A DNA stretch of 64,000 nucleotides from Flavobacteriaceae bacterium (GTDB lineage Bacteria > Bacteroidota > Bacteroidia > Flavobacteriales > Flavobacteriaceae). The DNA lies in contig JAQWJJ010000011.1 in NCBI GenBank assembly GCA_029248405.1, forward strand, positions 124,001 to 188,000, read 5' to 3'. Positions 1 through 64,000 of the stretch are shown here, one piece after another; positions within the stretch are counted from its first letter, which is position 1; every line of letters begins with the position of its first letter. The position numbers were made by a program, and so were the translations under genes. The notes beneath the pieces were generated by a model. The model was not told where the DNA came from, did not search any database, and saw only the letters and a list, made by a program, of their open reading frames with translations.

Positions 1-655
1 CTCGGGGCCAGATATGCAGGGCATCTGGATCTAAGAGGTAGTCGCCTTTTGGTCCTGCTGGAATTTCTAATTCTTTGTATCCATGTGACAGCCATTCTTG
101 AGCAAAGCTAAAACGCATGGTAGGGGTGGCAAACATACTTTGACGTACTTTTGATCCAGCGCCGTCGGCACCGATCAAAATATCTCCAGACAATTGGACT
201 TGCTCTTGGCCATGATGGTCGTAGAATACTGCAGTTCCATCATTCAGGGCTACGGATTGGCAGGACAAATTGAATTGCACAGTGATGTTGGCCATTTTGT
301 CAATTTCGTCTAAAAGCAACGCATTGAGACCAGGTCTTGAGATGGAATTGATGGCGGTATCGGGTCGCCCACTGTAAGGGCTAAAAAAAGATTTTGAATG
401 CTGCTGGTGGATCATTCTCCCACGCATGGGAATGCACAAGGCCTGGACCTTTTTCCCAAGCCCCGCAAGACTTAAGGCTTTTAATCCACGGGCGCTGAGC
501 GCCAAATTGATAGAGCGGCCCGCATCGAGTGGTTGCAGTCTGAGATCAGGTCGTTTCTCTGCTAAAGTCACCTTATGGCCCAGCTGCCCTAGACGTAATG
601 CCAGAAGACTGCCGCAAAGGCCTGCGCCTACAATTAAAATATGGTCTTTGGTCAT
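1..655 (-). CDS. kmo: Kynurenine 3-monooxygenase, N-terminal part (cut by window edge)
   Basis: FAD- and NADPH-dependent hydroxylase that converts kynurenine to 3-hydroxykynurenine. The visible 218 residues start with a Rossmann dinucleotide motif (GAGLCG, about residues 10-15) and contain the group A monooxygenase GADGAxSxVR motif near residue 160. The C-terminal half lies beyond position 1. The ATG at 653-655 overlaps the kynU stop in an ATGA arrangement, so the two genes are translationally coupled, with kynU first. The kynU neighbour is what favours KMO over other aromatic-ring hydroxylases. Not recognised by whole-ORF searches because it has no stop inside the window. Confidence 0.88.
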   Translation of the reverse strand, partial: MTKDHILIVGAGLCGSLLALRLGQLGHKVTLAEKRPDLRLQPLDAGRSINLALSARGLKALSLAGLGKKVQALCIPMRGRMIHQQHSKSFFSPYSGRPDTAINSISRPGLNALLLDEIDKMANITVQFNLSCQSVALNDGTAVFYDHHGQEQVQLSGDILIGADGAGSKVRQSMFATPTMRFSFAQEWLSHGYKELEIPAGPKGDYLLDPDALHIWPR

Positions 656-1920
656 GCAACAACTTCTTTTAAATGTTCGACAAATTGAAATACATCCTCA
701 AAGCTATTATACATCGGAGTGGGCGCTACTCTTATCACATCAGGCTCTCGCCAATCGCAGACCACACCACGCTCTGTAAGGGCATCATGCAGAAGCTTAT
801 TGCTGTCTTTGATTTGAAGAGATAATTGGCAGCCCCGTTCAAGAGGATTTCTGGGTGTGATCACCCGGATCTTGTCTGATGACAAGTCATCGATCAAATA
901 TTCTAGGTAACCTGTTAGTTTTATTGATTTCGCCCTCAAGCGGGTCATTGATGCCTGATGGAACAAATCTAAAGAAGCCCTAATTGCTGCCATGGATAGG
1001 ATTGGCGGATTGCTCAACTGCCACCCTTCGGCACCTGGAATCGGGTCGAAGTCATGTCGCATATTGAATCGGGTTGTCTTGTTATGTCCCCACCATCCCG
1101 TGAATCTTGGCAGTGTTTTGTCTTGCGCATGGCGTTCGTGCACGAAGACCCCTCCTAAACTTCCTGGGCCACTATTGAGGTATTTGTAGGTGCACCAAAC
1201 TGCAAAATCAGGTCCGTTTTTGTGCAGTTCTGGCATGATATTGCCCACACCGTGTGCCAAATCAAACCCGACTAAGGCACCATGTTGATGGCCTAAATTT
1301 GTGATGCGGTCAATGGGGTAGGCCTGACCGGTATAATAGTTTGTGTTGCCGAGCAAAACTAACGCGACTTGGTGCCCCTGCGCTGTCATCAAATCCTCGA
1401 GGTCCGCAAAGTTGCACAGTTCTTCTCCATTGGGAGGCGCCCATTGGATCAACGCCTCTTTAGGGTCATATCCATGAAAGCGCAATTGACTTTCTACCGC
1501 ATAGCGATCACTAGGAAAGGCATCTTTTTCTATCACGACTTTGAAACGCTTGTCTGTGGGTCTATAAAACGATACCATCATCAGATGTAAGTTTGCGGTC
1601 AATCCGTTCATCACAACCACCTCGTGGTCTTTGGCTCCAACAATTTCTGCCATTTGTTGGGTCAAAAATTCGTGATAGGGGAGCCAAGGATGTGTTCCTT
1701 CAGTATGTCCGTCTACCCCTAAAGCGCGCCATGAGTCTAGTTCTTCTTTAAGGAACTGTTCGGTTTGCTTGGGTTGGAGTCCTAATGAATTGCCACACAA
1801 ATATACTGTGGGGCCTCCGTTTGGCGTTTGGGGCAAGTAAAAGGCATCACGAAAGGAGCGTAAAGGGTCTTTAAGGTCAGCGGCTTGAGCGAATTCTAAG
1901 GTGTTTTGATACAATGTCAT
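652..1920 (-). CDS. kynU: Kynureninase
   Basis: PLP enzyme that cleaves 3-hydroxykynurenine (or kynurenine) to 3-hydroxyanthranilate (or anthranilate) and alanine. At 422 residues it has the family's usual length. The PLP lysine sits in the typical kynureninase context TYKYLNSGPG, and the N-terminal YLCGNSLGLQP and HGVGN segments are also family hallmarks. It is the first gene of a two-gene unit with kmo, whose ATG overlaps this stop codon. With KMO it suggests aerobic tryptophan breakdown, or de novo NAD synthesis through 3-hydroxyanthranilate if the later enzymes are encoded elsewhere. Confidence 0.95.
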   Translation of the reverse strand: MTLYQNTLEFAQAADLKDPLRSFRDAFYLPQTPNGGPTVYLCGNSLGLQPKQTEQFLKEELDSWRALGVDGHTEGTHPWLPYHEFLTQQMAEIVGAKDHEVVVMNGLTANLHLMMVSFYRPTDKRFKVVIEKDAFPSDRYAVESQLRFHGYDPKEALIQWAPPNGEELCNFADLEDLMTAQGHQVALVLLGNTNYYTGQAYPIDRITNLGHQHGALVGFDLAHGVGNIMPELHKNGPDFAVWCTYKYLNSGPGSLGGVFVHERHAQDKTLPRFTGWWGHNKTTRFNMRHDFDPIPGAEGWQLSNPPILSMAAIRASLDLFHQASMTRLRAKSIKLTGYLEYLIDDLSSDKIRVITPRNPLERGCQLSLQIKDSNKLLHDALTERGVVCDWREPDVIRVAPTPMYNSFEDVFQFVEHLKEVVA

Positions 1921-2053
1921 GGTTTGCCCTGAAGGTTCATTTTGGTCGGTTCGGGTGCACGGTCTTCAGTAAAAGTAAACAATCTTCAAATGCTCTCATA
2001 ATTTTACTATTTTTAATCTCTCATCGATACGATGTCGATCTAAATCTATTGCT

Positions 2054-2233
2054 ATGGAAAATCAATCAAGTACTCAAGTCAATTTAATTGAAAATGGACC
2101 CGTTATCGTCCTTGGAACAGTAGAAGTGCACCATCCTGATGGTACTGTCGAGGTAAGGGAGCGCAGAAGTTCCTTTTGCCGTTGTGGTAAAACGGGAAAT
2201 GGTGCTTTTTGTGACGGGAGTCACAAAGCATAA
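2054..2233 (+). CDS. CDGSH-type iron-sulfur protein, 59 aa
   Basis: Small protein with a single CDGSH domain at its C-terminus: the segment FCRCGKTGNGAFCDGSHKA supplies the three cysteines and one histidine that bind a redox-active 2Fe-2S cluster in mitoNEET-like proteins. The N-terminal 30 residues are short strand-forming sequence with no signal peptide, so it should be cytoplasmic. The start is the ATG at 2054; there is no longer in-frame alternative that preserves homology. It converges with msrA, with 5 bases between the stop codons. The role is probably redox or Fe-S related; the exact partner is unknown. Confidence 0.85.
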   Translation: MENQSSTQVNLIENGPVIVLGTVEVHHPDGTVEVRERRSSFCRCGKTGNGAFCDGSHKA

Positions 2234-2238
2234 TGAAT

Positions 2239-2898
2239 TTAGTGTTGCTTAAAAAGTTCTGGTAATTTGGCCTTTACACGCTGTAAGCGCGGTACGGAGA
2301 TGTTTTGGATATAAGGGTGATTGGGATGTTTTTGCTCATAATCTTGATGGTAATCCTCACCAATCCAAAACTTGTCAAATTTAAGCACTTGCGCCGCAAC
2401 TCGGCCTTGACCTAGCTCGGCTTCTAGGGCTTTTATTTTTTGATCAATGAGTTGTTTTTGGTCTGCTGTCTTATAGAATAAGATGCTGCGGTATTGTGAT
2501 CCATTGTCTGGTCCTTGGCCATTGAACTGACTGATGTTTTGACTCGAAAAATAAACTTCCAGCAAGGTTGAAAAGCTGACCACACTGGCGTCATAAAAGA
2601 CCATTACTGCCTCTGCGTGTCCTGTTAGTCCTGTATTGCTCGCTTCATATGTGGGGTATTGCGTATGGCCACCACTATATCCAGAGACCACTTCTTCGAC
2701 GCCCTTAAGTCTTTCGTATATGGCTTCAACACACCAAAAGCAACCACTGGCAAAGTAGGCGACATCGAAGTTGTTTTGCATGTCGGTGATGCGTTCCATT
2801 TGTTCTTCGCGCTCTGCTTCAGATTTGCCGTTGGATTGGCAACTTGCGCTGAATTGGCAAAACAAGACTAAACTAAAAAAATAAATGAGGTATTTCAT
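2239..2898 (-). CDS. msrA: Peptide-methionine (S)-S-oxide reductase, lipoprotein
   Basis: Repairs oxidised methionine by reducing the S-epimer of methionine sulfoxide. The catalytic motif GCFWC lies at residues 52-56 with the nucleophile Cys53, followed by the GYSGG segment typical of MsrA. The protein starts with a hydrophobic signal and a lipobox-like stretch ending at Cys20 (QFSASC), so it is probably a membrane-anchored, periplasm-facing form rather than a cytoplasmic one. No MsrB domain is fused. Upstream lies the terminator of the preceding gene, so msrA is probably transcribed on its own. Confidence 0.94.
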   Translation of the reverse strand: MKYLIYFFSLVLFCQFSASCQSNGKSEAEREEQMERITDMQNNFDVAYFASGCFWCVEAIYERLKGVEEVVSGYSGGHTQYPTYEASNTGLTGHAEAVMVFYDASVVSFSTLLEVYFSSQNISQFNGQGPDNGSQYRSILFYKTADQKQLIDQKIKALEAELGQGRVAAQVLKFDKFWIGEDYHQDYEQKHPNHPYIQNISVPRLQRVKAKLPELFKQH

Positions 2899-2924
2899 GC
2901 GGTATGTCTTTTGGAATGACCAGG

Positions 2925-2956
2925 TAAAAAAAAGCCTTCATCATGTGAAGGCTTTA
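2925..2956 (-). terminator. Intrinsic terminator after the coiled-coil/zinc-ribbon gene
   Basis: Perfect 10-bp stem (2931-2940 with 2946-2955) and a five-base loop. On the minus strand it is followed by a run of T (the A tract at 2925-2933 on the plus strand). Confidence 0.8.
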
Positions 2957-2961
2957 GCGGC

Positions 2962-3744
2962 TTATTTTAATTTTGAAAACAGCTGAGCCATTTTGACCTT
3001 CTCTTCGTCTGCCAAGGCAGGATCTACAAGAATGCGTCCACTGTGTTCGTCTGTGATGATCTTCTTACGCCCTGCAATTTCCATTTGAACCTGCGGTGGA
3101 ATCGTGAAAAATGATCCACCTGACGCACCACGCTCTACGGGGACTACAGCGAGTCCGTTTTTGACATTGCTTCGTATTCTTTTGTAGGCATTAAATAGGC
3201 GTTCTTCTATATTTTTGGCAAATTTTTCAGACTGCTTCATCAGCGCATCTTCTTCCTTTTGAGTTTCGGCAAGAATTTCGTCAAGCTCGCTTTGTTTGTG
3301 CTTGAGGTGTTCTTCCCGCTTTGCCAAGCGCTCTTTGGTATCTTCTATGACCTCGGTCTTTTGCTCCATTTGTGCTTGGTGCTCGCGGATTTGCTTTTCA
3401 GCCAATTGTATCTCTAGTTCTTGAAATTCAATTTCTTTACTCAGACTATTGTACTCTCTGTTGTTGCGTACCTTGTCTTGTTGTGTGGTATATTTCTTGA
3501 TCAAGGCTTTTGCCTCTTCAATGAGGTTTTTTTTGTCCTTGATGCCTTCCTCAATAAGTGACAGGTCGGCATTAAGCTTATCCATTCGGGTATTCATGCC
3601 CGCAACTTCATCTGCTAAGTCTTCAACCTCCAAAGGAAGTTCTCCCCTTACATTACGGATTTCATCAACACGTGAGTCAATTAATTGCAAGTCGAATAAT
3701 GCTCTTAATTTTTCTTCTACAGTGGTTTCGGTTTTCTTTGCCAT
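2962..3744 (-). CDS. Coiled-coil protein of the C4 zinc-ribbon family, without zinc ligands
   Basis: Protein of the zf-RING_7 type (C4 zinc ribbon) family: a long antiparallel coiled coil (about residues 20-190) followed by a small C-terminal domain. In most family members that domain holds two CxxC-type pairs. Here the corresponding sites read GASGGS and TDEHSG, so all four cysteines are gone while the surrounding IPPQ and GRILVDP motifs remain. The start is placed at the ATG at 3744 (MAKKTE), because an upstream in-frame ATG at 3801 would run deep into the preceding nif3 gene. It lies 2 bases after nif3, a co-transcribed pair common in Bacteroidota. Function unknown, possibly nucleic-acid binding. 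Confidence 0.85.
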   Translation of the reverse strand: MAKKTETTVEEKLRALFDLQLIDSRVDEIRNVRGELPLEVEDLADEVAGMNTRMDKLNADLSLIEEGIKDKKNLIEEAKALIKKYTTQQDKVRNNREYNSLSKEIEFQELEIQLAEKQIREHQAQMEQKTEVIEDTKERLAKREEHLKHKQSELDEILAETQKEEDALMKQSEKFAKNIEERLFNAYKRIRSNVKNGLAVVPVERGASGGSFFTIPPQVQMEIAGRKKIITDEHSGRILVDPALADEEKVKMAQLFSKLK

Positions 3745-3746
3745 AT

Positions 3747-4865
3747 TTATGAATAATAGCTTATTGGATTGGTATTCACTTTTGATAAAATAACCTTGCA
3801 TGGTGGCAAGGAGGGTGCAAAATTAGTAATTTTTTTGCTAAGGTAGTTAACAATTAGTGCTTTTGTGTGTTGCTCGCTCTCATAGTGGCCAATATCGGCC
3901 AAAAGAAAGTCCTTTTCCCCCTTAAAAAAGTCGTGGTATTTGAGATCTGCCGTGAGGTAACAATCTGCTTTGCTGGCTTTTGCACGGTCTATGGCGAAAC
4001 TTCCGCTGCCCCCTAAAACAGCCACGCGCTGTATCTGGTTTTGATACTCTTTGGAGTATTTGATGACGCCGCAATTGAAGGCATTTTTGACCAAATCCAT
4101 AAAGGCATTTGGCGTCATGGGTTGGGCCAAATCACCCACCATGCCCATGCCTATCTCGGAGCAAGTTTGCGGCAGATTGGTCAGGTCGTACGCCACTTCT
4201 TCGTAGGGGTGGGCGAGCTTTAGGGCGTCCATGACCGGTGTCTTTAAATGGGCCATAAAGGTGATGCTCATTTGTACCTCAGGACCACTGTGGTTTTGGC
4301 CAATATGCCCAATGGCCGGCTTTGCTTGGTCCGTGGGACGGAATCTACCTGTGCCCAATACTTCAAAATTACAATGGTCATAGTGGCCAATAGCGCCACC
4401 TCCAGCAGCAAATAACGCGTCACGGACTTCTGCGACACTGTCTTGTGGGATGTAGGTGACCAGTTTGGTCAAAACATTTTCTTTGGGCATCAGTATTCTG
4501 CTGTTCCTCAAACCAAGTGCTTGGGCCATTGTAGCACTAACACCAAATATGGCGTTGTCCAATGCCGTATGTATGGCAAAAATGGCGATATCGTTTTTTA
4601 TGGCTTTGCGGACACTTCGTGTGGTATAGTCCTGAGGAGTTATTTTTTTTAGACCACTAAAAATAATAGGGTGAAAACTCACGATCAAATTGCACTTTTG
4701 AGCAATGGCTTCATCTACAACCTCCTCCAGGGTATCTAAAGTCACGATAATGCCACGGACTTCTGCAGACGCATCCCCTACAAGTAACCCTGTATTGTCA
4801 AAATCTTCACTGTATGCCAAAGGGGCCCACTGGTCTAGTATGGCCATTACATCAGAAACACGCAT
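3747..4865 (-). CDS. Nif3-like dinuclear metal-centre protein (DUF34)
   Basis: NIF3/YbgI family protein, often labelled GTP cyclohydrolase I type 2-like. The long 372-residue form has an insertion domain between the two NIF3 halves. Metal ligands are visible in the pattern SFHPIIFSG and HTALDN in the N-terminal half and GHYESEQ near the C-terminus. The C-terminal SKVNTNPISYY matches the usual end in Bacteroidota, supporting the full reading frame. Upstream of the coiled-coil/zinc-ribbon gene with a 2-base gap. The true function of the family is unsettled; the metal-binding fold is secure. Confidence 0.9.
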   Translation of the reverse strand: MRVSDVMAILDQWAPLAYSEDFDNTGLLVGDASAEVRGIIVTLDTLEEVVDEAIAQKCNLIVSFHPIIFSGLKKITPQDYTTRSVRKAIKNDIAIFAIHTALDNAIFGVSATMAQALGLRNSRILMPKENVLTKLVTYIPQDSVAEVRDALFAAGGGAIGHYDHCNFEVLGTGRFRPTDQAKPAIGHIGQNHSGPEVQMSITFMAHLKTPVMDALKLAHPYEEVAYDLTNLPQTCSEIGMGMVGDLAQPMTPNAFMDLVKNAFNCGVIKYSKEYQNQIQRVAVLGGSGSFAIDRAKASKADCYLTADLKYHDFFKGEKDFLLADIGHYESEQHTKALIVNYLSKKITNFAPSLPPCKVILSKVNTNPISYYS

Positions 4866-4982
4866 CTTGTATATTTTAAGGTAAAGATAAAAAAGTATAC
4901 TTTCGTTATGGGTATCGGTGTGATTTAATCTCTTTAGAGGACCATCACTTCTGAGTCAACCAAGCCCATTAGACACAGGGTC

Positions 4983-5993
4983 ATGAATATAAAAATGCTT
5001 TTACTGCCTTTTTCACTGGCTTATCACGGTGTTACAGCACTGCGCAACTTGGCGTTTGACAGGGGTGTTTTGAAAAGCCATAAGTTCAAAACTCCTGTTA
5101 TTTCGGTGGGTAATTTGAGTGTTGGTGGCACGGGCAAAACCCCCATGATCGAATACTTGGTCCGGCTATTGCAAAAGGATTATCAGTTGACCATCATCAG
5201 TCGCGGATACGGACGAAAGACAAAAGGTTTTCTGGAAGTGACCCCCCAACATGGCGCTCATGAAGTGGGCGATGAGCCGTTACAATTTAAGAAAAAGTTC
5301 CCAAAGCTGCGCGTGGTTGTATGTGCCGATAGAGTCGAAGCCATCAATGCGGTGGAAGGGCGCTGCGATGTGATTTTGCTGGACGATGCCTTTCAACATC
5401 GCTACGTGAGGCCAACAATCAATATACTGCTCACGACTCAAGAAAATCCATACCATAATGACATGATCCTCCCTGTAGGTTGGCTTAGAGAGTCTGCATC
5501 AGGGGCAAAACGAGCAGATTTAGTAGTGGTGTCCAAATGCGCAAAAGGCACATCTTATGCGGCACTCCAACAATTGCAGCTCGATCTCAAATTGACACAA
5601 GACCAAAGCATTTATTTCTCCGATATCAACTATGGAGCCGTGCTGATCGGCCGGAATGAACAAATGGCTTTAGAGGCGCTCATCGGCGCCAAATTTACTT
5701 TGGTCACCGGGATTGCAAATCCAGAGCCTTTGGCCGCATTTCTTGAGGCCCTTGGTTGCTCTTTTGATCATTTGAAATATCCTGACCATCATGACTTTAC
5801 GCCAACGCAGTGCCAAGAAATTAATGCGCGAGATCTGGTCATCACCACAGAAAAAGATTTTCAACGATTGACCAACCGAATCGATAAAAGTGCCCTGTAC
5901 TTTTTGCCCGTAGAGACGCAATTTTTGTTTGATCGCGCTGCTGCATTTGCTGAGGAAATCAATAATAGAATAACCTACCACCGAAAATTCTAG
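4983..5993 (+). CDS. lpxK: Tetraacyldisaccharide 4'-kinase
   Basis: Phosphorylates the 4' position of the lipid A disaccharide precursor at the inner membrane. The P-loop is the typical LpxK form SVGNLSVGGTGKTP (about residues 40-53), followed by SRGYGRK and the DDAFQHRYV segment with the catalytic Asp pair. Length 336 residues, normal. The N-terminus is hydrophobic and membrane-associated. It is transcribed divergently from nif3 and converges with the hybrid kinase: the stop codons of the two genes interlock in CTAG at 5990-5993. Confidence 0.95.
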   Translation: MNIKMLLLPFSLAYHGVTALRNLAFDRGVLKSHKFKTPVISVGNLSVGGTGKTPMIEYLVRLLQKDYQLTIISRGYGRKTKGFLEVTPQHGAHEVGDEPLQFKKKFPKLRVVVCADRVEAINAVEGRCDVILLDDAFQHRYVRPTINILLTTQENPYHNDMILPVGWLRESASGAKRADLVVVSKCAKGTSYAALQQLQLDLKLTQDQSIYFSDINYGAVLIGRNEQMALEALIGAKFTLVTGIANPEPLAAFLEALGCSFDHLKYPDHHDFTPTQCQEINARDLVITTEKDFQRLTNRIDKSALYFLPVETQFLFDRAAAFAEEINNRITYHRKF

Positions 5994-8239
5994 ACCTCTT
6001 TCGTGGCGCTGCTTTGTTCGAGTGTGCGGTGGATTTTTTCAAAAAATTCTTCTGTTTTGAAGGGCTTAGGGATGATCTCATTAAAGCCAACACGATAGAA
6101 TTCATCTAGGTTTTCGTCTATAGTGACCGCTGTTAAAGCAATGATGGGCAATTCTGGATTGAACTTTCGAATTTCTTGAGTGGCCTCTATACCGCTGATC
6201 CCAGGCATATGAATATCCATAAGGACCACGTCGAAGTTATTTTCTTGAATGAGCTTGATCGCATCCATACCATTATCGGCAACTTGACAAACAATTTTTC
6301 TTTTCTCTAATATTTTTCGTGTGATCATCTGGTTGATCTTATTGTCCTCCACCACTAAAATTTGTCGGTTACCCAAGCTATTGTATTCTTCCTCATTGAG
6401 CACGGTCTCTCCAGTGACCCCAGTAAGTTCATTCGTGGAGACCTCAAAGACGATATCGAACCAAAACTTTGACCCTTTACCTAATTGGCTCTCCAGCTGT
6501 ATGCGGCTGCCCATGAGTTCCAGTAGGTTTTTGACAATAGATAAACCAAGACCTGTACCGCCAAATTTTCTATTGATTTGAAGAGAAGCTTGAGAAAAGG
6601 ATTCGAAGATGCTTTTTTGTTTCTTTTTGGAAATACCCACGCCGTTGTCCTCAATTTCGAAGCGAAGGGTGACTTTTTTGTCTTGTTCTTTACTTTTTGA
6701 AACCCGAACCACTACGTCACCATTTTGGGTGAACTTGAGTGAATTACCGATCAGGTTAATGAAAATTTGAGACAACTTTACCGAATCCCCCTCGAGTTTA
6801 TCTGGAATCGATTCGTCGTATTCTAGTCTCAGTGTATTTTTGCGATCATCAGCTGATTTTTTTAGGGCGATGAGCACATCGTTGAGGCGTTTTTTGAGTT
6901 GAAATGTTGTTCGTTCGATCTCTACTTTGTTGGCTTCAAGCTTGTTGAGATCTAAAATATTATTGATCAGTGACAAGAGATAATCTCCAGAGAACTGAAG
7001 TGAGTTGAGGTGCTCTTTCTGCTCGGGCTTGGGATTTTCTTCTAATAGTAAATGCGTGAGGCCAGTCACGGCATAAAGAGGCGTACGGAGTTCGTGTGTG
7101 ATGGTCGACAAGAATTGTGCTTTGACCAACGAGGCTTTTTCGGCTTTTTCTTTGGCCAGTTGTAATTCATTGTTTTTGTCTTGCAACAGTTCATTGGCTT
7201 TGGCGCGAAGATTGTTGTTTTTGTACAGGGACAGAGTCAAGAGTGACAAAATAACAATCAGCGCGATACTCAGACCCGTCGTGATCTTGCTGAAACTGAT
7301 CGATTTTTGTTGTTTGTCCAGATCATCTTTTTGTTGATCAATTATTTCAGTAAGGTTCACCAGAGCTTGCTGGCTATTGTAGGTGCTGGCCAAAGTATTC
7401 AGAAAGGATTGATAAAGAGAATCACTTTTTTGTTCGTAGGTCATCAGGCTATTTTCTGCGACCACATACTGATTTTCTCTTAAGGCCATATAAGAATCAA
7501 GCCGATAAGCTTCGATGGTTATTTTCAGCAGCTCGTGTTCTGTAGCTAATGAACGGGCTTTAGTTAAGGCTATTTTGGCCTTGTTTAAAGAATTTTCAAG
7601 TGTTTGCGGGTTGATCTTGATATAGGCTTCGGCCTTATATAACTCGGATAAGGCCAGCAATTCTCTTTGATCATTGCGCTCAAATTCAGGTCCGGCTGCT
7701 TCAAGGTAATTGATGGCGCTTTGGTATTCTTTTCTTTTTACCGCCAAAAGGCCATAACCTAAAAGAACCTGAGCCCTAGACGTGTTGTCACCTTTATCAG
7801 AATAATATTGGTCGGCCATTCTCAAGAAAATCTCGGCTTCTTCCCATTTGCCGTTCTGGCTGTAAATATGGCCTAATAAGACATGCGCTTGAGTGACTTT
7901 ATCCTGGTCGTTATAAGGTTTCATGTCTTGGATGTAGGCATGAACTTCGAGTGCAGCGCGATCGTAGTTTTGGATGTCGTAATGCAGCTGAGCCAAGCTC
8001 AATTGGATATTGAGATGCGGCAATACATAAGATCCGCTGTTCGATAATTCGTAGGCCTGCAGCAGGAGTTTTAAAGATTCCTCAAAATTATAATCTTTTC
8101 TTTCTTGTTGCCCTTTTTGGTGCAACTCCTGGATGCGACTTAGGGTGTCGGTGGTGCTTTGAGCGTGGAGGGGCCCAATCAGTATCGTGAATAAAAAAAG
8201 GAAACACGATAAACGAACTAAAGACGATATGCCAGTCAC
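5990..8239 (-). CDS. Hybrid sensor histidine kinase with TPR sensor and receiver domain
   Basis: 749 residues: signal peptide (1-27), a periplasmic TPR array of about 270 residues, a transmembrane helix near 320-342, a coiled coil, HisKA with phospho-accepting His382 (THELRTP), HATPase with the N, G1 (DNGVGIS) and G2 (GGTGLGLS) boxes, and a C-terminal receiver with Asp675 (LMDIHMPG) and the conserved KPF lysine. No DNA-binding output domain is present, so it must pass phosphate to another protein or act through the receiver itself. The start is GTG at 8239, as no ATG precedes the signal peptide. It follows gap by 30 bases and may be co-transcribed. Signal unknown. Confidence 0.92.
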   Translation of the reverse strand: MTGISSLVRLSCFLFLFTILIGPLHAQSTTDTLSRIQELHQKGQQERKDYNFEESLKLLLQAYELSNSGSYVLPHLNIQLSLAQLHYDIQNYDRAALEVHAYIQDMKPYNDQDKVTQAHVLLGHIYSQNGKWEEAEIFLRMADQYYSDKGDNTSRAQVLLGYGLLAVKRKEYQSAINYLEAAGPEFERNDQRELLALSELYKAEAYIKINPQTLENSLNKAKIALTKARSLATEHELLKITIEAYRLDSYMALRENQYVVAENSLMTYEQKSDSLYQSFLNTLASTYNSQQALVNLTEIIDQQKDDLDKQQKSISFSKITTGLSIALIVILSLLTLSLYKNNNLRAKANELLQDKNNELQLAKEKAEKASLVKAQFLSTITHELRTPLYAVTGLTHLLLEENPKPEQKEHLNSLQFSGDYLLSLINNILDLNKLEANKVEIERTTFQLKKRLNDVLIALKKSADDRKNTLRLEYDESIPDKLEGDSVKLSQIFINLIGNSLKFTQNGDVVVRVSKSKEQDKKVTLRFEIEDNGVGISKKKQKSIFESFSQASLQINRKFGGTGLGLSIVKNLLELMGSRIQLESQLGKGSKFWFDIVFEVSTNELTGVTGETVLNEEEYNSLGNRQILVVEDNKINQMITRKILEKRKIVCQVADNGMDAIKLIQENNFDVVLMDIHMPGISGIEATQEIRKFNPELPIIALTAVTIDENLDEFYRVGFNEIIPKPFKTEEFFEKIHRTLEQSSATKEV

Positions 8240-8269
8240 CGAATAAGAGTACTTAAACGATAAATATAG

Positions 8270-9268
8270 TTATTTCCTCGATAAATGATCGATCAAATCA
8301 ATTATTCTCGATGAATACCCCGTCTCATTATCGTACCATCCTATAATTTTGACCATGTGCCCAATGACCGATGTCATTTCTGCGTCAAAAACACAAGAAT
8401 GGGTGTTGCCAATAATGTCGACCGAGACCAGTGGTTGCTCGCTATATTCTAAGATGCCTTTGAGCCCACCTTGAGCCGCAGTTTTGAATGCTAGATTAAG
8501 TTCCTCGCGGTTGACCTTTTTGGACACATTAAGGGTCATGTCGGTCAGTGAACCGTTGGCGATGGGCACACGAATGCCACAACCCCCAATGGCATCTGCA
8601 AGCTCAGGGAAAACTTTGGTCAAGGCTTTTGCAGCCCCAGTAGTGGTAGGAATGATGGATGCTGTTGCCGCTCTTGCACGCCTGAAGTCCAAGTGTGTTT
8701 GGTCATGCAGGTTTTGGTCTGTTGTAAAACTATGAACGGTCGAAATCGACGCCTGCGTCACCCCATAAAGTTCATGGACCACCTTGAGCATGGGCGCCGC
8801 GTTATTGGTCGTGCATGAAGCATTAGAAATAATGGTGTCGTCCTGGTGCACTAAGGATTGATTGACTCCCATGACAATTGTTTTGATGTCGTCGGTCAAT
8901 GGTGGTGCGGAAAGGATCACTTTTTTGGCGCCAGCGGCCAAATGGCATTGTAGATCTTGTTTTGATTTGTATCGTCCTGTGGCCTCAACAACAATGTCCA
9001 CACCATGCCAATCTAGGCGATCGAGCGCGGTATGATGGGTCAACCGTATGCGTTGACCTGCTGCATTAAGATGCCCTGCAGTGTGGGTGACCTGTTCTGA
9101 AAAACGGCCATGTATGCTGTCAAAAGTCAAGAGGTGGGCTAAAATGTCTCCAGGGGCTTGGTCATTGATGGCCACTACCTTAATTTTTGGATGACCGTGC
9201 AACAAACGGAACAGCGTTCTTCCGATACGGCCAAATCCGTTGATCCCAATACTGATACAATCAGACAT
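8270..9268 (-). CDS. gap: Glyceraldehyde-3-phosphate dehydrogenase, type I
   Basis: NAD(P)-dependent glycolytic or gluconeogenic enzyme. N-terminal INGFGRIGR Rossmann motif; the catalytic Cys152 sits in SNASCTTN; the C-terminal GWYDNETGYS segment is intact. 332 residues, normal length. The residues after the active site read NNAAPM rather than the usual NCLAPM, so this may be a second isoform. The residue after the second beta strand (AINDQ) resembles NAD-preferring forms. Its ATG directly abuts the lipA stop codon with no spacing, so the two are one transcription unit. Confidence 0.93.
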   Translation of the reverse strand: MSDCISIGINGFGRIGRTLFRLLHGHPKIKVVAINDQAPGDILAHLLTFDSIHGRFSEQVTHTAGHLNAAGQRIRLTHHTALDRLDWHGVDIVVEATGRYKSKQDLQCHLAAGAKKVILSAPPLTDDIKTIVMGVNQSLVHQDDTIISNASCTTNNAAPMLKVVHELYGVTQASISTVHSFTTDQNLHDQTHLDFRRARAATASIIPTTTGAAKALTKVFPELADAIGGCGIRVPIANGSLTDMTLNVSKKVNREELNLAFKTAAQGGLKGILEYSEQPLVSVDIIGNTHSCVFDAEMTSVIGHMVKIIGWYDNETGYSSRIIDLIDHLSRK

Positions 9269-10141
9269 TTAGGTGATGTGTTTTTGGGCTTTGTAAGAAG
9301 AACGCACCAAAGCGCCGCTTTCTACGTGACGAAAGCCCAGCGACAGCCCGATGGTTTCATATGCCTTAAATTGCTCTGGCGTAATAAATTCCTTGACCGG
9401 TAGATGCTTTTTGGAAGGTTGCAGGTATTGGCCTAAGGTCACAATATCCACATTGGCGTTTCTGAGGTCTTTGAGAGTTTCGATGACTTCTTCTTCTTTT
9501 TCACCCAGACCCAACATGATCCCGCTTTTGGTTCTCTTGATTCCTTGATTCTTGAGATAGGCCAAAACACCTAAGCTGCGCTCGTATTTGGCTTGAATTC
9601 TGACTTCGCGGGTGAGTCTTTTGACGGTTTCCATGTTATGGGAAACGACCTCCGGATTGGCTTTGATGATTCGGTCCAAGTGTTGCTCAATTCCTTGAAA
9701 ATCTGGAATAAGCGTTTCCATGGTTGTTGTGGGGTTCATGCGTCTGATGGCCTGGATGGTTTCGACCCACATGATGGACCCCATATCTTTGAGGTCATCT
9801 CGATCTACAGAAGTAATTACGGCATGCTTGATGTTCATCAATTTGATGGATCGGGCTACTTTTTCGGGCTCATCCCAATCGACAGATTCTGGGCGCCCGG
9901 TTTTGACACCGCAGAAGCCACATGAGCGGGTGCAAGTATTCCCCAAAATCATAAATGTAGCCGTGCCTTCAGTCCAACATTCCCCCATATTTGGGCAACT
10001 TCCTGAGGTGCATATAGTGTGGAGATTGTATTGGTCGACCAATCCGCGCAGCTCCGTATATTTCTTGCCTGTGGGCAGCTTGACCCGGAGCCATTTTGGT
10101 TTGGGTTCGGGACGTACTAGTTTTTGAGTAGTTGTTTCCAT
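9269..10141 (-). CDS. lipA: Lipoyl synthase
   Basis: Radical-SAM enzyme that inserts two sulfurs into the octanoyl group of lipoyl domains. Both clusters are visible: the auxiliary [12 protein letters not shown] motif near residue 45 and the radical-SAM CTRSCGFC motif about 30 residues later; the C-terminal RSSY segment is present. The start is taken as the ATG at 10141 (METTTQ). A longer frame to 10228 would cross a perfect -7 box at 10150-10157 and overlap the upstream transporter gene. This gives 290 residues, the usual size. Confidence 0.95.
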
Positions 10142-10149
10142 AGCGCCAA

Positions 10150-10157
10150 CAAAGATA
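10150..10157 (-). promoter_or_regulatory. Bacteroidota -7 element of lipA (TATCTTTG)
   Basis: Exact match to TAnnTTTG on the minus strand, ending 8 bases before the lipA ATG. No clear TTG -33 element is seen at the usual distance. If used, transcription starts only a few bases before the ATG, giving a very short leader. Confidence 0.55.
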
Positions 10158-10203
10158 CTACATAAAACGAATTTTTTTAGGTGGTTACGCGCAAAACTTG
10201 GGC

Positions 10204-11418
10204 CTAAAAAAGGGTCGTTAAGAACCAAAAACTAAAGCCAAGGAGCATGAGGATGCACAATAGGCTAAAGACACTCAATACCTTATGTGGCCTTTCATCG
10301 CAGGCAATATGGTCGCTGTGGGCCAAAAAATAGAGGACAATAGCATAAAATGGGGCCGACAAGAACGATACTATCGTCGCAATCTTGATCAGTGTTCCCA
10401 TTTGTTCTGTGCCTCCGATAAAGATGGCCAGAGTGCCCAAAATGAGTATGACCAACCAGATTAAATAGCCCTGTTTTATCTTGGCATTAAAAAGCAAACC
10501 TGCCGTTCTTTGCATCACTCGAGGCGAGGCGTCCAATGTGGTGAGTGTGGTGCTGAACATGGTCGTGAGTGCCGCCAAACCAATCAAGAATTGAGACCAA
10601 TCGCCAAGGCTTGAGGTATACATTTGTATCAAATCGTTGGCAAAACCACCTGCGCTTGAAGCAAATTGCTGTTGGTTGCCGTTCATGATCAGAGCCCCTA
10701 AAATCAGAAAGCCTAAACCGATGATCACGGTGGCCAAGTACCCTATTTTAAAATCATTCAGCACCTCACGGCCGTTCATATGTGGTTGTGCCGCTTTTTT
10801 TTCGATGGTCCACATAGATTGCCAAATCGTCAAGTCCAGTGGGGCAGGCATCCAGCCCATAAAAGCAATCAGAAAGGCAACTCCGGTGACCGAGTGAGGA
10901 ACGACTTGAGTCATGTCAATGACTCCGTCGAATTGTTTGAACGCCAAAAATACAGCCATAAATGTGCTTATGGTCAAAACCAGCACAATGATTTTCATCA
11001 AGCGATCAAGGAATTTAAAGCGCCCCAGCATCAAGATGACAAAACATAACCCCAGAATGATGCCTGCCCAAGTCAGTGAGGTGCCAACGCCAAAAAGAGA
11101 CGAAGCAATTCCAGCAGTGACAATGGTGACAGCGGTTTGGATGGTGAACATGGTCAGAAACGTCAAAAAAAAGTAGAGCCCCAGAACCCAATCTCCTAAT
11201 TTTTTGAATCCGATCAGTAAATCTTGGCCAGTGGCGATGGTATACCGAGTGCCCAATAGAAAAAAAGGGTATTTGACCAAGTTGATCAGGAGTAAAGCCC
11301 AAATCAAGCCAAAACCAAAATCTGCTCCCGCTCTGGTGGACTGGACCAGATGAGACACCCCCACAGCCGCGCCGGCAAACAAAATTCCTGGGCCTAAGCT
11401 GCGCAGTGAAAAACTCAT
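10204..11418 (-). CDS. NRAMP-related transporter lacking the canonical metal motifs
   Basis: Integral membrane protein of about 11 helices, 404 residues, with the NRAMP-type opening [13 protein letters not shown]. In canonical NRAMP transporters helix 1 carries DPGN and helix 6 MPH(N); here the corresponding places read AAVGVSHLV and GWMPAPLDL, so the metal-binding Asp and Asn of helix 1 and the Met-Pro-His of helix 6 are not conserved. Substrate is therefore uncertain: Mg, Mn or another solute are all possible. Its ATG overlaps the stop of the upstream sigma-factor gene (ATGA at 11415-11418), so it belongs to that operon. Confidence 0.82.
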
Positions 11419-11987
11419 CTATTGTGGTGTTGGTTGATCAATTCTGCCAATAATTTCTTTGCTCTGAGCAGGCGGACTTTGACATTCGTCAAAGGCTCAT
11501 CCAGTTGTTCGGCAATATCCTGATAACTCATTTCTTGGAAATATCTGAGGTTCAAAACCTCTCGATAAATTGGTTTGAGTCGTTTCATAAAGCCCAAGAG
11601 CTCCAAAAGATTTTGTTCGGTGATCAAAGCATCCTCTTGGGTTGGTGTTTGGTCAGGAACATTTTGCATTTGGTGTTGTTTGTCCTGCTCTGATTCAAGA
11701 ACGACAGATTGTTTTTGCTTGCGGTATTTGTCGATCTGTATATTTTTACTGATGGTGATGAGCCAGGTGCTGAAAACGTAGGACTCGTCAAATCCTTGAA
11801 TTTTGTCAAAGGCCTTTGCAAAAGCTTCGATTGTAATGTCCTCGGCTTCATGCTCATTTTGGACCCGTTTCAACTGGTAGCCGTACACAAAATTCCAATA
11901 GGCATCTAAAAGCACATTGAAGGCAGACTGCTTGCCGGCTTTGGCGGCAGTAATTGTGCTTTTTAATTCGGATTCAGTTATTTCCAA
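11415..11987 (-). CDS. ECF-type RNA polymerase sigma factor
   Basis: 190 residues. Region 2 (about 25-95) contains the AEDITIEAFAKAF helix and the FSTWLITISKN segment; region 4 (about 125-185) has the NLRYFQEMSYQDIAEQLD helix-turn-helix and a final VRLLRAKKLL recognition helix. No anti-sigma gene is adjacent. The frame overlaps the start of the glycosyltransferase's end by 10 bases upstream and the transporter start by 4 bases downstream, so it lies in the middle of a tight operon. Target promoters cannot be told from the sequence. Confidence 0.92.
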   Translation of the reverse strand: MEITESELKSTITAAKAGKQSAFNVLLDAYWNFVYGYQLKRVQNEHEAEDITIEAFAKAFDKIQGFDESYVFSTWLITISKNIQIDKYRKQKQSVVLESEQDKQHQMQNVPDQTPTQEDALITEQNLLELLGFMKRLKPIYREVLNLRYFQEMSYQDIAEQLDEPLTNVKVRLLRAKKLLAELINQHHNR

Positions 11988-13087
11988 TGCTGGGGGTTAC
12001 TAGAGAGATTCAAAATAAAGATAATTAATTGAAAACAAAGCAGTAGAGGCTCAAAAATTACCATCATCCAGGTCAATGATTTTTCTTTTAAGACCTTAAA
12101 ACAAGGTGCAAGTAAAGCATATTGAAGCCCTATGCGCAGGGTCAAAACCCCAAAAATACAATAGAGTGGTGCCCCAATAGTGAGGCTTAAAGCAGTACCC
12201 ATCCAAAAGCCAAAAATACTCAAGGCGTAGAGTCCTAAAACCCACTGGTGCTGCCATTTGTAATGATGGGCTGTGGTGATGTGTCGTCTTTTTTGACGCA
12301 CGAATGCCGACCATGCGGTCTCGGGAATAGATCGGGTATGGGCCTCGGGTTCAACGACGATATGGGTGTGGTCGCTTTTTGCGGCATTATTGACAAATAA
12401 ATCATCATCTCCCGAAGGTATGGCCATATGGCTCGCGAATCCGTTTTGTTCATAGAATAATGCTGTGGCATACGCCATATTCCGACCTACACCCATATAG
12501 GGCATTCCCGCCCGGGCGTGCCCGAGATATTGGCAGGCCGTCATGACCGTTTCGTATCGGATCAAAGCATTGAGCAGGCCAGATCGTTTTTGATAACCTC
12601 CGTAACCCAAGACAATTGAGCTTTTGTCTTTAATCGGTGCAGTCATCAACATCAGCCATGCATTAGAGCAGGGCAGACAATCGGCATCTGTCAGCAATAG
12701 TCTTTGGTATTGTGCCTTTTTAATGCCAAGGGTCAAGGCATATTTCTTATTGCCCCAAAAGGTTTCGTTAGGTTGTATGGTAACAACTTTCAATCTCTGG
12801 TCTTTTAAGGCGTATTGTGCCAAAAGGTCCTCTGTGTGGTCTGTCGAGCCGTCATTGACGACTATAAATTCAAAAGTGGGATGATTTTGCTTGGCAAGCA
12901 AAGGCAGTAATTGCTCGAGGTTATCGGCCTGATTCTTGGCACAAACGACTATCGATACAGGATGCGTGTTTTTTTCTTCCTTTGGCTGTGGTATTTTTGT
13001 GAATCGAAAAAACCGGAAAAAGTAAAAGAGGTTGATGAGCCCAAATCCTGCTGTTATGGACACAAACAACATTGCAGTGTCAACCAT
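11978..13087 (-). CDS. Family 2 glycosyltransferase, membrane bound
   Basis: 369 residues. An N-terminal membrane helix is followed by a GT-A domain: PVSIVVCAKN at the nucleotide-sugar site, VVNDGSTDHT, and the metal-binding DADC motif (LLTDADCLP). The R/QxxRW-like region SAFVRQKRRH precedes two or three C-terminal membrane helices. It is probably a polyprenyl- or lipid-linked sugar transferase acting at the inner membrane; acceptor unknown. Co-transcribed with the downstream sigma factor (10-base overlap) and the upstream 67-residue protein (TAATG overlap). Confidence 0.9.
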   Translation of the reverse strand: MVDTAMLFVSITAGFGLINLFYFFRFFRFTKIPQPKEEKNTHPVSIVVCAKNQADNLEQLLPLLAKQNHPTFEFIVVNDGSTDHTEDLLAQYALKDQRLKVVTIQPNETFWGNKKYALTLGIKKAQYQRLLLTDADCLPCSNAWLMLMTAPIKDKSSIVLGYGGYQKRSGLLNALIRYETVMTACQYLGHARAGMPYMGVGRNMAYATALFYEQNGFASHMAIPSGDDDLFVNNAAKSDHTHIVVEPEAHTRSIPETAWSAFVRQKRRHITTAHHYKWQHQWVLGLYALSIFGFWMGTALSLTIGAPLYCIFGVLTLRIGLQYALLAPCFKVLKEKSLTWMMVIFEPLLLCFQLIIFILNLSSNPQHWK

Positions 13088-13290
13088 TAGGCTCCCTCGC
13101 TGCCTTTGCAGTCTGCATATTGATCTGGTGTTTTACCACAAAAACTACAGTTTTCACCATCCTTATTGAGAAAGGGACTCTGGGAGGCACACGTTCCGGC
13201 AAATTTGCCATCTTTTTTCGCCCAAATCTTGATTGCAATTCCGGCGAATGCAATAAGGAGCAGACCAATAGTTAAAAAAACAAGTTTCAT
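13087..13290 (-). CDS. Small single-pass membrane protein with a CxxC motif, 67 aa
   Basis: One N-terminal transmembrane helix (residues 2-23) followed by a short soluble tail with the cysteines CAS, CSFC and C (FAGTCAS, NCSFCGKTPDQ, DCKG). The pattern resembles small conserved Flavobacteriia proteins of unknown function. Its stop overlaps the glycosyltransferase start by one base (TAATG), and murB lies 83 bases upstream. The clustered cysteines suggest metal binding or a redox role, but nothing in the sequence proves it. Confidence 0.75.
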   Translation of the reverse strand: MKLVFLTIGLLLIAFAGIAIKIWAKKDGKFAGTCASQSPFLNKDGENCSFCGKTPDQYADCKGSEGA

Positions 13291-13373
13291 AGACGTCTCT
13301 TGAGGAGTACAAAATTACAATGTTTCGCCTAAAAACTCTAGACATTTTTGAATTTAGACGTTCTGGGGTCAAC

Positions 13374-14387
13374 TCAGAAAAGATTCACCTCTGGCTCTAA
13401 GGTGATGCCAAACACTTCTTTGATGCGTTGTTGGATATTCTGAGCCAAGGCCCAAATTTCTTGACCCGTGGCAGTGCCATGATTGACCAGTACAAGGGCT
13501 TGATGCTCATGAACTCCGGCATCGCCTTGTCTGTAGCCTTTGAATCCAGCTTGCTCGATGAGCCAGCCCGCAGGTATTTTGTAATAGCCCTGACCCATTT
13601 CAAAGAAGGGAGCGGCTGGTTGTTGGACCCTAAAGTCATCAAATTGATTTTGCGCGATGACAGGATTTTTGAAGAAACTTCCTGAATTGCCGAGTTGTTT
13701 GGGGTCAGGAAGTTTAGATTGGCGTATGTCAATGACCGCTTTGGCAACATCTTGGATGTTGGGATCTGTGATGCCATCGTCCTTCAATACCTGAGCAATC
13801 GCCCCATAATTGGTCTTCAAGACATGGTTTTTTTTGCGCAGCCGCAGCCGCACCGAAGTGATCAAATACTGCCCCTTAAGGGATTGTTTGAATACAGAAT
13901 CTCGGTAGCCAAAAGCACAATCTTCAAGATCGAAAGTTTTGAGGTCCAGACTGGTCTTGTGCAAGCCAACACAACTGTCCAAAACATCTTTTATTTCTAC
14001 TCCGTATGCGCCGATATTTTGTATTGGCGCCGTCCCCACTTGACCAGGGATGAGCGCTAAATTCTCAATGCCGCCATAATTGTGGTCGAGACAGAACAGC
14101 ACCAAGTCATGCCATTGTTCTCCGGCCTGAACTTCTAGAAGAACCTGTAGGTCATCTTCTTCAACGATGCTGATGCCTTTCAGACCAATGTGTAAAGTCA
14201 AACCCGGTAGATCTTGAGTCAGCAAAATATTGCTCCCACCGCCCAGAATTGTTATGGAATCTTTTGAGAAGGTTTGGAGCAGTGATTTTAATGTGTCCAG
14301 GTTTTCCGCTGTAGCAAAATGTGCCGCGCGGGCCTCAACACCAAAAGTATTGAACGACTTTAGAGAATGATCGCGGTGCACTGTCAT
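13374..14387 (-). CDS. murB: UDP-N-acetylenolpyruvoylglucosamine reductase
   Basis: FAD enzyme that reduces UDP-GlcNAc enolpyruvate to UDP-MurNAc in peptidoglycan synthesis. Type I MurB, 337 residues, with the N-terminal SLKSFNTFGVEA segment, FAD-binding GGGSN, IPGQVGTAPIQNIGAYGVEI and the C-terminal catalytic region GNSGSFFKNP and EPEVN. Its ATG shares one base with the stop of the upstream aminotransferase gene (TGATG at 14385-14389), so the two are coupled. Confidence 0.96.
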   Translation of the reverse strand: MTVHRDHSLKSFNTFGVEARAAHFATAENLDTLKSLLQTFSKDSITILGGGSNILLTQDLPGLTLHIGLKGISIVEEDDLQVLLEVQAGEQWHDLVLFCLDHNYGGIENLALIPGQVGTAPIQNIGAYGVEIKDVLDSCVGLHKTSLDLKTFDLEDCAFGYRDSVFKQSLKGQYLITSVRLRLRKKNHVLKTNYGAIAQVLKDDGITDPNIQDVAKAVIDIRQSKLPDPKQLGNSGSFFKNPVIAQNQFDDFRVQQPAAPFFEMGQGYYKIPAGWLIEQAGFKGYRQGDAGVHEHQALVLVNHGTATGQEIWALAQNIQQRIKEVFGITLEPEVNLF

Positions 14388-15577
14388 CAGCCTGGATAGT
14401 GCGCTAAAGCGGCTTTCAAAATAGCTACTGACGTCAAAAGACTTTCTTTATTGAGCACGTAAGCAATACGGACTTGGTTGCGGCCAATCCCTGGTGTGGA
14501 ATAAAATCCACCTGCTGGTGCGACCATCACTGTTTCACCGTTGACATCAAATGACTCAAGTAGCCACTGAGCAAAGGCATCACTGTTCTCTATCGGCAAT
14601 TCAACAATGCAATAAAACGCACCTTTGGGGACACCAACCTTGACACCAGGAATGGCTTTTAATGCACTAACCAATGTGTCTCGTCGTTCTTGGTATTCTT
14701 GGATCACTTCGTCAAAATAACTTTGGGGCGTCTCTAATGCGGCTTCGCTAGCGATTTGTGCGAATGTAGGGGGACTCAAGCGGGCTTGCGCAAATTTTAA
14801 AGCCGTCGCCACTAAGGTCTTATTTTTAGAAACCAAACAGCCGATGCGCGCGCCGCACATGCTGTAGCGCTTAGATACTGAATCGATGATGATGCCATAA
14901 TCTTCCATGCCGGGTTCTTGGAGAATGGAGTAGTGTTGTTGACCATCATAAGTGAATTCTCTATAAACTTCGTCGGACACCAGAAACAGATCATGTTTTT
15001 TGACCAAGGTCACCAGGCTTTGAATCTCTGCTTTGCTGTAGAGATAACCAGTAGGGTTTCCAGGGTTGCAAATCAAAATGGCCTTTGTTTTTGGGGTGAT
15101 GAGGGCTTCAAAATCAGCAATGGGCGGTAGGGCGAAATTATCTTCGATACCCGAATGTACAGGCACAATATCTACACCACTTGCGGTCGCAAAACCATTG
15201 TAGTTGGCATAAAATGGCTCTGGTATGATCACTTGGTCTCCGGGATCACAAATACTGCCCATCGCAAACAACAAAGCTTCACTTCCTCCTGTAGTGACCA
15301 CGATATCATCGGCAGACACTTTGATAGACTGCTTATGGTAATAAGCAGCAATTTTTTCTCGGTATTGCTGGGAGCCCTCTGAACGAGAGTAAGCCAAGAC
15401 ATCTAGCCCATGCTGGCTAACCGCATCTAGGGCGATCTGTGGCGTTTTGATGTCCGGTTGTCCTATGTTGAGGTGGTAGACCTTTTTATTTTGTTTGTAG
15501 GCCATTTCGGCATAAGGAACGAGTTTCCTTATGGGCGATTCTGGCATCTCATTTCCTTTGTGTGAAATTGATGGCAT
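14387..15577 (-). CDS. PLP-dependent aminotransferase, class I/II (aspartate-type)
   Basis: Fold type I aminotransferase, 396 residues. NPGNPTGYLY contains the Asn that contacts PLP; SVSKRYSMCGARIGC holds the PLP lysine; YREFTYDGQ and the C-terminal NQVRIAYVL arginine that binds the substrate carboxylate are present. The family includes aspartate and related aminotransferases, and substrate cannot be assigned more narrowly. It is the first gene of a unit with murB. Confidence 0.9.
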   Translation of the reverse strand: MPSISHKGNEMPESPIRKLVPYAEMAYKQNKKVYHLNIGQPDIKTPQIALDAVSQHGLDVLAYSRSEGSQQYREKIAAYYHKQSIKVSADDIVVTTGGSEALLFAMGSICDPGDQVIIPEPFYANYNGFATASGVDIVPVHSGIEDNFALPPIADFEALITPKTKAILICNPGNPTGYLYSKAEIQSLVTLVKKHDLFLVSDEVYREFTYDGQQHYSILQEPGMEDYGIIIDSVSKRYSMCGARIGCLVSKNKTLVATALKFAQARLSPPTFAQIASEAALETPQSYFDEVIQEYQERRDTLVSALKAIPGVKVGVPKGAFYCIVELPIENSDAFAQWLLESFDVNGETVMVAPAGGFYSTPGIGRNQVRIAYVLNKESLLTSVAILKAALAHYPG

Positions 15578-15680
15578 AGCAACGATGTTTGAAGCACAAA
15601 TTTCAGAAATAAAAATAAGAATATCGGCATTGTATCATGAATTATCGCCTTGGTATTGCATTGTCTTGGTTGATCTTAGC

Positions 15681-15711
15681 AAAAAAAAAGCCCTGACTGA
15701 GTCAGGACTTT
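15681..15711 (-). terminator. Intrinsic terminator after the DUF1573 gene
   Basis: Stem CCTGAC/GTCAGG (15692-15697 with 15701-15706) extended by AAAG/CTTT flanks. On the minus strand it is followed by nine T (A run 15681-15689 on the plus strand). Confidence 0.8.
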
Positions 15712-15731
15712 GCAATTGAATAGACTTGAGG

Positions 15732-16118
15732 TCAATTTTCTAATACACTTTTATCATTTTCTACCACACCTTTAATTTTTAGGGCCTTGGTGGATTCAGT
15801 GGCATTTGAATAAACAGTTACTGTTTTGCGGATCGGTCCAACACGGTTGGTATCATATTTGACCTTGATCACACCCGTTGCGCCGGGAGCAATAGGGCCG
15901 TCGGGTTTTTGAGGTACCGTACAACCACAGCTAGATTTGACATTAGAGACGATCAATTCTTGATCTCCAGTATTGGTGAATTCAAACACGCGGACACCGT
16001 CACTGCCCTTTGCGATGGCGCCATAATCGATGGTTTCGGTTTTGAATTCAATTTTAGCTTGTGCTTGGGCACTCAGGCCAAAAACTACCAGCGTCAAAAT
16101 AAAGATGAGCTTTTTCAT
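15732..16118 (-). CDS. DUF1573 domain protein, exported
   Basis: 128 residues: signal peptide (1-20, ending QAQA) and one immunoglobulin-like DUF1573 domain. The family hallmark is the SSCGCTVP motif (about residues 62-69), with the following PGATGVIKVKYD strand. Common in Bacteroidota, probably periplasmic or surface exposed; no precise function is known. Monocistronic, with its own terminator just downstream and divergent from valS. Confidence 0.9.
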   Translation of the reverse strand: MKKLIFILTLVVFGLSAQAQAKIEFKTETIDYGAIAKGSDGVRVFEFTNTGDQELIVSNVKSSCGCTVPQKPDGPIAPGATGVIKVKYDTNRVGPIRKTVTVYSNATESTKALKIKGVVENDKSVLEN

Positions 16119-16204
16119 AAGGGTTGGTTTAAAAGACTAAAATAGATAACTTTTCGGCAATGAGCAAAATCCCATCGCTTCTTTTATAATCTTTAAGATA
16201 TAAC

Positions 16205-16212
16205 TACTTTTG
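16205..16212 (+). promoter_or_regulatory. -7 element of valS (TACTTTTG)
   Basis: Exact TAnnTTTG match, 30 bases before the valS ATG. No convincing -33 TTG. Confidence 0.5.
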
Positions 16213-16242
16213 CCCACTAGATGATTTCAAAAATCAGACCAC

Positions 16243-18879
16243 ATGGCACAAGAGGGCAAATACAAAGCGAAACAGGTTGAGGAAAAATGGTACCAATACT
16301 GGATGGAACAAAACTATTTCCATAGTGAGGTGGACCATCGAGTGCCCTACACTATTGTCATTCCTCCGCCAAATGTGACCGGTGTTTTGCACATGGGACA
16401 CATGCTCAACAATACCCTTCAAGATGTTTTGATTCGCAGGGCCCGCCTCAAAGGATTTAATGCCTGTTGGGTGCCAGGGACAGATCATGCCTCAATTGCG
16501 ACAGAAGCAAAGGTTGTGGCTAAATTAAAATCTGAGGGCATAGACAAATCCGACCTCACAAGAGAAGTATTCTTGGAACATGCTTGGGAGTGGACCCACA
16601 AACATGGCGGGATCATTCTCGAACAACTCAAAAAATTAGGGGCTTCTTGCGATTGGGAACGCACAAAGTTCACGATGGATCCTGATCTGTCCGAGTCCGT
16701 CATTCAAGTATTCGTAGAACTCTACAATAAAGGTTTGATTTATCGTGGCTACCGCATGGTCAATTGGGATCCAGAGGCACAAACTACATTGAGTGACGAG
16801 GAGGTCATTCACCAGGAGCGTCAAGGCAAGCTTTATTACATCAATTATCCTGTCGAAGGCTCTTCTGAGCAAGTCATGATCGCCACAACGCGCCCTGAAA
16901 CCATTATGGGTGACTCAGCAATTTGTATCCATCCCGAAGATCCCCGCTATACACACCTCAAAGGCAAGCAGGTGCGTGTGCCAATAAGTGACCGCTTGAT
17001 TCCAGTAATTGAGGACGCCTATGTCGCTATGGAATTTGGTACCGGCTGCCTCAAAGTAACGCCGGCGCATGACGAAAATGATAAGGTTCTTGGAGAAACT
17101 CATCAACTGGAGGTCATCGACATATTCAATGATGACGCGACGCTGAACCAGCACGGACTTCATTATGAAGGAATGGATCGTTTTGCGGTGAGAAAAGCCA
17201 TCGCAGAAGAGTTAGAGGCAAAAGGCTTCTTGGTCAAAACCGAAGAGCACCTCAATAAGGTTGGCACCAGTGAGCGTACTGGCGCAGTTATTGAACCAAA
17301 ACTCAGTGATCAATGGTTTTTAAAAATGAAAGATCTGGCAGCACCAGCTTTAGATGCTGTATTGAACAAAGATGTGGCGTTGGTTCCAGAGAAATTTGTC
17401 AATACATACCGCCATTGGATGGAAAACGTCCGTGATTGGAATATTTCACGGCAACTTTGGTGGGGCCATCAAATACCCGCATATTATTATGGCACTGGTC
17501 GCGAAGATTTTGTCGTCGCGGCATCAAAAGAAGAGGCCCTTGTTTTGGCACATGCCAAGAGCGGTCGTACAGACGTGACCTTGAACGATCTTTCACAAGA
17601 TCCAGATGCCTTAGACACCTGGTTCTCCTCGTGGTTATGGCCCATCAGTGTTTTTGATGGTATCCGCTCACCAGACAACCCAGAGATCAATTATTACTAC
17701 CCCACAAACGATTTGGTTACCGCTCCTGAAATCCTCTTCTTTTGGGTGGCCCGTATGATTGTGGCTGGCTATGCTTTCCGTGACGAAAAACCATTTAATA
17801 ATGTCTATTTGACCGGTATTGTGCGCGACAAGCAGCGCCGCAAAATGAGTAAATCCTTAGGGAATTCGCCAGACCCTTTAGTGCTGATAGACCAATACGG
17901 TGCCGATGGAGTTCGGGTAGGAATGCTCTTGAGCTCCCCAGCGGGCAATGATTTGATGTTCGATGAAGATTTATGTCAGCAAGGTAGTGCCTTTGTCAAT
18001 AAAATCTGGAATGCTTATCGCTTGATTTCTGGCTGGACCATTTCTGATGAGGTGGGGGTCAGTGAAAGTGCCCAACAAGCCATCGGATGGTACCGCAATA
18101 AATTCCAATTGACTTTAGTTGAGCTAGAGGGTAATTATGATCAATACCGCATCAGTGATGCGTTGATGACCACCTACAAACTGATTTGGGATGATTTTTG
18201 CTCTTGGTTGTTAGAGATGGTCAAACCCGATTATGGTCAGCCGATGGCGCGTGAGACTCATCAAGACATAGTGCAAATTTTAGAAGAAAATCTTAAGGTG
18301 TTGCACCCATTTGTGCCTTTTATATCGGAAGAAATTTGGCAAGACCTGCGCCCACGAACCAAAGATGAGGCATTGATCATTGCACAGTGGCCAAAAGCGA
18401 CTGCCTATGATGCTCAGGTAATTGCAGATTTTGATTTGGCTGCAGAAGTGGTCTCTGGAATCCGGACATTACGCAAGAACAAAAATATCCCTTTTAAGGA
18501 GTCCATTACGCTAACGGTCAATAATGCCGAAAATTTCTCTAAGAATTTCGATGCGGCCATAGCTAAACTTGGTCATGTTTCTGAAATCAACTACAGTGAT
18601 CAGGCTGCAGAGGGTGCCATGAGTTTTAGAGTCAAGAGCAATGAATATTTCGTGCCTTTTTCTGGTGCCATCGACATGGATGCTGAACGCTCAAAAATAC
18701 AGGAAGAACTTAATTATACGCGCGGTTTTTTGAAAAGTGTTCAAGGGAAATTAGGCAATGACCGATTCGTCAGTGGTGCTCCAGAGGCGGTTGTTGCTGC
18801 AGAGCGCAAAAAAGCTGCTGATGCGTTGGCAAAAATTGAAACCTTAGAGGCGAGCTTAGCAGCGTTAAATCAGGCCTAA
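16243..18879 (+). CDS. valS: Valine--tRNA ligase
   Basis: Class I aminoacyl-tRNA synthetase, 878 residues. The HIGH-type motif is PPPNVTGVLHMGHML, the KMSKS motif appears as RKMSKSLGNSPDP, and the editing domain is marked by ATTRPETIMGD. The C-terminus has the ValS-specific coiled coil (LNYTRGFLKSVQGKLGN and following residues). It converges with the ACBP gene, their stops interlocking at 18876-18879. Divergent from DUF1573, with a -7 box at 16205-16212. Confidence 0.97.
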   Translation: MAQEGKYKAKQVEEKWYQYWMEQNYFHSEVDHRVPYTIVIPPPNVTGVLHMGHMLNNTLQDVLIRRARLKGFNACWVPGTDHASIATEAKVVAKLKSEGIDKSDLTREVFLEHAWEWTHKHGGIILEQLKKLGASCDWERTKFTMDPDLSESVIQVFVELYNKGLIYRGYRMVNWDPEAQTTLSDEEVIHQERQGKLYYINYPVEGSSEQVMIATTRPETIMGDSAICIHPEDPRYTHLKGKQVRVPISDRLIPVIEDAYVAMEFGTGCLKVTPAHDENDKVLGETHQLEVIDIFNDDATLNQHGLHYEGMDRFAVRKAIAEELEAKGFLVKTEEHLNKVGTSERTGAVIEPKLSDQWFLKMKDLAAPALDAVLNKDVALVPEKFVNTYRHWMENVRDWNISRQLWWGHQIPAYYYGTGREDFVVAASKEEALVLAHAKSGRTDVTLNDLSQDPDALDTWFSSWLWPISVFDGIRSPDNPEINYYYPTNDLVTAPEILFFWVARMIVAGYAFRDEKPFNNVYLTGIVRDKQRRKMSKSLGNSPDPLVLIDQYGADGVRVGMLLSSPAGNDLMFDEDLCQQGSAFVNKIWNAYRLISGWTISDEVGVSESAQQAIGWYRNKFQLTLVELEGNYDQYRISDALMTTYKLIWDDFCSWLLEMVKPDYGQPMARETHQDIVQILEENLKVLHPFVPFISEEIWQDLRPRTKDEALIIAQWPKATAYDAQVIADFDLAAEVVSGIRTLRKNKNIPFKESITLTVNNAENFSKNFDAAIAKLGHVSEINYSDQAAEGAMSFRVKSNEYFVPFSGAIDMDAERSKIQEELNYTRGFLKSVQGKLGNDRFVSGAPEAVVAAERKKAADALAKIETLEASLAALNQA

Positions 18880-19157
18880 AGGGTTTTCTTTTGATTGCGA
18901 TACAGGAAATAGTTGTTGGCTGTTTCGATATAGTTTTTTTTGGCCTCGTTATGAGAAATGTCTTGGGCCTGAAACAGAGCGTTTGTTTTGAAGGCATTGA
19001 TGAGCGGTTTTTTGCTGCTCGGGGACTCCGTGTTGTCTGTAGCCTTTTTAAAATAGGCATAAAGCTTGAGCAAGATGTCCGCAGGAAATGGCTCGCTGTG
19101 CGCATTGACTGCAGCAACCGCCTCTTCGAAAGCCTTATCTAAATCCTCTTGATTCAT
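18876..19157 (-). CDS. Acyl-CoA-binding protein
   Basis: 93-residue four-helix ACBP. Family positions are visible: LDKAFEEAVAAVN in helix 1, LLKLYAYFKKATD in helix 2, and KKNYIETANNYF in helix 4. ACBP sequesters long-chain acyl-CoA esters in the cytoplasm. It follows psd with a 4-base overlap and cdsA before that, so its context is phospholipid synthesis. ACBPs are uncommon in bacteria but recurrent in Bacteroidota. Confidence 0.88.
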   Translation of the reverse strand: MNQEDLDKAFEEAVAAVNAHSEPFPADILLKLYAYFKKATDNTESPSSKKPLINAFKTNALFQAQDISHNEAKKNYIETANNYFLYRNQKKTL

Positions 19158-19807
19158 TGTTGTTCTGCTAATACACTGAGTCCTCCGGTAACGACCTCAT
19201 TAAGGGTTACATTTACTTTACTGCCAAGAGGTAGATAGACATCAACACGGGAGCCGAACTTGATGAAACCGCTGTCGTCTGTTTGCTTGGCGCGTTGACC
19301 CTGTTGTGCATAATTCACAATACGCTTGGCTAAGGCCCCTGCAATCTGGCGAAAAAGTACAGGTCCGAAAACAGGACTCTCAACCACTACTGTTGTTCGT
19401 TCATTATCGGTACTGGCCTTGGGGTGCCAAGCCACTAGATATTTTCCTGGATGATATTTGCTGTATGCAATGTTTCCGCCCACGGGATAACGTGTGACGT
19501 GGACATTAATAGGCGACATGAAAACAGATATTTGTAGCCGCTTGTCTTTAAAAAACTCAGGTTCAAAAACTTCCTCAATGACCACTACTTTACCATCGAC
19601 AGGGGATAAAACCTTATTGTCGTCTAGCGTGTAGTCACGTTTTGGATTTCTAAAGAATTGCAAAATCAAAATCAGAACGACAAATCCAACCGACCAAATC
19701 AGGTATTGACCCCAGGCAGGCATGGCCACATAATGCGCCACCAAAAAGAGGAGCGCCACAAGCATAAAAGTCACAGTAATGATTCGGTATCCTTCTTTAT
19801 GAAACAT
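19154..19807 (-). CDS. psd: Phosphatidylserine decarboxylase (short, pyruvoyl type)
   Basis: Makes phosphatidylethanolamine from phosphatidylserine. 217 residues from the ATG at 19807 (MFHKEG); the frame opens further upstream but that would lengthen the overlap with cdsA. N-terminal membrane helices, then SPVDGKVV, SPINVHVTRYP with the catalytic His, and the C-terminal self-cleavage site FGSRVDV, whose Ser becomes the pyruvoyl group. It overlaps the end of cdsA by 11 bases and the ACBP start by 4: a cdsA-psd-ACBP operon. Confidence 0.93.
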   Translation of the reverse strand: MFHKEGYRIITVTFMLVALLFLVAHYVAMPAWGQYLIWSVGFVVLILILQFFRNPKRDYTLDDNKVLSPVDGKVVVIEEVFEPEFFKDKRLQISVFMSPINVHVTRYPVGGNIAYSKYHPGKYLVAWHPKASTDNERTTVVVESPVFGPVLFRQIAGALAKRIVNYAQQGQRAKQTDDSGFIKFGSRVDVYLPLGSKVNVTLNEVVTGGLSVLAEQQ

Positions 19808-20597
19808 AATAAGTGATTTGAAGTATGGTATAAACAAATGGGCTCACAAAAATAATGCTGTCGAGACGGTCGTAAATCCCGCCATGTCCCGGCAATAATC
19901 GGCCGCTATCTTTGACTTGTGCTTTGCGCTTGAATTTGGACTGTATCAAGTCGCCAATCGTGCCAAAACAGGCAATAACTCCTGCCAGGATAAGCCATAA
20001 AACTAGCGATTGGTGCAATATGTATTGCGCTAAAATTGCTCCGCAAATTAAACTGCCGACCAAGCCTCCTAGCGTTCCTTCGATGGTTTTTTTGGGTGAG
20101 ACCCGCTCCAATAATTTGCGCCGCCCAAAATTAACGCCTACCAAGTAGGCCATGCTGTCATTGACCCAGATCAGCACAAACACTCCAGCGATCAGGTGGG
20201 CGTCAAAAATTCCGTTATGAAAAGGAATGAGCCCCATGCAAAGGATCCCAATCATGATGTAGAACACCATAGGAATATATTTGCGTTCCAATCTTTGGTG
20301 AGATGCGTAATCGAAGAGACTCAGGATGAGGTAAAGGTTCATGAAGACCCCCAAAAGACCGATCAAAGGCGTTGCCCAAAAGGGGGCTTGGGGCGTGTGG
20401 ACCAAATAGAAAAATATGCAAAATAGGAGATAAGGCACTATGCTCTTGATCTGGATCAGTCTTTGGAATTCAAATAAGGTCAAGAGCCCGAGCACGCCCG
20501 TCAAAATCAAATAATATTGCGATGAAGAATACATGGCAAACAAGACAAGTGTCATGTAAATCAAACCAGAAATGGTGCGCACCAATAATTCTTTCAT
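19797..20597 (-). CDS. cdsA: Phosphatidate cytidylyltransferase
   Basis: Makes CDP-diacylglycerol from phosphatidate and CTP at the inner membrane. Multi-pass protein, 266 residues from the ATG at 20597 (MKELLVRT); the upstream in-frame ATG at 20642 adds non-homologous residues. The CDS signature is clear near the C-terminus: SKFKRKAQVKDSGRLLPGH followed by GGIYDRLDS. The conserved VSPKKTIEG segment is present too. First gene before psd and ACBP; upstream is the LUD gene, 74 bases away. Confidence 0.94.
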   Translation of the reverse strand: MKELLVRTISGLIYMTLVLFAMYSSSQYYLILTGVLGLLTLFEFQRLIQIKSIVPYLLFCIFFYLVHTPQAPFWATPLIGLLGVFMNLYLILSLFDYASHQRLERKYIPMVFYIMIGILCMGLIPFHNGIFDAHLIAGVFVLIWVNDSMAYLVGVNFGRRKLLERVSPKKTIEGTLGGLVGSLICGAILAQYILHQSLVLWLILAGVIACFGTIGDLIQSKFKRKAQVKDSGRLLPGHGGIYDRLDSIIFVSPFVYTILQITYYVS

Positions 20598-20671
20598 GTA
20601 ATGCTTTGGTTGGTTGTTTAGAAGGCCAGTAAGCAACTTCATGCCATAGGTTTGGCCTTATGATCAGGCGG

Positions 20672-21274
20672 CTACAGGTCTTCTAGAAGCAACAAATATA
20701 AGTTTTTTGTACTACTTCCATAACTCATAAAATCTTTTTCCTGGTCTGACTCAAAATCTTGTATGGTCGTGATGTTTGAAGGGATGAACTTGTCGCTTTT
20801 GCTTTTGATCAGCCGCAGTCCTTCGCTGATAGTCTCAACAAGCTGGCTGGTGGTGGCGAAAATCACAATATTGGCGGGCAGTTCATTTAATTTTTTTTCT
20901 TTGATCTGGTTCGAACAAAGTAAAATAGCACCATTGGCTGCAACTAAAGATTCACAGCGTGAAAAGACAAAGCAAGGGTCGTCAGTTTGATTGAATTTCA
21001 GATTGTACCCTTGGAATTTTTCTTCTAAAGAAGGGTCCATGCACCAAACGTCTTGCTCGTACCAATCGTTTTCTAGAAGGATATTGTCAAATGCTTGTTC
21101 GATCTCCTCCCAATTTTCACAGTACAAGAACTTGCCCCCATTTTTACTGAATTTTCGGGTGAATTTTTCGTCTATTGGAAGGTCGTTTTCTGGGAAATAC
21201 TTACTGTGCCCGTTTTCATCGGGATTTTGGTCTGATGTCGTTTTTTTTCCGAGTAGTCTTTTGAATAGACTCAT
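20672..21274 (-). CDS. LUD domain protein (LutC/YkgG-like)
   Basis: 200 residues from the ATG at 21274 (MSLFKRLLGKK); the longer frame to 21307 would run into a -7 promoter box at 21305-21312. The domain resembles LutC-type LUD proteins of lactate-utilisation complexes, but no lutA or lutB gene is near. In this conserved Flavobacteriia neighbourhood (ftsH-LUD-cdsA) it stands alone, so a role in lactate oxidation should not be assumed. Confidence 0.8.
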   Translation of the reverse strand: MSLFKRLLGKKTTSDQNPDENGHSKYFPENDLPIDEKFTRKFSKNGGKFLYCENWEEIEQAFDNILLENDWYEQDVWCMDPSLEEKFQGYNLKFNQTDDPCFVFSRCESLVAANGAILLCSNQIKEKKLNELPANIVIFATTSQLVETISEGLRLIKSKSDKFIPSNITTIQDFESDQEKDFMSYGSSTKNLYLLLLEDL

Positions 21275-21304
21275 GACCGAATATGAGGAGTTAGGTGTAC
21301 CTCT

Positions 21305-21312
21305 CAAAGATA
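21305..21312 (-). promoter_or_regulatory. -7 element of the LUD gene (TATCTTTG)
   Basis: Exact TAnnTTTG match on the minus strand, 30 bases before the chosen ATG at 21274. It supports that start over the longer frame. Confidence 0.5.
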
Positions 21313-21356
21313 TAAAATCTTGCTAAAGTACTCACAGAATAACGTAAAGAATCTCC

Positions 21357-23408
21357 CTATTCTTCTTCTTCGGCTTGGGTGCTTGACTCATTGGTTTTGG
21401 CCTCTGTTTCTGCACTTTGGTCTTCACTTGTCGGCTCAGTAGACTGATTTTCTGATTCTTGTGTTTTTTGATCTGCAAGACTGTGGGCCAACTCGGGAGT
21501 TGCAAAAGGCCTTTGGCCAAAAATACGTTCCAAACTTTCTTTAAAAATAACTTCTTTCTCTAGCAATTCGTTGGCCAACTCGGTAAGCTTGTCCTTGTTT
21601 TCTTCCAGAATTTTGATGGCGCGCAAGTATTGTGCTTCAATAATTTTGGAGATTTCCTGGTCGATGAGTTCGGCTGTTTTTTCACTATATGGTTTGCTGA
21701 AGTTGTATTCGGCTTGCCCAGAAGAATCGTAATAAGTCAAATTCCCAACTTGATCACTCAGACCATAAATTGTGACCATGGCGCGGGCTTGCTTGGTGAC
21801 TTTTTCCAAATCACTCAATGCACCAGTAGATATTTTGTCAAAGATCACTTTCTCGGCGGCACGTCCGCCCATAGTGGCACACATTTCATCGAGCATCTGA
21901 TCAGGACGCACAATGAGACGCTCTTCTGGCAGGTACCAAGCAGCACCGAGAGATTGCCCTCTGGGCACTATGGTTACTTTAACCAGTGGAGCGGCGTATT
22001 CGAGCATCCAGCTTACCGTTGCATGACCGGCTTCATGAAAAGCAATGGCCTTTTTTTCATCGGCAGTAATGATTTTGTTTTTCTTTTCCAATCCGCCAAC
22101 GATGCGGTCTACAGCATCTAGAAAATCTTGACGACCTACTTGTTTCTTCTCTTGGCGTGCCGCAATAAGTGCCGCTTCATTACACACATTGGCAATGTCG
22201 GCTCCAGAGAATCCAGGCGTCTGCTTGGCCAAAAAGTCCATGTCTACGGTTTCATCTTTGACTATAGGGCGTAAGTGCACATCAAAAATTTCTTTACGTT
22301 CGCGGACGTCTGGTAAGTCAACGTAAATCTGACGGTCAAAACGACCGGCACGCATCAATGCTTTGTCCAGAACATCAGCGCGGTTGGTTGCAGCGATCAC
22401 AATGACATTAGTGTTTGTGCCAAAACCATCCATCTCTGTAAGCAATTGATTGAGCGTATTTTCTCGCTCGTCATTAGAACCGGAGAAATTGCTTTTGCCG
22501 CGCGCTCGTCCAATGGCATCAATCTCGTCAATAAATATGATGGCTGGAGATTTCTCTTTGGCTTGTTTGAATAAATCACGCACCCTTGAGGCTCCAACAC
22601 CCACAAACATCTCCACAAAATCGGAGCCTGAAAGAGAGAAAAACGGAACCTTCGCTTCTCCAGCGACCGCCTTAGCTAAAAGGGTTTTACCGGTTCCGGG
22701 AGGACCTACCAATAATGCCCCTTTTGGGATTTTACCCCCAAGAGCAGTGTATTTTTCTGGGTGTTTTAAGAAGTCCACAATTTCTTGAACCTCTTCTTTA
22801 GCGCCTTCGAGACCAGCGACATCCTTGAAGGTCGTTTTGACATCCGTTTTTTCATCAAATAGTTTGGCCTTAGACTTCCCAATATTGAAAATTTGTCCTC
22901 CTGCACCACCTCCTGCGCCATTTGACATGCGGCGCATGATGAAAATCCAAACCCCTATGATCACGGCAAAGAATAAAATGGAGGGCAAGAATTCAGCCCA
23001 AATATTGGTTTCTGTATTCCAAACAATTTTGGTGTTCAGCCCATTATCTTGCTTGATGGCTGTGATGTTATTTTCAAAATTTTGAAGATCGCCGAATTCA
23101 AATTGATAAGTCGGATCGTTTGCTCCAGGTTGTAGCAAACGATTTTTGGTTTTATTGGCGTGAACAGATTGTTGCTGCGCTTCTGCCGTGAGGTAAATGC
23201 GCGCCATTTTTTTGTTGATGATCTCGACTTTTTCGACATCGCCATTTTTGAGGTAATTTTCGAATTCAATCTGTGAGGTCCGAATCGGCTCAGATAGATT
23301 GCCACCACCAAAAAAATTCAAGCCAATGAACATGGCGAATATGGCAATATAGATCCAGTAAGAATTGATCTTTGGTTTTTTCAAATTTGGTTTTTGTTCT
23401 TTTGCCAT
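21357..23408 (-). CDS. ftsH: ATP-dependent zinc metalloprotease FtsH
   Basis: Membrane-anchored AAA protease for quality control of membrane and soluble proteins. 683 residues: two transmembrane helices (about 17-35 and 140-158) flanking a periplasmic domain, Walker A GPPGTGKT (235-242), Walker [12 protein letters not shown], second region of homology, and the zinc site HEAGH (458-462) with a downstream Asp ligand. The C-terminus is a low-complexity, Glu/Ser/Thr-rich tail. Follows rsfS by 16 bases. Confidence 0.97.
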
Positions 23409-23424
23409 GGGCTCATGAAGTGTT

Positions 23425-23796
23425 TTAGTATGCGGAATCGATGGTTACGGTTTTGGCATCTGCCCAAAGTCCTTCGATATCGTAAAATTCTCTGATGTGT
23501 TTTTGGAAGACGTGCACCACCACATGAACATAGTCCATGAGGATCCATTCGGCATTATCGCTTCCCTCTATATGCCATGGTTTTTCTTTGAGGCTTTTGC
23601 TGACCAATTTTTGAACTGAACTGGCGATGGCATTGACCTGAGTATTTGACGTTCCGTTACAAATCACAAAATAGTCACAAACTGAGTTTTCGACTGCGCG
23701 CAGATCTAAAATTTGTATGTCTTGACCTTTGACTTCTTCTATGCCTTTGATGACATCAGCGACAATTTGATCAGCGCTTGTTTGATTTTTTTGCAT
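23425..23796 (-). CDS. rsfS: Ribosomal silencing factor RsfS
   Basis: 123 residues, Iojap family. Binds ribosomal protein uL14 and blocks subunit joining under nutrient limitation. Typical segments: VCDYFVICNGTS, WHIEGSDNAEWILMDY and VHVFQKHIREFYDIEGLW. First gene of a unit with ftsH. A perfect -7 box lies at 23814-23821. Divergent from birA. Confidence 0.95.
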   Translation of the reverse strand: MQKNQTSADQIVADVIKGIEEVKGQDIQILDLRAVENSVCDYFVICNGTSNTQVNAIASSVQKLVSKSLKEKPWHIEGSDNAEWILMDYVHVVVHVFQKHIREFYDIEGLWADAKTVTIDSAY

Positions 23797-23813
23797 TAAG
23801 TTTTTGATTTGTG

Positions 23814-23821
23814 CAAATTTA
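23814..23821 (-). promoter_or_regulatory. -7 element of rsfS-ftsH (TAAATTTG)
   Basis: Exact TAnnTTTG match on the minus strand, 17 bases before the rsfS ATG at 23796. No clear -33 TTG. Confidence 0.5.
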
Positions 23822-23879
23822 TTACTTTTTTACTTCTCGAACAGACATAGATCATTAGATTCACGCCAAACTTTCTCAC

Positions 23880-24608
23880 TTGATTGAAATCAAAATTGAT
23901 GCCACTGAGTCGACCAACGACTATTTGAAGGAAATGATGCGCCGTTTGCCTGTCGCCGACGGTACTTTAGTCAGCACGGATCACCAAACCAAAGGAAAGG
24001 GACAGCGTGGCACGGTGTGGCACTTTGAAAGAGATAAGAGTCTCGCTATTAGTATCTTAAAGACTTTTGATTCGGCACAAAGTATTGTCCCATTTCAGGT
24101 CCAAATCCGGGTGTCGTTGGCGATACTTTCGGTCCTTGAGACATTGGGTGTTCCGAATCTAATGGTCAAGTGGCCAAACGACATATTGTCAGACGGTGCG
24201 AAGATCGCCGGTATCCTGATTGAAAATCAATACCAAGGGCAACTAAAATCTTCGGTTATTGGTCTTGGTCTCAATGTCAATAATGCCTTTTTGCCTAATT
24301 TGCCCAATGCGACCTCTCTTTTTCTGGTGACAAACAAAGTCCGGGAAATCAACCAGATCAAGTCGTTGCTGTATGACCAAATTCTGGCCAGTTTATCCGA
24401 TCTGCAAGCCAATCAATTACAGAATGATGTCGCACAATATGAGTCCTCACTGTTCCGCAAAGATGTGTCCTCGCGTTTCATGACCCTCCAGGGAGAGGTG
24501 TTTGAGGGGAAGATTCGTGGAGTGTCTGATCAAGGGCTTCTGCGGATCGAAGACCGGACAAATCAAATGCGCTTTTTTGCGCTAAAAACAATTAAGTTTT
24601 TGGATTAG
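23880..24608 (+). CDS. birA: Biotin--[acetyl-CoA-carboxylase] ligase
   Basis: Attaches biotin to the carboxyl carrier protein. 242 residues, ligase domain only with no DNA-binding repressor domain, as is usual in Bacteroidota. ATESTNDYLK opens the domain, KGKGQRGTVWHF is the biotinyl-AMP loop, KWPNDILSDGAKIAGILIE is the core motif. The start is TTG at 23880, which gives the family's normal N-terminus; no ATG is available. The stop interlocks with the convergent SRPBCC gene (24605-24608). Confidence 0.93.
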   Translation: MIEIKIDATESTNDYLKEMMRRLPVADGTLVSTDHQTKGKGQRGTVWHFERDKSLAISILKTFDSAQSIVPFQVQIRVSLAILSVLETLGVPNLMVKWPNDILSDGAKIAGILIENQYQGQLKSSVIGLGLNVNNAFLPNLPNATSLFLVTNKVREINQIKSLLYDQILASLSDLQANQLQNDVAQYESSLFRKDVSSRFMTLQGEVFEGKIRGVSDQGLLRIEDRTNQMRFFALKTIKFLD

Positions 24609-24997
24609 AGTGACTGTAAATTGGTCGTGAGCGTCTCAATAAATTTGGTGATTGGGCCCTTGATCATCATCGCCATCATTGGGTTAAAGTCTCCAGAGAA
24701 ACACAATTCGATATGACAGGTGGCGCCATCAATTGGGGTCAAATCTCCCGTAAGGTTAAAAGGAAGTTTGTCACTCTTCGCTCCCAAAACCAATTGGGTT
24801 GGGCGTTGGGAAGATTTTGTTTCTAATGCAATCTCAGGCATGCCTTTGAGCGCAAAAATAAAGGCGTTTGGTCCCAGAACTTCAAATTTACTGATAGATT
24901 CCGGCATGAGCTGCTCAAAATTCTCAACCTGATTCAAAAAGTCAAAAACGGTTTCTGCGTTTTTGTTGATCAGGACTTTGGCTCCCTTAATTTCCAT
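24605..24997 (-). CDS. SRPBCC-fold (START/CoxG-like) protein
   Basis: 130 residues with the N-terminal pattern of SRPBCC lipid/ligand-binding proteins (KNAETVFDFLNQVENFEQLMP) and a C-terminal amphipathic helix. Located after pyrE with 22 bases between them, in a gene order conserved in Flavobacteriia. Ligand and role are unknown. Confidence 0.8.
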   Translation of the reverse strand: MEIKGAKVLINKNAETVFDFLNQVENFEQLMPESISKFEVLGPNAFIFALKGMPEIALETKSSQRPTQLVLGAKSDKLPFNLTGDLTPIDGATCHIELCFSGDFNPMMAMMIKGPITKFIETLTTNLQSL

Positions 24998-25019
24998 GTG
25001 ACTGTTTTTTTTGTGATTG

Positions 25020-25661
25020 TTATGGTGTCCAAATTGACGGGTCTTCGCGCCATTTGCCCAGAATATTGGCTTGTTCTGACGTGATGTAGTTCGATTTTTC
25101 GGCTTGTAGCAATAGATGGGTGTAATCGCTCAAGGTGTTCAATTGGATCTTGGCTTGTTCAAAATTAGATTCAGCTACTGGAAAACCATAAGTGAAAATG
25201 GCGACCATTCCTTTGACGTTGGCTTTGGCATCGCGCAATGCTTCTACGGCTTTAAGACTACTGCCGCCAGTCGAAATCAAATCTTCGACCACAACAACGT
25301 TTTGGTTTTCATTGAGTAGCCCCTCAATTTGGTTTTGACGGCCATGAGATTTGGCTTCTGGACGCACATAGCAAAATGGTAAATTCAAATAGTCGGCCAC
25401 TAATGCGCCAATGCCAATCGCCCCTGTAGCAACCCCCGCAATAACATCTGGTTTGCCATAAAGTGTTTCGATTTGACTGGCCAAGTGTTCGCGAATAAAG
25501 TTCCTTATGGCCGGATATGATAGGGTGATTCTATTGTCGCAATAAATCGGAGATTGCCAGCCAGAGGCCCATGTAAATGGGTTTTGTGGTTGCAATTTAA
25601 TTGCATTAATTTGCAAAAGAAGTTCGGCTGTCTTTTGCGCTGTTTCTTTGTTTAAAATCAT
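25020..25661 (-). CDS. pyrE: Orotate phosphoribosyltransferase
   Basis: Converts orotate and PRPP to OMP in pyrimidine synthesis. The PRPP motif is VVVVEDLISTGGSS (about residues 118-131), the flexible loop holds RPEAKSHGRQNQ, and FTWASGWQSPIYCDNR is the N-terminal signature. The start is the ATG at 25661, only 7 bases from the ATG of the divergent NUDIX gene; the in-frame start at 25694 would lie inside that gene. A -7 box sits immediately upstream. Confidence 0.95.
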   Translation of the reverse strand: MILNKETAQKTAELLLQINAIKLQPQNPFTWASGWQSPIYCDNRITLSYPAIRNFIREHLASQIETLYGKPDVIAGVATGAIGIGALVADYLNLPFCYVRPEAKSHGRQNQIEGLLNENQNVVVVEDLISTGGSSLKAVEALRDAKANVKGMVAIFTYGFPVAESNFEQAKIQLNTLSDYTHLLLQAEKSNYITSEQANILGKWREDPSIWTP

Positions 25662-25665
25662 TTTG

Positions 25666-25673
25666 CAAATGTA
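25666..25673 (-). promoter_or_regulatory. -7 element of pyrE, overlapping the NUDIX start codon (TACATTTG)
   Basis: Exact TAnnTTTG on the minus strand, ending 4 bases before the pyrE ATG. It spans the ATG (25669-25671) of the oppositely oriented NUDIX gene. Use of this box would produce a leaderless or nearly leaderless pyrE transcript. Confidence 0.55.
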
Positions 25674-26292
25674 TAAAGTTTTTGTGAAAGACATTCCGAT
25701 TATTCTGAGTTCAGAAAAATCAGTAGAAGCCCCTTACGAAACCATTCCTCTGGCATCTGCCCGCTTCAAGCACTTGGTCAAAAAAATTCATAAGGGCGAG
25801 AAACGGTATGTGCATCTGTACGACAAAAATGCCGAAAAGTTGGAGCATTACCTCAAGAAGAAAATTCCTTTTGTGGTCGCTGCAGGTGGATTGGTTGAAA
25901 ATGATCAGAATGAACTGCTGTTTATATACCGCAACAAAAGATGGGATTTACCCAAAGGTCATGTCGAACCTGGTGAAGATTATGAATCAGCAGCTATTCG
26001 AGAAGTAGAGGAGGAGACAGGGGTTCAAAACTTGGTCATCAAGTCTTTTTTGACCACGACCTATCATGTCTTCAAGCGCAAGGGCGAATTTCGGCTTAAA
26101 GTGACGTATTGGTATAAAATGTCTACCGACTACAAGGGAGATTTGGCACCTCAGATCAAAGAGGGCATCCAGAAGGCCAAATGGAAGAATTTCAAAAAAT
26201 CCCAAAAAGCCTTGTCTAAAAGCTACGCCAACATCCGGACGCTATTCCCCAGTACTTATTTGACTCATGACCCTGACCACAGGATAACGTAA
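25669..26292 (+). CDS. NUDIX hydrolase
   Basis: 207 residues. Complete Nudix box GHVEPGEDYESAAIREVEEE with TGV following (GX5EX7REUXEEXGU), preceded by WDLPKG, a segment seen in diadenosine-polyphosphate-type Nudix enzymes. The N-terminal 60 residues form a separate small domain without a recognised family. Start chosen at ATG 25669 (MYKVFV). The tail overlaps the end of the convergent M14 peptidase gene by 51 bases. Substrate unknown. Confidence 0.9.
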   Translation: MYKVFVKDIPIILSSEKSVEAPYETIPLASARFKHLVKKIHKGEKRYVHLYDKNAEKLEHYLKKKIPFVVAAGGLVENDQNELLFIYRNKRWDLPKGHVEPGEDYESAAIREVEEETGVQNLVIKSFLTTTYHVFKRKGEFRLKVTYWYKMSTDYKGDLAPQIKEGIQKAKWKNFKKSQKALSKSYANIRTLFPSTYLTHDPDHRIT

Positions 26293-28017
26293 ATGAGCGG
26301 CTTCATAATGTATGGATTGCTTGTGTAACCAATCTAACTGCGCATACCAGTTATTTGCAAACCCTTGGTCACTTGTCTTCTTGGCCAAAAAGTCTTGTTT
26401 GATTGCGGGATGGTCCGCTAAAAATACTTTGGCAAGATCTTCCCAGACATAAGGAGAAAACCCTTCTTTTTGCTGTAAAATGGTATCAAAGAAATTCCAA
26501 TTAAAAAATGAATCAACCGCTTCTGGCTCTAAAACTTCAAGGAGATATCGTGCGCCCCATTGATCCACAGGAATGACCCAGTCGCCAGGACGAATCGTGA
26601 AGAGCTGTTGCTTGGTATCGACTGAAGTGGCAGAATGTAAATAATGACCCTCAAATGGTCTGGGGCCGGTTTTGTAGTCGTTGATGAAGTAGACCTCAGC
26701 ATCCACTATCTGAGCAGTGGTCCACTGAGTCATTTCTATCCCGTTGGCCTGAAGTCGCTTGATGACCTGATCAAAAGCTTGTGGCACGATATAGTAGTGT
26801 GGAATAACCACTTCTTTCTGCGCGCGAAAGCTATTGCGGTATTCGATGGTGCGTTCGTAGGGCTTGTCGCGATCAAAAAACAAACGGTCGAACCCAGTGA
26901 TTTCACTGGGTTTTTTCAAGGCTTCGTAGCCTAAAAAAGATCTTTTTGTAGCCCTTGTGGTGTCCACAGTCCAGTCCATTGTGTAGGACTGTCCCGGACT
27001 AAAACGCCTGGTGGTTTCTTGCCTGATTCTTGCCACGTGATCGACTTGTTGGTCTGCTAGTGCAATGAATTCAGTCAGTAAGGCATAGGTGCCCATAACG
27101 CGTTGTTTATAGGGCTTGAGCATGTGGGTTTCCACCATCATGCCTGCTGTATGGAACAAAGCGGTATAGCCTGTGGAGTAGCGTGGATGGTCCATAAATT
27201 GCGTAAAACCCTCCTCTGGTGACTGATTAAAAACATTGACATAAGGGGTGATGGGCCAGCCCTTTTCCGCGAGCCTTGTTTCGAGATCCGGCATGAGTGA
27301 CTGATCAATGTAATCTCCCAAAGCCCCGCCGATTTTGTTGTGTTGGGTAAATAAGTGTGTCAGCGTGTATTGATAATCTGCACCATTACTCACATGGGTG
27401 TCGATGAACCAATAGGGGGACAGCTTGTGAAAAATTTCGCTAAAGCCTATGGCGTTTTTGGTGTCTGATTTTACGAAGTCCCTGTTGAGGTCAAAATTTT
27501 TGGCATTACCCCTAAAACCGTAAGCTTCAGGTCCATTCTGATTGGTGCGTGTCCCAGAATTTCGATTCAAAGCCCCGCCAATATTATAGACTGGGATGAC
27601 GCCAATACTGATGTGTTCTGGCGCTGCAGTTAGGCCTAGCGCCAAATCGCGAAGCAACATCATACTGGCATCTATGCCATCACTCTCACCAGGATGGATG
27701 CCATTATTGATCAATAAAAAGGGCAGATCTCCGAGCTGGTCGTGGGTATTGTTCAGGGCATTTTTACCCAGAAAAACCACAAGATGAAGGGGTTCTCCAC
27801 TGTCTGTTGTGCCCATTTCATACATTTTGACGGTTTCGAAATCGTCGGCGAGCCTTTGATAATAGGCGATGACTTGTGCATACGTTGGCGTCTCAAGACC
27901 TTGAGTCTGTTCAAAATAGGTCTGGTAGTCGCTCGCTGTTTTGGGGGTAGTCTTGTCTTGACATCCTTGAATACCAATCATAATCAGGCAGACGAGCAGT
28001 AAGATACGGTCATTCAT
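26242..28017 (-). CDS. M14-family zinc carboxypeptidase, lipoprotein
   Basis: 591 residues from the ATG at 28017 (MNDRILLL); an ATG at 28032 is an alternative. A signal peptide ends at a lipobox Cys (GIQGCQD), so it should be a membrane-anchored exported peptidase. Zinc ligands are seen in NNGIHPGESDG (HxxE) and FIDTHVSNG; the middle and C-terminal parts are an extension usual in Bacteroidota M14 proteins. It probably trims peptides in the periplasm or at the surface; the substrate is unknown. Convergent with NUDIX with 51 bases shared. Confidence 0.85.
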   Translation of the reverse strand: MNDRILLLVCLIMIGIQGCQDKTTPKTASDYQTYFEQTQGLETPTYAQVIAYYQRLADDFETVKMYEMGTTDSGEPLHLVVFLGKNALNNTHDQLGDLPFLLINNGIHPGESDGIDASMMLLRDLALGLTAAPEHISIGVIPVYNIGGALNRNSGTRTNQNGPEAYGFRGNAKNFDLNRDFVKSDTKNAIGFSEIFHKLSPYWFIDTHVSNGADYQYTLTHLFTQHNKIGGALGDYIDQSLMPDLETRLAEKGWPITPYVNVFNQSPEEGFTQFMDHPRYSTGYTALFHTAGMMVETHMLKPYKQRVMGTYALLTEFIALADQQVDHVARIRQETTRRFSPGQSYTMDWTVDTTRATKRSFLGYEALKKPSEITGFDRLFFDRDKPYERTIEYRNSFRAQKEVVIPHYYIVPQAFDQVIKRLQANGIEMTQWTTAQIVDAEVYFINDYKTGPRPFEGHYLHSATSVDTKQQLFTIRPGDWVIPVDQWGARYLLEVLEPEAVDSFFNWNFFDTILQQKEGFSPYVWEDLAKVFLADHPAIKQDFLAKKTSDQGFANNWYAQLDWLHKQSIHYEAAHLRYPVVRVMSQISTGE

Positions 28018-28065
28018 ATGGCGGTGGTGCATCAATAATTTGTCTAAATGTACTAAGGTTTGGGC

Positions 28066-28097
28066 ATAAAAAAAAGGTGCTCAAGGCACCTTTTTTT
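28066..28097 (-). terminator. Intrinsic terminator after rho
   Basis: GGTGC/GCACC stem (28076-28080 with 28086-28090) flanked by nine A on one side and seven T on the other, so it could act in both directions. It lies 17 bases after the rho stop. Confidence 0.75.
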
Positions 28098-28113
28098 CAT
28101 TTATCATCGTCTT

Positions 28114-28689
28114 TTAACCATTCATCGAGATCAGGAATTCTTCATTATTGCGCGTTTGCTTGATTCGGTCATTAATGAATTCCATCGCTTCTACAGGGTT
28201 CATGTCGGCAAGATATTTGCGCATGACCCACATGCGTTGGATGACTTTTTCATCTAATAACATATCGTCGCGACGCGTTCCAGAAGACGTCAAGTCGATT
28301 GCTGGAAATATTCTTCTGTTAGATATCTTACGGTCTAGTTGAAGTTCCATGTTTCCGGTCCCTTTAAATTCTTCAAAGATCACTTCATCCATTTTAGATC
28401 CAGTTTCAGTAAGCGCTGTGGCGATGATGCTGAGTGAACCGCCATTTTCAATATTTCTTGCGGCACCAAAGAATCTTTTGGGTTTGTGTAAGGCATTGGC
28501 ATCAACCCCTCCAGACAAAATTTTACCACTGGCCGGTTGCACAGTATTATAGGCGCGAGCCAATCGGGTGATGGAATCCAATAGGATCACCACATCATGG
28601 CCACACTCTACAAGACGTTTGGCCTTGTCGATTACAATATTGGCCACACGCACATGTTCTGTCGCTTCTTTGTCGAAGGTAGAAGCCAC
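28114..28689 (-). CDS. rho: Rho, C-terminal fragment after the premature stop
   Basis: 191 residues if translation restarts at the GTG at 28689, one codon after the TAA-GTT pair. It holds Walker B, the Q and R loops and the C-terminal subunit interface. No ribosome binding site of its own is evident; restart would depend on ribosomes finishing the upstream fragment. Confidence 0.5.
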
Positions 28690-28692
28690 AAC

Positions 28693-29823
28693 TTATCCTT
28701 TGACATTACGCTGCATATCGGTCACCTCTTCCGGACGCTCATCGATCAATAAAATGATCTGATAAACCTCTGGATGATTGGCCGCAATGGCGTTGGCAAT
28801 TTCTTTGAGCAGCATTGTTTTACCCGTTTTGGGTTGTGCCACAATCATACCACGCTGGCCTTTTCCTATCGGTGCAAACAGGTCTATGATGCGCGTAGAA
28901 ACAGTGCTTTGTTTGTCTGCCAAGTTAAATTTCTCATTAGGAAATAAAGGTGTGAGGTGCTCAAAAGAAACGCGATCCCGCACAACATTTGGACTCAATC
29001 CATTTATTTTATTGACTTTGATTAATGGGAAATATTTTTCTCCCTCTTTTGGCGGACGCACAACACCCAAAACAGTATCTCCTGTTTTGAGGCCAAACAA
29101 ACGAATTTGACTTTGTGAGACATAAATGTCATCAGGAGAGGATAGATAATGGTAATCACTTGAGCGCAAAAAACCATAGCCATCTTGCATGATGTCTAAA
29201 ACACCCTCACTTTCGATGATTCCATCGAACTCGTAATCAGGTTGTTTATAGCGATTTCGTGTGTCGCGGTTACCGTTTTTGTTATGGTCCTGACGATTTT
29301 TATTTTGGTTGTTATTTTTCTGGCCGGCCTCTGCATGCTTATTGCGGTCTCCGTCATTTTTTGGGGTGTTTGACCGATTGCCTTTTTGATCGGCTCGTTG
29401 GTCATTTTTGCCCTCTGTCTTATTGCTGTTTTCTGCAGACTTGGCTTGGTCATTTTGGCGTCTTGGTTGGCGCTCGTTTTTGACATCCGTGTTGTTGTTG
29501 CGTTCCCGAGACCCTTCACCTTGCTTAGCGCGACGTTGGTTGTCGTTTTTTTTGTTATCGCGCGGCTCTTGCTTTTGTTCAGCGGCTTTAGGCTCTGTTG
29601 AGTTTTCTGCCGTTTTTTCTTGCACTGGCGCAGTTGATTCTGTTGTTTTTTCGGGCGTTTTTACGATGGCTTGCACCGCTTTGGGATTGCTGGCTTGGTA
29701 ATCCAAGATTTGATAAACCAAGTCTAATTTTTTTAAGGTACGGTATTTTGGCACCCCTAATTCCTTCGCTAAATCCTGGAGTTCAGGCAGCTTCTGTTCT
29801 TTTAATTCAGAAATTTCTAACAT
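28693..29823 (-). CDS. rho: Rho, N-terminal fragment up to the premature stop
   Basis: 376 residues as read: N-terminal helix-extended-helix domain, disordered insertion, RNA-binding domain and Walker A, ending MQRNVKG. It lacks Walker B, the arginine finger and the R-loop, so alone it cannot form an active ATPase ring. Confidence 0.6.
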
Positions 29824-29983
29824 GTAATATATTGATTCGTAAAGTTATGGGAATGTGATCTGGTTGATTGATCGAAAAGTTTGTTGAAGATAAGGCGGTT
29901 TGACGATGCAAACGATGCGCCTGATGGGGCAATAATACGACATTATTTTGAAATCATAGAGTAAAATTTTAGAAAAGAAATCT

Positions 29984-29991
29984 TATTTTTG
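29984..29991 (+). promoter_or_regulatory. -7 element of the DUF4293 gene (TATTTTTG)
   Basis: Exact TAnnTTTG match 24 bases before the ATG at 30016. It lies across a possible TTG start at 29989, which argues against that longer start. Confidence 0.5.
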
Positions 29992-30015
29992 TACCGCAAA
30001 ACAGGCAGAACAATC

Positions 30016-30426
30016 ATGATTCAGCGCATCCAAACCTTATATCTTATCGCCTCATTGGCTTGTGTGTTAGGATTTTATTTTTGGATGCCAGTTGATCTGG
30101 CCACAGATCAAGCCCAGGAGGCCTGGCGGGTCAGTTCGGTCTTACAAGCGGTAAACTTGGTTGCTGCTGTTCTTGTTTTGTGGTCTATTGTAAAATTCAA
30201 GCAGCGTTTGCACCAATTTGTGCTGAATCGTCTGACGATCATATTAAATTTTGTATTAGTGGGTGTTTTCATTTTTCGATCACTAAATTTATCCGGAGAG
30301 GCCTTGGCTTCGCAGAAGGGTATTGGGGTGCTACTTCCCGTCATTTCTATCGTTTTTTTAGTGCTGGCCAATAAGGCCATCAAAAGGGACGAGGACCTTG
30401 TAAAATCTGTAGATCGAATCCGTTAA
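30016..30426 (+). CDS. DUF4293 family membrane protein
   Basis: 136 residues from the ATG at 30016 (MIQRIQTLYLI). Four predicted transmembrane helices with a short charged C-terminus, matching the Bacteroidota DUF4293 family, which usually sits next to rho. Function unknown. Confidence 0.85.
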   Translation: MIQRIQTLYLIASLACVLGFYFWMPVDLATDQAQEAWRVSSVLQAVNLVAAVLVLWSIVKFKQRLHQFVLNRLTIILNFVLVGVFIFRSLNLSGEALASQKGIGVLLPVISIVFLVLANKAIKRDEDLVKSVDRIR

Positions 30427-30448
30427 ATGCCATTAGTATATTAGTGCG

Positions 30449-30487
30449 AAACCCTCAAAAATTGCCAATTTTGAGGGTTTTTTTTAT
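30449..30487. terminator. Bidirectional intrinsic terminator
   Basis: Stem AAACCCTCAAAA with TTTTGAGGGTTT (30449-30460, 30469-30480) and a run of T after it. It serves the DUF4293 gene on the plus strand and overlaps the end of the phosphoesterase gene on the other. Confidence 0.75.
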
Positions 30488-30975
30488 CGCTTATATTCCA
30501 GAACTTCCATATTGACGAGTTGGCCTTGGTCTATGCCAAAACGCAACATGGTCCTCACTTTGTGGAACCCATGGAGGCCAATCGCTCCGGGATTAAGATG
30601 AAGGTGATCAAGCTTGTGATCACGTTGTACCTTGAGAATATGAGAATGACCACAAACCACAACGTCTGGTTTGCGGTCCAGGATTTGTTGTCTAAAGCTT
30701 GAGTTGTATCTGTTGGGGTAACCGCCAATATGCGTCATGAGTACCCGGACACCACCACATACAAAGTCTTGATAAAGTGGAAACTCAGACCTTATTTCGG
30801 CGCCATCAATATTGCCATACACGGCCCTTATGGGTGCTACAGATTTTAGGGCATCAGTGACGGCCAAACTGCCAATGTCTCCTGCGTGCCAAACATGATC
30901 CACTTCACTGGCCCTCTTGAGCATGGTGTCGTTGGTGAAGCCATGGGTGTCGCTGAGCAATAGGATTTTTGTCAT
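30484..30975 (-). CDS. YfcE-type metallophosphoesterase
   Basis: 163 residues with the full calcineurin-like motif set: DTHG, HAGDIG, GNID, THIGG and GHSH. Members of this small family hydrolyse phosphodiesters in vitro; the natural substrate is unclear. Divergent from truA. Confidence 0.9.
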   Translation of the reverse strand: MTKILLLSDTHGFTNDTMLKRASEVDHVWHAGDIGSLAVTDALKSVAPIRAVYGNIDGAEIRSEFPLYQDFVCGGVRVLMTHIGGYPNRYNSSFRQQILDRKPDVVVCGHSHILKVQRDHKLDHLHLNPGAIGLHGFHKVRTMLRFGIDQGQLVNMEVLEYKR

Positions 30976-31033
30976 GACCCAAAGTTAAAGGTTTAATTTT
31001 TTTCATGACCCGCATCACTAGAGAAGTAATTTG

Positions 31034-31041
31034 TAATTTTG
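31034..31041 (+). promoter_or_regulatory. -7 element of truA (TAATTTTG)
   Basis: Exact TAnnTTTG match. It lies inside the longest possible truA frame (from ATG 31005) and 17 bases before the TTG at 31059, so it supports the TTG start. Confidence 0.5.
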
Positions 31042-31058
31042 TGGTTCATCACAGCAGT

Positions 31059-31805
31059 TTGAGATACTTTTTAGAAATTGCCTTCAATGGGCAGAATTAT
31101 TTTGGTTGGCAGCGCCAACCGCAGCAAGTCAGTGTGCAGGAAACTCTTGAACACGCGCTTTCAACATTATTGCGATCACCGGTCACTATTGTGGGCGCTG
31201 GAAGGACGGATGCTGGAGTTCATGCGCGTCAGATATTTGCACATTTTGATATAGTTGAGCCCTTTGACCCCCAAAATCTAATGGCGCGGCTCAACGGATT
31301 TTTGCCCAAGGACATCAGTGTCAATGCTATTTTTGAGGCTCCTGCAGATGCGCATGCCCGTTTTGATGCCGTATACCGAGAGTATCAATATGTTTTGACT
31401 ACCAAAAAAGACCCATTTCTTCATGCTTTTAGTTTTGGTGTGCATCAAGTTCCTGAAATCATCAAGATGAACGAGGCTGCCGCTATTTTGCTCGAGCATA
31501 CTGATTTCCAATGCTTTTCAAAATCCAAGACTGATGTTCGGACCTACAACTGTCAGATCACGAAAGCCCAATGGACCCAGCAAGAAGACACTTTGATTTT
31601 CACCATTGGGGCAGATCGCTTTTTGCGCAATATGGTTCGGGCCATAGTCGGTACATTGTTGGCGGTGGGGTATGGCAAAATGGATCTCGAGGACTTCAGG
31701 GCCGTTTTGGCCAGTAAAGATCGTTCTGAGGCTGGGGCATCAGTTCCGGGTCATGCTTTGTTTTTGACCAAGGTCACATACCCAAATAACCACTTTAAGT
31801 TGTAA
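31059..31805 (+). CDS. truA: tRNA pseudouridine synthase A
   Basis: Makes pseudouridine at positions 38-40 of tRNA. The catalytic Asp lies in GAGRTDAGVHA. The start chosen is TTG at 31059, giving the family's typical N-terminus (RYFLEIAFNGQNYFGW). The ATG at 31005 would add 18 residues without homology and place a -7 box inside the gene. 248 residues, normal length. The next gene begins 10 bases after the stop. Confidence 0.93.
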   Translation: MRYFLEIAFNGQNYFGWQRQPQQVSVQETLEHALSTLLRSPVTIVGAGRTDAGVHARQIFAHFDIVEPFDPQNLMARLNGFLPKDISVNAIFEAPADAHARFDAVYREYQYVLTTKKDPFLHAFSFGVHQVPEIIKMNEAAAILLEHTDFQCFSKSKTDVRTYNCQITKAQWTQQEDTLIFTIGADRFLRNMVRAIVGTLLAVGYGKMDLEDFRAVLASKDRSEAGASVPGHALFLTKVTYPNNHFKL

Positions 31806-31815
31806 CTTTACACCT

Positions 31816-33591
31816 ATGGGAAAACCAGCGGGCAAAGCCTTCGATTTTAAGTTATTTTCGCGTTTAATTGGCTTTACCAAGCCCTATAGAGGCACCTTTA
31901 TTTTTGTCACTTTTGCCGCTATTGGTTTGTCTGTTGCAGGCCTGCTCGGGCCTATATTTTTAAAAAACACCATAGACCTGGGCATGTTGCCTCAAGATTG
32001 GGAGGCTATGGTTTTTTATATTTCATTGATCGCTGTCGCTCTTGTCTTTGAGGTATTATTTCAGTTTTCGTTCATTTATTATGCCAACTGGTTAGGGCAG
32101 ACCGTCATCAAGGACATCAGGATCAAGTTGTTTGGCCACATGATGCGCTTTAAAATGGCATATTTTGATAAGAGTGCTGTGGGGCGATTGACCACGCGCA
32201 CGGTCAATGACATTGAGACTATTGCGAGCATCTTTAGTGAAGGTTTGTTTACTATCGCTAGTGATGTCCTGAAAATGGCAGTGATCGCCACCTATATGGT
32301 CTATGAAAGTTGGCAATTGGCATTGATTTCTTTTTCGATTTTGCCTGTACTGATTTATGCCACGAGAATTTTTCAGAGGGCGATGAAGGGGGCATTTGAA
32401 GATGTCCGAAATCAGGTCGCCAACCTCAATACATTTGTGCAGGAGCGCATTACAGGCATGAAGATTGTTCAAATTTTTGTTCGAGAGGACCAAGAGTATG
32501 AGACCTTTATGCGCATTAATGAAGAGCACAAAAAGGGCTGGATCAAAACGGTCTGGTACAACAGTATTTTCTTCCCAATTGCTGAAATATCCGGGTCTGT
32601 AGCCTTAGGACTCATCGTTTGGTATGGTGGAATGAATATCCTGCCCGAGGGGACCTTCCCTGCTAATGGGATGACTTTGGGACTCATCACCGCCTTCATT
32701 CAACTCTCGCAGATGTTGTTCAGACCTTTGCGGATGATTGCCGATAAATTCAACACCCTTCAAATGGGTATGGTGGCGGCAAATCGCGTATTCGAAATTT
32801 TGGACACCACTTCAAATATTTCAGATCATGGAGATCAGGAGCTTGACACCATTGAGGGCCGTATCGATTTTGAGGCCGTCACTTTTGGCTACAAACCAGA
32901 CGAACCTGTCCTCAAATCCATTGATTTTACGGTGACACCTGGTCAAACCGTAGCGATTGTCGGGGCTACAGGGGCAGGTAAATCCACCATCATTAATTTA
33001 CTGACCAGATTTTACGAAATTGATGCTGGCGCAATCAGAATCGATGGGCACGACATCAAAACTATGACTTTGGCTTCTTTAAGGGGGCATATTGCTGTTG
33101 TATTGCAGGATGTTTTTCTTTTTGCAGACACGATTTTGAACAACATCACCTTGGGTGACGACCAGATTACAGAAGAGCAAGTGATCGCTGCAGCCAAAGA
33201 GATTGGTGTTCATGATTTCATAAGCAGTCTCCCTGAGGGCTATCACTATAACGTTAAGGAGCGTGGTGCGATGCTGTCTTCAGGACAGCGACAATTGATC
33301 GCTTTTTTGCGCGCCTTTATGAGTGGTCCAAGTATTTTGATCTTGGACGAGGCCACATCTTCAGTCGACAGTTATTCTGAGGAGCTCATTCAGAATGCAA
33401 CGGACCGCATCACCAAGGGCAGGACCTCAATTGTGATAGCACACCGATTGGCCACGATCCAAAAAGCAGATCAAATCATGGTGATGGAGGCGGGAAAAAT
33501 TGTAGAAGTTGGGACCCATAAATCTTTGATTAAAAAGGCCTCTGGACATTACAAATCCTTGTATGAGGTACAGTTTGCCCTCAAAGAATAA
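31816..33591 (+). CDS. ABC exporter, fused permease and ATPase
   Basis: 591 residues: six-helix type IV transmembrane domain (1-320) then the ATPase with Walker A GATGAGKST, Q-loop VVLQDVFLF, signature LSSGQRQ (Ser in place of the usual Gly), Walker B ILILDEATSSVD and an H-loop His. Resembles MsbA and heterodimeric exporters of Bacteroidota; substrate could be a lipid or drug. It converges with cdaA, 14 bases apart. Confidence 0.93.
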   Translation: MGKPAGKAFDFKLFSRLIGFTKPYRGTFIFVTFAAIGLSVAGLLGPIFLKNTIDLGMLPQDWEAMVFYISLIAVALVFEVLFQFSFIYYANWLGQTVIKDIRIKLFGHMMRFKMAYFDKSAVGRLTTRTVNDIETIASIFSEGLFTIASDVLKMAVIATYMVYESWQLALISFSILPVLIYATRIFQRAMKGAFEDVRNQVANLNTFVQERITGMKIVQIFVREDQEYETFMRINEEHKKGWIKTVWYNSIFFPIAEISGSVALGLIVWYGGMNILPEGTFPANGMTLGLITAFIQLSQMLFRPLRMIADKFNTLQMGMVAANRVFEILDTTSNISDHGDQELDTIEGRIDFEAVTFGYKPDEPVLKSIDFTVTPGQTVAIVGATGAGKSTIINLLTRFYEIDAGAIRIDGHDIKTMTLASLRGHIAVVLQDVFLFADTILNNITLGDDQITEEQVIAAAKEIGVHDFISSLPEGYHYNVKERGAMLSSGQRQLIAFLRAFMSGPSILILDEATSSVDSYSEELIQNATDRITKGRTSIVIAHRLATIQKADQIMVMEAGKIVEVGTHKSLIKKASGHYKSLYEVQFALKE

Positions 33592-33605
33592 CGTGCCGAA
33601 TAGTT

Positions 33606-34379
33606 TTAATTGCTCAAGTCAATCGCCATCATTTTTTCGAGATCTTCTCGGTCGCGATAACGGACAAATTCGCCTTCCTTGACATAAGACATCTGTCCAT
33701 TTTCTTCAGAAACAACAAGACATACCGCATCTGTGCGCTCTGTAATGCCCAACGCGGCCCGGTGACGCAAACCAAATCTTGACGGGATATTCTGCTCGCT
33801 GGAAACAGGCAGTATGACGCGAGTGGCGGTGATGGTATTGTCTTCTATGACCATCGCCCCGTCGTGAAGGGGACTGTTCTTATAGAAAATACTTTCAAGA
33901 ATTGGCGTATTGACTTCAAGGTTCATGGGATCTCCTGTACTCTTGATGAATTCTAAGTTGTTGTTGCGCTTGAGCACGATGATGGCGCCTGTTTTGGATG
34001 CACTCATCTTGAGACAGGCGCTGACAATCGCCGTGATGTCTGTATTAAAAGCAGCGTTTGGTTGTAAATTGAATCGCTGTAGTATTTTTTTGCGCGAGGC
34101 AAAATTGGTGGTGCCAATCATCAGTAGAAACTTTCGAATTTCTTGCTGGAAGACCACAATCAGAGCAAACATTCCCACACCAAGAAATCCTCCTAAAATC
34201 CTACTCAGCAGCTGCATTTGAAGAAATTCAGTAAGTTTCCATGTCGCATAAAGCATCACAATACCGATGAAGATATTGATGGCTACTGTACCACGCACCA
34301 AACGGTAGAGGTAAAAAAGCAACAACGCGACCAGGACAATGTCGACCGCATCCAGGATTCTAATTTCTAGCAGTTCCAC
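33606..34379 (-). CDS. cdaA: Diadenylate cyclase CdaA
   Basis: Makes the second messenger c-di-AMP from two ATP. Three N-terminal membrane helices, a short coiled coil, then the DAC domain with the DGA (SPLHDGAMVI) and RHR (GLRHRAALG) motifs. 257 residues; the start is GTG at 34379. No cdaR-like regulator is adjacent. It follows folP by 24 bases, an order common in Bacteroidota. Confidence 0.95.
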   Translation of the reverse strand: MELLEIRILDAVDIVLVALLLFYLYRLVRGTVAINIFIGIVMLYATWKLTEFLQMQLLSRILGGFLGVGMFALIVVFQQEIRKFLLMIGTTNFASRKKILQRFNLQPNAAFNTDITAIVSACLKMSASKTGAIIVLKRNNNLEFIKSTGDPMNLEVNTPILESIFYKNSPLHDGAMVIEDNTITATRVILPVSSEQNIPSRFGLRHRAALGITERTDAVCLVVSEENGQMSYVKEGEFVRYRDREDLEKMMAIDLSN

Positions 34380-34403
34380 AATAGGGGTTTGGGTTAAAGG
34401 TAA

Positions 34404-35228
34404 TTAATTTTTAAGGGCTTGCATCAAACTTATGGTTTCTTGTGCTTGGGCCACATCATGAACCCGCAAAATTGAAGCTCCATTGCGCAAGCCAATAGTG
34501 TTCAGTGCAGTCGTTCCGTTTAGGGCTTCTTCGGGGTTGATCTTTAGGGTTTTGTAGATCATTGATTTGCGGGAGAGCCCAATAAGTATCGGAACATCCA
34601 GATGTTCTAAGTGCTCAAGTTCTGCCAATAAGGTGAAGTTCTGTGCGGTGGTCTTGGCAAATCCAAAACCTGGGTCCACAATCACATCACTGATGCCGTG
34701 CTGTCTTGCTTGTGCGATGCGCTGGGCAAGTTCTTTAGTGACATCAAGCACCAAATGATCGTATTGGGTCATCGACAACATAGTTTGGGGCGTTCCGCGC
34801 ATGTGCATTAAAATTATTGGGACACCAGCAGCACCTACCGTGGCCATCATCTCAGGATCTGCTTGACCTGCGCTAATGTCGTTGACCAGGCACGCACCTG
34901 CGTCCAGCGCCGCTTTTGCCACACTGCTGCGAAAGGTGTCTATAGAGATCAGCGCGTCGGGAAATCTTTGGCTTAGTGCAGTAACAGCAGGAATGACACG
35001 CTTTATCTCAAGCTTGGCGTCAATATCCTCTGCGCCCGGGCGTGAACTGTAGCCGCCAACATCCAAAAATGTCGCGCCTTGAGTGAGCATGGCTTCAGCT
35101 TGTGTCAGTAAAGCTTTGAGATCATTGTGTTTTCCCCCATCATAAAATGAATCAGGAGTCACATTCAAAATGCCCATAACCTTAGGAACTTTAAAGTCAA
35201 TTAAATGGCCGCGGCAATTGATGGTCAT
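34404..35228 (-). CDS. folP: Dihydropteroate synthase
   Basis: Condenses p-aminobenzoate with dihydropterin pyrophosphate in folate synthesis, and is the sulfonamide target. 274 residues with GILNVTPDSFYDGG, DVGGYSSRPGA, DPGFGFAKT and ISIDTFR segments. Divergent from the DUF1599 operon; co-transcribed with cdaA. Confidence 0.95.
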   Translation of the reverse strand: MTINCRGHLIDFKVPKVMGILNVTPDSFYDGGKHNDLKALLTQAEAMLTQGATFLDVGGYSSRPGAEDIDAKLEIKRVIPAVTALSQRFPDALISIDTFRSSVAKAALDAGACLVNDISAGQADPEMMATVGAAGVPIILMHMRGTPQTMLSMTQYDHLVLDVTKELAQRIAQARQHGISDVIVDPGFGFAKTTAQNFTLLAELEHLEHLDVPILIGLSRKSMIYKTLKINPEEALNGTTALNTIGLRNGASILRVHDVAQAQETISLMQALKN

Positions 35229-35284
35229 GGTATTTTTTAAATTGATTTATTTAAGCGAAATTTACGGAAAATCTCAAAGAACTC

Positions 35285-35833
35285 ATGGGCAAAACTGCAA
35301 AACAGTATGATCAGGTCATTGCGACCTGTCGGCAATTGTTTTCGAACAAGATGAAGGATTACGGAAGTGCTTGGCGCATTTTGCGGCTGCCTTCACTGAC
35401 CGATCAGATTTTTATCAAAGCTCAGCGCATACGTGGGCTCCAACAAAACAAAGAGCAAAGAGTAAATGAAGGAGCCCAGTCGGAGTTTGTGGGCATCATT
35501 AATTATTCGGTAATGGCCTTGATCCAGCTCAAAAAAGGTGTGGTGGAACAACCAGATTTAGATTTGACGGCTGCTGTAGATTTATATGATCAGGAAGTGG
35601 CCCTGACCAAAAGTTTGATGATGGACAAGAATCACGACTACGGTGAAGCCTGGCGAGACATGAGGGTGAGTTCCCTGACCGATTTGATTCTTCAAAAATT
35701 ATTGAGGGTCAAGCAAATTGAAGACAATCAAGGCAAAACACTAGTGAGCGAAGGCATCGATGCCAATTATCAAGACATGATCAATTATAGTGTATTCGCC
35801 CTCATTCATTTGGATCAAGAAAACAATCAATAG
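35285..35833 (+). CDS. DUF1599 protein with two tandem copies of the domain
   Basis: 182 residues made of two homologous halves (about 12-95 and 100-180), each with a DYGxAWRxxRxxSLTD motif and an INYSVxALIxL motif. The family is typical of Bacteroidota; no reaction is established. First gene of a tightly packed operon reaching clpS, 3 bases before the BT_3928 gene. Confidence 0.85.
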   Translation: MGKTAKQYDQVIATCRQLFSNKMKDYGSAWRILRLPSLTDQIFIKAQRIRGLQQNKEQRVNEGAQSEFVGIINYSVMALIQLKKGVVEQPDLDLTAAVDLYDQEVALTKSLMMDKNHDYGEAWRDMRVSSLTDLILQKLLRVKQIEDNQGKTLVSEGIDANYQDMINYSVFALIHLDQENNQ

Positions 35834-35836
35834 GAA

Positions 35837-36943
35837 ATGAAGCAAGTCGCTGTAGGTTTTAGTAGAGTTTTTGTTGGGGTTCTTTTCATCATTAGTGGTC
35901 TGATCAAACTCAATGATCCAATAGGTTTTTCATTCAAGCTTCAAGATTATTTTGCCCCCGACGTGCTGAATTTAGAATTTTTAGTGCCTTATGCGTTGCT
36001 CATGGCCATTGTCTTGGTATTGGTGGAAGTGGTTTTGGGAGTGATGTTATTGGTGGGTTATGCCACTCAATTCACGTTGTGGAGTTTGTTGAGCATGATC
36101 GTGTTTTTTACATTCCTGACCTTTTATTCTGCCTATTTCGAAAAGGTGACAGATTGCGGTTGTTTTGGCGACGCCCTCAAATTAACGCCCTGGCAATCTT
36201 TTACAAAGGATGTGGTTCTTTTGCTGTTGATTGCCTTTTTGTTGGCCACCAAGGACCGCATTACCTCCTGGTGGTCTCCTAACGTGCGGAGTATTATTGT
36301 ATTGGTTGCGACGGTGATGTCGCTGGCTTTTGGGTATCATGTATTGATGCATTTGCCTGCAGTTGATTTTCGTCCCTATAAGATTGGGGTCAACATCACT
36401 GATGCCATGGAGACGCCACATGATGCTCCGGCACCAATAATTGAATACCGCTGGCAATATTTAGGTCCAGAGGGACCATTTGAGGTGGTCAATACCACCG
36501 GTCAGGATCCTAAGCCCGAGGGTGCTCAGCGGGTTGGTGTCGCGACTCAATTTTTGCGGGCACCCTACGAACCGCCTATCCATGATTTTTCTATGGAACG
36601 CGACGGCATAGACCATACCCAAGAGCTTCTGAGTATTCCTAAACTCATAGTCGTAGTGGCCTATAACTTGGCTGTATCAGAAATGGAAGGATTCACCACC
36701 ATTAACAAAGTCGCAGCAGAAGCCCAACAAAAGGGTTATCAGGTGATTGGATTGTCTGCCTCAGGCCCTGATGCGGTGTCCATGCTGAAAGAAAAATTTG
36801 ATGTGGCTTTTGACTTTTACTTTTGCGACATGACGGCGCTCAAGACGATTGTCCGCAGCAATCCTGCGGTCATGGAATGGCATTCTGGAACCATCAAACA
36901 AAAACTGCATTGGAACGATGCGTTAGAACTCAAATTGCAATAG
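35837..36943 (+). CDS. BT_3928-family protein with DoxX-like membrane domain
   Basis: 368 residues. Four transmembrane helices of DoxX/MauE type in the first 150 residues, including the cysteines of DCGCFGD, then a soluble domain that resembles a degenerate thioredoxin-like fold. The cysteine pair suggests a thiol-redox role at the membrane. Operon position is conserved in Flavobacteriia. Confidence 0.82.
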   Translation: MKQVAVGFSRVFVGVLFIISGLIKLNDPIGFSFKLQDYFAPDVLNLEFLVPYALLMAIVLVLVEVVLGVMLLVGYATQFTLWSLLSMIVFFTFLTFYSAYFEKVTDCGCFGDALKLTPWQSFTKDVVLLLLIAFLLATKDRITSWWSPNVRSIIVLVATVMSLAFGYHVLMHLPAVDFRPYKIGVNITDAMETPHDAPAPIIEYRWQYLGPEGPFEVVNTTGQDPKPEGAQRVGVATQFLRAPYEPPIHDFSMERDGIDHTQELLSIPKLIVVVAYNLAVSEMEGFTTINKVAAEAQQKGYQVIGLSASGPDAVSMLKEKFDVAFDFYFCDMTALKTIVRSNPAVMEWHSGTIKQKLHWNDALELKLQ

Positions 36944-36944
36944 T

Positions 36945-38021
36945 GTGCTGGTTTATCTCTCGAAAAAAATCGGTTATGCGTTAATCACCCTCTTTGGTGT
37001 GGTGACCGTTATTTTTTTCTTGTTTAATTTTTTGCCTGGAGACCCAGCAAGGATGATGTTGGGCCAGAATGAGACGGCAGAGCAACTTGCAGTGGTCAAA
37101 AAAAAATACGGCTTTGATCAACCGCTGAGCCAGCAATATTTATATTACCTGAACGACTTGTCTGTGTTATCGCTGCATGCGCGTGAGCCAGGGTCGTACA
37201 CCTCATATACACCCGAAAAGTATGGAGGGCTCGCATTGTTGTCTATGGGTGACCAGGTCCTGATTTTAAAGTGGCCCTATTTGCGTGATTCTTTTCAAAA
37301 AGGGGGGAAGCCCGTAGCAGATGTCATTGGTGAAACGTTACCAAATACTGCGGTCTTGGCCGTGTCTGCGATTTTATTGGCCATTATCTTAGGGATTTTG
37401 TTGGGTGTGGTTTCTGTGGCCTACAAAGATCAATTTTTGGACCGTTTGATTCAGTTGGTGAGCACTATCGGGATGAGTGTGCCCTCGTTTTTTAGTGCAC
37501 TATTGTTCGCTTGGTTTTTTGGTTATGTGCTGCATGACTATACCCATTTGAATATGTCGGGAAGTTTATATGCCGTAGATGATTATGGACAGGGGACCTA
37601 TATCGAGTGGAAAAACTTATTATTACCGGCGGTAGTCTTGGGTATTCGGCCACTGGCTGTGGTGAGCCAACTCATGCGCAATTCTTTGTGGGATGAACTG
37701 AGTAAGGATTATATCCGAACAGCCCGAGCCAAGGGCCTTGGGCAATTCTCCATTGTGTTTCGCCATGCCCTAAAGAATGCGTTGAACCCGGTTGTCACGG
37801 CCATTTCTGGTTGGTTTGCATCCATGCTGGCGGGTGCCGTTTTTGTCGAATACATCTTTGGGTGGAATGGCCTTGGAAAAGAAATAGTAGATGCCTTAAA
37901 TACCTTAGATTTGCCCATCATCATGGGGGCGGTTTTGGTCATCGCCACCTTATTTATCATCATTAATATAATAGTGGATCTGATCTATGGTTGGTTGGAC
38001 CCCCGAATCAGTTATCAATAA
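36945..38021 (+). CDS. DppB-type ABC transporter permease, without partner genes
   Basis: 358 residues, six helices. N-terminal FLPGDPARMMLGQ matches DppB/OppB permeases, followed by an insertion of about 60 residues and the core permease with the EAA-type loop (RTARAKGLGQ). The start is GTG at 36945, one base after the previous stop. No second permease, ATPase or substrate-binding gene is near, so it probably works with subunits encoded elsewhere. Its place in the tpiA operon is unusual for a transporter. Confidence 0.88.
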   Translation: MLVYLSKKIGYALITLFGVVTVIFFLFNFLPGDPARMMLGQNETAEQLAVVKKKYGFDQPLSQQYLYYLNDLSVLSLHAREPGSYTSYTPEKYGGLALLSMGDQVLILKWPYLRDSFQKGGKPVADVIGETLPNTAVLAVSAILLAIILGILLGVVSVAYKDQFLDRLIQLVSTIGMSVPSFFSALLFAWFFGYVLHDYTHLNMSGSLYAVDDYGQGTYIEWKNLLLPAVVLGIRPLAVVSQLMRNSLWDELSKDYIRTARAKGLGQFSIVFRHALKNALNPVVTAISGWFASMLAGAVFVEYIFGWNGLGKEIVDALNTLDLPIIMGAVLVIATLFIIINIIVDLIYGWLDPRISYQ

Positions 38022-38026
38022 AAATT

Positions 38027-38791
38027 ATGAGAAAAAAAATTGTCGCAGGAAACTGGAAAATGAACTTGACAAGAGATGAGGCACAGGCCCTCACGAAATC
38101 TTTGGCACAACGCCTCAAGGAAAAAGCAACACTAAATCAGCGGGTATTGATCTGCCCGCCAAGCATCCACCTGAGTGACGCCATCGCATCAGCAGGCCCT
38201 GATGGGCCTCTAGAAGTTGGTGCGCAGAACATGCATCAAGCCGATTCCGGGGCCTATACGGGTGAACTTTCAGGAGCCATGCTTTTGAGCCACGGTATCC
38301 GAACTGTTCTTGTGGGCCACAGTGAGCGCCGGGCATATTTTCACGAAGACAATCATTTGCTCAAGCAAAAAGTGGATGCTGCGCTGGGTCAAGGGATCGA
38401 GGTAGTCTATTGTTTTGGCGAACTCCTTGAGGAGCGCCAAGGCGCAACTCATTTTGAAGTCGTGGCCACACAATTAAAACAGGCACTTTTTCATTTGACA
38501 GCAGACCAATGGTCGTCAATTGTCTTGGCTTATGAGCCCGTGTGGGCAATTGGTACAGGGGTCACCGCCTCACCGGAACAAGCACAAGAAATGCATGCTT
38601 TTATCCGTCAGACGGTGGCGGCGCATTATGGCGATGCTTGCGCACAAAATGTTTCTATTCTTTATGGGGGCAGTGTGAAGCCCAACAATGCCGCTGAGAT
38701 TTTTGGTAAGCCAGATGTCGATGGAGGTCTTATTGGTGGTGCGGCGCTCAAGGCCGACGATTTTATGGCCATCGTAAATGCTGCTGGATGA
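38027..38791 (+). CDS. tpiA: Triose-phosphate isomerase
   Basis: Interconverts DHAP and glyceraldehyde 3-phosphate. 254 residues from the ATG at 38027 (MRKKIVAGNWKMN); the frame opens earlier at 37991 inside the permease gene. Catalytic Lys in GNWKMN, His in GHSERR, Glu in AYEPVWAIGTG, and the phosphate-binding GGSV all intact. Overlaps prmA by 4 bases. Confidence 0.97.
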   Translation: MRKKIVAGNWKMNLTRDEAQALTKSLAQRLKEKATLNQRVLICPPSIHLSDAIASAGPDGPLEVGAQNMHQADSGAYTGELSGAMLLSHGIRTVLVGHSERRAYFHEDNHLLKQKVDAALGQGIEVVYCFGELLEERQGATHFEVVATQLKQALFHLTADQWSSIVLAYEPVWAIGTGVTASPEQAQEMHAFIRQTVAAHYGDACAQNVSILYGGSVKPNNAAEIFGKPDVDGGLIGGAALKADDFMAIVNAAG

Positions 38792-39627
38792 GTCATTTCT
38801 ATTTAGAATTTGATTTCAAAGTCACGCCGATTGCGCCAGGATCCGATGTCCTGATGGCTCAATTGGGTGCCGTTGGATTTGAGAGTTTTATGCCGACAGA
38901 AGATGGGGTCTTGGCCTATATTCAAAAAAATGACTGGCAGGAACATTTGCTTGAGTCCGTTGATGTTTTGAGTGAGGAGTATTGCACCATAACCTACTCG
39001 TTCAAGGACATACCACCGACCAATTGGAATGAAGATTGGGAAAAGAATTTTGCACCAATTAGGGTCAAGGATCAATGCGAGGTGCGGGCGCCTTTTCACC
39101 CTGTGCCCGAGGTGGCTTATGATATTGTTATAGAGCCCAAAATGTCTTTTGGCACGGGACACCACCAGACGACCCATATGATGTTGGAATTTGTCTTAGA
39201 GCATGATTTCGAACAACAAAGTGTTTTAGATATGGGGGCAGGAACTGCTGTACTGGCCATTCTGGCAATGCGCAAGGGGGCGAGTCACGCGACAGCTATT
39301 GATATTGACCCGTGGTGTGTAGAAAATGCCACAGAAAATGCTCAGCGCAATGGAGTGAGTGCTATAGACGTCCAATTAGGCGGTGCAGAAGTCCTGCCAA
39401 AATCAGCGGTATTTGACCATGTCATGGCCAACATCAATCGCAATATTCTTCTGCAAGACATGTCGGCCTATGTCCGCTGTTTGCAGCCTGGCGGCCAACT
39501 GTTTTTGAGTGGCTTTTATCTGGAAGACTTGCCTTCGGTCCGCTCCTGCTGTGAAGCCAATGGGCTGAGGTATGTGACGCATAAAGAACGAGACCAATGG
39601 GTCGCAGCAAAATTTGTAAATTTGTGA
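38788..39627 (+). CDS. prmA: Ribosomal protein L11 methyltransferase
   Basis: SAM-dependent trimethylation of L11. 279 residues with N-terminal substrate domain, the KMSFGTGHHQTT motif, and SAM motif DMGAGTAVLAI. Couples with tpiA by ATGA overlap and is followed by clpS after one base. Confidence 0.94.
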   Translation: MSHFYLEFDFKVTPIAPGSDVLMAQLGAVGFESFMPTEDGVLAYIQKNDWQEHLLESVDVLSEEYCTITYSFKDIPPTNWNEDWEKNFAPIRVKDQCEVRAPFHPVPEVAYDIVIEPKMSFGTGHHQTTHMMLEFVLEHDFEQQSVLDMGAGTAVLAILAMRKGASHATAIDIDPWCVENATENAQRNGVSAIDVQLGGAEVLPKSAVFDHVMANINRNILLQDMSAYVRCLQPGGQLFLSGFYLEDLPSVRSCCEANGLRYVTHKERDQWVAAKFVNL

Positions 39628-39628
39628 C

Positions 39629-39904
39629 ATGATCAGCCAGAGACAATACCAAGAGGCCCACGAGTTGATGACTCAAGAAGCGCTTGAGCATCAGATTGTC
39701 TTATACAATGACAACGTGAATACTTTTGATCATGTGATCAATTGTCTTGTTGAGATTTGTGGTCATACTTTATTACAGGCCGAACAGTGTGCCTTATTGG
39801 TGCACTATAAAGGGAAATGTTCTGTAAAGTCAGGAAGCTACGAAGAGTTGTTGCCCCAATGCACCGCTCTATTGGAATCTGGTCTAAATGCCGAAATTAT
39901 TTGA
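39629..39904 (+). CDS. clpS: ATP-dependent Clp protease adaptor ClpS
   Basis: 91 residues. Delivers N-degron substrates to ClpA/ClpC. The YNDNVNTFDHV loop and the CALLVHYKGKC region mark the family. Last gene of the DUF1599-to-clpS operon. A hairpin 48 bases on separates it from the convergent lipoprotein gene. Confidence 0.93.
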   Translation: MISQRQYQEAHELMTQEALEHQIVLYNDNVNTFDHVINCLVEICGHTLLQAEQCALLVHYKGKCSVKSGSYEELLPQCTALLESGLNAEII

Positions 39905-39939
39905 TTTTTCTGTTTTTGTTTTGGGTAGAAAAGCCAATA

Positions 39940-39990
39940 GCCAAAATAAAAATAGCACTTGACCTCAATGTTGTGGCCAAGTGCTATGTC
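39940..39990 (-). terminator. Intrinsic terminator of the TonB-receptor operon
   Basis: Stem ATAGCACTTG/CAAGTGCTAT (39952-39961, 39978-39987), extended inwards by three more pairs with one mismatch. On the minus strand it is followed by T-rich sequence. Confidence 0.7.
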
Positions 39991-40007
39991 AATACAGACG
40001 AGATGTA

Positions 40008-40562
40008 TTACTCTACAGTAATGGGAAATACCACTGATATGTCCGTCTCTCCACCAGCTCCTGAAAGGGTGCCATCATTTGGTTTCAAGGGTTCGTGACG
40101 CAATGTGACGGTCATTGTTCCTTGACCTGCTGTATTGGTGGTCAACGAAAATGCCAAGCCTAAAGGGTGGTCATTAGAGTCAAAATCGAGGTACGCGGTG
40201 TTGAGGTCCAAATTGCCCCCTTGAGTATAGAAAAACTGGTGCTCATCACTTTCTTCCGAAATTTCCTCATGTATCGGTTCTGCTGGATCTACAGTCTGGT
40301 TAAGCACCTGAATACTGCCCACATACATGGTGTTGGCGGCTAAATTATCGGATACGGTGATTTCGGGTTCATTGGGCCCTTCTCCGTCCAAATCTTGACT
40401 GCGCAACTCGATGGCTTGCCCTGAGTCAGCAGTTAGGGTCACCACAAGGGTCGTAATGACTTCTTCTTCATTAATTTGCTCTGGAGGCGTGTCATCATCC
40501 GAACAAGAATGAAGTGAAAGTGCCAAAAAGAGTATTGAGCTGATGCTGAGAAATTTGATCAT
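40008..40562 (-). CDS. Lipoprotein paired with the TonB receptor
   Basis: 184 residues from the ATG at 40562 (MIKFLSI); an open frame upstream lacks a signal. Lipobox LHSCSDDD gives a lipidated N-terminus, followed by an acidic linker and a beta-rich domain with EEISEESDEHQF and the C-terminal TLRHEPLKPNDGTLSGAGG. The latter is typical of a Flavobacteriia lipoprotein family (named type 1 periplasmic-binding-fold superfamily in some annotations) that travels with TonB receptors. It may be a surface or periplasmic ligand-binding partner. Confidence 0.78.
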   Translation of the reverse strand: MIKFLSISSILFLALSLHSCSDDDTPPEQINEEEVITTLVVTLTADSGQAIELRSQDLDGEGPNEPEITVSDNLAANTMYVGSIQVLNQTVDPAEPIHEEISEESDEHQFFYTQGGNLDLNTAYLDFDSNDHPLGLAFSLTTNTAGQGTMTVTLRHEPLKPNDGTLSGAGGETDISVVFPITVE

Positions 40563-40641
40563 ATTATTTGATTTAAATGAATTGAAAATTGAGTTTGTCT
40601 TATTTAGAATAGTCATATTATTTGTTTTTATCATGATGGTG

Positions 40642-43038
40642 TTAAAAGTTTGTTGTGAGGGACAGCAATAGATTGCGCCCCAAATCGTCTGCATAAAATC
40701 GCAGGCTATTTAAGTAATTTCTGTACCGTACATTAAAGCAATTATTGACTCTTAATGACAGTATGGTCTTGCTTTTTCCGAGATTTTTCAATTGTCCGCG
40801 GATCTCAAGGTTCATCAAATGATAGGCGTCAGGTGGAGTGCTCACGTCAACCAACTCAAAAGACTGACTCTCGGGAATAAAGGCCTCGAAATTTGTGTTT
40901 GGATATTCGTTTTGTCTCCAGGTATGATCACTTTCGATGCGCAGTTCAAATGCGGGCAGGTTTTGGTTTTGATACACTACAGTGTTGATGGCGTTTACTG
41001 GAGGCATATTGATCAGTGGTGTCCCAGTAGCAACCTCATAACTTTTGACCAACGCGCACTGTGTTTCGAGCGCGATGTCTTGGTTGAGCACCACCCGCGC
41101 ATCTAAATCCATACCGGCCAGGGAAACATTTGCCTGACGATAAGACCAGACTTGAAAATTACCACGAATGGTTTGCTGCACCCCGGTAGGTTCCAACAAG
41201 ATAAAGCGATCAATAAATCTCAAAAACGGATGAATAGAAAACGTTACCTTGTTATTTTGGAATCTATAACCTGCCGAGATATTTTTTGATATTTCGGAGG
41301 TGAAACGAAGATCGCCAATCTCTATTCTTGACGCACTGTGATGCAGTCCTTCAGAAAATAATTCTGATGGATTTGGATTACGAGCGCCAAGGGCAAGGTT
41401 CAATAAAATGGTACTTTGCGCATTCAATGACCAGTTCAGCCCCAATGCAGCCGATGGGTTTAAATAGTCAAATTTTGGTTGCGTTAAAGTTTGCGTCCCT
41501 AAATCTTCGATGACGAAATCAGGATATATTGAGCCATAATTTCGTTCTTCCCAAAGTGCTGTGTAATAATACTTGAAGGCTTTGATATGGCTATAATCTA
41601 ATCGCGCACCAAATTCCAGGGCCAAATCATCACTCAAGGCTTTGCCTGCCAACACATAGGCGCCCAAGTCATAACGATTAAAATCCGGAATCAGCCTTTT
41701 TACACCCGTGTTTGGATCAGAACTATTCTGGAGTTTTCTCCCCCCTAGGCCGAGCTTTAAATTAGAAAACCAGTTGCTTACTGGTGCCATGTCAATAGAA
41801 ATGGACTGAGTGATCAGACTCAAATCCATTGAGGCTTTATTCTGATCACTGCCTCTTCGTATATCAAATTCCAAACGATGGTTATTTTGATAATCGTATC
41901 GCACATTAATTTTCCCGAGCACCCTGGATTTAATGTAGCCCTTTGCGGACAGAATTTCATGGACGACTTCTTGCTTTGGTCGGTCTATGTCATAGGTAAA
42001 ATCACGGATGATTAGGGGCACTTCACTATTAAGTGCCAATAATTGATCTTGCGCTCCACCCAGATGTGACGCGCGCAGAATACCTATTTTGTTTTCAACT
42101 CTGCTGTACTTTAACTCAATACCCCGCTTGAATTGATTTTTGCCAATAACCGCTGCAACCGAATTTGACCTCATTCCTGTATTGCTCAATATATAGTCTG
42201 GTGCCTCAAAATCACCATAACCCTTGAACGTGCCTTCTAGAGAACCATACCAGCCAAAATCTGTGCTTTTGGTCATGCCGGCATGCAAGGAGCCCCCTTG
42301 GCCATTGGTTTGGGCAGTCCATCTGGCCTTGCCAAATAGCGTATCCTTTATGGGAATCCGCTGGGGTTTTATAATGACAAAACCACCGATCGCATCACCG
42401 CTGTATTGCAGGGCGGAAGCATTCTTGATGATTTCTATAGAATTTGCTTGATTCACATCCAAATTGGGTGCGTGCTCAGCACCCCATTCTTGATCTTCCA
42501 TGCGCACTCCAGCGTTGATAATGGTCACTCGGCTGCTGTGTAACCCATGAATTGAGGGTTTAATTATTGAATTCCCAGAGCTCAGTCCACTGACACCACT
42601 GACTTTTGAGAGCATCGCACCTAAAGACTGATTGCTGCCCAAGGCAATATCTTCTTGGCTTAAGGTTGGTTTTATCACAGTTTGGTTGAACCCATCGCCA
42701 GAACCACTCACAATCACTTCGTTGAGTTTTTCATAATGATGTTCTAATCTTAGAATTTTAGTCGTATTGTCTTTGACCTTAATTGAGGACATCTTGGTTT
42801 TGCATTGCGCATGCTCGACCACAATGGTATAGTGGCCATTGCAGATGTTGTCAAAGGAGAATGTGCCGCGCTCATCACTGAACGTGGTTGCATTCAATTC
42901 TTCGATCGAAATGATGGCTCGCGAGAGCGGTGAATCGTCGTGCTGGTCCAATATAGAGCCAGTAAACTTAAAACTGCAATCTTGAGCATTGATTACGGTG
43001 CTAAAAGCAAGTAAGAGCACCGAGATGATTCTATGCAT
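40642..43038 (-). CDS. TonB-dependent outer-membrane receptor
   Basis: 798 residues: signal peptide (1-18), a carboxypeptidase-regulatory-like domain (about 25-95), a plug with VIVSGSG as an approximate TonB box region and GLHSSRVTIINAGVRMEDQ, and a 22-strand barrel ending in an aromatic residue (TTNF). Substrate not certain; the His-rich neighbour suggests a metal such as zinc or copper. Middle gene of a three-gene operon. Confidence 0.92.
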   Translation of the reverse strand: MHRIISVLLLAFSTVINAQDCSFKFTGSILDQHDDSPLSRAIISIEELNATTFSDERGTFSFDNICNGHYTIVVEHAQCKTKMSSIKVKDNTTKILRLEHHYEKLNEVIVSGSGDGFNQTVIKPTLSQEDIALGSNQSLGAMLSKVSGVSGLSSGNSIIKPSIHGLHSSRVTIINAGVRMEDQEWGAEHAPNLDVNQANSIEIIKNASALQYSGDAIGGFVIIKPQRIPIKDTLFGKARWTAQTNGQGGSLHAGMTKSTDFGWYGSLEGTFKGYGDFEAPDYILSNTGMRSNSVAAVIGKNQFKRGIELKYSRVENKIGILRASHLGGAQDQLLALNSEVPLIIRDFTYDIDRPKQEVVHEILSAKGYIKSRVLGKINVRYDYQNNHRLEFDIRRGSDQNKASMDLSLITQSISIDMAPVSNWFSNLKLGLGGRKLQNSSDPNTGVKRLIPDFNRYDLGAYVLAGKALSDDLALEFGARLDYSHIKAFKYYYTALWEERNYGSIYPDFVIEDLGTQTLTQPKFDYLNPSAALGLNWSLNAQSTILLNLALGARNPNPSELFSEGLHHSASRIEIGDLRFTSEISKNISAGYRFQNNKVTFSIHPFLRFIDRFILLEPTGVQQTIRGNFQVWSYRQANVSLAGMDLDARVVLNQDIALETQCALVKSYEVATGTPLINMPPVNAINTVVYQNQNLPAFELRIESDHTWRQNEYPNTNFEAFIPESQSFELVDVSTPPDAYHLMNLEIRGQLKNLGKSKTILSLRVNNCFNVRYRNYLNSLRFYADDLGRNLLLSLTTNF

Positions 43039-43090
43039 TTGAGTGATTTAATTTGTTCAACCGGTGGGTTATAAGAAGTATACCGAGAAA

Positions 43091-43429
43091 TTAAATCATG
43101 CCAGGAGGTCCTCTGGAGGTTTTTGTGTTGGCTGTTTGGTCTGAAAAAACAGTAAAGCCCCATGATAAGGCTATGGTGTTAATGATCACGTCATGATGAA
43201 AATCTGGCGCGACACTAAAGAATGTCATTTCACTTAAGTGAAAGGCGAGCAGGTCGCATTGGTGGTCGACCTCATGCAAATGTGTTGTGCTTTGCTTACA
43301 GCTCAGATGCTTGTGCCCCTCCAAGACGTGCTCTAATTGGATCAGGCCGGGCAAGATCAATACTAACCCACAGATGAGCGCCAAAAACCGGTGTTTTTGT
43401 GTCAGGTCAGTATGTTTGGAATGATGCAT
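43091..43429 (-). CDS. His/Cys-rich small membrane protein, 112 aa
   Basis: One membrane helix (about 15-32), then a segment with repeated His and Cys: EHVLEGHKHLSCKQ, HLHEVDHQCD, FHLSE. The composition fits a metal-binding periplasmic domain. First gene of the TonB-receptor operon, 52 bases before the receptor. No recognised family. Confidence 0.7.
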   Translation of the reverse strand: MHHSKHTDLTQKHRFLALICGLVLILPGLIQLEHVLEGHKHLSCKQSTTHLHEVDHQCDLLAFHLSEMTFFSVAPDFHHDVIINTIALSWGFTVFSDQTANTKTSRGPPGMI

Positions 43430-43706
43430 CGGCGTCTTGGACTGAGGCTATAAAAATATAATAAAAATGGCTCACACCAAAGATCTGGTCTAAATATGCC
43501 AAAATAAATTCCCCGATGTTTGGACAATGACCGGTACCGAATTTGGCGACCCATCAAGCGGAGCTCATATTTTTACAAAAAAACGGTCTTAATTTTCTGC
43601 TGAATTAGAGTAAAGATTTATATTTGCGCCGCAGTTCTTTACTGTTTAGGGCAAAATGAGTGTTCGGTGTCATTTGCATCATATGGAGCACCCGCCCACC
43701 CAATAA
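43430..43706. other. Gene-free stretch upstream of tRNA-Arg
   Basis: No coding frame of any quality on either strand. The only signal is an exact -7 element (TATATTTG, 43619-43626) facing the tRNA gene. Confidence 0.5.
43619..43626 (+). promoter_or_regulatory. -7 element facing the tRNA gene (TATATTTG)
   Basis: Exact TAnnTTTG match about 80 bases before the tRNA. If used, the precursor carries a leader of about 75 bases. Confidence 0.4.
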
Positions 43707-43780
43707 GGCCTCGTGGCGCAACTGAATAGCGCATCTGATTACGGCTCAGAAGGTTGCAAGTTTGAATCTTGCCGAGGTCA
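43707..43780 (+). tRNA. tRNA-Arg (anticodon ACG)
   Basis: A complete cloverleaf can be drawn: acceptor 43707-43713 with 43773-43779 (one G-U), D stem GCGC/GCGC, anticodon stem TCTGA/TCAGA around loop TTACGGC with anticodon ACG at positions 34-36, variable AGGTT, T stem GCAAG/CTTGC, discriminator A. CCA is not encoded. T8-A14 and A15-T48 tertiary pairs fit. Position 19 is A and position 56 is T, in place of the usual G19-C56; the pair is kept as A-U. A strong terminator follows. Confidence 0.9.
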
Positions 43781-43792
43781 CTTAAGAATGTA

Positions 43793-43818
43793 AAAACCCG
43801 CTTTTTGAAGCGGGTTTT
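43793..43818 (+). terminator. Intrinsic terminator after tRNA-Arg
   Basis: Stem AAAACCCGCTT/AAGCGGGTTTT, loop of four, followed by T residues. Confidence 0.85.
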
Positions 43819-43973
43819 TTCATGCCCACAAGAAAAGAAGTTTACTTCATTTTTGAAGTGGGCATAAAAAATAGCAAACCAAAGGTTTGTGGGTTTTGCA
43901 TTTAGACTACGGAGCTCTATCAGGAACTTTAATCCTGCCCTCCAAGAGATGTGACACCCAGTGAGATGAGCTG
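43819..43973. other. Hairpin-rich gene-free stretch
   Basis: Holds ATGCCCAC/GTGGGCAT (43822-43829, 43858-43865), two mutually exclusive inner hairpins around ACTTC (43837-43848 or 43844-43859), and CAAACC/GGTTTG (43875-43889). No gene recognised. The role is unknown. Confidence 0.4.
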
Positions 43974-44207
43974 CTATCCAAAAAAGAAGGTTTCTAGCTC
44001 TTCCTTAGTAAAGTCATTCAATATTTCACTGGGGTGAATTTGCAGGCCCACGCAGAGTTTGAGGAATACTTCTAAAGATATCTTGTTTTTACCTTTTTCA
44101 ATCACACCCACATAGTTTCTGCTCAGGCCACAAGCATAAGCCAAGGATTCTTGAGATATTTTCTTTGATATTCGAGTCGTTTTAATTTTTTCAGCGATGC
44201 ATTTCAT
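43974..44207 (-). CDS. Small XRE-family helix-turn-helix protein
   Basis: 77 residues, almost entirely an HTH_3 domain: KKISQESLAYACGLSRNYVGVIEKG with the usual helix 2-turn-helix 3 spacing. Short C-terminal acidic tail. No toxin gene or phage gene is adjacent. Probably a stand-alone regulator; target unknown. Confidence 0.85.
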   Translation of the reverse strand: MKCIAEKIKTTRISKKISQESLAYACGLSRNYVGVIEKGKNKISLEVFLKLCVGLQIHPSEILNDFTKEELETFFFG

Positions 44208-44343
44208 GAGCGATGACTTTAGCTGTATTTTACTCTTGGAAAATTAAAAATACTTTTCGTCATTGTTCACTACTATGGTGTGGGTTACCATAGTGGGCCT
44301 ATTGCTTTTGATTTACAATATTTATGATTTTATCTGTTTTGAT

Positions 44344-44398
44344 GATGGCCCCTGATCGGCCGCAAAGCCCAACTTTGCTTGGGCCGAATATTGCCATC
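44344..44398. repeat. Nested 55-base imperfect palindrome
   Basis: Three nested stems: GATGGC/GCCATC (44344-44349, 44393-44398), TCGGCC/GGCCGA (44356-44361, 44382-44387) and GCAAAG/CTTTGC (44362-44367, 44373-44378). It lies 9 bases after the DUF6691 stop, so it may end or stabilise that mRNA; no T tract follows on the minus strand. Confidence 0.6.
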
Positions 44399-44406
44399 AG
44401 AGTGAG

Positions 44407-44820
44407 TTAGTGGGGCAGTCGGTCTTTTAAAAGGCCATAGAGAAATGTGCCGACACTTGACCAAAAAATAACCACCAAGATGGGCCAATAGCCCGCTCCA
44501 GCTAATACAAACATGGGTCCTGGACAGGCCCCAGCGAGCGCCCAACCGAGCCCAAAGATGACGCCTCCCCATAAATAACGACTGATCGTTTTGGTCTTGG
44601 GACTCAAGACGATGGTCTCATCATAAAAAGATTTGATTTTAAATCGTTTTATGGATTGAATCATGAGGATGCCAACAGCCAAAGCCGAGCCAATAATTCC
44701 GTACATGTGAAAGGCGTCAAATTGGAACATTTCATATATGCGGAACCATGATGCGGCCTCAGATTTAAACAATGTAATGCCAAAAATTATGCCGATAAAA
44801 AGATAGATGAGTGTGCGCAT
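44407..44820 (-). CDS. DUF6691 / YeeE-YedE-like membrane protein (half-size)
   Basis: 137 residues, four helices, with the conserved GLGWALAGACPGP motif. Such half-size proteins usually work with a second YeeE half of about 185 residues in thiosulfate or other sulfur-compound transport. That partner gene is not present here. The ATG at 44820 lies within the frame of the truncated MBL gene. Confidence 0.85.
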   Translation of the reverse strand: MRTLIYLFIGIIFGITLFKSEAASWFRIYEMFQFDAFHMYGIIGSALAVGILMIQSIKRFKIKSFYDETIVLSPKTKTISRYLWGGVIFGLGWALAGACPGPMFVLAGAGYWPILVVIFWSSVGTFLYGLLKDRLPH

Positions 44821-45064
44821 TATTTAAAATATTAAAGGGAAGATAAGGTGCACCAGTTTCTTTTGCGAGTGTGACATGGCCACTGACAAAATCGGCGTGA
44901 AAGTGAGTTTCAAAAATATATTTGATTTTTGCCTCTTCTCGCTGGGCGCGATCAAGGTATGGTTTCACTTCTCTTAGGGGATCAATAATGGCAACTTCGC
45001 CGTTACTTTCGATGTAATATGCGCCTTGTGCCAGGCAACCAGTATAAATTTGTTCAACGTTCAT
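44765..45064 (-). pseudogene. Truncated MBL-fold persulfide-dioxygenase-like gene
   Basis: Residues 1-73 match the start of Bacteroidota MBL-fold sulfur dioxygenases: EQIYTGCLAQGAYYIES, AIIDPLREV, ETHFHADFVSGH. After GAP (near 44845) homology stops and the frame runs 26 more residues into the DUF6691 start region. A full member is about 450-470 residues with the rest of the metal ligands and rhodanese domains. The product cannot bind metal properly and is probably non-functional. The likely cause is a deletion that also took the YeeE partner gene. Confidence 0.82.
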
Positions 45065-45090
45065 CTTGTTCTGTTTTTTAATTGATGAGG

Positions 45091-45098
45091 TAAAAGTA
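45091..45098 (-). promoter_or_regulatory. -7 element of the MBL/DUF6691 unit (TACTTTTA)
   Basis: One mismatch to TAnnTTTG. It is 22 bases downstream of the operator at 45121-45134, the same spacing as at the TSUP promoter. Confidence 0.55.
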
Positions 45099-45118
45099 CT
45101 GTCTTGAGCACAACACGA

Positions 45119-45135
45119 CAGTAACTTTGGTTACA
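45119..45135 (-). promoter_or_regulatory. Crp/Fnr-type operator upstream of MBL
   Basis: Palindrome GTAAC-N4-GTTAC at 45121-45134. The 17-base word (TGTAACCAAAGTTACTG on the minus strand) matches the TSUP operator at 15 of 17 positions. Centre about 41 bases before the inferred transcription start. Confidence 0.7.
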
Positions 45136-45194
45136 CAGGGCTGATTTTGCAAAAAAAACATGAGTACCTCTTGAATTGTTGCGGATTTTAGTCA

Positions 45195-45223
45195 AAAAAA
45201 GACCTCTACGGTAGAGGTCTTTT
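45195..45223 (-). terminator. Intrinsic terminator after the TSUP gene
   Basis: GACCTCT/AGAGGTC core (45201-45207, 45213-45219) with AAA/TTT flanks; T run on the minus strand. It separates TSUP from the MBL promoter. Confidence 0.8.
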
Positions 45224-45242
45224 GGACAATGTTTGTTTTTTG

Positions 45243-46055
45243 TTATTGTTTGACAAAAAACTCCATATAGAATATGAATACTGCCATGACGAATATAAAG
45301 TAACCAAATCCTTTTTTGAGTTTGCTGCCATCGATAAAGTTGCTGAGGTAGCTCCCTATAAAAATACCGACAAAAGATAAGCCAGTAAATAAGGCCAAAA
45401 ATATCCAGTCAATTTCCATGGTTAGCGCATCGCCAAAGAAAAACCCTAGTAGAGATTTGAAGGCGATGATGATCAGTGAGGTCCCAACAGCAACTTTCAT
45501 CTCGACATTGGCCAATATCACTAAAGCTGGAATGATCAAAAATCCACCACCTGCGCCAATCATGCCAGTGATGCCACCCACCAAAAGGCCTTCCGCCAAA
45601 ATCAAGGGGTAGTTATAAGTTACCTTACCCTTGTTGGCGTTGTTATTTTCTTTTCGGGTTTTGAGCATGGAAAATGCTGCCGGAATCATTAAGGCGGCAA
45701 AAAGACCAAACATGCCCATTCTTCGGGTAAAATCAAAGTCGCCAAGGGCAAACAAGACATCCGGCAACGCGGGGACGACAAACTTCCTCACAACGGTCAC
45801 ACCGATAATAGCGGGCAGTCCGAAGACAATGGCAGTGCGCCAATCTACGTAACCCTTAAAATGTTGCTTTAAGCCACCGACAAGGGCGCTTGCGCCTACG
45901 ATAAATAATGAGTATGCGGTTGCTACTTTTTCATTTACCGAAAACAAATAAGCCAAAACTGGGACCGCCAGAATCGAACCACCTCCACCGATAAGGCCCA
46001 GTGAGATGCCAATGACCAATGCACTTGCGTAACCAAATATTTCTATTAATGCCAT
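45243..46055 (-). CDS. TauE/SafE (TSUP) family sulfite/organosulfur exporter
   Basis: 270 residues, eight helices in two repeats, each with the family's glycine motif (GLIGGGGSILAVP and GMIGAGGGFLIIP). TSUP proteins move sulfite, sulfoacetate or other sulfur anions. Located between a Crp/Fnr regulator and sulfur-detoxification genes, as in other Bacteroidota. It may remove sulfite from cysteine or persulfide breakdown; the substrate is inferred from context. Confidence 0.88.
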   Translation of the reverse strand: MALIEIFGYASALVIGISLGLIGGGGSILAVPVLAYLFSVNEKVATAYSLFIVGASALVGGLKQHFKGYVDWRTAIVFGLPAIIGVTVVRKFVVPALPDVLFALGDFDFTRRMGMFGLFAALMIPAAFSMLKTRKENNNANKGKVTYNYPLILAEGLLVGGITGMIGAGGGFLIIPALVILANVEMKVAVGTSLIIIAFKSLLGFFFGDALTMEIDWIFLALFTGLSFVGIFIGSYLSNFIDGSKLKKGFGYFIFVMAVFIFYMEFFVKQ

Positions 46056-46076
46056 AATTTAATTTCTAATTCGGGG

Positions 46077-46084
46077 CGAAAGTA
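46077..46084 (-). promoter_or_regulatory. -7 element of the TSUP gene (TACTTTCG)
   Basis: One mismatch to TAnnTTTG, 22 bases downstream of the operator at 46107-46120 and 21 before the ATG. Confidence 0.55.
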
Positions 46085-46094
46085 GGCAGCTCAA

Positions 46095-46658
46095 TCATGT
46101 GCCGCAGTAACCTAGGTTACATAGCTTCTCTAAATTAAGCACTTTTACTGAATTTCTTTGGAGACTGACCTGACCGTTTTGCTCCATCTTCTTGAGTAAT
46201 CGGGAGATGACTACTCTTGAGCTATGCAAGTCGTAGGTCATCTCTTGATGCGTGTTTCGGATCACCTCTTCTTGATTGACCCGCGCTTTTTCTTTGAGGT
46301 AATTAAAAAGCCGCTCTTCCATATTGTCAAATGCGATACTGTCCATAGTATGGAGCATTTCATTTAATCTGTTGTGGTAGCTTTCAAAAACAAAATTGCG
46401 CCAAGATTTGTAGCGCAACGTCCATTCTTCCATTTTTTGAATGGGCACCATGATTAATACGGTGTCTGTCTCGGTAATGGCACGAATTTCACTTTTGGTT
46501 TGTCCCGAAGCATAATTCATGGTCATGGAGCAGGTGTTGCCAATTTCAATCAATTTCGTGTGGGCCGGCACTTCTTTGTAGAGGCCAACCTGGGCAATTT
46601 CTTTAATGAGAGCCGCTTCAAAAATATGGCCATAAATTTCTTTGATTTCTTGAATCAT
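46095..46658 (-). CDS. Crp/Fnr-family regulator with an apparent internal deletion
   Basis: 187 residues. The DNA-binding half is complete: dimerisation helix, HQEMTYDLHSSRVVISRLLKK winged HTH. The N-terminal effector domain is short: KLIEIG (35-40) runs straight into NTCSMT (41-46). Relatives usually carry about 30 residues here (the THMPLLLxGAIKILRED region). Homologues in this setting activate sulfur-detoxification genes; the paired operators nearby fit this. Whether the shortened protein still folds is uncertain. Confidence 0.85.
   Translation of the reverse strand: MIQEIKEIYGHIFEAALIKEIAQVGLYKEVPAHTKLIEIGNTCSMTMNYASGQTKSEIRAITETDTVLIMVPIQKMEEWTLRYKSWRNFVFESYHNRLNEMLHTMDSIAFDNMEERLFNYLKEKARVNQEEVIRNTHQEMTYDLHSSRVVISRLLKKMEQNGQVSLQRNSVKVLNLEKLCNLGYCGT
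46105..46121 (-). promoter_or_regulatory. Crp/Fnr-type operator upstream of TSUP
   Basis: Perfect 14-base palindrome GTAACCTAGGTTAC at 46107-46120, lying in the last codons of the regulator gene. Minus-strand word TGTAACCTAGGTTACTG. Confidence 0.75.
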
Positions 46659-46686
46659 GATTGGGTTGTTTGGGAAATGGCATCAG

Positions 46687-46785
46687 GGCAACACCACATC
46701 CAATAATAAAATCCATCAGCCCACACAAAAGCGGAGTGATGAGGTCAATGCTTATCGTAAAATTAATATTTAATGTGGTGTTGCC
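46687..46785. repeat. 13-bp perfect inverted repeat, 73 bases apart
   Basis: GGCAACACCACAT (46687-46699) and its exact complement ATGTGGTGTTGCC (46773-46785), both in the gap between cysteine dioxygenase and the regulator. No transposase or direct repeats seen. It could be two regulator sites, a long hairpin or a small element remnant. Confidence 0.6.
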
Positions 46786-46831
46786 ATAGTAATGATGGCA
46801 TTTTTAAAGAGAATGTGTGAGGGGCTACGCT

Positions 46832-47368
46832 CTAGCCCGCACTTTGCTGTGCGTTAATGGGGCTCACCGTGTCATAAGACATGGTTTTGGTCTCGAAGCA
46901 AGCTTTCTGATGGTTGTATACGCGGCAATGGTCTATAGGTTTTGCGTAAACATGCAGTGTCATCGCTCTGCTGCCGGATTTATTTTCAATAGTGTGGTAG
47001 CCCATCTTATCGTGCATATAGGTCAAGCGGCCTTCTGACAGCAAGGCTTCGTTGGTCAAAGTAAACCCATTGGCCACGCGATCAAAACGTTTTTCACTCA
47101 CGACTCCAGAAATGTGGCACATCCAGCAGTCTTGTCCCTGGTGCCCATGCAGCGGTGTTTTTGCTCCGGCATCCCAACAAATCAAAATGAATTCAAAATC
47201 ATCGCTTCTTGTGATGCAATTCCTAGTATAACCGCCAGCAGTCCATGAGGCATGCGCGTCAAATTCAGCGGGTTCGATCTCTATTCGTTTGAGGACACTG
47301 ACTTGTTCTTGGGGCTCAGCTTTTTCAAAACAGTCTATCAATGTCTCAATTGAAGTAATCGGGGTCAT
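46832..47368 (-). CDS. cdo: Cysteine dioxygenase
   Basis: Non-haem iron enzyme that oxidises cysteine to cysteine sulfinate. 178 residues. Iron ligands by pattern: His74 and His76 (LHGHQG) and His125 (GYHTIEN). YTRN at 47-50 holds the Arg that binds the substrate carboxylate. Cys81 and Tyr141 correspond to mammalian Cys93 and Tyr157, which form a thioether cofactor, and Cys148 corresponds to Cys164. Most bacterial forms have Gly at the first position. Divergent from the decarboxylase gene, 167 bases apart. Confidence 0.92.
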   Translation of the reverse strand: MTPITSIETLIDCFEKAEPQEQVSVLKRIEIEPAEFDAHASWTAGGYTRNCITRSDDFEFILICWDAGAKTPLHGHQGQDCWMCHISGVVSEKRFDRVANGFTLTNEALLSEGRLTYMHDKMGYHTIENKSGSRAMTLHVYAKPIDHCRVYNHQKACFETKTMSYDTVSPINAQQSAG

Positions 47369-47495
47369 GTAAGATTTAGTTTTTATAGAAAATAAATAAA
47401 TTAGAGTGACAGTTAAATCACGGTCAATTGGGCATAAAGATAGTCATATTGAGGTAAAAATGAAGTTTTTAAGCCAAAATGAACAAAAAATAGGC

Positions 47496-47503
47496 TAATT
47501 TTG
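47496..47503 (+). promoter_or_regulatory. -7 element of the decarboxylase gene (TAATTTTG)
   Basis: Exact TAnnTTTG match 32 bases before the ATG at 47536. No distinct -33 TTG. Confidence 0.5.
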
Positions 47504-47535
47504 ACTCATTATCAACAAAAACATAAATACTTTCT

Positions 47536-48924
47536 ATGCAACATACTTTGGATAAATTCATGAAGATCATCACGACTTTGCTCCATGATGAATCTGATCA
47601 TCCAGTGGCACAATTTGTCCCGTCCCAAGAGTTGTTTGACACCATTGATTTGTCCTTACAGAAGGAGGGAATTCCAGAGGAAGAATTCGACCAAGTGCTC
47701 ACAGATTTGGTTTTGAAGTCACCGCGAACAGCGACCAATGCTTTTTTTAACCAATTATTTGGTGGCCGCAATGACAAGGCGGTGTTGGGAGATCTTTTGG
47801 CAGTCATGTTGAACAATAGCATGTACACCTACAAGGCTGCAGGGCCTCAAATTGGTGTCGAAAAAGTCGTTTTGCGCGAGGTCTGCCGCCTTATTGGCTG
47901 GGGAGATAAAGCCGATGGGACTTTTGCCCCTGGAGGCTCTATGACAAATTATATGGCTATGGTGATGGCCCGGGATGCCTATGATGCGACGATCCGTTAT
48001 AAGGGTGGGCGTGACAATATGATTGTTTACACCTCTAAAGAATCTCATTACAGCATACCAAAGAATGCCGCGTTCTCCGGAATTGGTCGGGATAATGTCC
48101 GTTATGTACCCACCAATGCTCTTGGACAAATCGACGCAGCAGCACTAGAGCAAATGATCCAGAACGACATCACAAGTGGGGGGCATCCGACTATGGTCAA
48201 TTTGACTGCAGGCACAACAGTTTTGGGGGCATTTGATGCCATCCGACCCATATCAGAAATTTGTCAAGCGCATGATATATGGCTCCATGTGGATGGGGCC
48301 TATTGCGGTTCGGTCTTATTTAGTGACCGTTATAAACACCTGATAGATGGTATAGAATTGGTGGATTCTTTTAGCGTCAACGCCCATAAAATGATCGGGA
48401 CACCCTTGTCGTGTTCGATTATTGTGGCCAAGAATAAGAAGCATTTACACGATTCATTTTCAAACGATGCGAGTTATCTCTACCAAACTGACCACGATGA
48501 ATTTAACTTGGGTAAGACCTCACTGCAATGCGGACGCAGAAATGATGCGCTCAAATTTTGGACGCTTTGGAAAAGTGTCGGAACAAATGGATTGGCCAAA
48601 ATCGTGGACCATCAATTCGATTTAGGGGAGACGGCAAGAGACTACATTAGAGCCCACAAGGATTATACCTTATATAGTTTTGAGGATTCTATTTCTATTT
48701 GCTTCAACTACAGAAACATTCCTGCGCGCGCGTTATGCACTGCGCTCTACGAGCAAGAAGAATTGCTGGTGGGCTATGGGTCGTTTGGCACAGACGAGTT
48801 TGTGCGTTTTGTGACCATCAATGCCCAAAACAGTCATCAAGACATTCTTGATTTTTTCGCAAAATTGGAACGCTTTGTGGCCCATCATCACGAGTTGAGT
48901 GTCCTGGAAGTTCAATCGTCTTAA
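47536..48924 (+). CDS. Group II PLP decarboxylase, probably cysteine sulfinate decarboxylase
   Basis: 462 residues of the CSAD/GAD/aspartate 1-decarboxylase family. PLP Lys285 lies in VNAHKMIGTPL; His171 (SKESHYS) stacks on PLP; Asp253 is in HVDGAYCG. Segments TTVLGAFD, QTD and LQCGRRND align well with animal CSAD as remembered. Glutamate or aspartate decarboxylase activity is the main alternative. The divergent cysteine dioxygenase gene makes cysteine sulfinate the best guess, giving hypotaurine. The symporter gene follows after 6 bases. Confidence 0.85.
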   Translation: MQHTLDKFMKIITTLLHDESDHPVAQFVPSQELFDTIDLSLQKEGIPEEEFDQVLTDLVLKSPRTATNAFFNQLFGGRNDKAVLGDLLAVMLNNSMYTYKAAGPQIGVEKVVLREVCRLIGWGDKADGTFAPGGSMTNYMAMVMARDAYDATIRYKGGRDNMIVYTSKESHYSIPKNAAFSGIGRDNVRYVPTNALGQIDAAALEQMIQNDITSGGHPTMVNLTAGTTVLGAFDAIRPISEICQAHDIWLHVDGAYCGSVLFSDRYKHLIDGIELVDSFSVNAHKMIGTPLSCSIIVAKNKKHLHDSFSNDASYLYQTDHDEFNLGKTSLQCGRRNDALKFWTLWKSVGTNGLAKIVDHQFDLGETARDYIRAHKDYTLYSFEDSISICFNYRNIPARALCTALYEQEELLVGYGSFGTDEFVRFVTINAQNSHQDILDFFAKLERFVAHHHELSVLEVQSS

Positions 48925-48930
48925 GCGCCT

Positions 48931-50439
48931 ATGGATCTGACTAAATTTGTTGTTTTAGGCCTGTATGTGGCCGTGTTGTTTCTGATTGGAATCATCGCGT
49001 CGCGCAGGGTCAAAAACATGAGTGATTTTTATGTAGGAGGCAAGAAATTAGGATTTTGGGCAGTAGCTTTTTCTGCACGTGCCACAGGGGAATCTGGATG
49101 GCTTTTGATAGGCCTTACCGGTATGGGGGCCTTGTCTGGTTTGTCGGCATATTGGGTTGTTGTGGGTGAGGTTTTGGGTGTGGCCATTTCTTGGTGGTTC
49201 ATGGCCAAACGCTTCAAGCGAAAGAGCGACGACTACGGCTCTATTACCATCCCTGATTACCTTGAAAGCCATTTCAAAACCTCCAAAAAAACCATAAGAT
49301 CTGTGGCGGCGACGGTGCTTTCTGTCTTTGTGGTGATTTATGTGAGTTCCCAAATAGATGTCACTGGTAAGGCCTTTGAATCCATGTTAGGCATGGATTA
49401 TTATTGGGGCGCAATTGTTGGCTTTTTGATCGTATTGTCTTACATCTTTGTGGGGGGATTTGTCGCTGCGGTTTGGTCTGATTTATTCCAAGGGCTCCTC
49501 ATGTTTTTTGGACTTGTCTTATTGCCTATAGTGGTTTGGTTCTATATGGACAGTGGTCATGGTATTGTTGAAGGACTTCATATGATTGATCCGAGCCTGA
49601 CCAATATTTGGGGTACTAGTGACGATGTTTATATGAATATTGCCACCATGCTTGGTTTCGCCATGATTGGGTTAGGGTTCTTAGGCTCGCCTCAAGTTTA
49701 TGTGCGATTCATGTCCATCAAAGACGAGAATGAAATTGACAAAGGAAAATGGGTGGCGGTGATTTTTACCTTGCTCACCGATGCGGCAGCGGTAACCATT
49801 GGGATCCTTGGGCGCCTTTACTTTACGCAATCCGGGCAAGATCCTGAGGCAGTCTTGGGTAATGGTGCCGAAAATGTTTTGAGCATGTTGACAGAAAATT
49901 TTCTGCCTCATGTTGTCGCGGCCATTTATATTGCGATTGTCCTTTCGGCGATCATGTCGACCATTGACTCTTTACTAGTTTTGGCCTCTAGTGCAGTAAC
50001 CAGAGACTTTTATCAGAAAATTTATCGTCCCGATCTCAAAGATGAAGATTTGGGCAAACTCTCGCGATGGGTGACGTTGATCATGGCATTTTTAGCCTTG
50101 GTGATTGCGATGGCTATCGCTGTTGTATCCCCCAATCATACAGTGTTTTGGTTAGTGATCTTTGGATGGTCGGGTATTGCGGCATCATTCTGCCCGGTCA
50201 TTATTCTGTCCCTATTTTGGTCAGGATTATCTGAGCGGGGTGCGGTGGCAGCCATGATCACAGGGTTTTTATGCGTCCCGTTTTTTAAGTTTGTCGTGCA
50301 ATCTATGGAAGGCATTGGCCCGTATTTTGTCCAATTGGATGTGTTGGCGCCCTCATTCTTAATCTCTATGGCTGTGGCTTGGGCGGTCTCAAAGCTTTAT
50401 CCCTCTAAACAACCCATCGGTGACAAAATAGGGGCTTAG
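48931..50439 (+). CDS. Sodium:solute symporter (PutP-like)
   Basis: 502 residues, about 13 helices, SSS family. VGGKKLGFWAVAFSARATGESGW and SDLFQGLLMFFG match proline-type symporters, including the sodium-site Ser/Thr region in helix 8-9 (SAIMSTIDSLL). Substrate may be proline, another amino acid, or a compound of the hypotaurine route given its operon. Convergent with the MarR gene; stops interlock at 50436-50439. Confidence 0.88.
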   Translation: MDLTKFVVLGLYVAVLFLIGIIASRRVKNMSDFYVGGKKLGFWAVAFSARATGESGWLLIGLTGMGALSGLSAYWVVVGEVLGVAISWWFMAKRFKRKSDDYGSITIPDYLESHFKTSKKTIRSVAATVLSVFVVIYVSSQIDVTGKAFESMLGMDYYWGAIVGFLIVLSYIFVGGFVAAVWSDLFQGLLMFFGLVLLPIVVWFYMDSGHGIVEGLHMIDPSLTNIWGTSDDVYMNIATMLGFAMIGLGFLGSPQVYVRFMSIKDENEIDKGKWVAVIFTLLTDAAAVTIGILGRLYFTQSGQDPEAVLGNGAENVLSMLTENFLPHVVAAIYIAIVLSAIMSTIDSLLVLASSAVTRDFYQKIYRPDLKDEDLGKLSRWVTLIMAFLALVIAMAIAVVSPNHTVFWLVIFGWSGIAASFCPVIILSLFWSGLSERGAVAAMITGFLCVPFFKFVVQSMEGIGPYFVQLDVLAPSFLISMAVAWAVSKLYPSKQPIGDKIGA

Positions 50440-50942
50440 GTATTGAGTATGTCTTCTCCGGTAGTGATGACAGGCGAGGCATCAAGATCAGCAACCTCCA
50501 TAAAGCTGATCAAGAGTTCTAGTGACGATTGGAGATTGTTGAGGTCGTTATCCGGCAACTGCTGCAGTTTGATGCTTAATTTTTCATGCAATAAATCTGG
50601 TATAGAGGTCACGACTTTTGCACCGATTGCCGTCAAATAGATGTAGGAGGACCGTTTGTCTTCTGGATTGGGGACTTTGGCCAAGTAACCTTTTTTTTCC
50701 AATCGTGCAATCAAACCACTTACAGTACTGGCGTTAAGGTTAAGATGGATGCCAATCTCTTTGGCCGTGGCCCGAAACACCTCTTGAGCGTTCAAATAAT
50801 TCAAACAGAGATACTGCGGAATACTGATGCCGTATTGCTTGTCTATGCGCTTGCTTTCCAAATTGATGGAGCGTATGATTTTGCGGATATTGATCAAAAC
50901 GTCGGTATAGTCCAAGTCAGGTGCTTTTGTCAGTATGAACAT
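50436..50942 (-). CDS. MarR-family transcriptional regulator
   Basis: 168 residues from the ATG at 50942; a longer frame to 50999 adds 19 residues of weak quality. Winged HTH with STVSGLIARLEKKGYL as the recognition helix and the DKRSSYIYLT wing. C-terminal dimer helix. Divergent from the TetR gene; could control it or the symporter operon, but no operator is evident. Confidence 0.86.
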   Translation of the reverse strand: MFILTKAPDLDYTDVLINIRKIIRSINLESKRIDKQYGISIPQYLCLNYLNAQEVFRATAKEIGIHLNLNASTVSGLIARLEKKGYLAKVPNPEDKRSSYIYLTAIGAKVVTSIPDLLHEKLSIKLQQLPDNDLNNLQSSLELLISFMEVADLDASPVITTGEDILNT

Positions 50943-51069
50943 ACTAAAATCCCTCGGGCTTACCAAACTGTTGGCCCTATTTTGCGGGGTTTGCGGCACT
51001 TGCTCATGCCGCGGTCGGGGTTTGTCTATATTTTTGTTTAATTATTATTCAAAAACGTTAAACATTATG

Positions 51070-51077
51070 TACTTTTG
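51070..51077 (+). promoter_or_regulatory. -7 element of the TetR-AarF unit (TACTTTTG)
   Basis: Exact TAnnTTTG match 24 bases before the ATG at 51102. It overlaps a possible TTG start at 51075, which is thereby unlikely. Confidence 0.5.
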
Positions 51078-51101
51078 TCAGATAACCACCGCATAAATAT
51101 T

Positions 51102-51755
51102 ATGGCCAAAACAAAACAAATCACCCAAGATCAGATCGTAGATTGGTACATGGAAGAGCAGCTCACAGCAGCTCACACCTCTCAATCTATCTATGCCTTT
51201 GCCCACAAGCATGAATTCTCAGAATCAGAATTTTACAAGCATTTTAATAGCTTTGAGCAACTCGAAAAAGAAATTTTTGCCCTGTTTTGCAGCAAGTCAC
51301 TTGAACTGCTGGCCGCATCAAAGGAATATGACCAATCTCAATCAAAACACAAGCTTTTGGGTTTCTATTTCACCTTTTTTGAATTCCTAACCGCCAATCG
51401 ATCTTACGTTGTGTTGAAACTTAATGGACAAGGGAACCATCTTGGCACGCTCAAAGTACTCAGTGGGCTGCGTCAAACGTTTTTGACCTTTGCCAAAAGT
51501 CTTGCTTTAGAACCGATTGATTTTAAAAATGAGACCGTCAATAGAGTAAGGGATAGGGGCGTGGCTGAATCCTTGTGGGTGCAACTCTTAATGACCATTA
51601 AGTTTTGGTTGGAGGATGAGTCCAAGGGCTTTGAGAAGACAGATCTTTTCATAGAAAAATCCATCAAAGCGCAATTTGACCTGATGGATATCGCCCCCAT
51701 GCAGAGCGTATTTGATTTGGCGAAATTCTTGTGGAAAGAAAAGAAAATGGCCTAA
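51102..51755 (+). CDS. TetR-like regulator
   Basis: 217 residues from the ATG at 51102. The N-terminal 60 residues form a divergent TetR HTH (IYAFAHKHEFSESEFYKHFNS); the rest is an all-helical ligand domain. The stop directly abuts the AarF start codon, so it is part of that operon. It may control the downstream set through the -7 region at 51070. Confidence 0.82.
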   Translation: MAKTKQITQDQIVDWYMEEQLTAAHTSQSIYAFAHKHEFSESEFYKHFNSFEQLEKEIFALFCSKSLELLAASKEYDQSQSKHKLLGFYFTFFEFLTANRSYVVLKLNGQGNHLGTLKVLSGLRQTFLTFAKSLALEPIDFKNETVNRVRDRGVAESLWVQLLMTIKFWLEDESKGFEKTDLFIEKSIKAQFDLMDIAPMQSVFDLAKFLWKEKKMA

Positions 51756-53096
51756 ATGAAGACGATCGACAAAATTCCAACATCCAAAATACAGCGGGCC
51801 TCAAAATTGGTTTCGACTGGTCTAAAAGTTGGGGTCAATTACGCCAAGTATTACGGCGAAAAGCTGGTCAGTCCAGAAGTTGAAGCTAAAGAAAAGCTCA
51901 ATCAAGCCAACGCTTCAGATATTTACGATGGGTTGAAGCAGTTGAAAGGCTCTGCGCTTAAAGTGGCCCAGATGTTGAGCATGGAAAAAAACATTTTGCC
52001 GCGGGCATATGTCGACAAGTTTTCTTTGGCGCAATTCTCTGTGCCGCCGTTGTCCCCGCCATTGGTCATGAAGACGTTTAAGAAGTATTTCAATAAATCG
52101 CCACTCGAAGTTTTTGATGCCTTTACCATGGAGTCGGTAAATGCGGCGAGCATCGGTCAGGTCCACAAAGCCTCTAAGGCAGGCAAAGAACTGGCCGTTA
52201 AGATACAGTATCCGGGTGTTGCCGATAGTATTTCGTCTGATTTGGCCCTGGTCAAACCTATTGCCAAAAAGATGTTTAACGTCAAGGGTGAAGGCTCTGA
52301 TGATTATTTTTTAGAAGTAGAGCACAAGCTGATAGAGGAGACCAATTACGATCTTGAGTTGGCGCAAAGTGTCGAAATTAGTCAAGCCTGTGCGGTTATT
52401 GACGGCTTGCGGTTTCCACGCTATTATCCAGAATTGTCTTCTGACAGAATTTTGACTATGGATTGGATGACGGGCGTGCATTTATCCGAATATGTGGCAA
52501 ATGGTATTTCTGAAGCGTCATCTCAAAAGCTCGGGCAATCCCTCTGGGATTTTTATATGTACCAGATGCACGTGCTGCGTAAAATTCATGCCGATCCACA
52601 CCCCGGAAATTTCATGGTCGCTCCCGATGGGGCTTTGATCGTGATTGATTTTGGCTGTATGAAGTCTATTCCTGAAGATTTTTATGGGCCCTATTTTGAA
52701 TTGGCGGCAAAGAAAAACATTCAAGACCCTGTGTTCTTTGAACAAAAGCTTTATGAACTTGAGATTTTGAGACTTGACGATGGTCCGAAGGATAAGGCTT
52801 TTTTTACTGACTTATTTTATGAAATGTTATTGTTGTTTACAGAACCATTTCACTCGGATCAATTTGATTTTTCTGATGAGGTGTTTTTTGCCAAAATAGC
52901 AGCGTTGGGCCAAAAGTATGCCCAGAGTACGGAATTGCGCAAGATGAACGGCAATAGAGGGTCTAAGCATTTTATTTACATCAATCGAACCTTTTTTGGG
53001 CTGTATAATTTGATGTTTGATCTCAAGGCCAAAAATGTGGTGATCAATAACTACAGGTCCTTAGAGGAGCGTCCCAATTTAGCCTTGGTTTCTTAG
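51756..53096 (+). CDS. AarF/ABC1/UbiB kinase-like protein
   Basis: 446 residues. Features of atypical ABC1 kinases: an Ala-rich N-lobe and LKVAQMLSMEK (variant of the KxGQ motif), NAASIGQVHKA, HADPHPGNFMV and VIDFGCMKS with the metal-binding Asp. Usually linked to quinone or lipid metabolism and stress; isoprenoid quinone linkage is a family-level expectation only. Located between a TetR gene and a photolyase. Confidence 0.9.
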   Translation: MKTIDKIPTSKIQRASKLVSTGLKVGVNYAKYYGEKLVSPEVEAKEKLNQANASDIYDGLKQLKGSALKVAQMLSMEKNILPRAYVDKFSLAQFSVPPLSPPLVMKTFKKYFNKSPLEVFDAFTMESVNAASIGQVHKASKAGKELAVKIQYPGVADSISSDLALVKPIAKKMFNVKGEGSDDYFLEVEHKLIEETNYDLELAQSVEISQACAVIDGLRFPRYYPELSSDRILTMDWMTGVHLSEYVANGISEASSQKLGQSLWDFYMYQMHVLRKIHADPHPGNFMVAPDGALIVIDFGCMKSIPEDFYGPYFELAAKKNIQDPVFFEQKLYELEILRLDDGPKDKAFFTDLFYEMLLLFTEPFHSDQFDFSDEVFFAKIAALGQKYAQSTELRKMNGNRGSKHFIYINRTFFGLYNLMFDLKAKNVVINNYRSLEERPNLALVS

Positions 53097-53153
53097 GGTC
53101 AAAGAAGCACTGAATGCTTTTGCCAATGCAGAGCAAAAAACGCCAACCGTGAC

Positions 53154-54641
53154 ATGAACGAATTATCAATCATCTTTCCACACCAATTGTTTGAGGTGCC
53201 TGTGCACTTGAATAAGGAAAGACCGGTCGTGCTCATCGAAGAAGAATTATTTTTCACTCAGTACCCCTTTCACCAACAAAAGATCTCGTTTGCGCGCGCG
53301 TCCATGCGCTATTATTTTGACTACTTAAACGATAAAGGGTATCAAGTGTCCTATGTAGAAGCTCATGATCCATTGGCAGATGTTCGTGCTTTGATCACGC
53401 AGCGCAAAGCTCAAGGGACTCAATGTTTTCATGTGGTGCACCCCACAGATGATTGGTTGGAGAAAAGAATAGTGTCTGCTGCTGGACCAGAGCAAATCAG
53501 TTGGTATCAGACGCCTTCTTTTTTGAACAAGACACAAGATCTTGAGCAATTTTTCAAACCTTCAAAGAAGAAGTTTTTCCAAACCGCTTTTTACAAACAA
53601 GAGCGCCGCTCAAGAGCCCTGCTCATGGATGGGGATCAGCCTCAAGGAGGTCAATGGACCTACGATGTCGAAAACCGAAAGAGGTATCCCAAGAACAAGG
53701 TACCCCCCATGATTCATTGGCCTGAGGCGACTAAGTACCACGAAGAGGCTCAAGAATATGTCGCAAAATATTTTGCGCACCACTACGGCGAATGTGACCG
53801 CGAGATTCATTATCCTATTTCGTTTCAGGCTGCGAGATTGTGGTTCGAGCAATTTTTGACCTATCGATTTCATGAATTTGGTGATTATGAGGATGCCATC
53901 GTGCCGCACGAGATCTTTCTCCACCACAGTATATTGTCGCCACTATTGAATTCTGGACTTTTGACACCAAAAGATGTTATAGAAAAGGCCCTAGCGTTCG
54001 CCGCAAAAAACAATGTGCCCATTAATTCTACAGAAGGCTTTGTGCGGCAAATTGTGGGTTGGCGTGAATTCATTCGCGGGGTATATGTGGTGAAGGGCAG
54101 CCAAGAACGGACCACCAATTTTTGGCAACACAAAAGAAAGATGCCCCAATCTTTTTATCAAGGAACTACCGGTCTAAAGCCGTTTGATGATGCCGTAAAA
54201 AAAACCTTAAAAACAGGCTATGTCCACCACATCGAAAGGTTAATGATCATGGGCAACCTGATGGTTCTTTGTGAGATAGATCCGGATGATGTTTATCGCT
54301 GGTTCATGGAACTATTTGTTGATGCTTATGATTGGGTCATGGTGCCCAATGTCTATGGGATGAGCTTATTTGCTGATGGTGGACTGATGAGCACAAAGCC
54401 ATACATCAGCGGGAGCAATTATATCCTTAAAATGAGTCATTACCAAAAGGGTCCATGGCAGCAGGTCTGGGACGGATTGTTTTGGCGTTTTATGGACAAG
54501 CACTATGATTTTTTTGCGGGCAATCCAAGGTTGTCTATGTTGGTGCGAAATTTGGATAAAATGGCTCCTGATGTCAAGATGCAGCATTTGGATCATGCAG
54601 AAGAATTTTTGAAACAACTGGATGTTTCTGCCTCGGGTTAG
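53154..54641 (+). CDS. Cryptochrome/photolyase of the FeS-BCP type, mostly lacking the cluster cysteines
   Basis: 495 residues, homologous to bacterial (6-4) photolyases such as PhrB: N-terminal Rossmann-like DUF523-type domain, helical FAD domain with EGFVRQIVGWREFIRGVY, DAYDWVMVPNVYGMSLFADGG and KPYISGSNYILKMSHY. In family members with a 4Fe-4S cluster a CxxC motif follows this last segment; here it reads YQKGPWQQVW, with no cysteines, and only the MVLC cysteine may correspond to a ligand. DNA repair or light sensing is likely; the cluster is probably absent. Confidence 0.88.
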   Translation: MNELSIIFPHQLFEVPVHLNKERPVVLIEEELFFTQYPFHQQKISFARASMRYYFDYLNDKGYQVSYVEAHDPLADVRALITQRKAQGTQCFHVVHPTDDWLEKRIVSAAGPEQISWYQTPSFLNKTQDLEQFFKPSKKKFFQTAFYKQERRSRALLMDGDQPQGGQWTYDVENRKRYPKNKVPPMIHWPEATKYHEEAQEYVAKYFAHHYGECDREIHYPISFQAARLWFEQFLTYRFHEFGDYEDAIVPHEIFLHHSILSPLLNSGLLTPKDVIEKALAFAAKNNVPINSTEGFVRQIVGWREFIRGVYVVKGSQERTTNFWQHKRKMPQSFYQGTTGLKPFDDAVKKTLKTGYVHHIERLMIMGNLMVLCEIDPDDVYRWFMELFVDAYDWVMVPNVYGMSLFADGGLMSTKPYISGSNYILKMSHYQKGPWQQVWDGLFWRFMDKHYDFFAGNPRLSMLVRNLDKMAPDVKMQHLDHAEEFLKQLDVSASG

Positions 54642-54713
54642 TGGCCTGTGTCCAGTGGCTGTCGGATGGATGTACACAAATTGAATGAGATAAAATTTAA
54701 AAAAAGAGAAACC

Positions 54714-54884
54714 ATGTTCGGATTATTCAAAAAAAAATCAGAAAAAGAAAAACTTCAGGAACAATACGCCAGCTTGATGAAAGAGGCCCATCAATTATCG
54801 ACATCAAATCGAAAACTGAGTGATCAAAAGGTCTTTGAGGCGAACGAGATTGCAAAAAAAATTGAGGCGTTGCCTAGTGAATAA
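54714..54884 (+). CDS. Lacal_2735-family small protein
   Basis: 56 residues from the ATG at 54714 (MFGLFKKKSEKEK), A highly charged helical protein with LSTSNRKLSD in the middle. The pattern matches a short Flavobacteriia family of unknown function. An upstream frame extends to 54648 but has no homology. Located 72 bases after the photolyase. Confidence 0.8.
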   Translation: MFGLFKKKSEKEKLQEQYASLMKEAHQLSTSNRKLSDQKVFEANEIAKKIEALPSE

Positions 54885-54895
54885 GTCGGAAAATT

Positions 54896-55297
54896 ATGGA
54901 GTCAAAAAAACCAGATAATGTGGCCTTTGACCAAGAGTCCCAAAAGTATGTTTCTTCTTTGCTGCCTTATGCCACTAATGTTGGCGCGCCAGTAATCACG
55001 GCTGTCGATACCGTAGCCTGGAAGAACAGAAGTGTCAATAAGGTCAACCATCGCGTGAAGACCAAGCTTATGGCCTTGCGGGAGGAGTACAATGCCGCTA
55101 TGGAAGAATTTGAGCTGAACAAGTTGATATTGAGCGCAAAGTTTAATTTTGAACCCATTGTAGGGTCGGCTTATCACCTTTATCGCAGGGCCGACCAAAG
55201 TACATTCTTATCGCTTATAGAGCCGGAAACTTGCCATTTTCATTGGTTAGGGAGTTATGCCATGAATGCCGATATGATTTGGCAAAAACTAAAGTAA
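54896..55297 (+). CDS. DUF2452 domain protein
   Basis: 133 residues. PDNVAFD and LLPYATNVGAPVI open the domain, and FEPIVGSAYHLYRR, FLSLIEPETC close it, as in DUF2452. Cytoplasmic by sequence. 11 bases after the Lacal_2735 gene. Function unknown; repeatedly next to photolyase-type genes. Confidence 0.83.
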   Translation: MESKKPDNVAFDQESQKYVSSLLPYATNVGAPVITAVDTVAWKNRSVNKVNHRVKTKLMALREEYNAAMEEFELNKLILSAKFNFEPIVGSAYHLYRRADQSTFLSLIEPETCHFHWLGSYAMNADMIWQKLK

Positions 55298-55303
55298 CAT
55301 GTC

Positions 55304-55591
55304 ATGAAACAAAAACGAATATACAATGAGCGTGAGCTGGACAGAATCATCGAGATGGCTTGGGAAGATCGGACCCCTTTTGAGGCCATAAAGTTCCAAT
55401 TCGATTTGCCCGAGAAAGGGGTCATCGAGCTCATGCGCACTCATCTAAAGGAATCCAGTTTTAAGCGCTGGCGTAAGCGTGTCAATAGCGGCGTGAGTCA
55501 AAAACATTTGCACAAACGCGATCCCAATATCAGCCGTTTCAAGTGCGACCGACAGCGTGCTATATCGGGCAATAAAATTAGTAAGCGCTAA
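55304..55591 (+). CDS. TIGR03643-family protein
   Basis: 95 residues: IIEMAWEDRTPFEAI and the basic SFKRWRKRVNSG segment characteristic of TIGR03643. The family often neighbours photolyase/cryptochrome genes. Strongly basic C-terminus suggests nucleic-acid contact. 6 bases after DUF2452. Confidence 0.85.
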   Translation: MKQKRIYNERELDRIIEMAWEDRTPFEAIKFQFDLPEKGVIELMRTHLKESSFKRWRKRVNSGVSQKHLHKRDPNISRFKCDRQRAISGNKISKR

Positions 55592-55638
55592 GGTTCATTT
55601 TGTTTTACCAAATCAATTTAATTACTTAATTTAGACAC

Positions 55639-55722
55639 ATGGGAGTAGGATTAATCGTTTTGTGGAGTGCCGCTGTTTGTATCGTTTTTGGTCTATTGGC
55701 CATGGTGATTGATCGCGCATAA
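55639..55722 (+). CDS. Possible 27-aa single-helix membrane peptide
   Basis: ATG at 55639, hydrophobic core GLIVLWSAAVCIVFGLL, then MVIDRA and stop. The composition resembles small membrane subunits or peptides, but no family is recognised. A GC-rich hairpin (GCCGC/GCGGC, about 55754-55776) follows and may end the transcript. Confidence 0.4.
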   Translation: MGVGLIVLWSAAVCIVFGLLAMVIDRA

Positions 55723-55828
55723 TCCCGATAAATTTTTAGGAACAGTACCAGAGGCCGCCTATGTCTAGCGCGGCTTGTTTTATTAGTGACTGTCGCCACT
55801 GAATGGTGTCAATAAACTAAAGTGCCTT

Positions 55829-56458
55829 ATGAAATGGAATCAATCAGAACTGGACAATGCTGATCGCGTAGCGCGGCTTAAAATCATCAATGGCATCACG
55901 GGCATAAAGCCGGCCAATTTGATTGGTACGGCAGATGCTCTTGGGCAAGAGAACGTTGCTGTATTCAGTTCTGTGGTGCACTTGGGCAGCAACCCTGCAC
56001 TTATTGGCTTTGTTTCTCGGCCTAGCGGCGATGTTCCGCGCCATACACTGGCCAATATTTTGGCCACCAAATCCTACACCATCAATCATATTCCCGAGCA
56101 TTTGATCAAAAATGCACATTATACCTCGGCCAAATTTCCCCGGGAGGTTTCTGAGTTTGAGCGCTGCGGTATAACCCCCCAATACATTGATGATTTTTCT
56201 GCACCCTTTGTTTTGGAGAGCGTCATTAAAATGGGCTTGACCCTGCGCAGTGTTATTGATATTCCACTCAACGGGACCCAGCTCATTATAGGGCAGGTCG
56301 TTCATCTGGAAGTTCCTGATGAGGCGATCAACCAAATGGGTGATATAGATCTAGCACTCGCCCGCACCGCTGGTATTTCAGGCCTGAACAGTTACTATGC
56401 TCTTGATAAAATTGCCGATTTTCCTTATGCGCGTGTTGCCGAAACTCCTGAGTTTTGA
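55829..56458 (+). CDS. Flavin reductase-like domain protein
   Basis: 209 residues, FMN-binding split barrel. ENVAVFSSVVHLGSNPALIGFVSRP is the flavin-binding region, and NILATKSYTINH the following helix. Could supply reduced flavin to oxygenases or photolyase; partner not identified. Converges with the cupin gene, with 2 bases between stops. Confidence 0.87.
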   Translation: MKWNQSELDNADRVARLKIINGITGIKPANLIGTADALGQENVAVFSSVVHLGSNPALIGFVSRPSGDVPRHTLANILATKSYTINHIPEHLIKNAHYTSAKFPREVSEFERCGITPQYIDDFSAPFVLESVIKMGLTLRSVIDIPLNGTQLIIGQVVHLEVPDEAINQMGDIDLALARTAGISGLNSYYALDKIADFPYARVAETPEF

Positions 56459-56460
56459 CT

Positions 56461-56895
56461 TTATTCGTTTTGGACAGAATCTTGAAGAATTGTAATTGGT
56501 GTGTGGGTATTTCCGGCGTAAAACACGACAAGCTCTACGGGCTCTGAGCCATTGTTTTCTCCGTGGTGCCAGGTATTGACCATTTCAACAATGACATCGC
56601 CTTCATTGAGCAGTAAACTGTCTCCGGTCTGGCTGATGACGGTCAATTGGCCCTGGAGCATGTAGCCGGAGTTGATCACAGGATGCTTGTGTACGGGTAA
56701 CTTGGTGTTTGGGGGAATTGTAATTTTGAGCACTGTGACCTCAGGTGTACTGTCTCGGTAATGCGGCAGTGCAGCACCGTTCCAACTCTGACTTGTCTTG
56801 GCTAAGGTCGTGACTTTTGTTCTGTTTCGAGACTCCGTACAGGCACTGAGTGAAAACAGCATGGCCAACAAAAGAAGGTGTTTTGTGGGGGACAT
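56461..56895 (-). CDS. Cupin-domain lipoprotein
   Basis: 144 residues: signal peptide with lipobox LSAC (about residue 19), then one cupin domain with HKHPVINSGYMLQGQLTV and the second motif NTWHHGENN. Metal-binding His residues in both motifs are present. Exported; substrate unknown. Confidence 0.85.
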   Translation of the reverse strand: MSPTKHLLLLAMLFSLSACTESRNRTKVTTLAKTSQSWNGAALPHYRDSTPEVTVLKITIPPNTKLPVHKHPVINSGYMLQGQLTVISQTGDSLLLNEGDVIVEMVNTWHHGENNGSEPVELVVFYAGNTHTPITILQDSVQNE

Positions 56896-56952
56896 AGAAT
56901 CTATTAATGAGACCAGACCCCATAAGCTCGTGCATGAAGTCTGGTCTAGTGA

Positions 56953-57912
56953 TTATTTTTTGATGACTTTTTTACTCACGGTTTGTCCATCTGCTGTATG
57001 TAATTGAAGCAGGTAAAATCCTGCAGGTAACGATGAAAAATCAATCCCTGTTTGTGGCCCATCAATAATATTTTGGATCACTAGCATGCCTTTGCTATCG
57101 CGCAATTCGTAATGGGTCAATGTCCCTAAATGATGATCATAAGTCATGTTGAGATGGTGACTTACCGGATTAGGGCTGATGGAAATGGCCTTGTCAAAAG
57201 CGGTCAGATCTTCTATGCTGAGCACCGTCATGATGTCCATGATTTCTGATGGTGATACCGCACGGTTGTAGATCAGAACATCATCCAATACGCCCGCAAG
57301 GATGTTATTTGTGTTGTTGGCTTGAGTGCCGACAGTAAATGGATAAACACTGGGCAGCATATTGACACCAAAAACGCGCTGAGCGGCAAGATTGCCATCG
57401 ACATATAAAAAGGCAGTGTTGCCATCATATACCGCAGCGATATGCATCCAGGTATTGGTCGGCACAATAGCACTGTCAATTGGCGGGTCAGCATTGATGT
57501 TCCAACGAATCTCTTGATTGGGTGTGAGCCCCAAATAATAACCTCCAACCCCAAAATCTGCCCAATTGTTCAAGATCGCTGTCCAATCGATCACCGTCTC
57601 GTCTATTTTGAGCCACAGGCAAAGTGATATAGTATTGTCTGTAGAAAAATCATAAACGGTTGGTTCAGAAGATGTGTCAAGATATTGATTGATGAGCTTG
57701 AGTGCGCTATTTGATTCTCCGAAACGGTTGGGTGCTGGCAATAAAAAGCCTCCAGTCGGAAAAGGATCTAAGGGTGTGGCATTGGTTGGGCTTGAGTTCT
57801 CATAATTATTGCCGTCCAGACGATAATAGCCCTGAAGTCCATCTTGCGGAATCTGCGCAAAGGCGTTTCCGAAAAGCAATACTGAAAGCAGAGTAAGGTA
57901 AATTCTTTTCAT
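56953..57912 (-). CDS. LamG-domain protein with T9SS sorting domain
   Basis: 319 residues: signal peptide (1-19), LamG/concanavalin-like domain (about 25-225) with the DGLQGYYRLDGN and MHIAAVYDGNTAFLYVDG segments, and a C-terminal type A T9SS sorting domain (about 240-319) with ISPNPVSHHLNM and GFYLLQL ending in VSKKVIKK. It should be secreted or attached to the surface by the type IX system, possibly binding glycans. Confidence 0.9.
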   Translation of the reverse strand: MKRIYLTLLSVLLFGNAFAQIPQDGLQGYYRLDGNNYENSSPTNATPLDPFPTGGFLLPAPNRFGESNSALKLINQYLDTSSEPTVYDFSTDNTISLCLWLKIDETVIDWTAILNNWADFGVGGYYLGLTPNQEIRWNINADPPIDSAIVPTNTWMHIAAVYDGNTAFLYVDGNLAAQRVFGVNMLPSVYPFTVGTQANNTNNILAGVLDDVLIYNRAVSPSEIMDIMTVLSIEDLTAFDKAISISPNPVSHHLNMTYDHHLGTLTHYELRDSKGMLVIQNIIDGPQTGIDFSSLPAGFYLLQLHTADGQTVSKKVIKK

Positions 57913-58019
57913 GATTTGACTGCGGTTAAATGTGTTAGATTTAATAAATATACTGAATTTCTATGGGGCATTGCCAATAAATTATGAGGGAGTCCCTGAG
58001 AATTCGTTAATTTTAAGTC

Positions 58020-58532
58020 ATGAAAAAATATGCATCTTTAATTAAGACCGTCGTTGATTTTCCAAAACCTGGAATCGCATTTAAGGACATCACCCCGCTT
58101 TTAAAGGACCCAAAGGCAGTAGAGGCCTGCCTGGCAAAGATGGTGGCTGATATTCAAGGCCCTGTAGATTATGTAGTTGGAATTGAATCCAGGGGATTTA
58201 TTTTTGGTCCGCTATTGGCACAAAAACTCGGCTGTGGTTTTGTGCCAATACGGAAAAAGGGCAAACTTCCTCGACAAACCCTTGCCATGGCCTATGATTT
58301 GGAGTACGGACAGGACCAATTAGAAATGCATTGTGATGCCCTGCCTCATGGGGCAAATGTGGTCTTGCATGATGACGTTTTGGCCACTGGAGGAACGGCT
58401 TCTGCCGCCGTCAAACTGATCGAACAGCTCGATGGTATTGTTCTTCATTGTCATTTTTTGATGACGCTTTCGGCGCTCGGTGGTCGCGAAAAATTAAGGG
58501 CCTATCCAGTCGATGCCGTCTTCAATTTTTAG
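58020..58532 (+). CDS. apt: Adenine phosphoribosyltransferase
   Basis: Purine salvage enzyme (adenine + PRPP to AMP). 170 residues, KDITPLL, GIESRGFIFG and the PRPP loop VVLHDDVLATGGTASA (His replacing the usual Asp or Val near the start of the motif). Stop overlaps that of the 50-residue gene on the other strand by 4 bases. Confidence 0.94.
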   Translation: MKKYASLIKTVVDFPKPGIAFKDITPLLKDPKAVEACLAKMVADIQGPVDYVVGIESRGFIFGPLLAQKLGCGFVPIRKKGKLPRQTLAMAYDLEYGQDQLEMHCDALPHGANVVLHDDVLATGGTASAAVKLIEQLDGIVLHCHFLMTLSALGGREKLRAYPVDAVFNF

Positions 58533-58681
58533 TCCAAAGCGTTTGTGGTGACCCAATAGCGGTAGGCCAGCAAAAGTAGCTGCCATTTTTTGGCCTTTGA
58601 CAGATCCAGCTGTTGCTTGGTCAAACTCGGCATGATCGCTTTGTTGATTTTGGCCAATAAAACAAATACAGGTCTTTTCAT
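58529..58681 (-). CDS. Conserved small Flavobacteriia protein, 50 aa
   Basis: ATG at 58681, 50 residues: an N-terminal VLLAKINKAIMPSL segment, a middle LDLSKAKKW and LLLLAYRYWVTTNALD at the end. Similar small proteins (sometimes mislabelled SsrA-binding) occur in Flavobacteriia. Basic and amphipathic; function unknown. The gene is below most length cut-offs; its stop interlocks with apt. Confidence 0.72.
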   Translation of the reverse strand: MKRPVFVLLAKINKAIMPSLTKQQLDLSKAKKWQLLLLAYRYWVTTNALD

Positions 58682-58761
58682 AGGCCTAAGGTACAAAATA
58701 TCACACCACTCATCCGGTATTAATTACCCCTAAGTTGTATCTTTATGGCTCAATTTATGAC

Positions 58762-59715
58762 ATGAGCTTTGTCTATCTTTTTTTAGGGTTAACCTTGCTG
58801 GTTGTGGGTGGAGAATTTTTGGTCCGCGCCGCGGTAGGCCTTTCTTTTAAATTAAGACTATCCAAAATGGTCATTGGTCTGACGGTCGTTTCTTTTGCGA
58901 CCTCTGCACCAGAGTTGATTGTGAGTTTAACGGCCGCCTTAGATGGTTATGGTGCTATTGCACTAGGAAATGTTATTGGGAGTAATATTGCGAATATCGG
59001 GCTGGTTCTGGGCATTACAGCCTTAATCACGCCGTTGGCTATAGAGCGTGATTTTTACCGAATCAACTGGCCTGCGATGTTTTTTGTTACTGTGCTTTTT
59101 ACTGCATTTTTATTAGAAGGCGACGGTTTGAGCAGGGCAGAAGGTTCAATCTTGTTTGCCTGTCTTGTGGTGTATTTGGTGCTATTGATCCGCAAGGCCA
59201 AAAGCACGCCCGAAACGCAGACCGAAGATATTGATGGTTTTGACCAAAACTTAGGCCAAGTCTCGGCGTTCAAAATAGCGATTTGGTTATTGATTGGCGC
59301 TGTTTCACTTTATTGGGGGAGTGAATGGCTCGTCGATGGGGCTGTGGTCATCGCCAGTGACCTTGGTGTAAGCCAGCGTGTGATCGCTGTGACAATTATC
59401 GCCGTTGGGACTAGTGTTCCTGAATTGGCTGCTTCTGTCATTGCAGCACTTAAGAAGGAAAGAGCACTGTCTCTAGGGAATTTGATTGGGTCTAATATCT
59501 TCAATATTGCTTGCGTTCTCGGACTGACCTCTATGATTCATCCTCTTGATACAGTCACGTCAGATGTTTTGCCCCATGATTTATTCTGGATGATCGGTTT
59601 TGCATTAGTGGCTATGGTCCTGATATTCTTGCCCAAACGGCATCAAATTGGTCGTTACGAAGGGTTATTTCTTCTGATTGCTTACGCTACCTTCATCAGT
59701 CTGACGATTCGTTGA
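58762..59715 (+). CDS. Calcium/sodium antiporter (CaCA family)
   Basis: 317 residues from the ATG at 58762 (MSFVYLFLG); a TTG at 58735 is a weaker option. Ten helices in two inverted repeats, each with an alpha-repeat GNVIGSNIANIG/GNLIGSNIFNIA and SAPEL/SVPEL motif. Resembles YrbG-type exchangers. Likely Ca extrusion. Confidence 0.93.
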   Translation: MSFVYLFLGLTLLVVGGEFLVRAAVGLSFKLRLSKMVIGLTVVSFATSAPELIVSLTAALDGYGAIALGNVIGSNIANIGLVLGITALITPLAIERDFYRINWPAMFFVTVLFTAFLLEGDGLSRAEGSILFACLVVYLVLLIRKAKSTPETQTEDIDGFDQNLGQVSAFKIAIWLLIGAVSLYWGSEWLVDGAVVIASDLGVSQRVIAVTIIAVGTSVPELAASVIAALKKERALSLGNLIGSNIFNIACVLGLTSMIHPLDTVTSDVLPHDLFWMIGFALVAMVLIFLPKRHQIGRYEGLFLLIAYATFISLTIR

Positions 59716-59831
59716 TTGTTTTTTTTTAAAATGATCACAAATCAACAAAAAAATAGGGGGGGTGTTGATAAAATAATTAGCTTTTATATAAATATGGGTC
59801 CATTAATATAGGGTTAATTAGGAAATTCAAT

Positions 59832-59839
59832 TATTTTTG
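59832..59839 (+). promoter_or_regulatory. -7 element of glnA (TATTTTTG)
   Basis: Exact TAnnTTTG match 27 bases before the ATG at 59867. It overlaps the TTG at 59837, which otherwise could be read as a start. Confidence 0.5.
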
Positions 59840-59866
59840 TGGCTTAAATTGATAAAACTACCTCAT

Positions 59867-62053
59867 ATGTCAACATTACGATTTCAAGCCCTAAAAGAAA
59901 CGCTTAGCCGCCAGCCGATAGCCGTTACGGAACCTGCTCGCCGGTCTGAAATTTTTGGCAACAATGTCTTTAGTGGTACGGCCATGCGTCAGTACCTGAC
60001 CAAGGATTCATACAAGAGTGTCATGGAGGCCATTGAAAAAGGCACAAAGATTGACCGTAATGTGGCCGACCATATTTCAACAGGAATGAAGGAGTGGGCC
60101 ATTTCAAAAGGGGCGACTCATTATACACACTGGTTTCAGCCATTGACTGGCGCCACTGCTGAAAAGCATGATGCGTTTTTTGAAACCATAGAAGATGGAA
60201 CGGCAATAGAAAAATTTGGTGGCGGTCAGTTAGTGCAGCAAGAGCCTGATGCGTCGAGTTTTCCAAACGGCGGCATCAGAAATACTTTTGAAGCCCGCGG
60301 ATATACCGCTTGGGACCCCACATCACCAGCCTTCATTTACGGAACAACTCTATGTGTGCCTACTGTATTTGTGGCCTATACCGGAGAAGCACTGGACAAC
60401 AAAACTCCTTTGCTGCGTGCGCTACAAACTATTGATCAGGCGGCTACGGATGTGGTCAAATATTTTGATAAATCTGTGACCAAAGTAGTGGCGACTTTAG
60501 GTTGGGAGCAAGAGTACTTTTTGATTGACAAGGCCTTAGTGGCTGCTCGCCCTGACCTCAAATTGGCTGGACGGACCTTGCTAGGCCATTCTTCTGCCAA
60601 AGGACAGCAATTAGACGACCATTATTTTGGCTCGATACCCACTCGCGTTTTGAATTTCATGCGTGATCTAGAAAATGAATGCATGCTTCTTGGTGTGCCG
60701 GTCAAAACCCGTCACAATGAAGTGGCGCCAAATCAATTTGAATTGGCCCCTATTTTTGAGGAAGCGAACCTTGCTGTAGACCACAATTCATTGTTGATGG
60801 ATGTGATGGACAAGGTGGGTGACCGTCATAATTTTAAAGTGGTCTTTCACGAAAAACCTTTTGCAGGCATTAATGGAAGCGGTAAACACAACAACTGGTC
60901 TTTGGCCACTAGTACGGGTGTCAATTTATTGAGCCCAGGGTCAACACCAAAAAAGAATCTTCAGTTCTTGACTTTTTTCGTGAACACCATTAAAGCGGTC
61001 AATGAGTACGAAGAATTGGTTCGTGCTTCTTTTGCCAGTGCGAGTAACGACCATCGTTTAGGGGCAAACGAGGCACCACCAGCCATCATCTCTGTTTTTA
61101 TCGGGTCACAACTCACACAGGTGTTGGATGAGCTAGAGAAGGTGACTGACGGGAAGTTGTCTCCGCAAGAAAAAACAGATCTCAAACTCAACGTGGTCGG
61201 TAAGATTCCAGAAATTTTATTGGACAACACAGACCGTAACCGAACCTCTCCATTTGCTTTTACTGGAAATAAATTCGAATTGCGTGCTGTAGGTTCAACG
61301 GCAAACTGTGCGAATCCAATGACCGTGCTCAATGCCATCGTGGCAAAGCAGTTGATCGAGTTTAAAGCCGAAGTTGATGCGTTGATCAGTAAGCAGGGTA
61401 TGAAAAAAGACGACGCGATTTTCAATGTTTTGCGCGAATACATTAAAGATTCAAAGCGCATTCGTTTCGAAGGTGATGGGTACAGCCAAGCCTGGGAAAA
61501 AGAAGGTGTAAAGCGCGGTTTGAGTAACCACAAAAACACACCTGATGCGCTAAAAGCTAAGGTGAGTGCGAAGGCCATTAGCCTCTACGAAGAGCTTGGC
61601 ATCATGAGCAAGGTTGAGATTGAAGCACGTCACGAAATCGAAGTAGAAGAGTATGCCAAACGCATCCAGATTGAAGGCCGTATTTTAGGTGATATTGCCC
61701 GCAATCATGTTATTCCCACAGCCATCCGTTACCAAAATATCTTGATTGAAAACGTTCAAGGGCTTAAGGATATTTATGGCACTGGATTCAAGAAAATCGC
61801 TGGAGAGCAAATGAATCTGATTGAGCAAATCAGTGAACACATCGAAAAAATCAACCAAGGCATTACGGCGATGATTGATGCCCGTAAAAAGGCTAATTTA
61901 CTTGATGATATGGAGGCTTGTGCTATGGCGTATTGCAATGAAGTGCGCCCTTATTTTGATGAGATCCGCTACCATTGTGATAAATTGGAGTTGTTGATTG
62001 ACGACGAACTCTGGCCACTGGTCAAATACAGAGAATTGTTGTTCACAAGATAG
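59867..62053 (+). CDS. glnN: Glutamine synthetase, type III
   Basis: Large GSIII form, 728 residues from the ATG at 59867 (MSTLRFQ). Catalyses ATP-dependent glutamine formation. Core motifs: GWEQEYFLID, NEVAPNQFELAPIFE, FHEKPFAGINGSGKHNN, and NRTSPFAFTGNKFELRAVGS. The N-terminal GSIII-N region and C-terminal extension are typical of Bacteroidota. A strong terminator follows. Confidence 0.96.
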   Translation: MSTLRFQALKETLSRQPIAVTEPARRSEIFGNNVFSGTAMRQYLTKDSYKSVMEAIEKGTKIDRNVADHISTGMKEWAISKGATHYTHWFQPLTGATAEKHDAFFETIEDGTAIEKFGGGQLVQQEPDASSFPNGGIRNTFEARGYTAWDPTSPAFIYGTTLCVPTVFVAYTGEALDNKTPLLRALQTIDQAATDVVKYFDKSVTKVVATLGWEQEYFLIDKALVAARPDLKLAGRTLLGHSSAKGQQLDDHYFGSIPTRVLNFMRDLENECMLLGVPVKTRHNEVAPNQFELAPIFEEANLAVDHNSLLMDVMDKVGDRHNFKVVFHEKPFAGINGSGKHNNWSLATSTGVNLLSPGSTPKKNLQFLTFFVNTIKAVNEYEELVRASFASASNDHRLGANEAPPAIISVFIGSQLTQVLDELEKVTDGKLSPQEKTDLKLNVVGKIPEILLDNTDRNRTSPFAFTGNKFELRAVGSTANCANPMTVLNAIVAKQLIEFKAEVDALISKQGMKKDDAIFNVLREYIKDSKRIRFEGDGYSQAWEKEGVKRGLSNHKNTPDALKAKVSAKAISLYEELGIMSKVEIEARHEIEVEEYAKRIQIEGRILGDIARNHVIPTAIRYQNILIENVQGLKDIYGTGFKKIAGEQMNLIEQISEHIEKINQGITAMIDARKKANLLDDMEACAMAYCNEVRPYFDEIRYHCDKLELLIDDELWPLVKYRELLFTR

Positions 62054-62071
62054 AGACGACAATTAAGTGAT

Positions 62072-62114
62072 AAAGAGGTTCAAAATATTCAATTTTGAAC
62101 CTCTTTATTTTTTT
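62072..62114 (+). terminator. Intrinsic terminator of glnN
   Basis: Perfect 15-bp stem (62072-62086 with 62092-62106), five-base loop, then seven T. It ends right before the purM -7 box. Confidence 0.9.
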
Positions 62115-62121
62115 ACCTTTG
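62114..62121 (+). promoter_or_regulatory. -7 element of purM (TACCTTTG)
   Basis: Exact TAnnTTTG, ending 4 bases before the ATG at 62126. If used, the transcript would start at or next to the start codon. Confidence 0.55.
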
Positions 62122-62125
62122 TCTC

Positions 62126-63307
62126 ATGAGTCAAGAAATTTCAAAACGATATGCACAGCGCGGTGTGTCTGCCGCAAAAGAAGAGGTGCATCAGGCCATA
62201 AAAAACGTAGACAAGGGGCTTTTTCCAAAGGCTTTTTGCAAGGTCGTTCCTGACCATTTGACCGGCAGTGCAGATCACTGTTTGGTCATGCATGCGGATG
62301 GGGCAGGAACGAAATCTTCATTGGCTTATATGTACTGGAGGGAGACAGGAGATCTCAGTGTTTGGAAAGGTATCGCTCAGGACGCCTTGATCATGAATAT
62401 TGATGACTTGTTGTGTGTCGGAGCGGTAGATGACATTCTGCTTTCCTCGACTATCGGCCGGAATAAAAACTTAATTCCAGGGGAGGTTTTGTCGGCCATC
62501 ATCAATGGGACTGAAGAGCTCATCGAAGAATTAAAGGGCTATGGTGTGACCATTCATTCCACGGGAGGTGAGACGGCAGATGTGGGTGATCTTGTCCGCA
62601 CGATCATTGTCGATTCTACGGTGACAGCCCGCATGAGGAGAGATCAGGTGATTGATAATGCGCGTATTGCTCCAGGAGATGTGATCGTTGGATTGTCCTC
62701 TTTTGGTCAAGCGACATATGAAACTGACTATAATGGTGGTATGGGCAGTAACGGTCTGACCTCTGCGCGTCACGATGTTTTTCATGCAGACTTGAAAGCA
62801 AAATATCCGGAAAGTTATGATGCTGCTGTACCGAGTGATTTGGTCTATTCAGGATCTAAGTCACTGACTGAGGCTATTGAGGGAGCTCCACTTAACGCGG
62901 GGCAATTGGTTTTGTCTCCAACCAGAACCTATGCCCCGATTGTCAAATCAGTGTTTAAAGAAATTGGGCGAGATGCCATTCATGGTATGGTGCATTGCAG
63001 TGGTGGTGCACAAACCAAAATACTCCATTTTATTGATCGAGGTCATGTCATCAAAGATGATCTATTTGATGTGCCTCCGTTGTTTGCCTTGATCCAAAAT
63101 GAAAGCCAAACCTCCTGGAAGGAAATGTATCAAGTCTTTAATATGGGACACCGTATGGAGTTTTATGTGGCGCAGGAACATGCTGCAGCGATTATTGACA
63201 TTGCCAAAAGCATGGGGGTTGCGGCCAAAATAGTCGGACGTGTGGCGGCTTCTGATCAAAAGAGGTTGACCATAAAGAGTCCGCATGGCGTGTTTGAATA
63301 CGCTTGA
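62126..63307 (+). CDS. purM: Phosphoribosylformylglycinamidine cyclo-ligase (AIR synthetase)
   Basis: Fifth step of purine synthesis. 393 residues, the longer Bacteroidota form. HADGAGTKSSLAY and DALIMNIDDLLCVGA hold the Asp/Lys metal-phosphate site; GGETADVGD and HCSGGAQTK follow in the usual order. Separated from glnN by its terminator. Confidence 0.94.
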   Translation: MSQEISKRYAQRGVSAAKEEVHQAIKNVDKGLFPKAFCKVVPDHLTGSADHCLVMHADGAGTKSSLAYMYWRETGDLSVWKGIAQDALIMNIDDLLCVGAVDDILLSSTIGRNKNLIPGEVLSAIINGTEELIEELKGYGVTIHSTGGETADVGDLVRTIIVDSTVTARMRRDQVIDNARIAPGDVIVGLSSFGQATYETDYNGGMGSNGLTSARHDVFHADLKAKYPESYDAAVPSDLVYSGSKSLTEAIEGAPLNAGQLVLSPTRTYAPIVKSVFKEIGRDAIHGMVHCSGGAQTKILHFIDRGHVIKDDLFDVPPLFALIQNESQTSWKEMYQVFNMGHRMEFYVAQEHAAAIIDIAKSMGVAAKIVGRVAASDQKRLTIKSPHGVFEYA

Positions 63308-63337
63308 CGCCCAAATGAGTAAATTGCAGTAACTTTG
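63304..63337 (+). promoter_or_regulatory. Promoter of prfA (-33 TTG, -7 TAACTTTG)
   Basis: TTG at 63304-63306, spacer of 23, and an exact TAnnTTTG at 63330-63337, 28 bases before the ATG. The -33 part overlaps the end of purM. Confidence 0.6.
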
Positions 63338-63365
63338 CACCCCATTATAGGGGGTTTCATATCAT

Positions 63366-64000
63366 ATGTTAGAAAAATTAAATATTGTAAAGCAGCGTTT
63401 CGATGAGGTGAGTGATTTGATCATTCAGCCAGAAGTCATCAGTGACCAGAAACGTTATATCCAACTCAACAAGGAATATAAAGACTTGAATGCCATGATG
63501 GGGAAACGCGAAGAGTATATCGCATTGACCAATAGCATTGAAGAAGCTCAAGAAATTCTCAATGAGGAGACTGATGCAGAGATGATCGAGATGGCAAAAA
63601 TGGAAATGGAGACGGCGCAGGAGCGCAAGCCCTTACTTGAAGAGGAAATTCGTTTCATGCTGGTGCCCAAGGATCCAGAAGATGCCAAAAATGCAGTGAT
63701 GGAAATTAGAGCAGGCACTGGCGGTGATGAAGCCAGTATTTTTGCAGGAGATTTACACCGACTTTATACCAAATATTGTGAAGGCAAAGGTTGGCAGGTC
63801 AGTGTTGTAGATTATAATGAAGGGACCAGTGGTGGTTTTAAGGAAATTATTTTTGAAGTTAATGGTGAAGATGTTTATGGCACCCTAAAGTATGAGGCGG
63901 GAGTGCATCGGGTCCAAAGAGTGCCCCAAACCGAAACCCAAGGTAGGGTGCATACAAGTGCTGCAACAGTCATGGTGTTGCCCGAAGCAGAAGAATTTGA
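63366..64000 (+). CDS. prfA: Peptide chain release factor 1, N-terminal part (cut by window edge)
   Basis: Release factor for UAA and UAG. About 211 residues are visible: N-terminal helical domain and the [16 protein letters not shown] and [16 protein letters not shown] segments. The codon-recognition tripeptide and the GGQ motif lie beyond position 64000. The HTSA start of domain 3 supports RF1. Start at ATG 63366. Confidence 0.93.

Follow-up and report, generated by a model that had tools for sequence, protein, structure and literature searches.

The window, a 64,000-nucleotide stretch of contig JAQWJJ010000011.1 from a Flavobacteriaceae bacterium (source genome about 92% complete), carries at positions 46832-50439 three intact genes, which encode a cysteine dioxygenase (CDO), a PLP decarboxylase and a symporter of the SSS family. 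The coordinates of their open reading frames are exact, and the features of the locus are as follows:

46832..47368, minus strand: cysteine dioxygenase type I, 178 aa (Pfam CDO_I, 9e-18; best PDB matches rat and mouse CDO1)
46925..46927, minus strand: codon of Cys148, equivalent to mammalian Cys164 (alignment)
46946..46948, minus strand: codon of Tyr141, equivalent to mammalian Tyr157 (alignment)
47126..47128, minus strand: codon of Cys81, equivalent to mammalian Cys93, the crosslink cysteine (alignment; invariant in 55/55 CSAD-linked CDOs)
47369..47535, no strand: 167-bp intergenic region between the start codons of the divergent CDO and decarboxylase genes, predicted promoter region
47380..47391, no strand: palindrome TTTTTATAGAAA (consensus TTTCTAYAGAAA), candidate operator; distance to the downstream CDO start 11 nt
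47536..48924, plus strand: PLP enzyme resembling cysteine sulfinate decarboxylase (CSAD), 462 aa (Pfam Pyridoxal_deC, 5e-71; best PDB matches CSAD, 3e-75)
47758..47826, plus strand: substrate motif F75-x19-S95-x-Y97 of the decarboxylase (alignment with CDO-linked orthologues)
48388..48390, plus strand: codon of the PLP lysine K285, in NAHK (NPHK in mammals; alignments)
48931..50439, plus strand: SSS-family symporter, 502 aa, PutP-like, probably Na+-coupled (Pfam SSF, 2e-79)

The layout given in a preliminary description of this DNA, with divergent CDO and CSAD-like genes and the SSS gene next to the latter, was thus confirmed by the Pfam domains, each scoring far over its cut-off, and the exact coordinates. 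The decarboxylase and SSS genes lie on the plus strand with a gap of 6 bp and are probably transcribed together. An Rfam search of the window returned one tRNA and nothing else.

The product of the CDO gene scores 64.8 bits against the CDO_I domain (curated cut-off 23), and its closest solved relatives are the rat, mouse and human CDO1 enzymes. The alignment places the iron ligands at H74, H76 and H125, with H139 also present, while Y47 and R49 occupy the positions of mammalian Tyr58 and Arg60. C81, Y141 and C148 align to mammalian Cys93, Tyr157 and Cys164, as the preliminary description had proposed, and mammalian Ser153 is replaced by Thr137. By these sequence features the protein is a type I (Arg-type) cysteine dioxygenase, predicted to oxidize cysteine, and Cys81 and Tyr141 are the residues for a putative Cys-Tyr crosslink, a pair that not every type I member needs to possess. 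The iron ligands, H139 and the equivalents of Tyr58, Arg60, Cys93, Tyr157 and Cys164 are kept in all 55 CSAD-linked CDOs, window included; the Ser/Thr position varies. Five unlinked CDO-like paralogues of related genomes (L076-L080) all bear Gly or Ala at the Cys93 position and Phe or Tyr at that of the iron ligand His88, and may be inactive as cysteine dioxygenases. Two of them (L078 and L079) lie near a gene for a CRP-type regulator.

It had also been suggested that most bacterial CDOs lack Cys93. This is not clearly true: among 30 Pseudomonadota PF05995 matches read at this position, 14 have Cys and 16 Gly, in an alignment that covers distant sequences and in which single positions may be off. 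What does stand is that the additional presence of Cys164 is rarer (4/30). In 11 of the 16 Gly forms, Gln stands in place of Arg60, a feature of the Gln-type (mercaptopropionate dioxygenase) group.

The decarboxylase contains a Pyridoxal_deC domain (PF00282, 240 bits). Its best PDB matches are CSAD (6zek, 2jis) and GADL1 (6enz), ahead of GAD1 and GAD2, with GADL1 nearly equal to CSAD in score, and no NCBIfam equivalog reaches its cut-off for this protein. Residues F75, S95 and Y97 form an exact F-x19-S-x-Y motif. In GAD enzymes the three positions are occupied by Ser, Asn and Phe. The F-x19-S-x-Y motif is described, after Agnello 2013, as the selectivity motif of CSAD (as relayed in PMC4754659). 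The first position is Tyr in GADL1 (PMC7367687; also seen in the PDB alignment) but Phe in the window enzyme and CSAD. Human CSAD itself also accepts aspartate and glutamate, slowly (PMC8153620).

Since GADL1, an acidic amino acid decarboxylase of the same PF00282 group, produces beta-alanine from aspartate (PMC7367687), the window enzyme might instead be an aspartate 1-decarboxylase that supplies beta-alanine for pantothenate, with CDO as a chance neighbour. Orthologues do occur in genomes without panD, namely those of a Flavobacteriales family (mostly F/S/A at the three positions) and of Brumimicrobium (Y/S/Y). The window enzyme has neither of these motifs but F/S/Y, its adjacency to CDO is strictly conserved (see below), and panD is present in its own genome (PF02261 match, 7e-49) as well as in 13 of the 14 other CDO-linked genomes of the order (the remaining one is a 67% complete MAG). 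A replacement of PanD by the window decarboxylase was rejected on account of the panD gene in its own genome. Moreover, a profile search of the genome (about 92% complete) found no other PF00282 protein, and with panD present and this enzyme the sole member of its family, the gene is not accounted for by a need for beta-alanine. We consider the aspartate reading very improbable.

The motif was readable in 52 CDO-linked CSADs and was F/S/Y in all of them (two were unread). Decarboxylases with F/S/Y and no neighbouring CDO are nevertheless common, and PF05995 was absent from 11 genomes whose enzyme reads F/S/Y or Y/S/Y and from one with F/S/A, while both carriers searched as positives were found. 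The CDO-less genomes with an F/S/Y orthologue include Marinirhabdus, Aureisphaera, Patiriisocius, Cochleicola and Kordiimonas; the motif alone thus does not fix the substrate. In an independent-pairs test, the association between motif and CDO did not exceed what shared ancestry would give, and the correlation was dropped as an independent proof of substrate after this correction for phylogeny. The F/S/Y motif supports cysteine sulfinate as the predicted substrate without proving it, and the conserved partnership with CDO weighs more.

This partnership was examined in two sets of genomes. In 296 genomes of the window's order, all 15 close CDOs (E below 1e-36) lie directly beside the decarboxylase, an adjacency far above chance, and the SSS gene is also at the locus in 12 of these 15 genomes. 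A scan of named genomes, whose search patterns included NNSMYTYK and which is consequently biased towards Tyr at the third motif position, yielded 80 decarboxylase loci, 40 of them adjoined by CDO, including records of Aureispira, Altibacter, Fluviicola, Crocinitomix and Roseivirga. When the two sets are combined, CDO directly adjoins CSAD at 54/54 linked loci, divergent at 48 and codirectional at six. The survey of CDO-decarboxylase adjacency proposed in the preliminary description thus did not give the outcome named there as refuting, a lack of conserved adjacency (15/15 close CDOs and 54/54 linked loci). SSS genes are present at 33 of the 54 loci, in two arrangements covering both gene orders; some of the other linked loci are truncated by a contig boundary. 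Along supported branches of the decarboxylase tree, the CDO label switches at least 11 times (17 times on the best tree), which indicates that the linkage is not merely one inherited arrangement. This type of CDO is rare in a phylum-wide sample, with any match in 9 and a strong match in 6 of 395 genomes. The bacterial CDO and CSAD genes described by Agnello and colleagues are said to lie often in shared operons.

The SSS protein shares 31% identity with E. coli PutP, and its best NCBIfam match is the sodium/proline symporter PutP at 347 bits, below the cut-off of 515.5. It could accordingly be taken for an ordinary sodium/proline symporter placed at the locus by chance. The sodium-site residues S340 and T341 of PutP are kept, but all aligned members of the family carry G, I and F where PutP has D55, W244 and Y248. 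In PutP, W244 and Y248 are proline-site residues. These replacements and the score below cut-off weaken the PutP identity, and the linkage to CDO-CSAD in 33/54 loci in both gene orders also speaks against a chance placement, so that this reading appears unlikely. Homologues of the SSS gene also occur unlinked, with some copies in genomes without a detected CDO, and linked and some unlinked copies are intermixed in the tree; the substrate may thus not be specific to the CDO-CSAD pathway. The gene neighbours of the unlinked copies examined gave no clue to the substrate. Our best guess is a Na+-coupled importer of hypotaurine, taurine or a related zwitterion.

Downstream of CDO and on the same strand, the window contains genes for a CRP-type regulator, a TauE/SafE exporter and a YeeE-like protein, within 44407-46658:

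44407-44820, minus strand: YeeE-like protein (Pfam)
44765-45064, minus strand: N-terminal metallo-beta-lactamase-fold fragment, between the TauE and YeeE-like genes
45243-46055, minus strand: TauE, a TauE/SafE exporter (Pfam)

As a whole, this region resembles an eroded sulfur-oxidation/export operon. The direct position of these genes behind CDO would fit a route in which cysteine sulfinate is mainly transaminated to sulfinopyruvate and sulfite, TauE acting as the exporter and the decarboxylase as a minor branch. None of the three genes, however, accompanies the module in relatives, either in the order sample or at the named-genome loci; the metallo-beta-lactamase-fold gene between TauE and YeeE is an N-terminal fragment only, and the constant neighbour of CDO is CSAD rather than TauE. 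We rate transamination as the main fate as very improbable. The linked sulfite/sulfur-export genes noted earlier do exist in the window, although their link to the module is not backed by conservation and one of them is truncated; as part of the module they were rejected.

The palindrome at 47380-47391, close to TTTCTATAGAAA, is a possible operator. It stands directly upstream of CDO, a position shared by several near relatives, and perfect or near-perfect copies of TTTCTAYAGAAA stand at a similar position in several of the nearest relatives. With at most one mismatch, the palindrome was found in 11 of 55 upstream regions, against 2.6 expected and a maximum of 6 in 100 rounds of shuffling, for a motif chosen post hoc. 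A broadly conserved operator was not retained, the evidence being a weak, post hoc palindrome of near relatives only.

Taken together, the exact F/S/Y motif, the adjacency maintained through varied gene orders and orientations, the full CDO active site, the presence of panD and the lack of a second PF00282 enzyme make a cysteine-to-hypotaurine module, as first proposed, the best reading of the locus. It is highly probable, on this genomic evidence, that CDO and the CSAD-type decarboxylase, as a two-enzyme pathway accompanied by a transporter, turn cysteine into hypotaurine as in animals. CDO would convert L-cysteine to L-cysteine sulfinate, and the CSAD-type PLP decarboxylase would convert the latter to hypotaurine and CO2, and any cysteate to taurine. 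The SSS protein would most likely mediate Na+-coupled uptake of a small zwitterion such as hypotaurine or taurine, and by synthesis and uptake the cell would thus both make the solute and retain it. No FMO-like hypotaurine oxidase was found in the genome (about 92% complete), and hypotaurine is therefore the predicted end product; a further oxidation to taurine, chemically or by another enzyme, is possible, though unsupported. The three genes, with their catalytic and motif residues and their conserved linkage, are read directly in the DNA; the substrates are inferred, as is the role of the product, for which a compatible solute or antioxidant is more likely than pure sulfur disposal.

The likeness to the animal pathway had been pointed out correctly, though such a pathway is already known in bacteria, including marine flavobacteria. 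PMC8153620, PMC12585060 and PMC4754659 cite Agnello et al. 2013, who reported the bacterial CDO and CSAD route, and a cysteine route to taurine in marine cyanobacteria and marine flavobacteria is mentioned in PMC12585060 with reference to Agnello 2013 among others. The CSAD of Synechococcus sp. PCC 7335 has been expressed and purified, according to PMC8153620. The window locus resembles the pathway of Agnello 2013, as summarized in these citing papers, in its CDO with an F-x19-S-x-Y CSAD and in the same predicted chemistry, and differs from it in the divergent genes and the SSS symporter after CSAD. Compared with mammalian CDO1 and CSAD, it shares the CDO iron ligands, Tyr58, Arg60, Cys93, Tyr157 and Cys164 and, in CSAD, the F/S/Y motif and the PLP lysine, while sequence identity is moderate, Ser153 is replaced by Thr137, NPHK by NAHK, and an FMO-like oxidase was not found in the genome. 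The present analysis adds how widespread and how strict the linkage is, a symporter conserved with it, the complete set of mammal-like CDO residues in all linked members and a variant clade without panD. With it, the bacterial hypotaurine route reaches into many aquatic Bacteroidota and gains a transporter partner that can be tested; the carrier bacteria may be sources of hypotaurine or taurine in aquatic sulfur cycling.

The variant clade is the Flavobacteriales family mentioned above (f11; L038-L067), whose CSAD orthologues are mostly F/S/A, with Ala and rarely Ser or Tyr at the third position. In its genomes panD was found in 0/29 and panC in 17 of the 18 tested, and no CDO was detected. 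The simplest reading is that these CSAD-family enzymes replace PanD as aspartate decarboxylases, and this Ala variant may be a fresher lead than the window module itself. In Brumimicrobium (L120, L123 and L134), the enzymes have a GADL1-like Y/S/Y motif in genomes without panD and CDO, which suggests a second, separate shift to aspartate. Exceptions to this pattern of motif and panD are Algimonas (F/S/A with panD) and Kordiimonas aquimaris (F/S/Y without panD). Through these natural variants (F/S/Y beside CDO, F/S/A without panD, Y/S/Y in panD-less Brumimicrobium), the rules that govern substrate choice in this enzyme family can be tested directly. A more comprehensive scenario, in which CDO-CSAD-SSS is a dedicated Bacteroidota unit for (hypo)taurine accumulation with a new transporter, and the change from Tyr to Ala at the third position retuned the enzyme to an aspartate decarboxylase in the panD-less Flavobacteriales family, can be offered tentatively, as we would sooner doubt than expect it in full.

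The decarboxylases of Alphaproteobacteria (Kordiimonas, Caulobacterales, Hyphomonadaceae and Algimonas; loci L116, L121, L125-L127, L138, L142, L143, L148, L154 and L156) are nested among Bacteroidota sequences and bear Tyr or Ala at the third position. Their placement suggests that the alphaproteobacterial copies were acquired by horizontal transfer.
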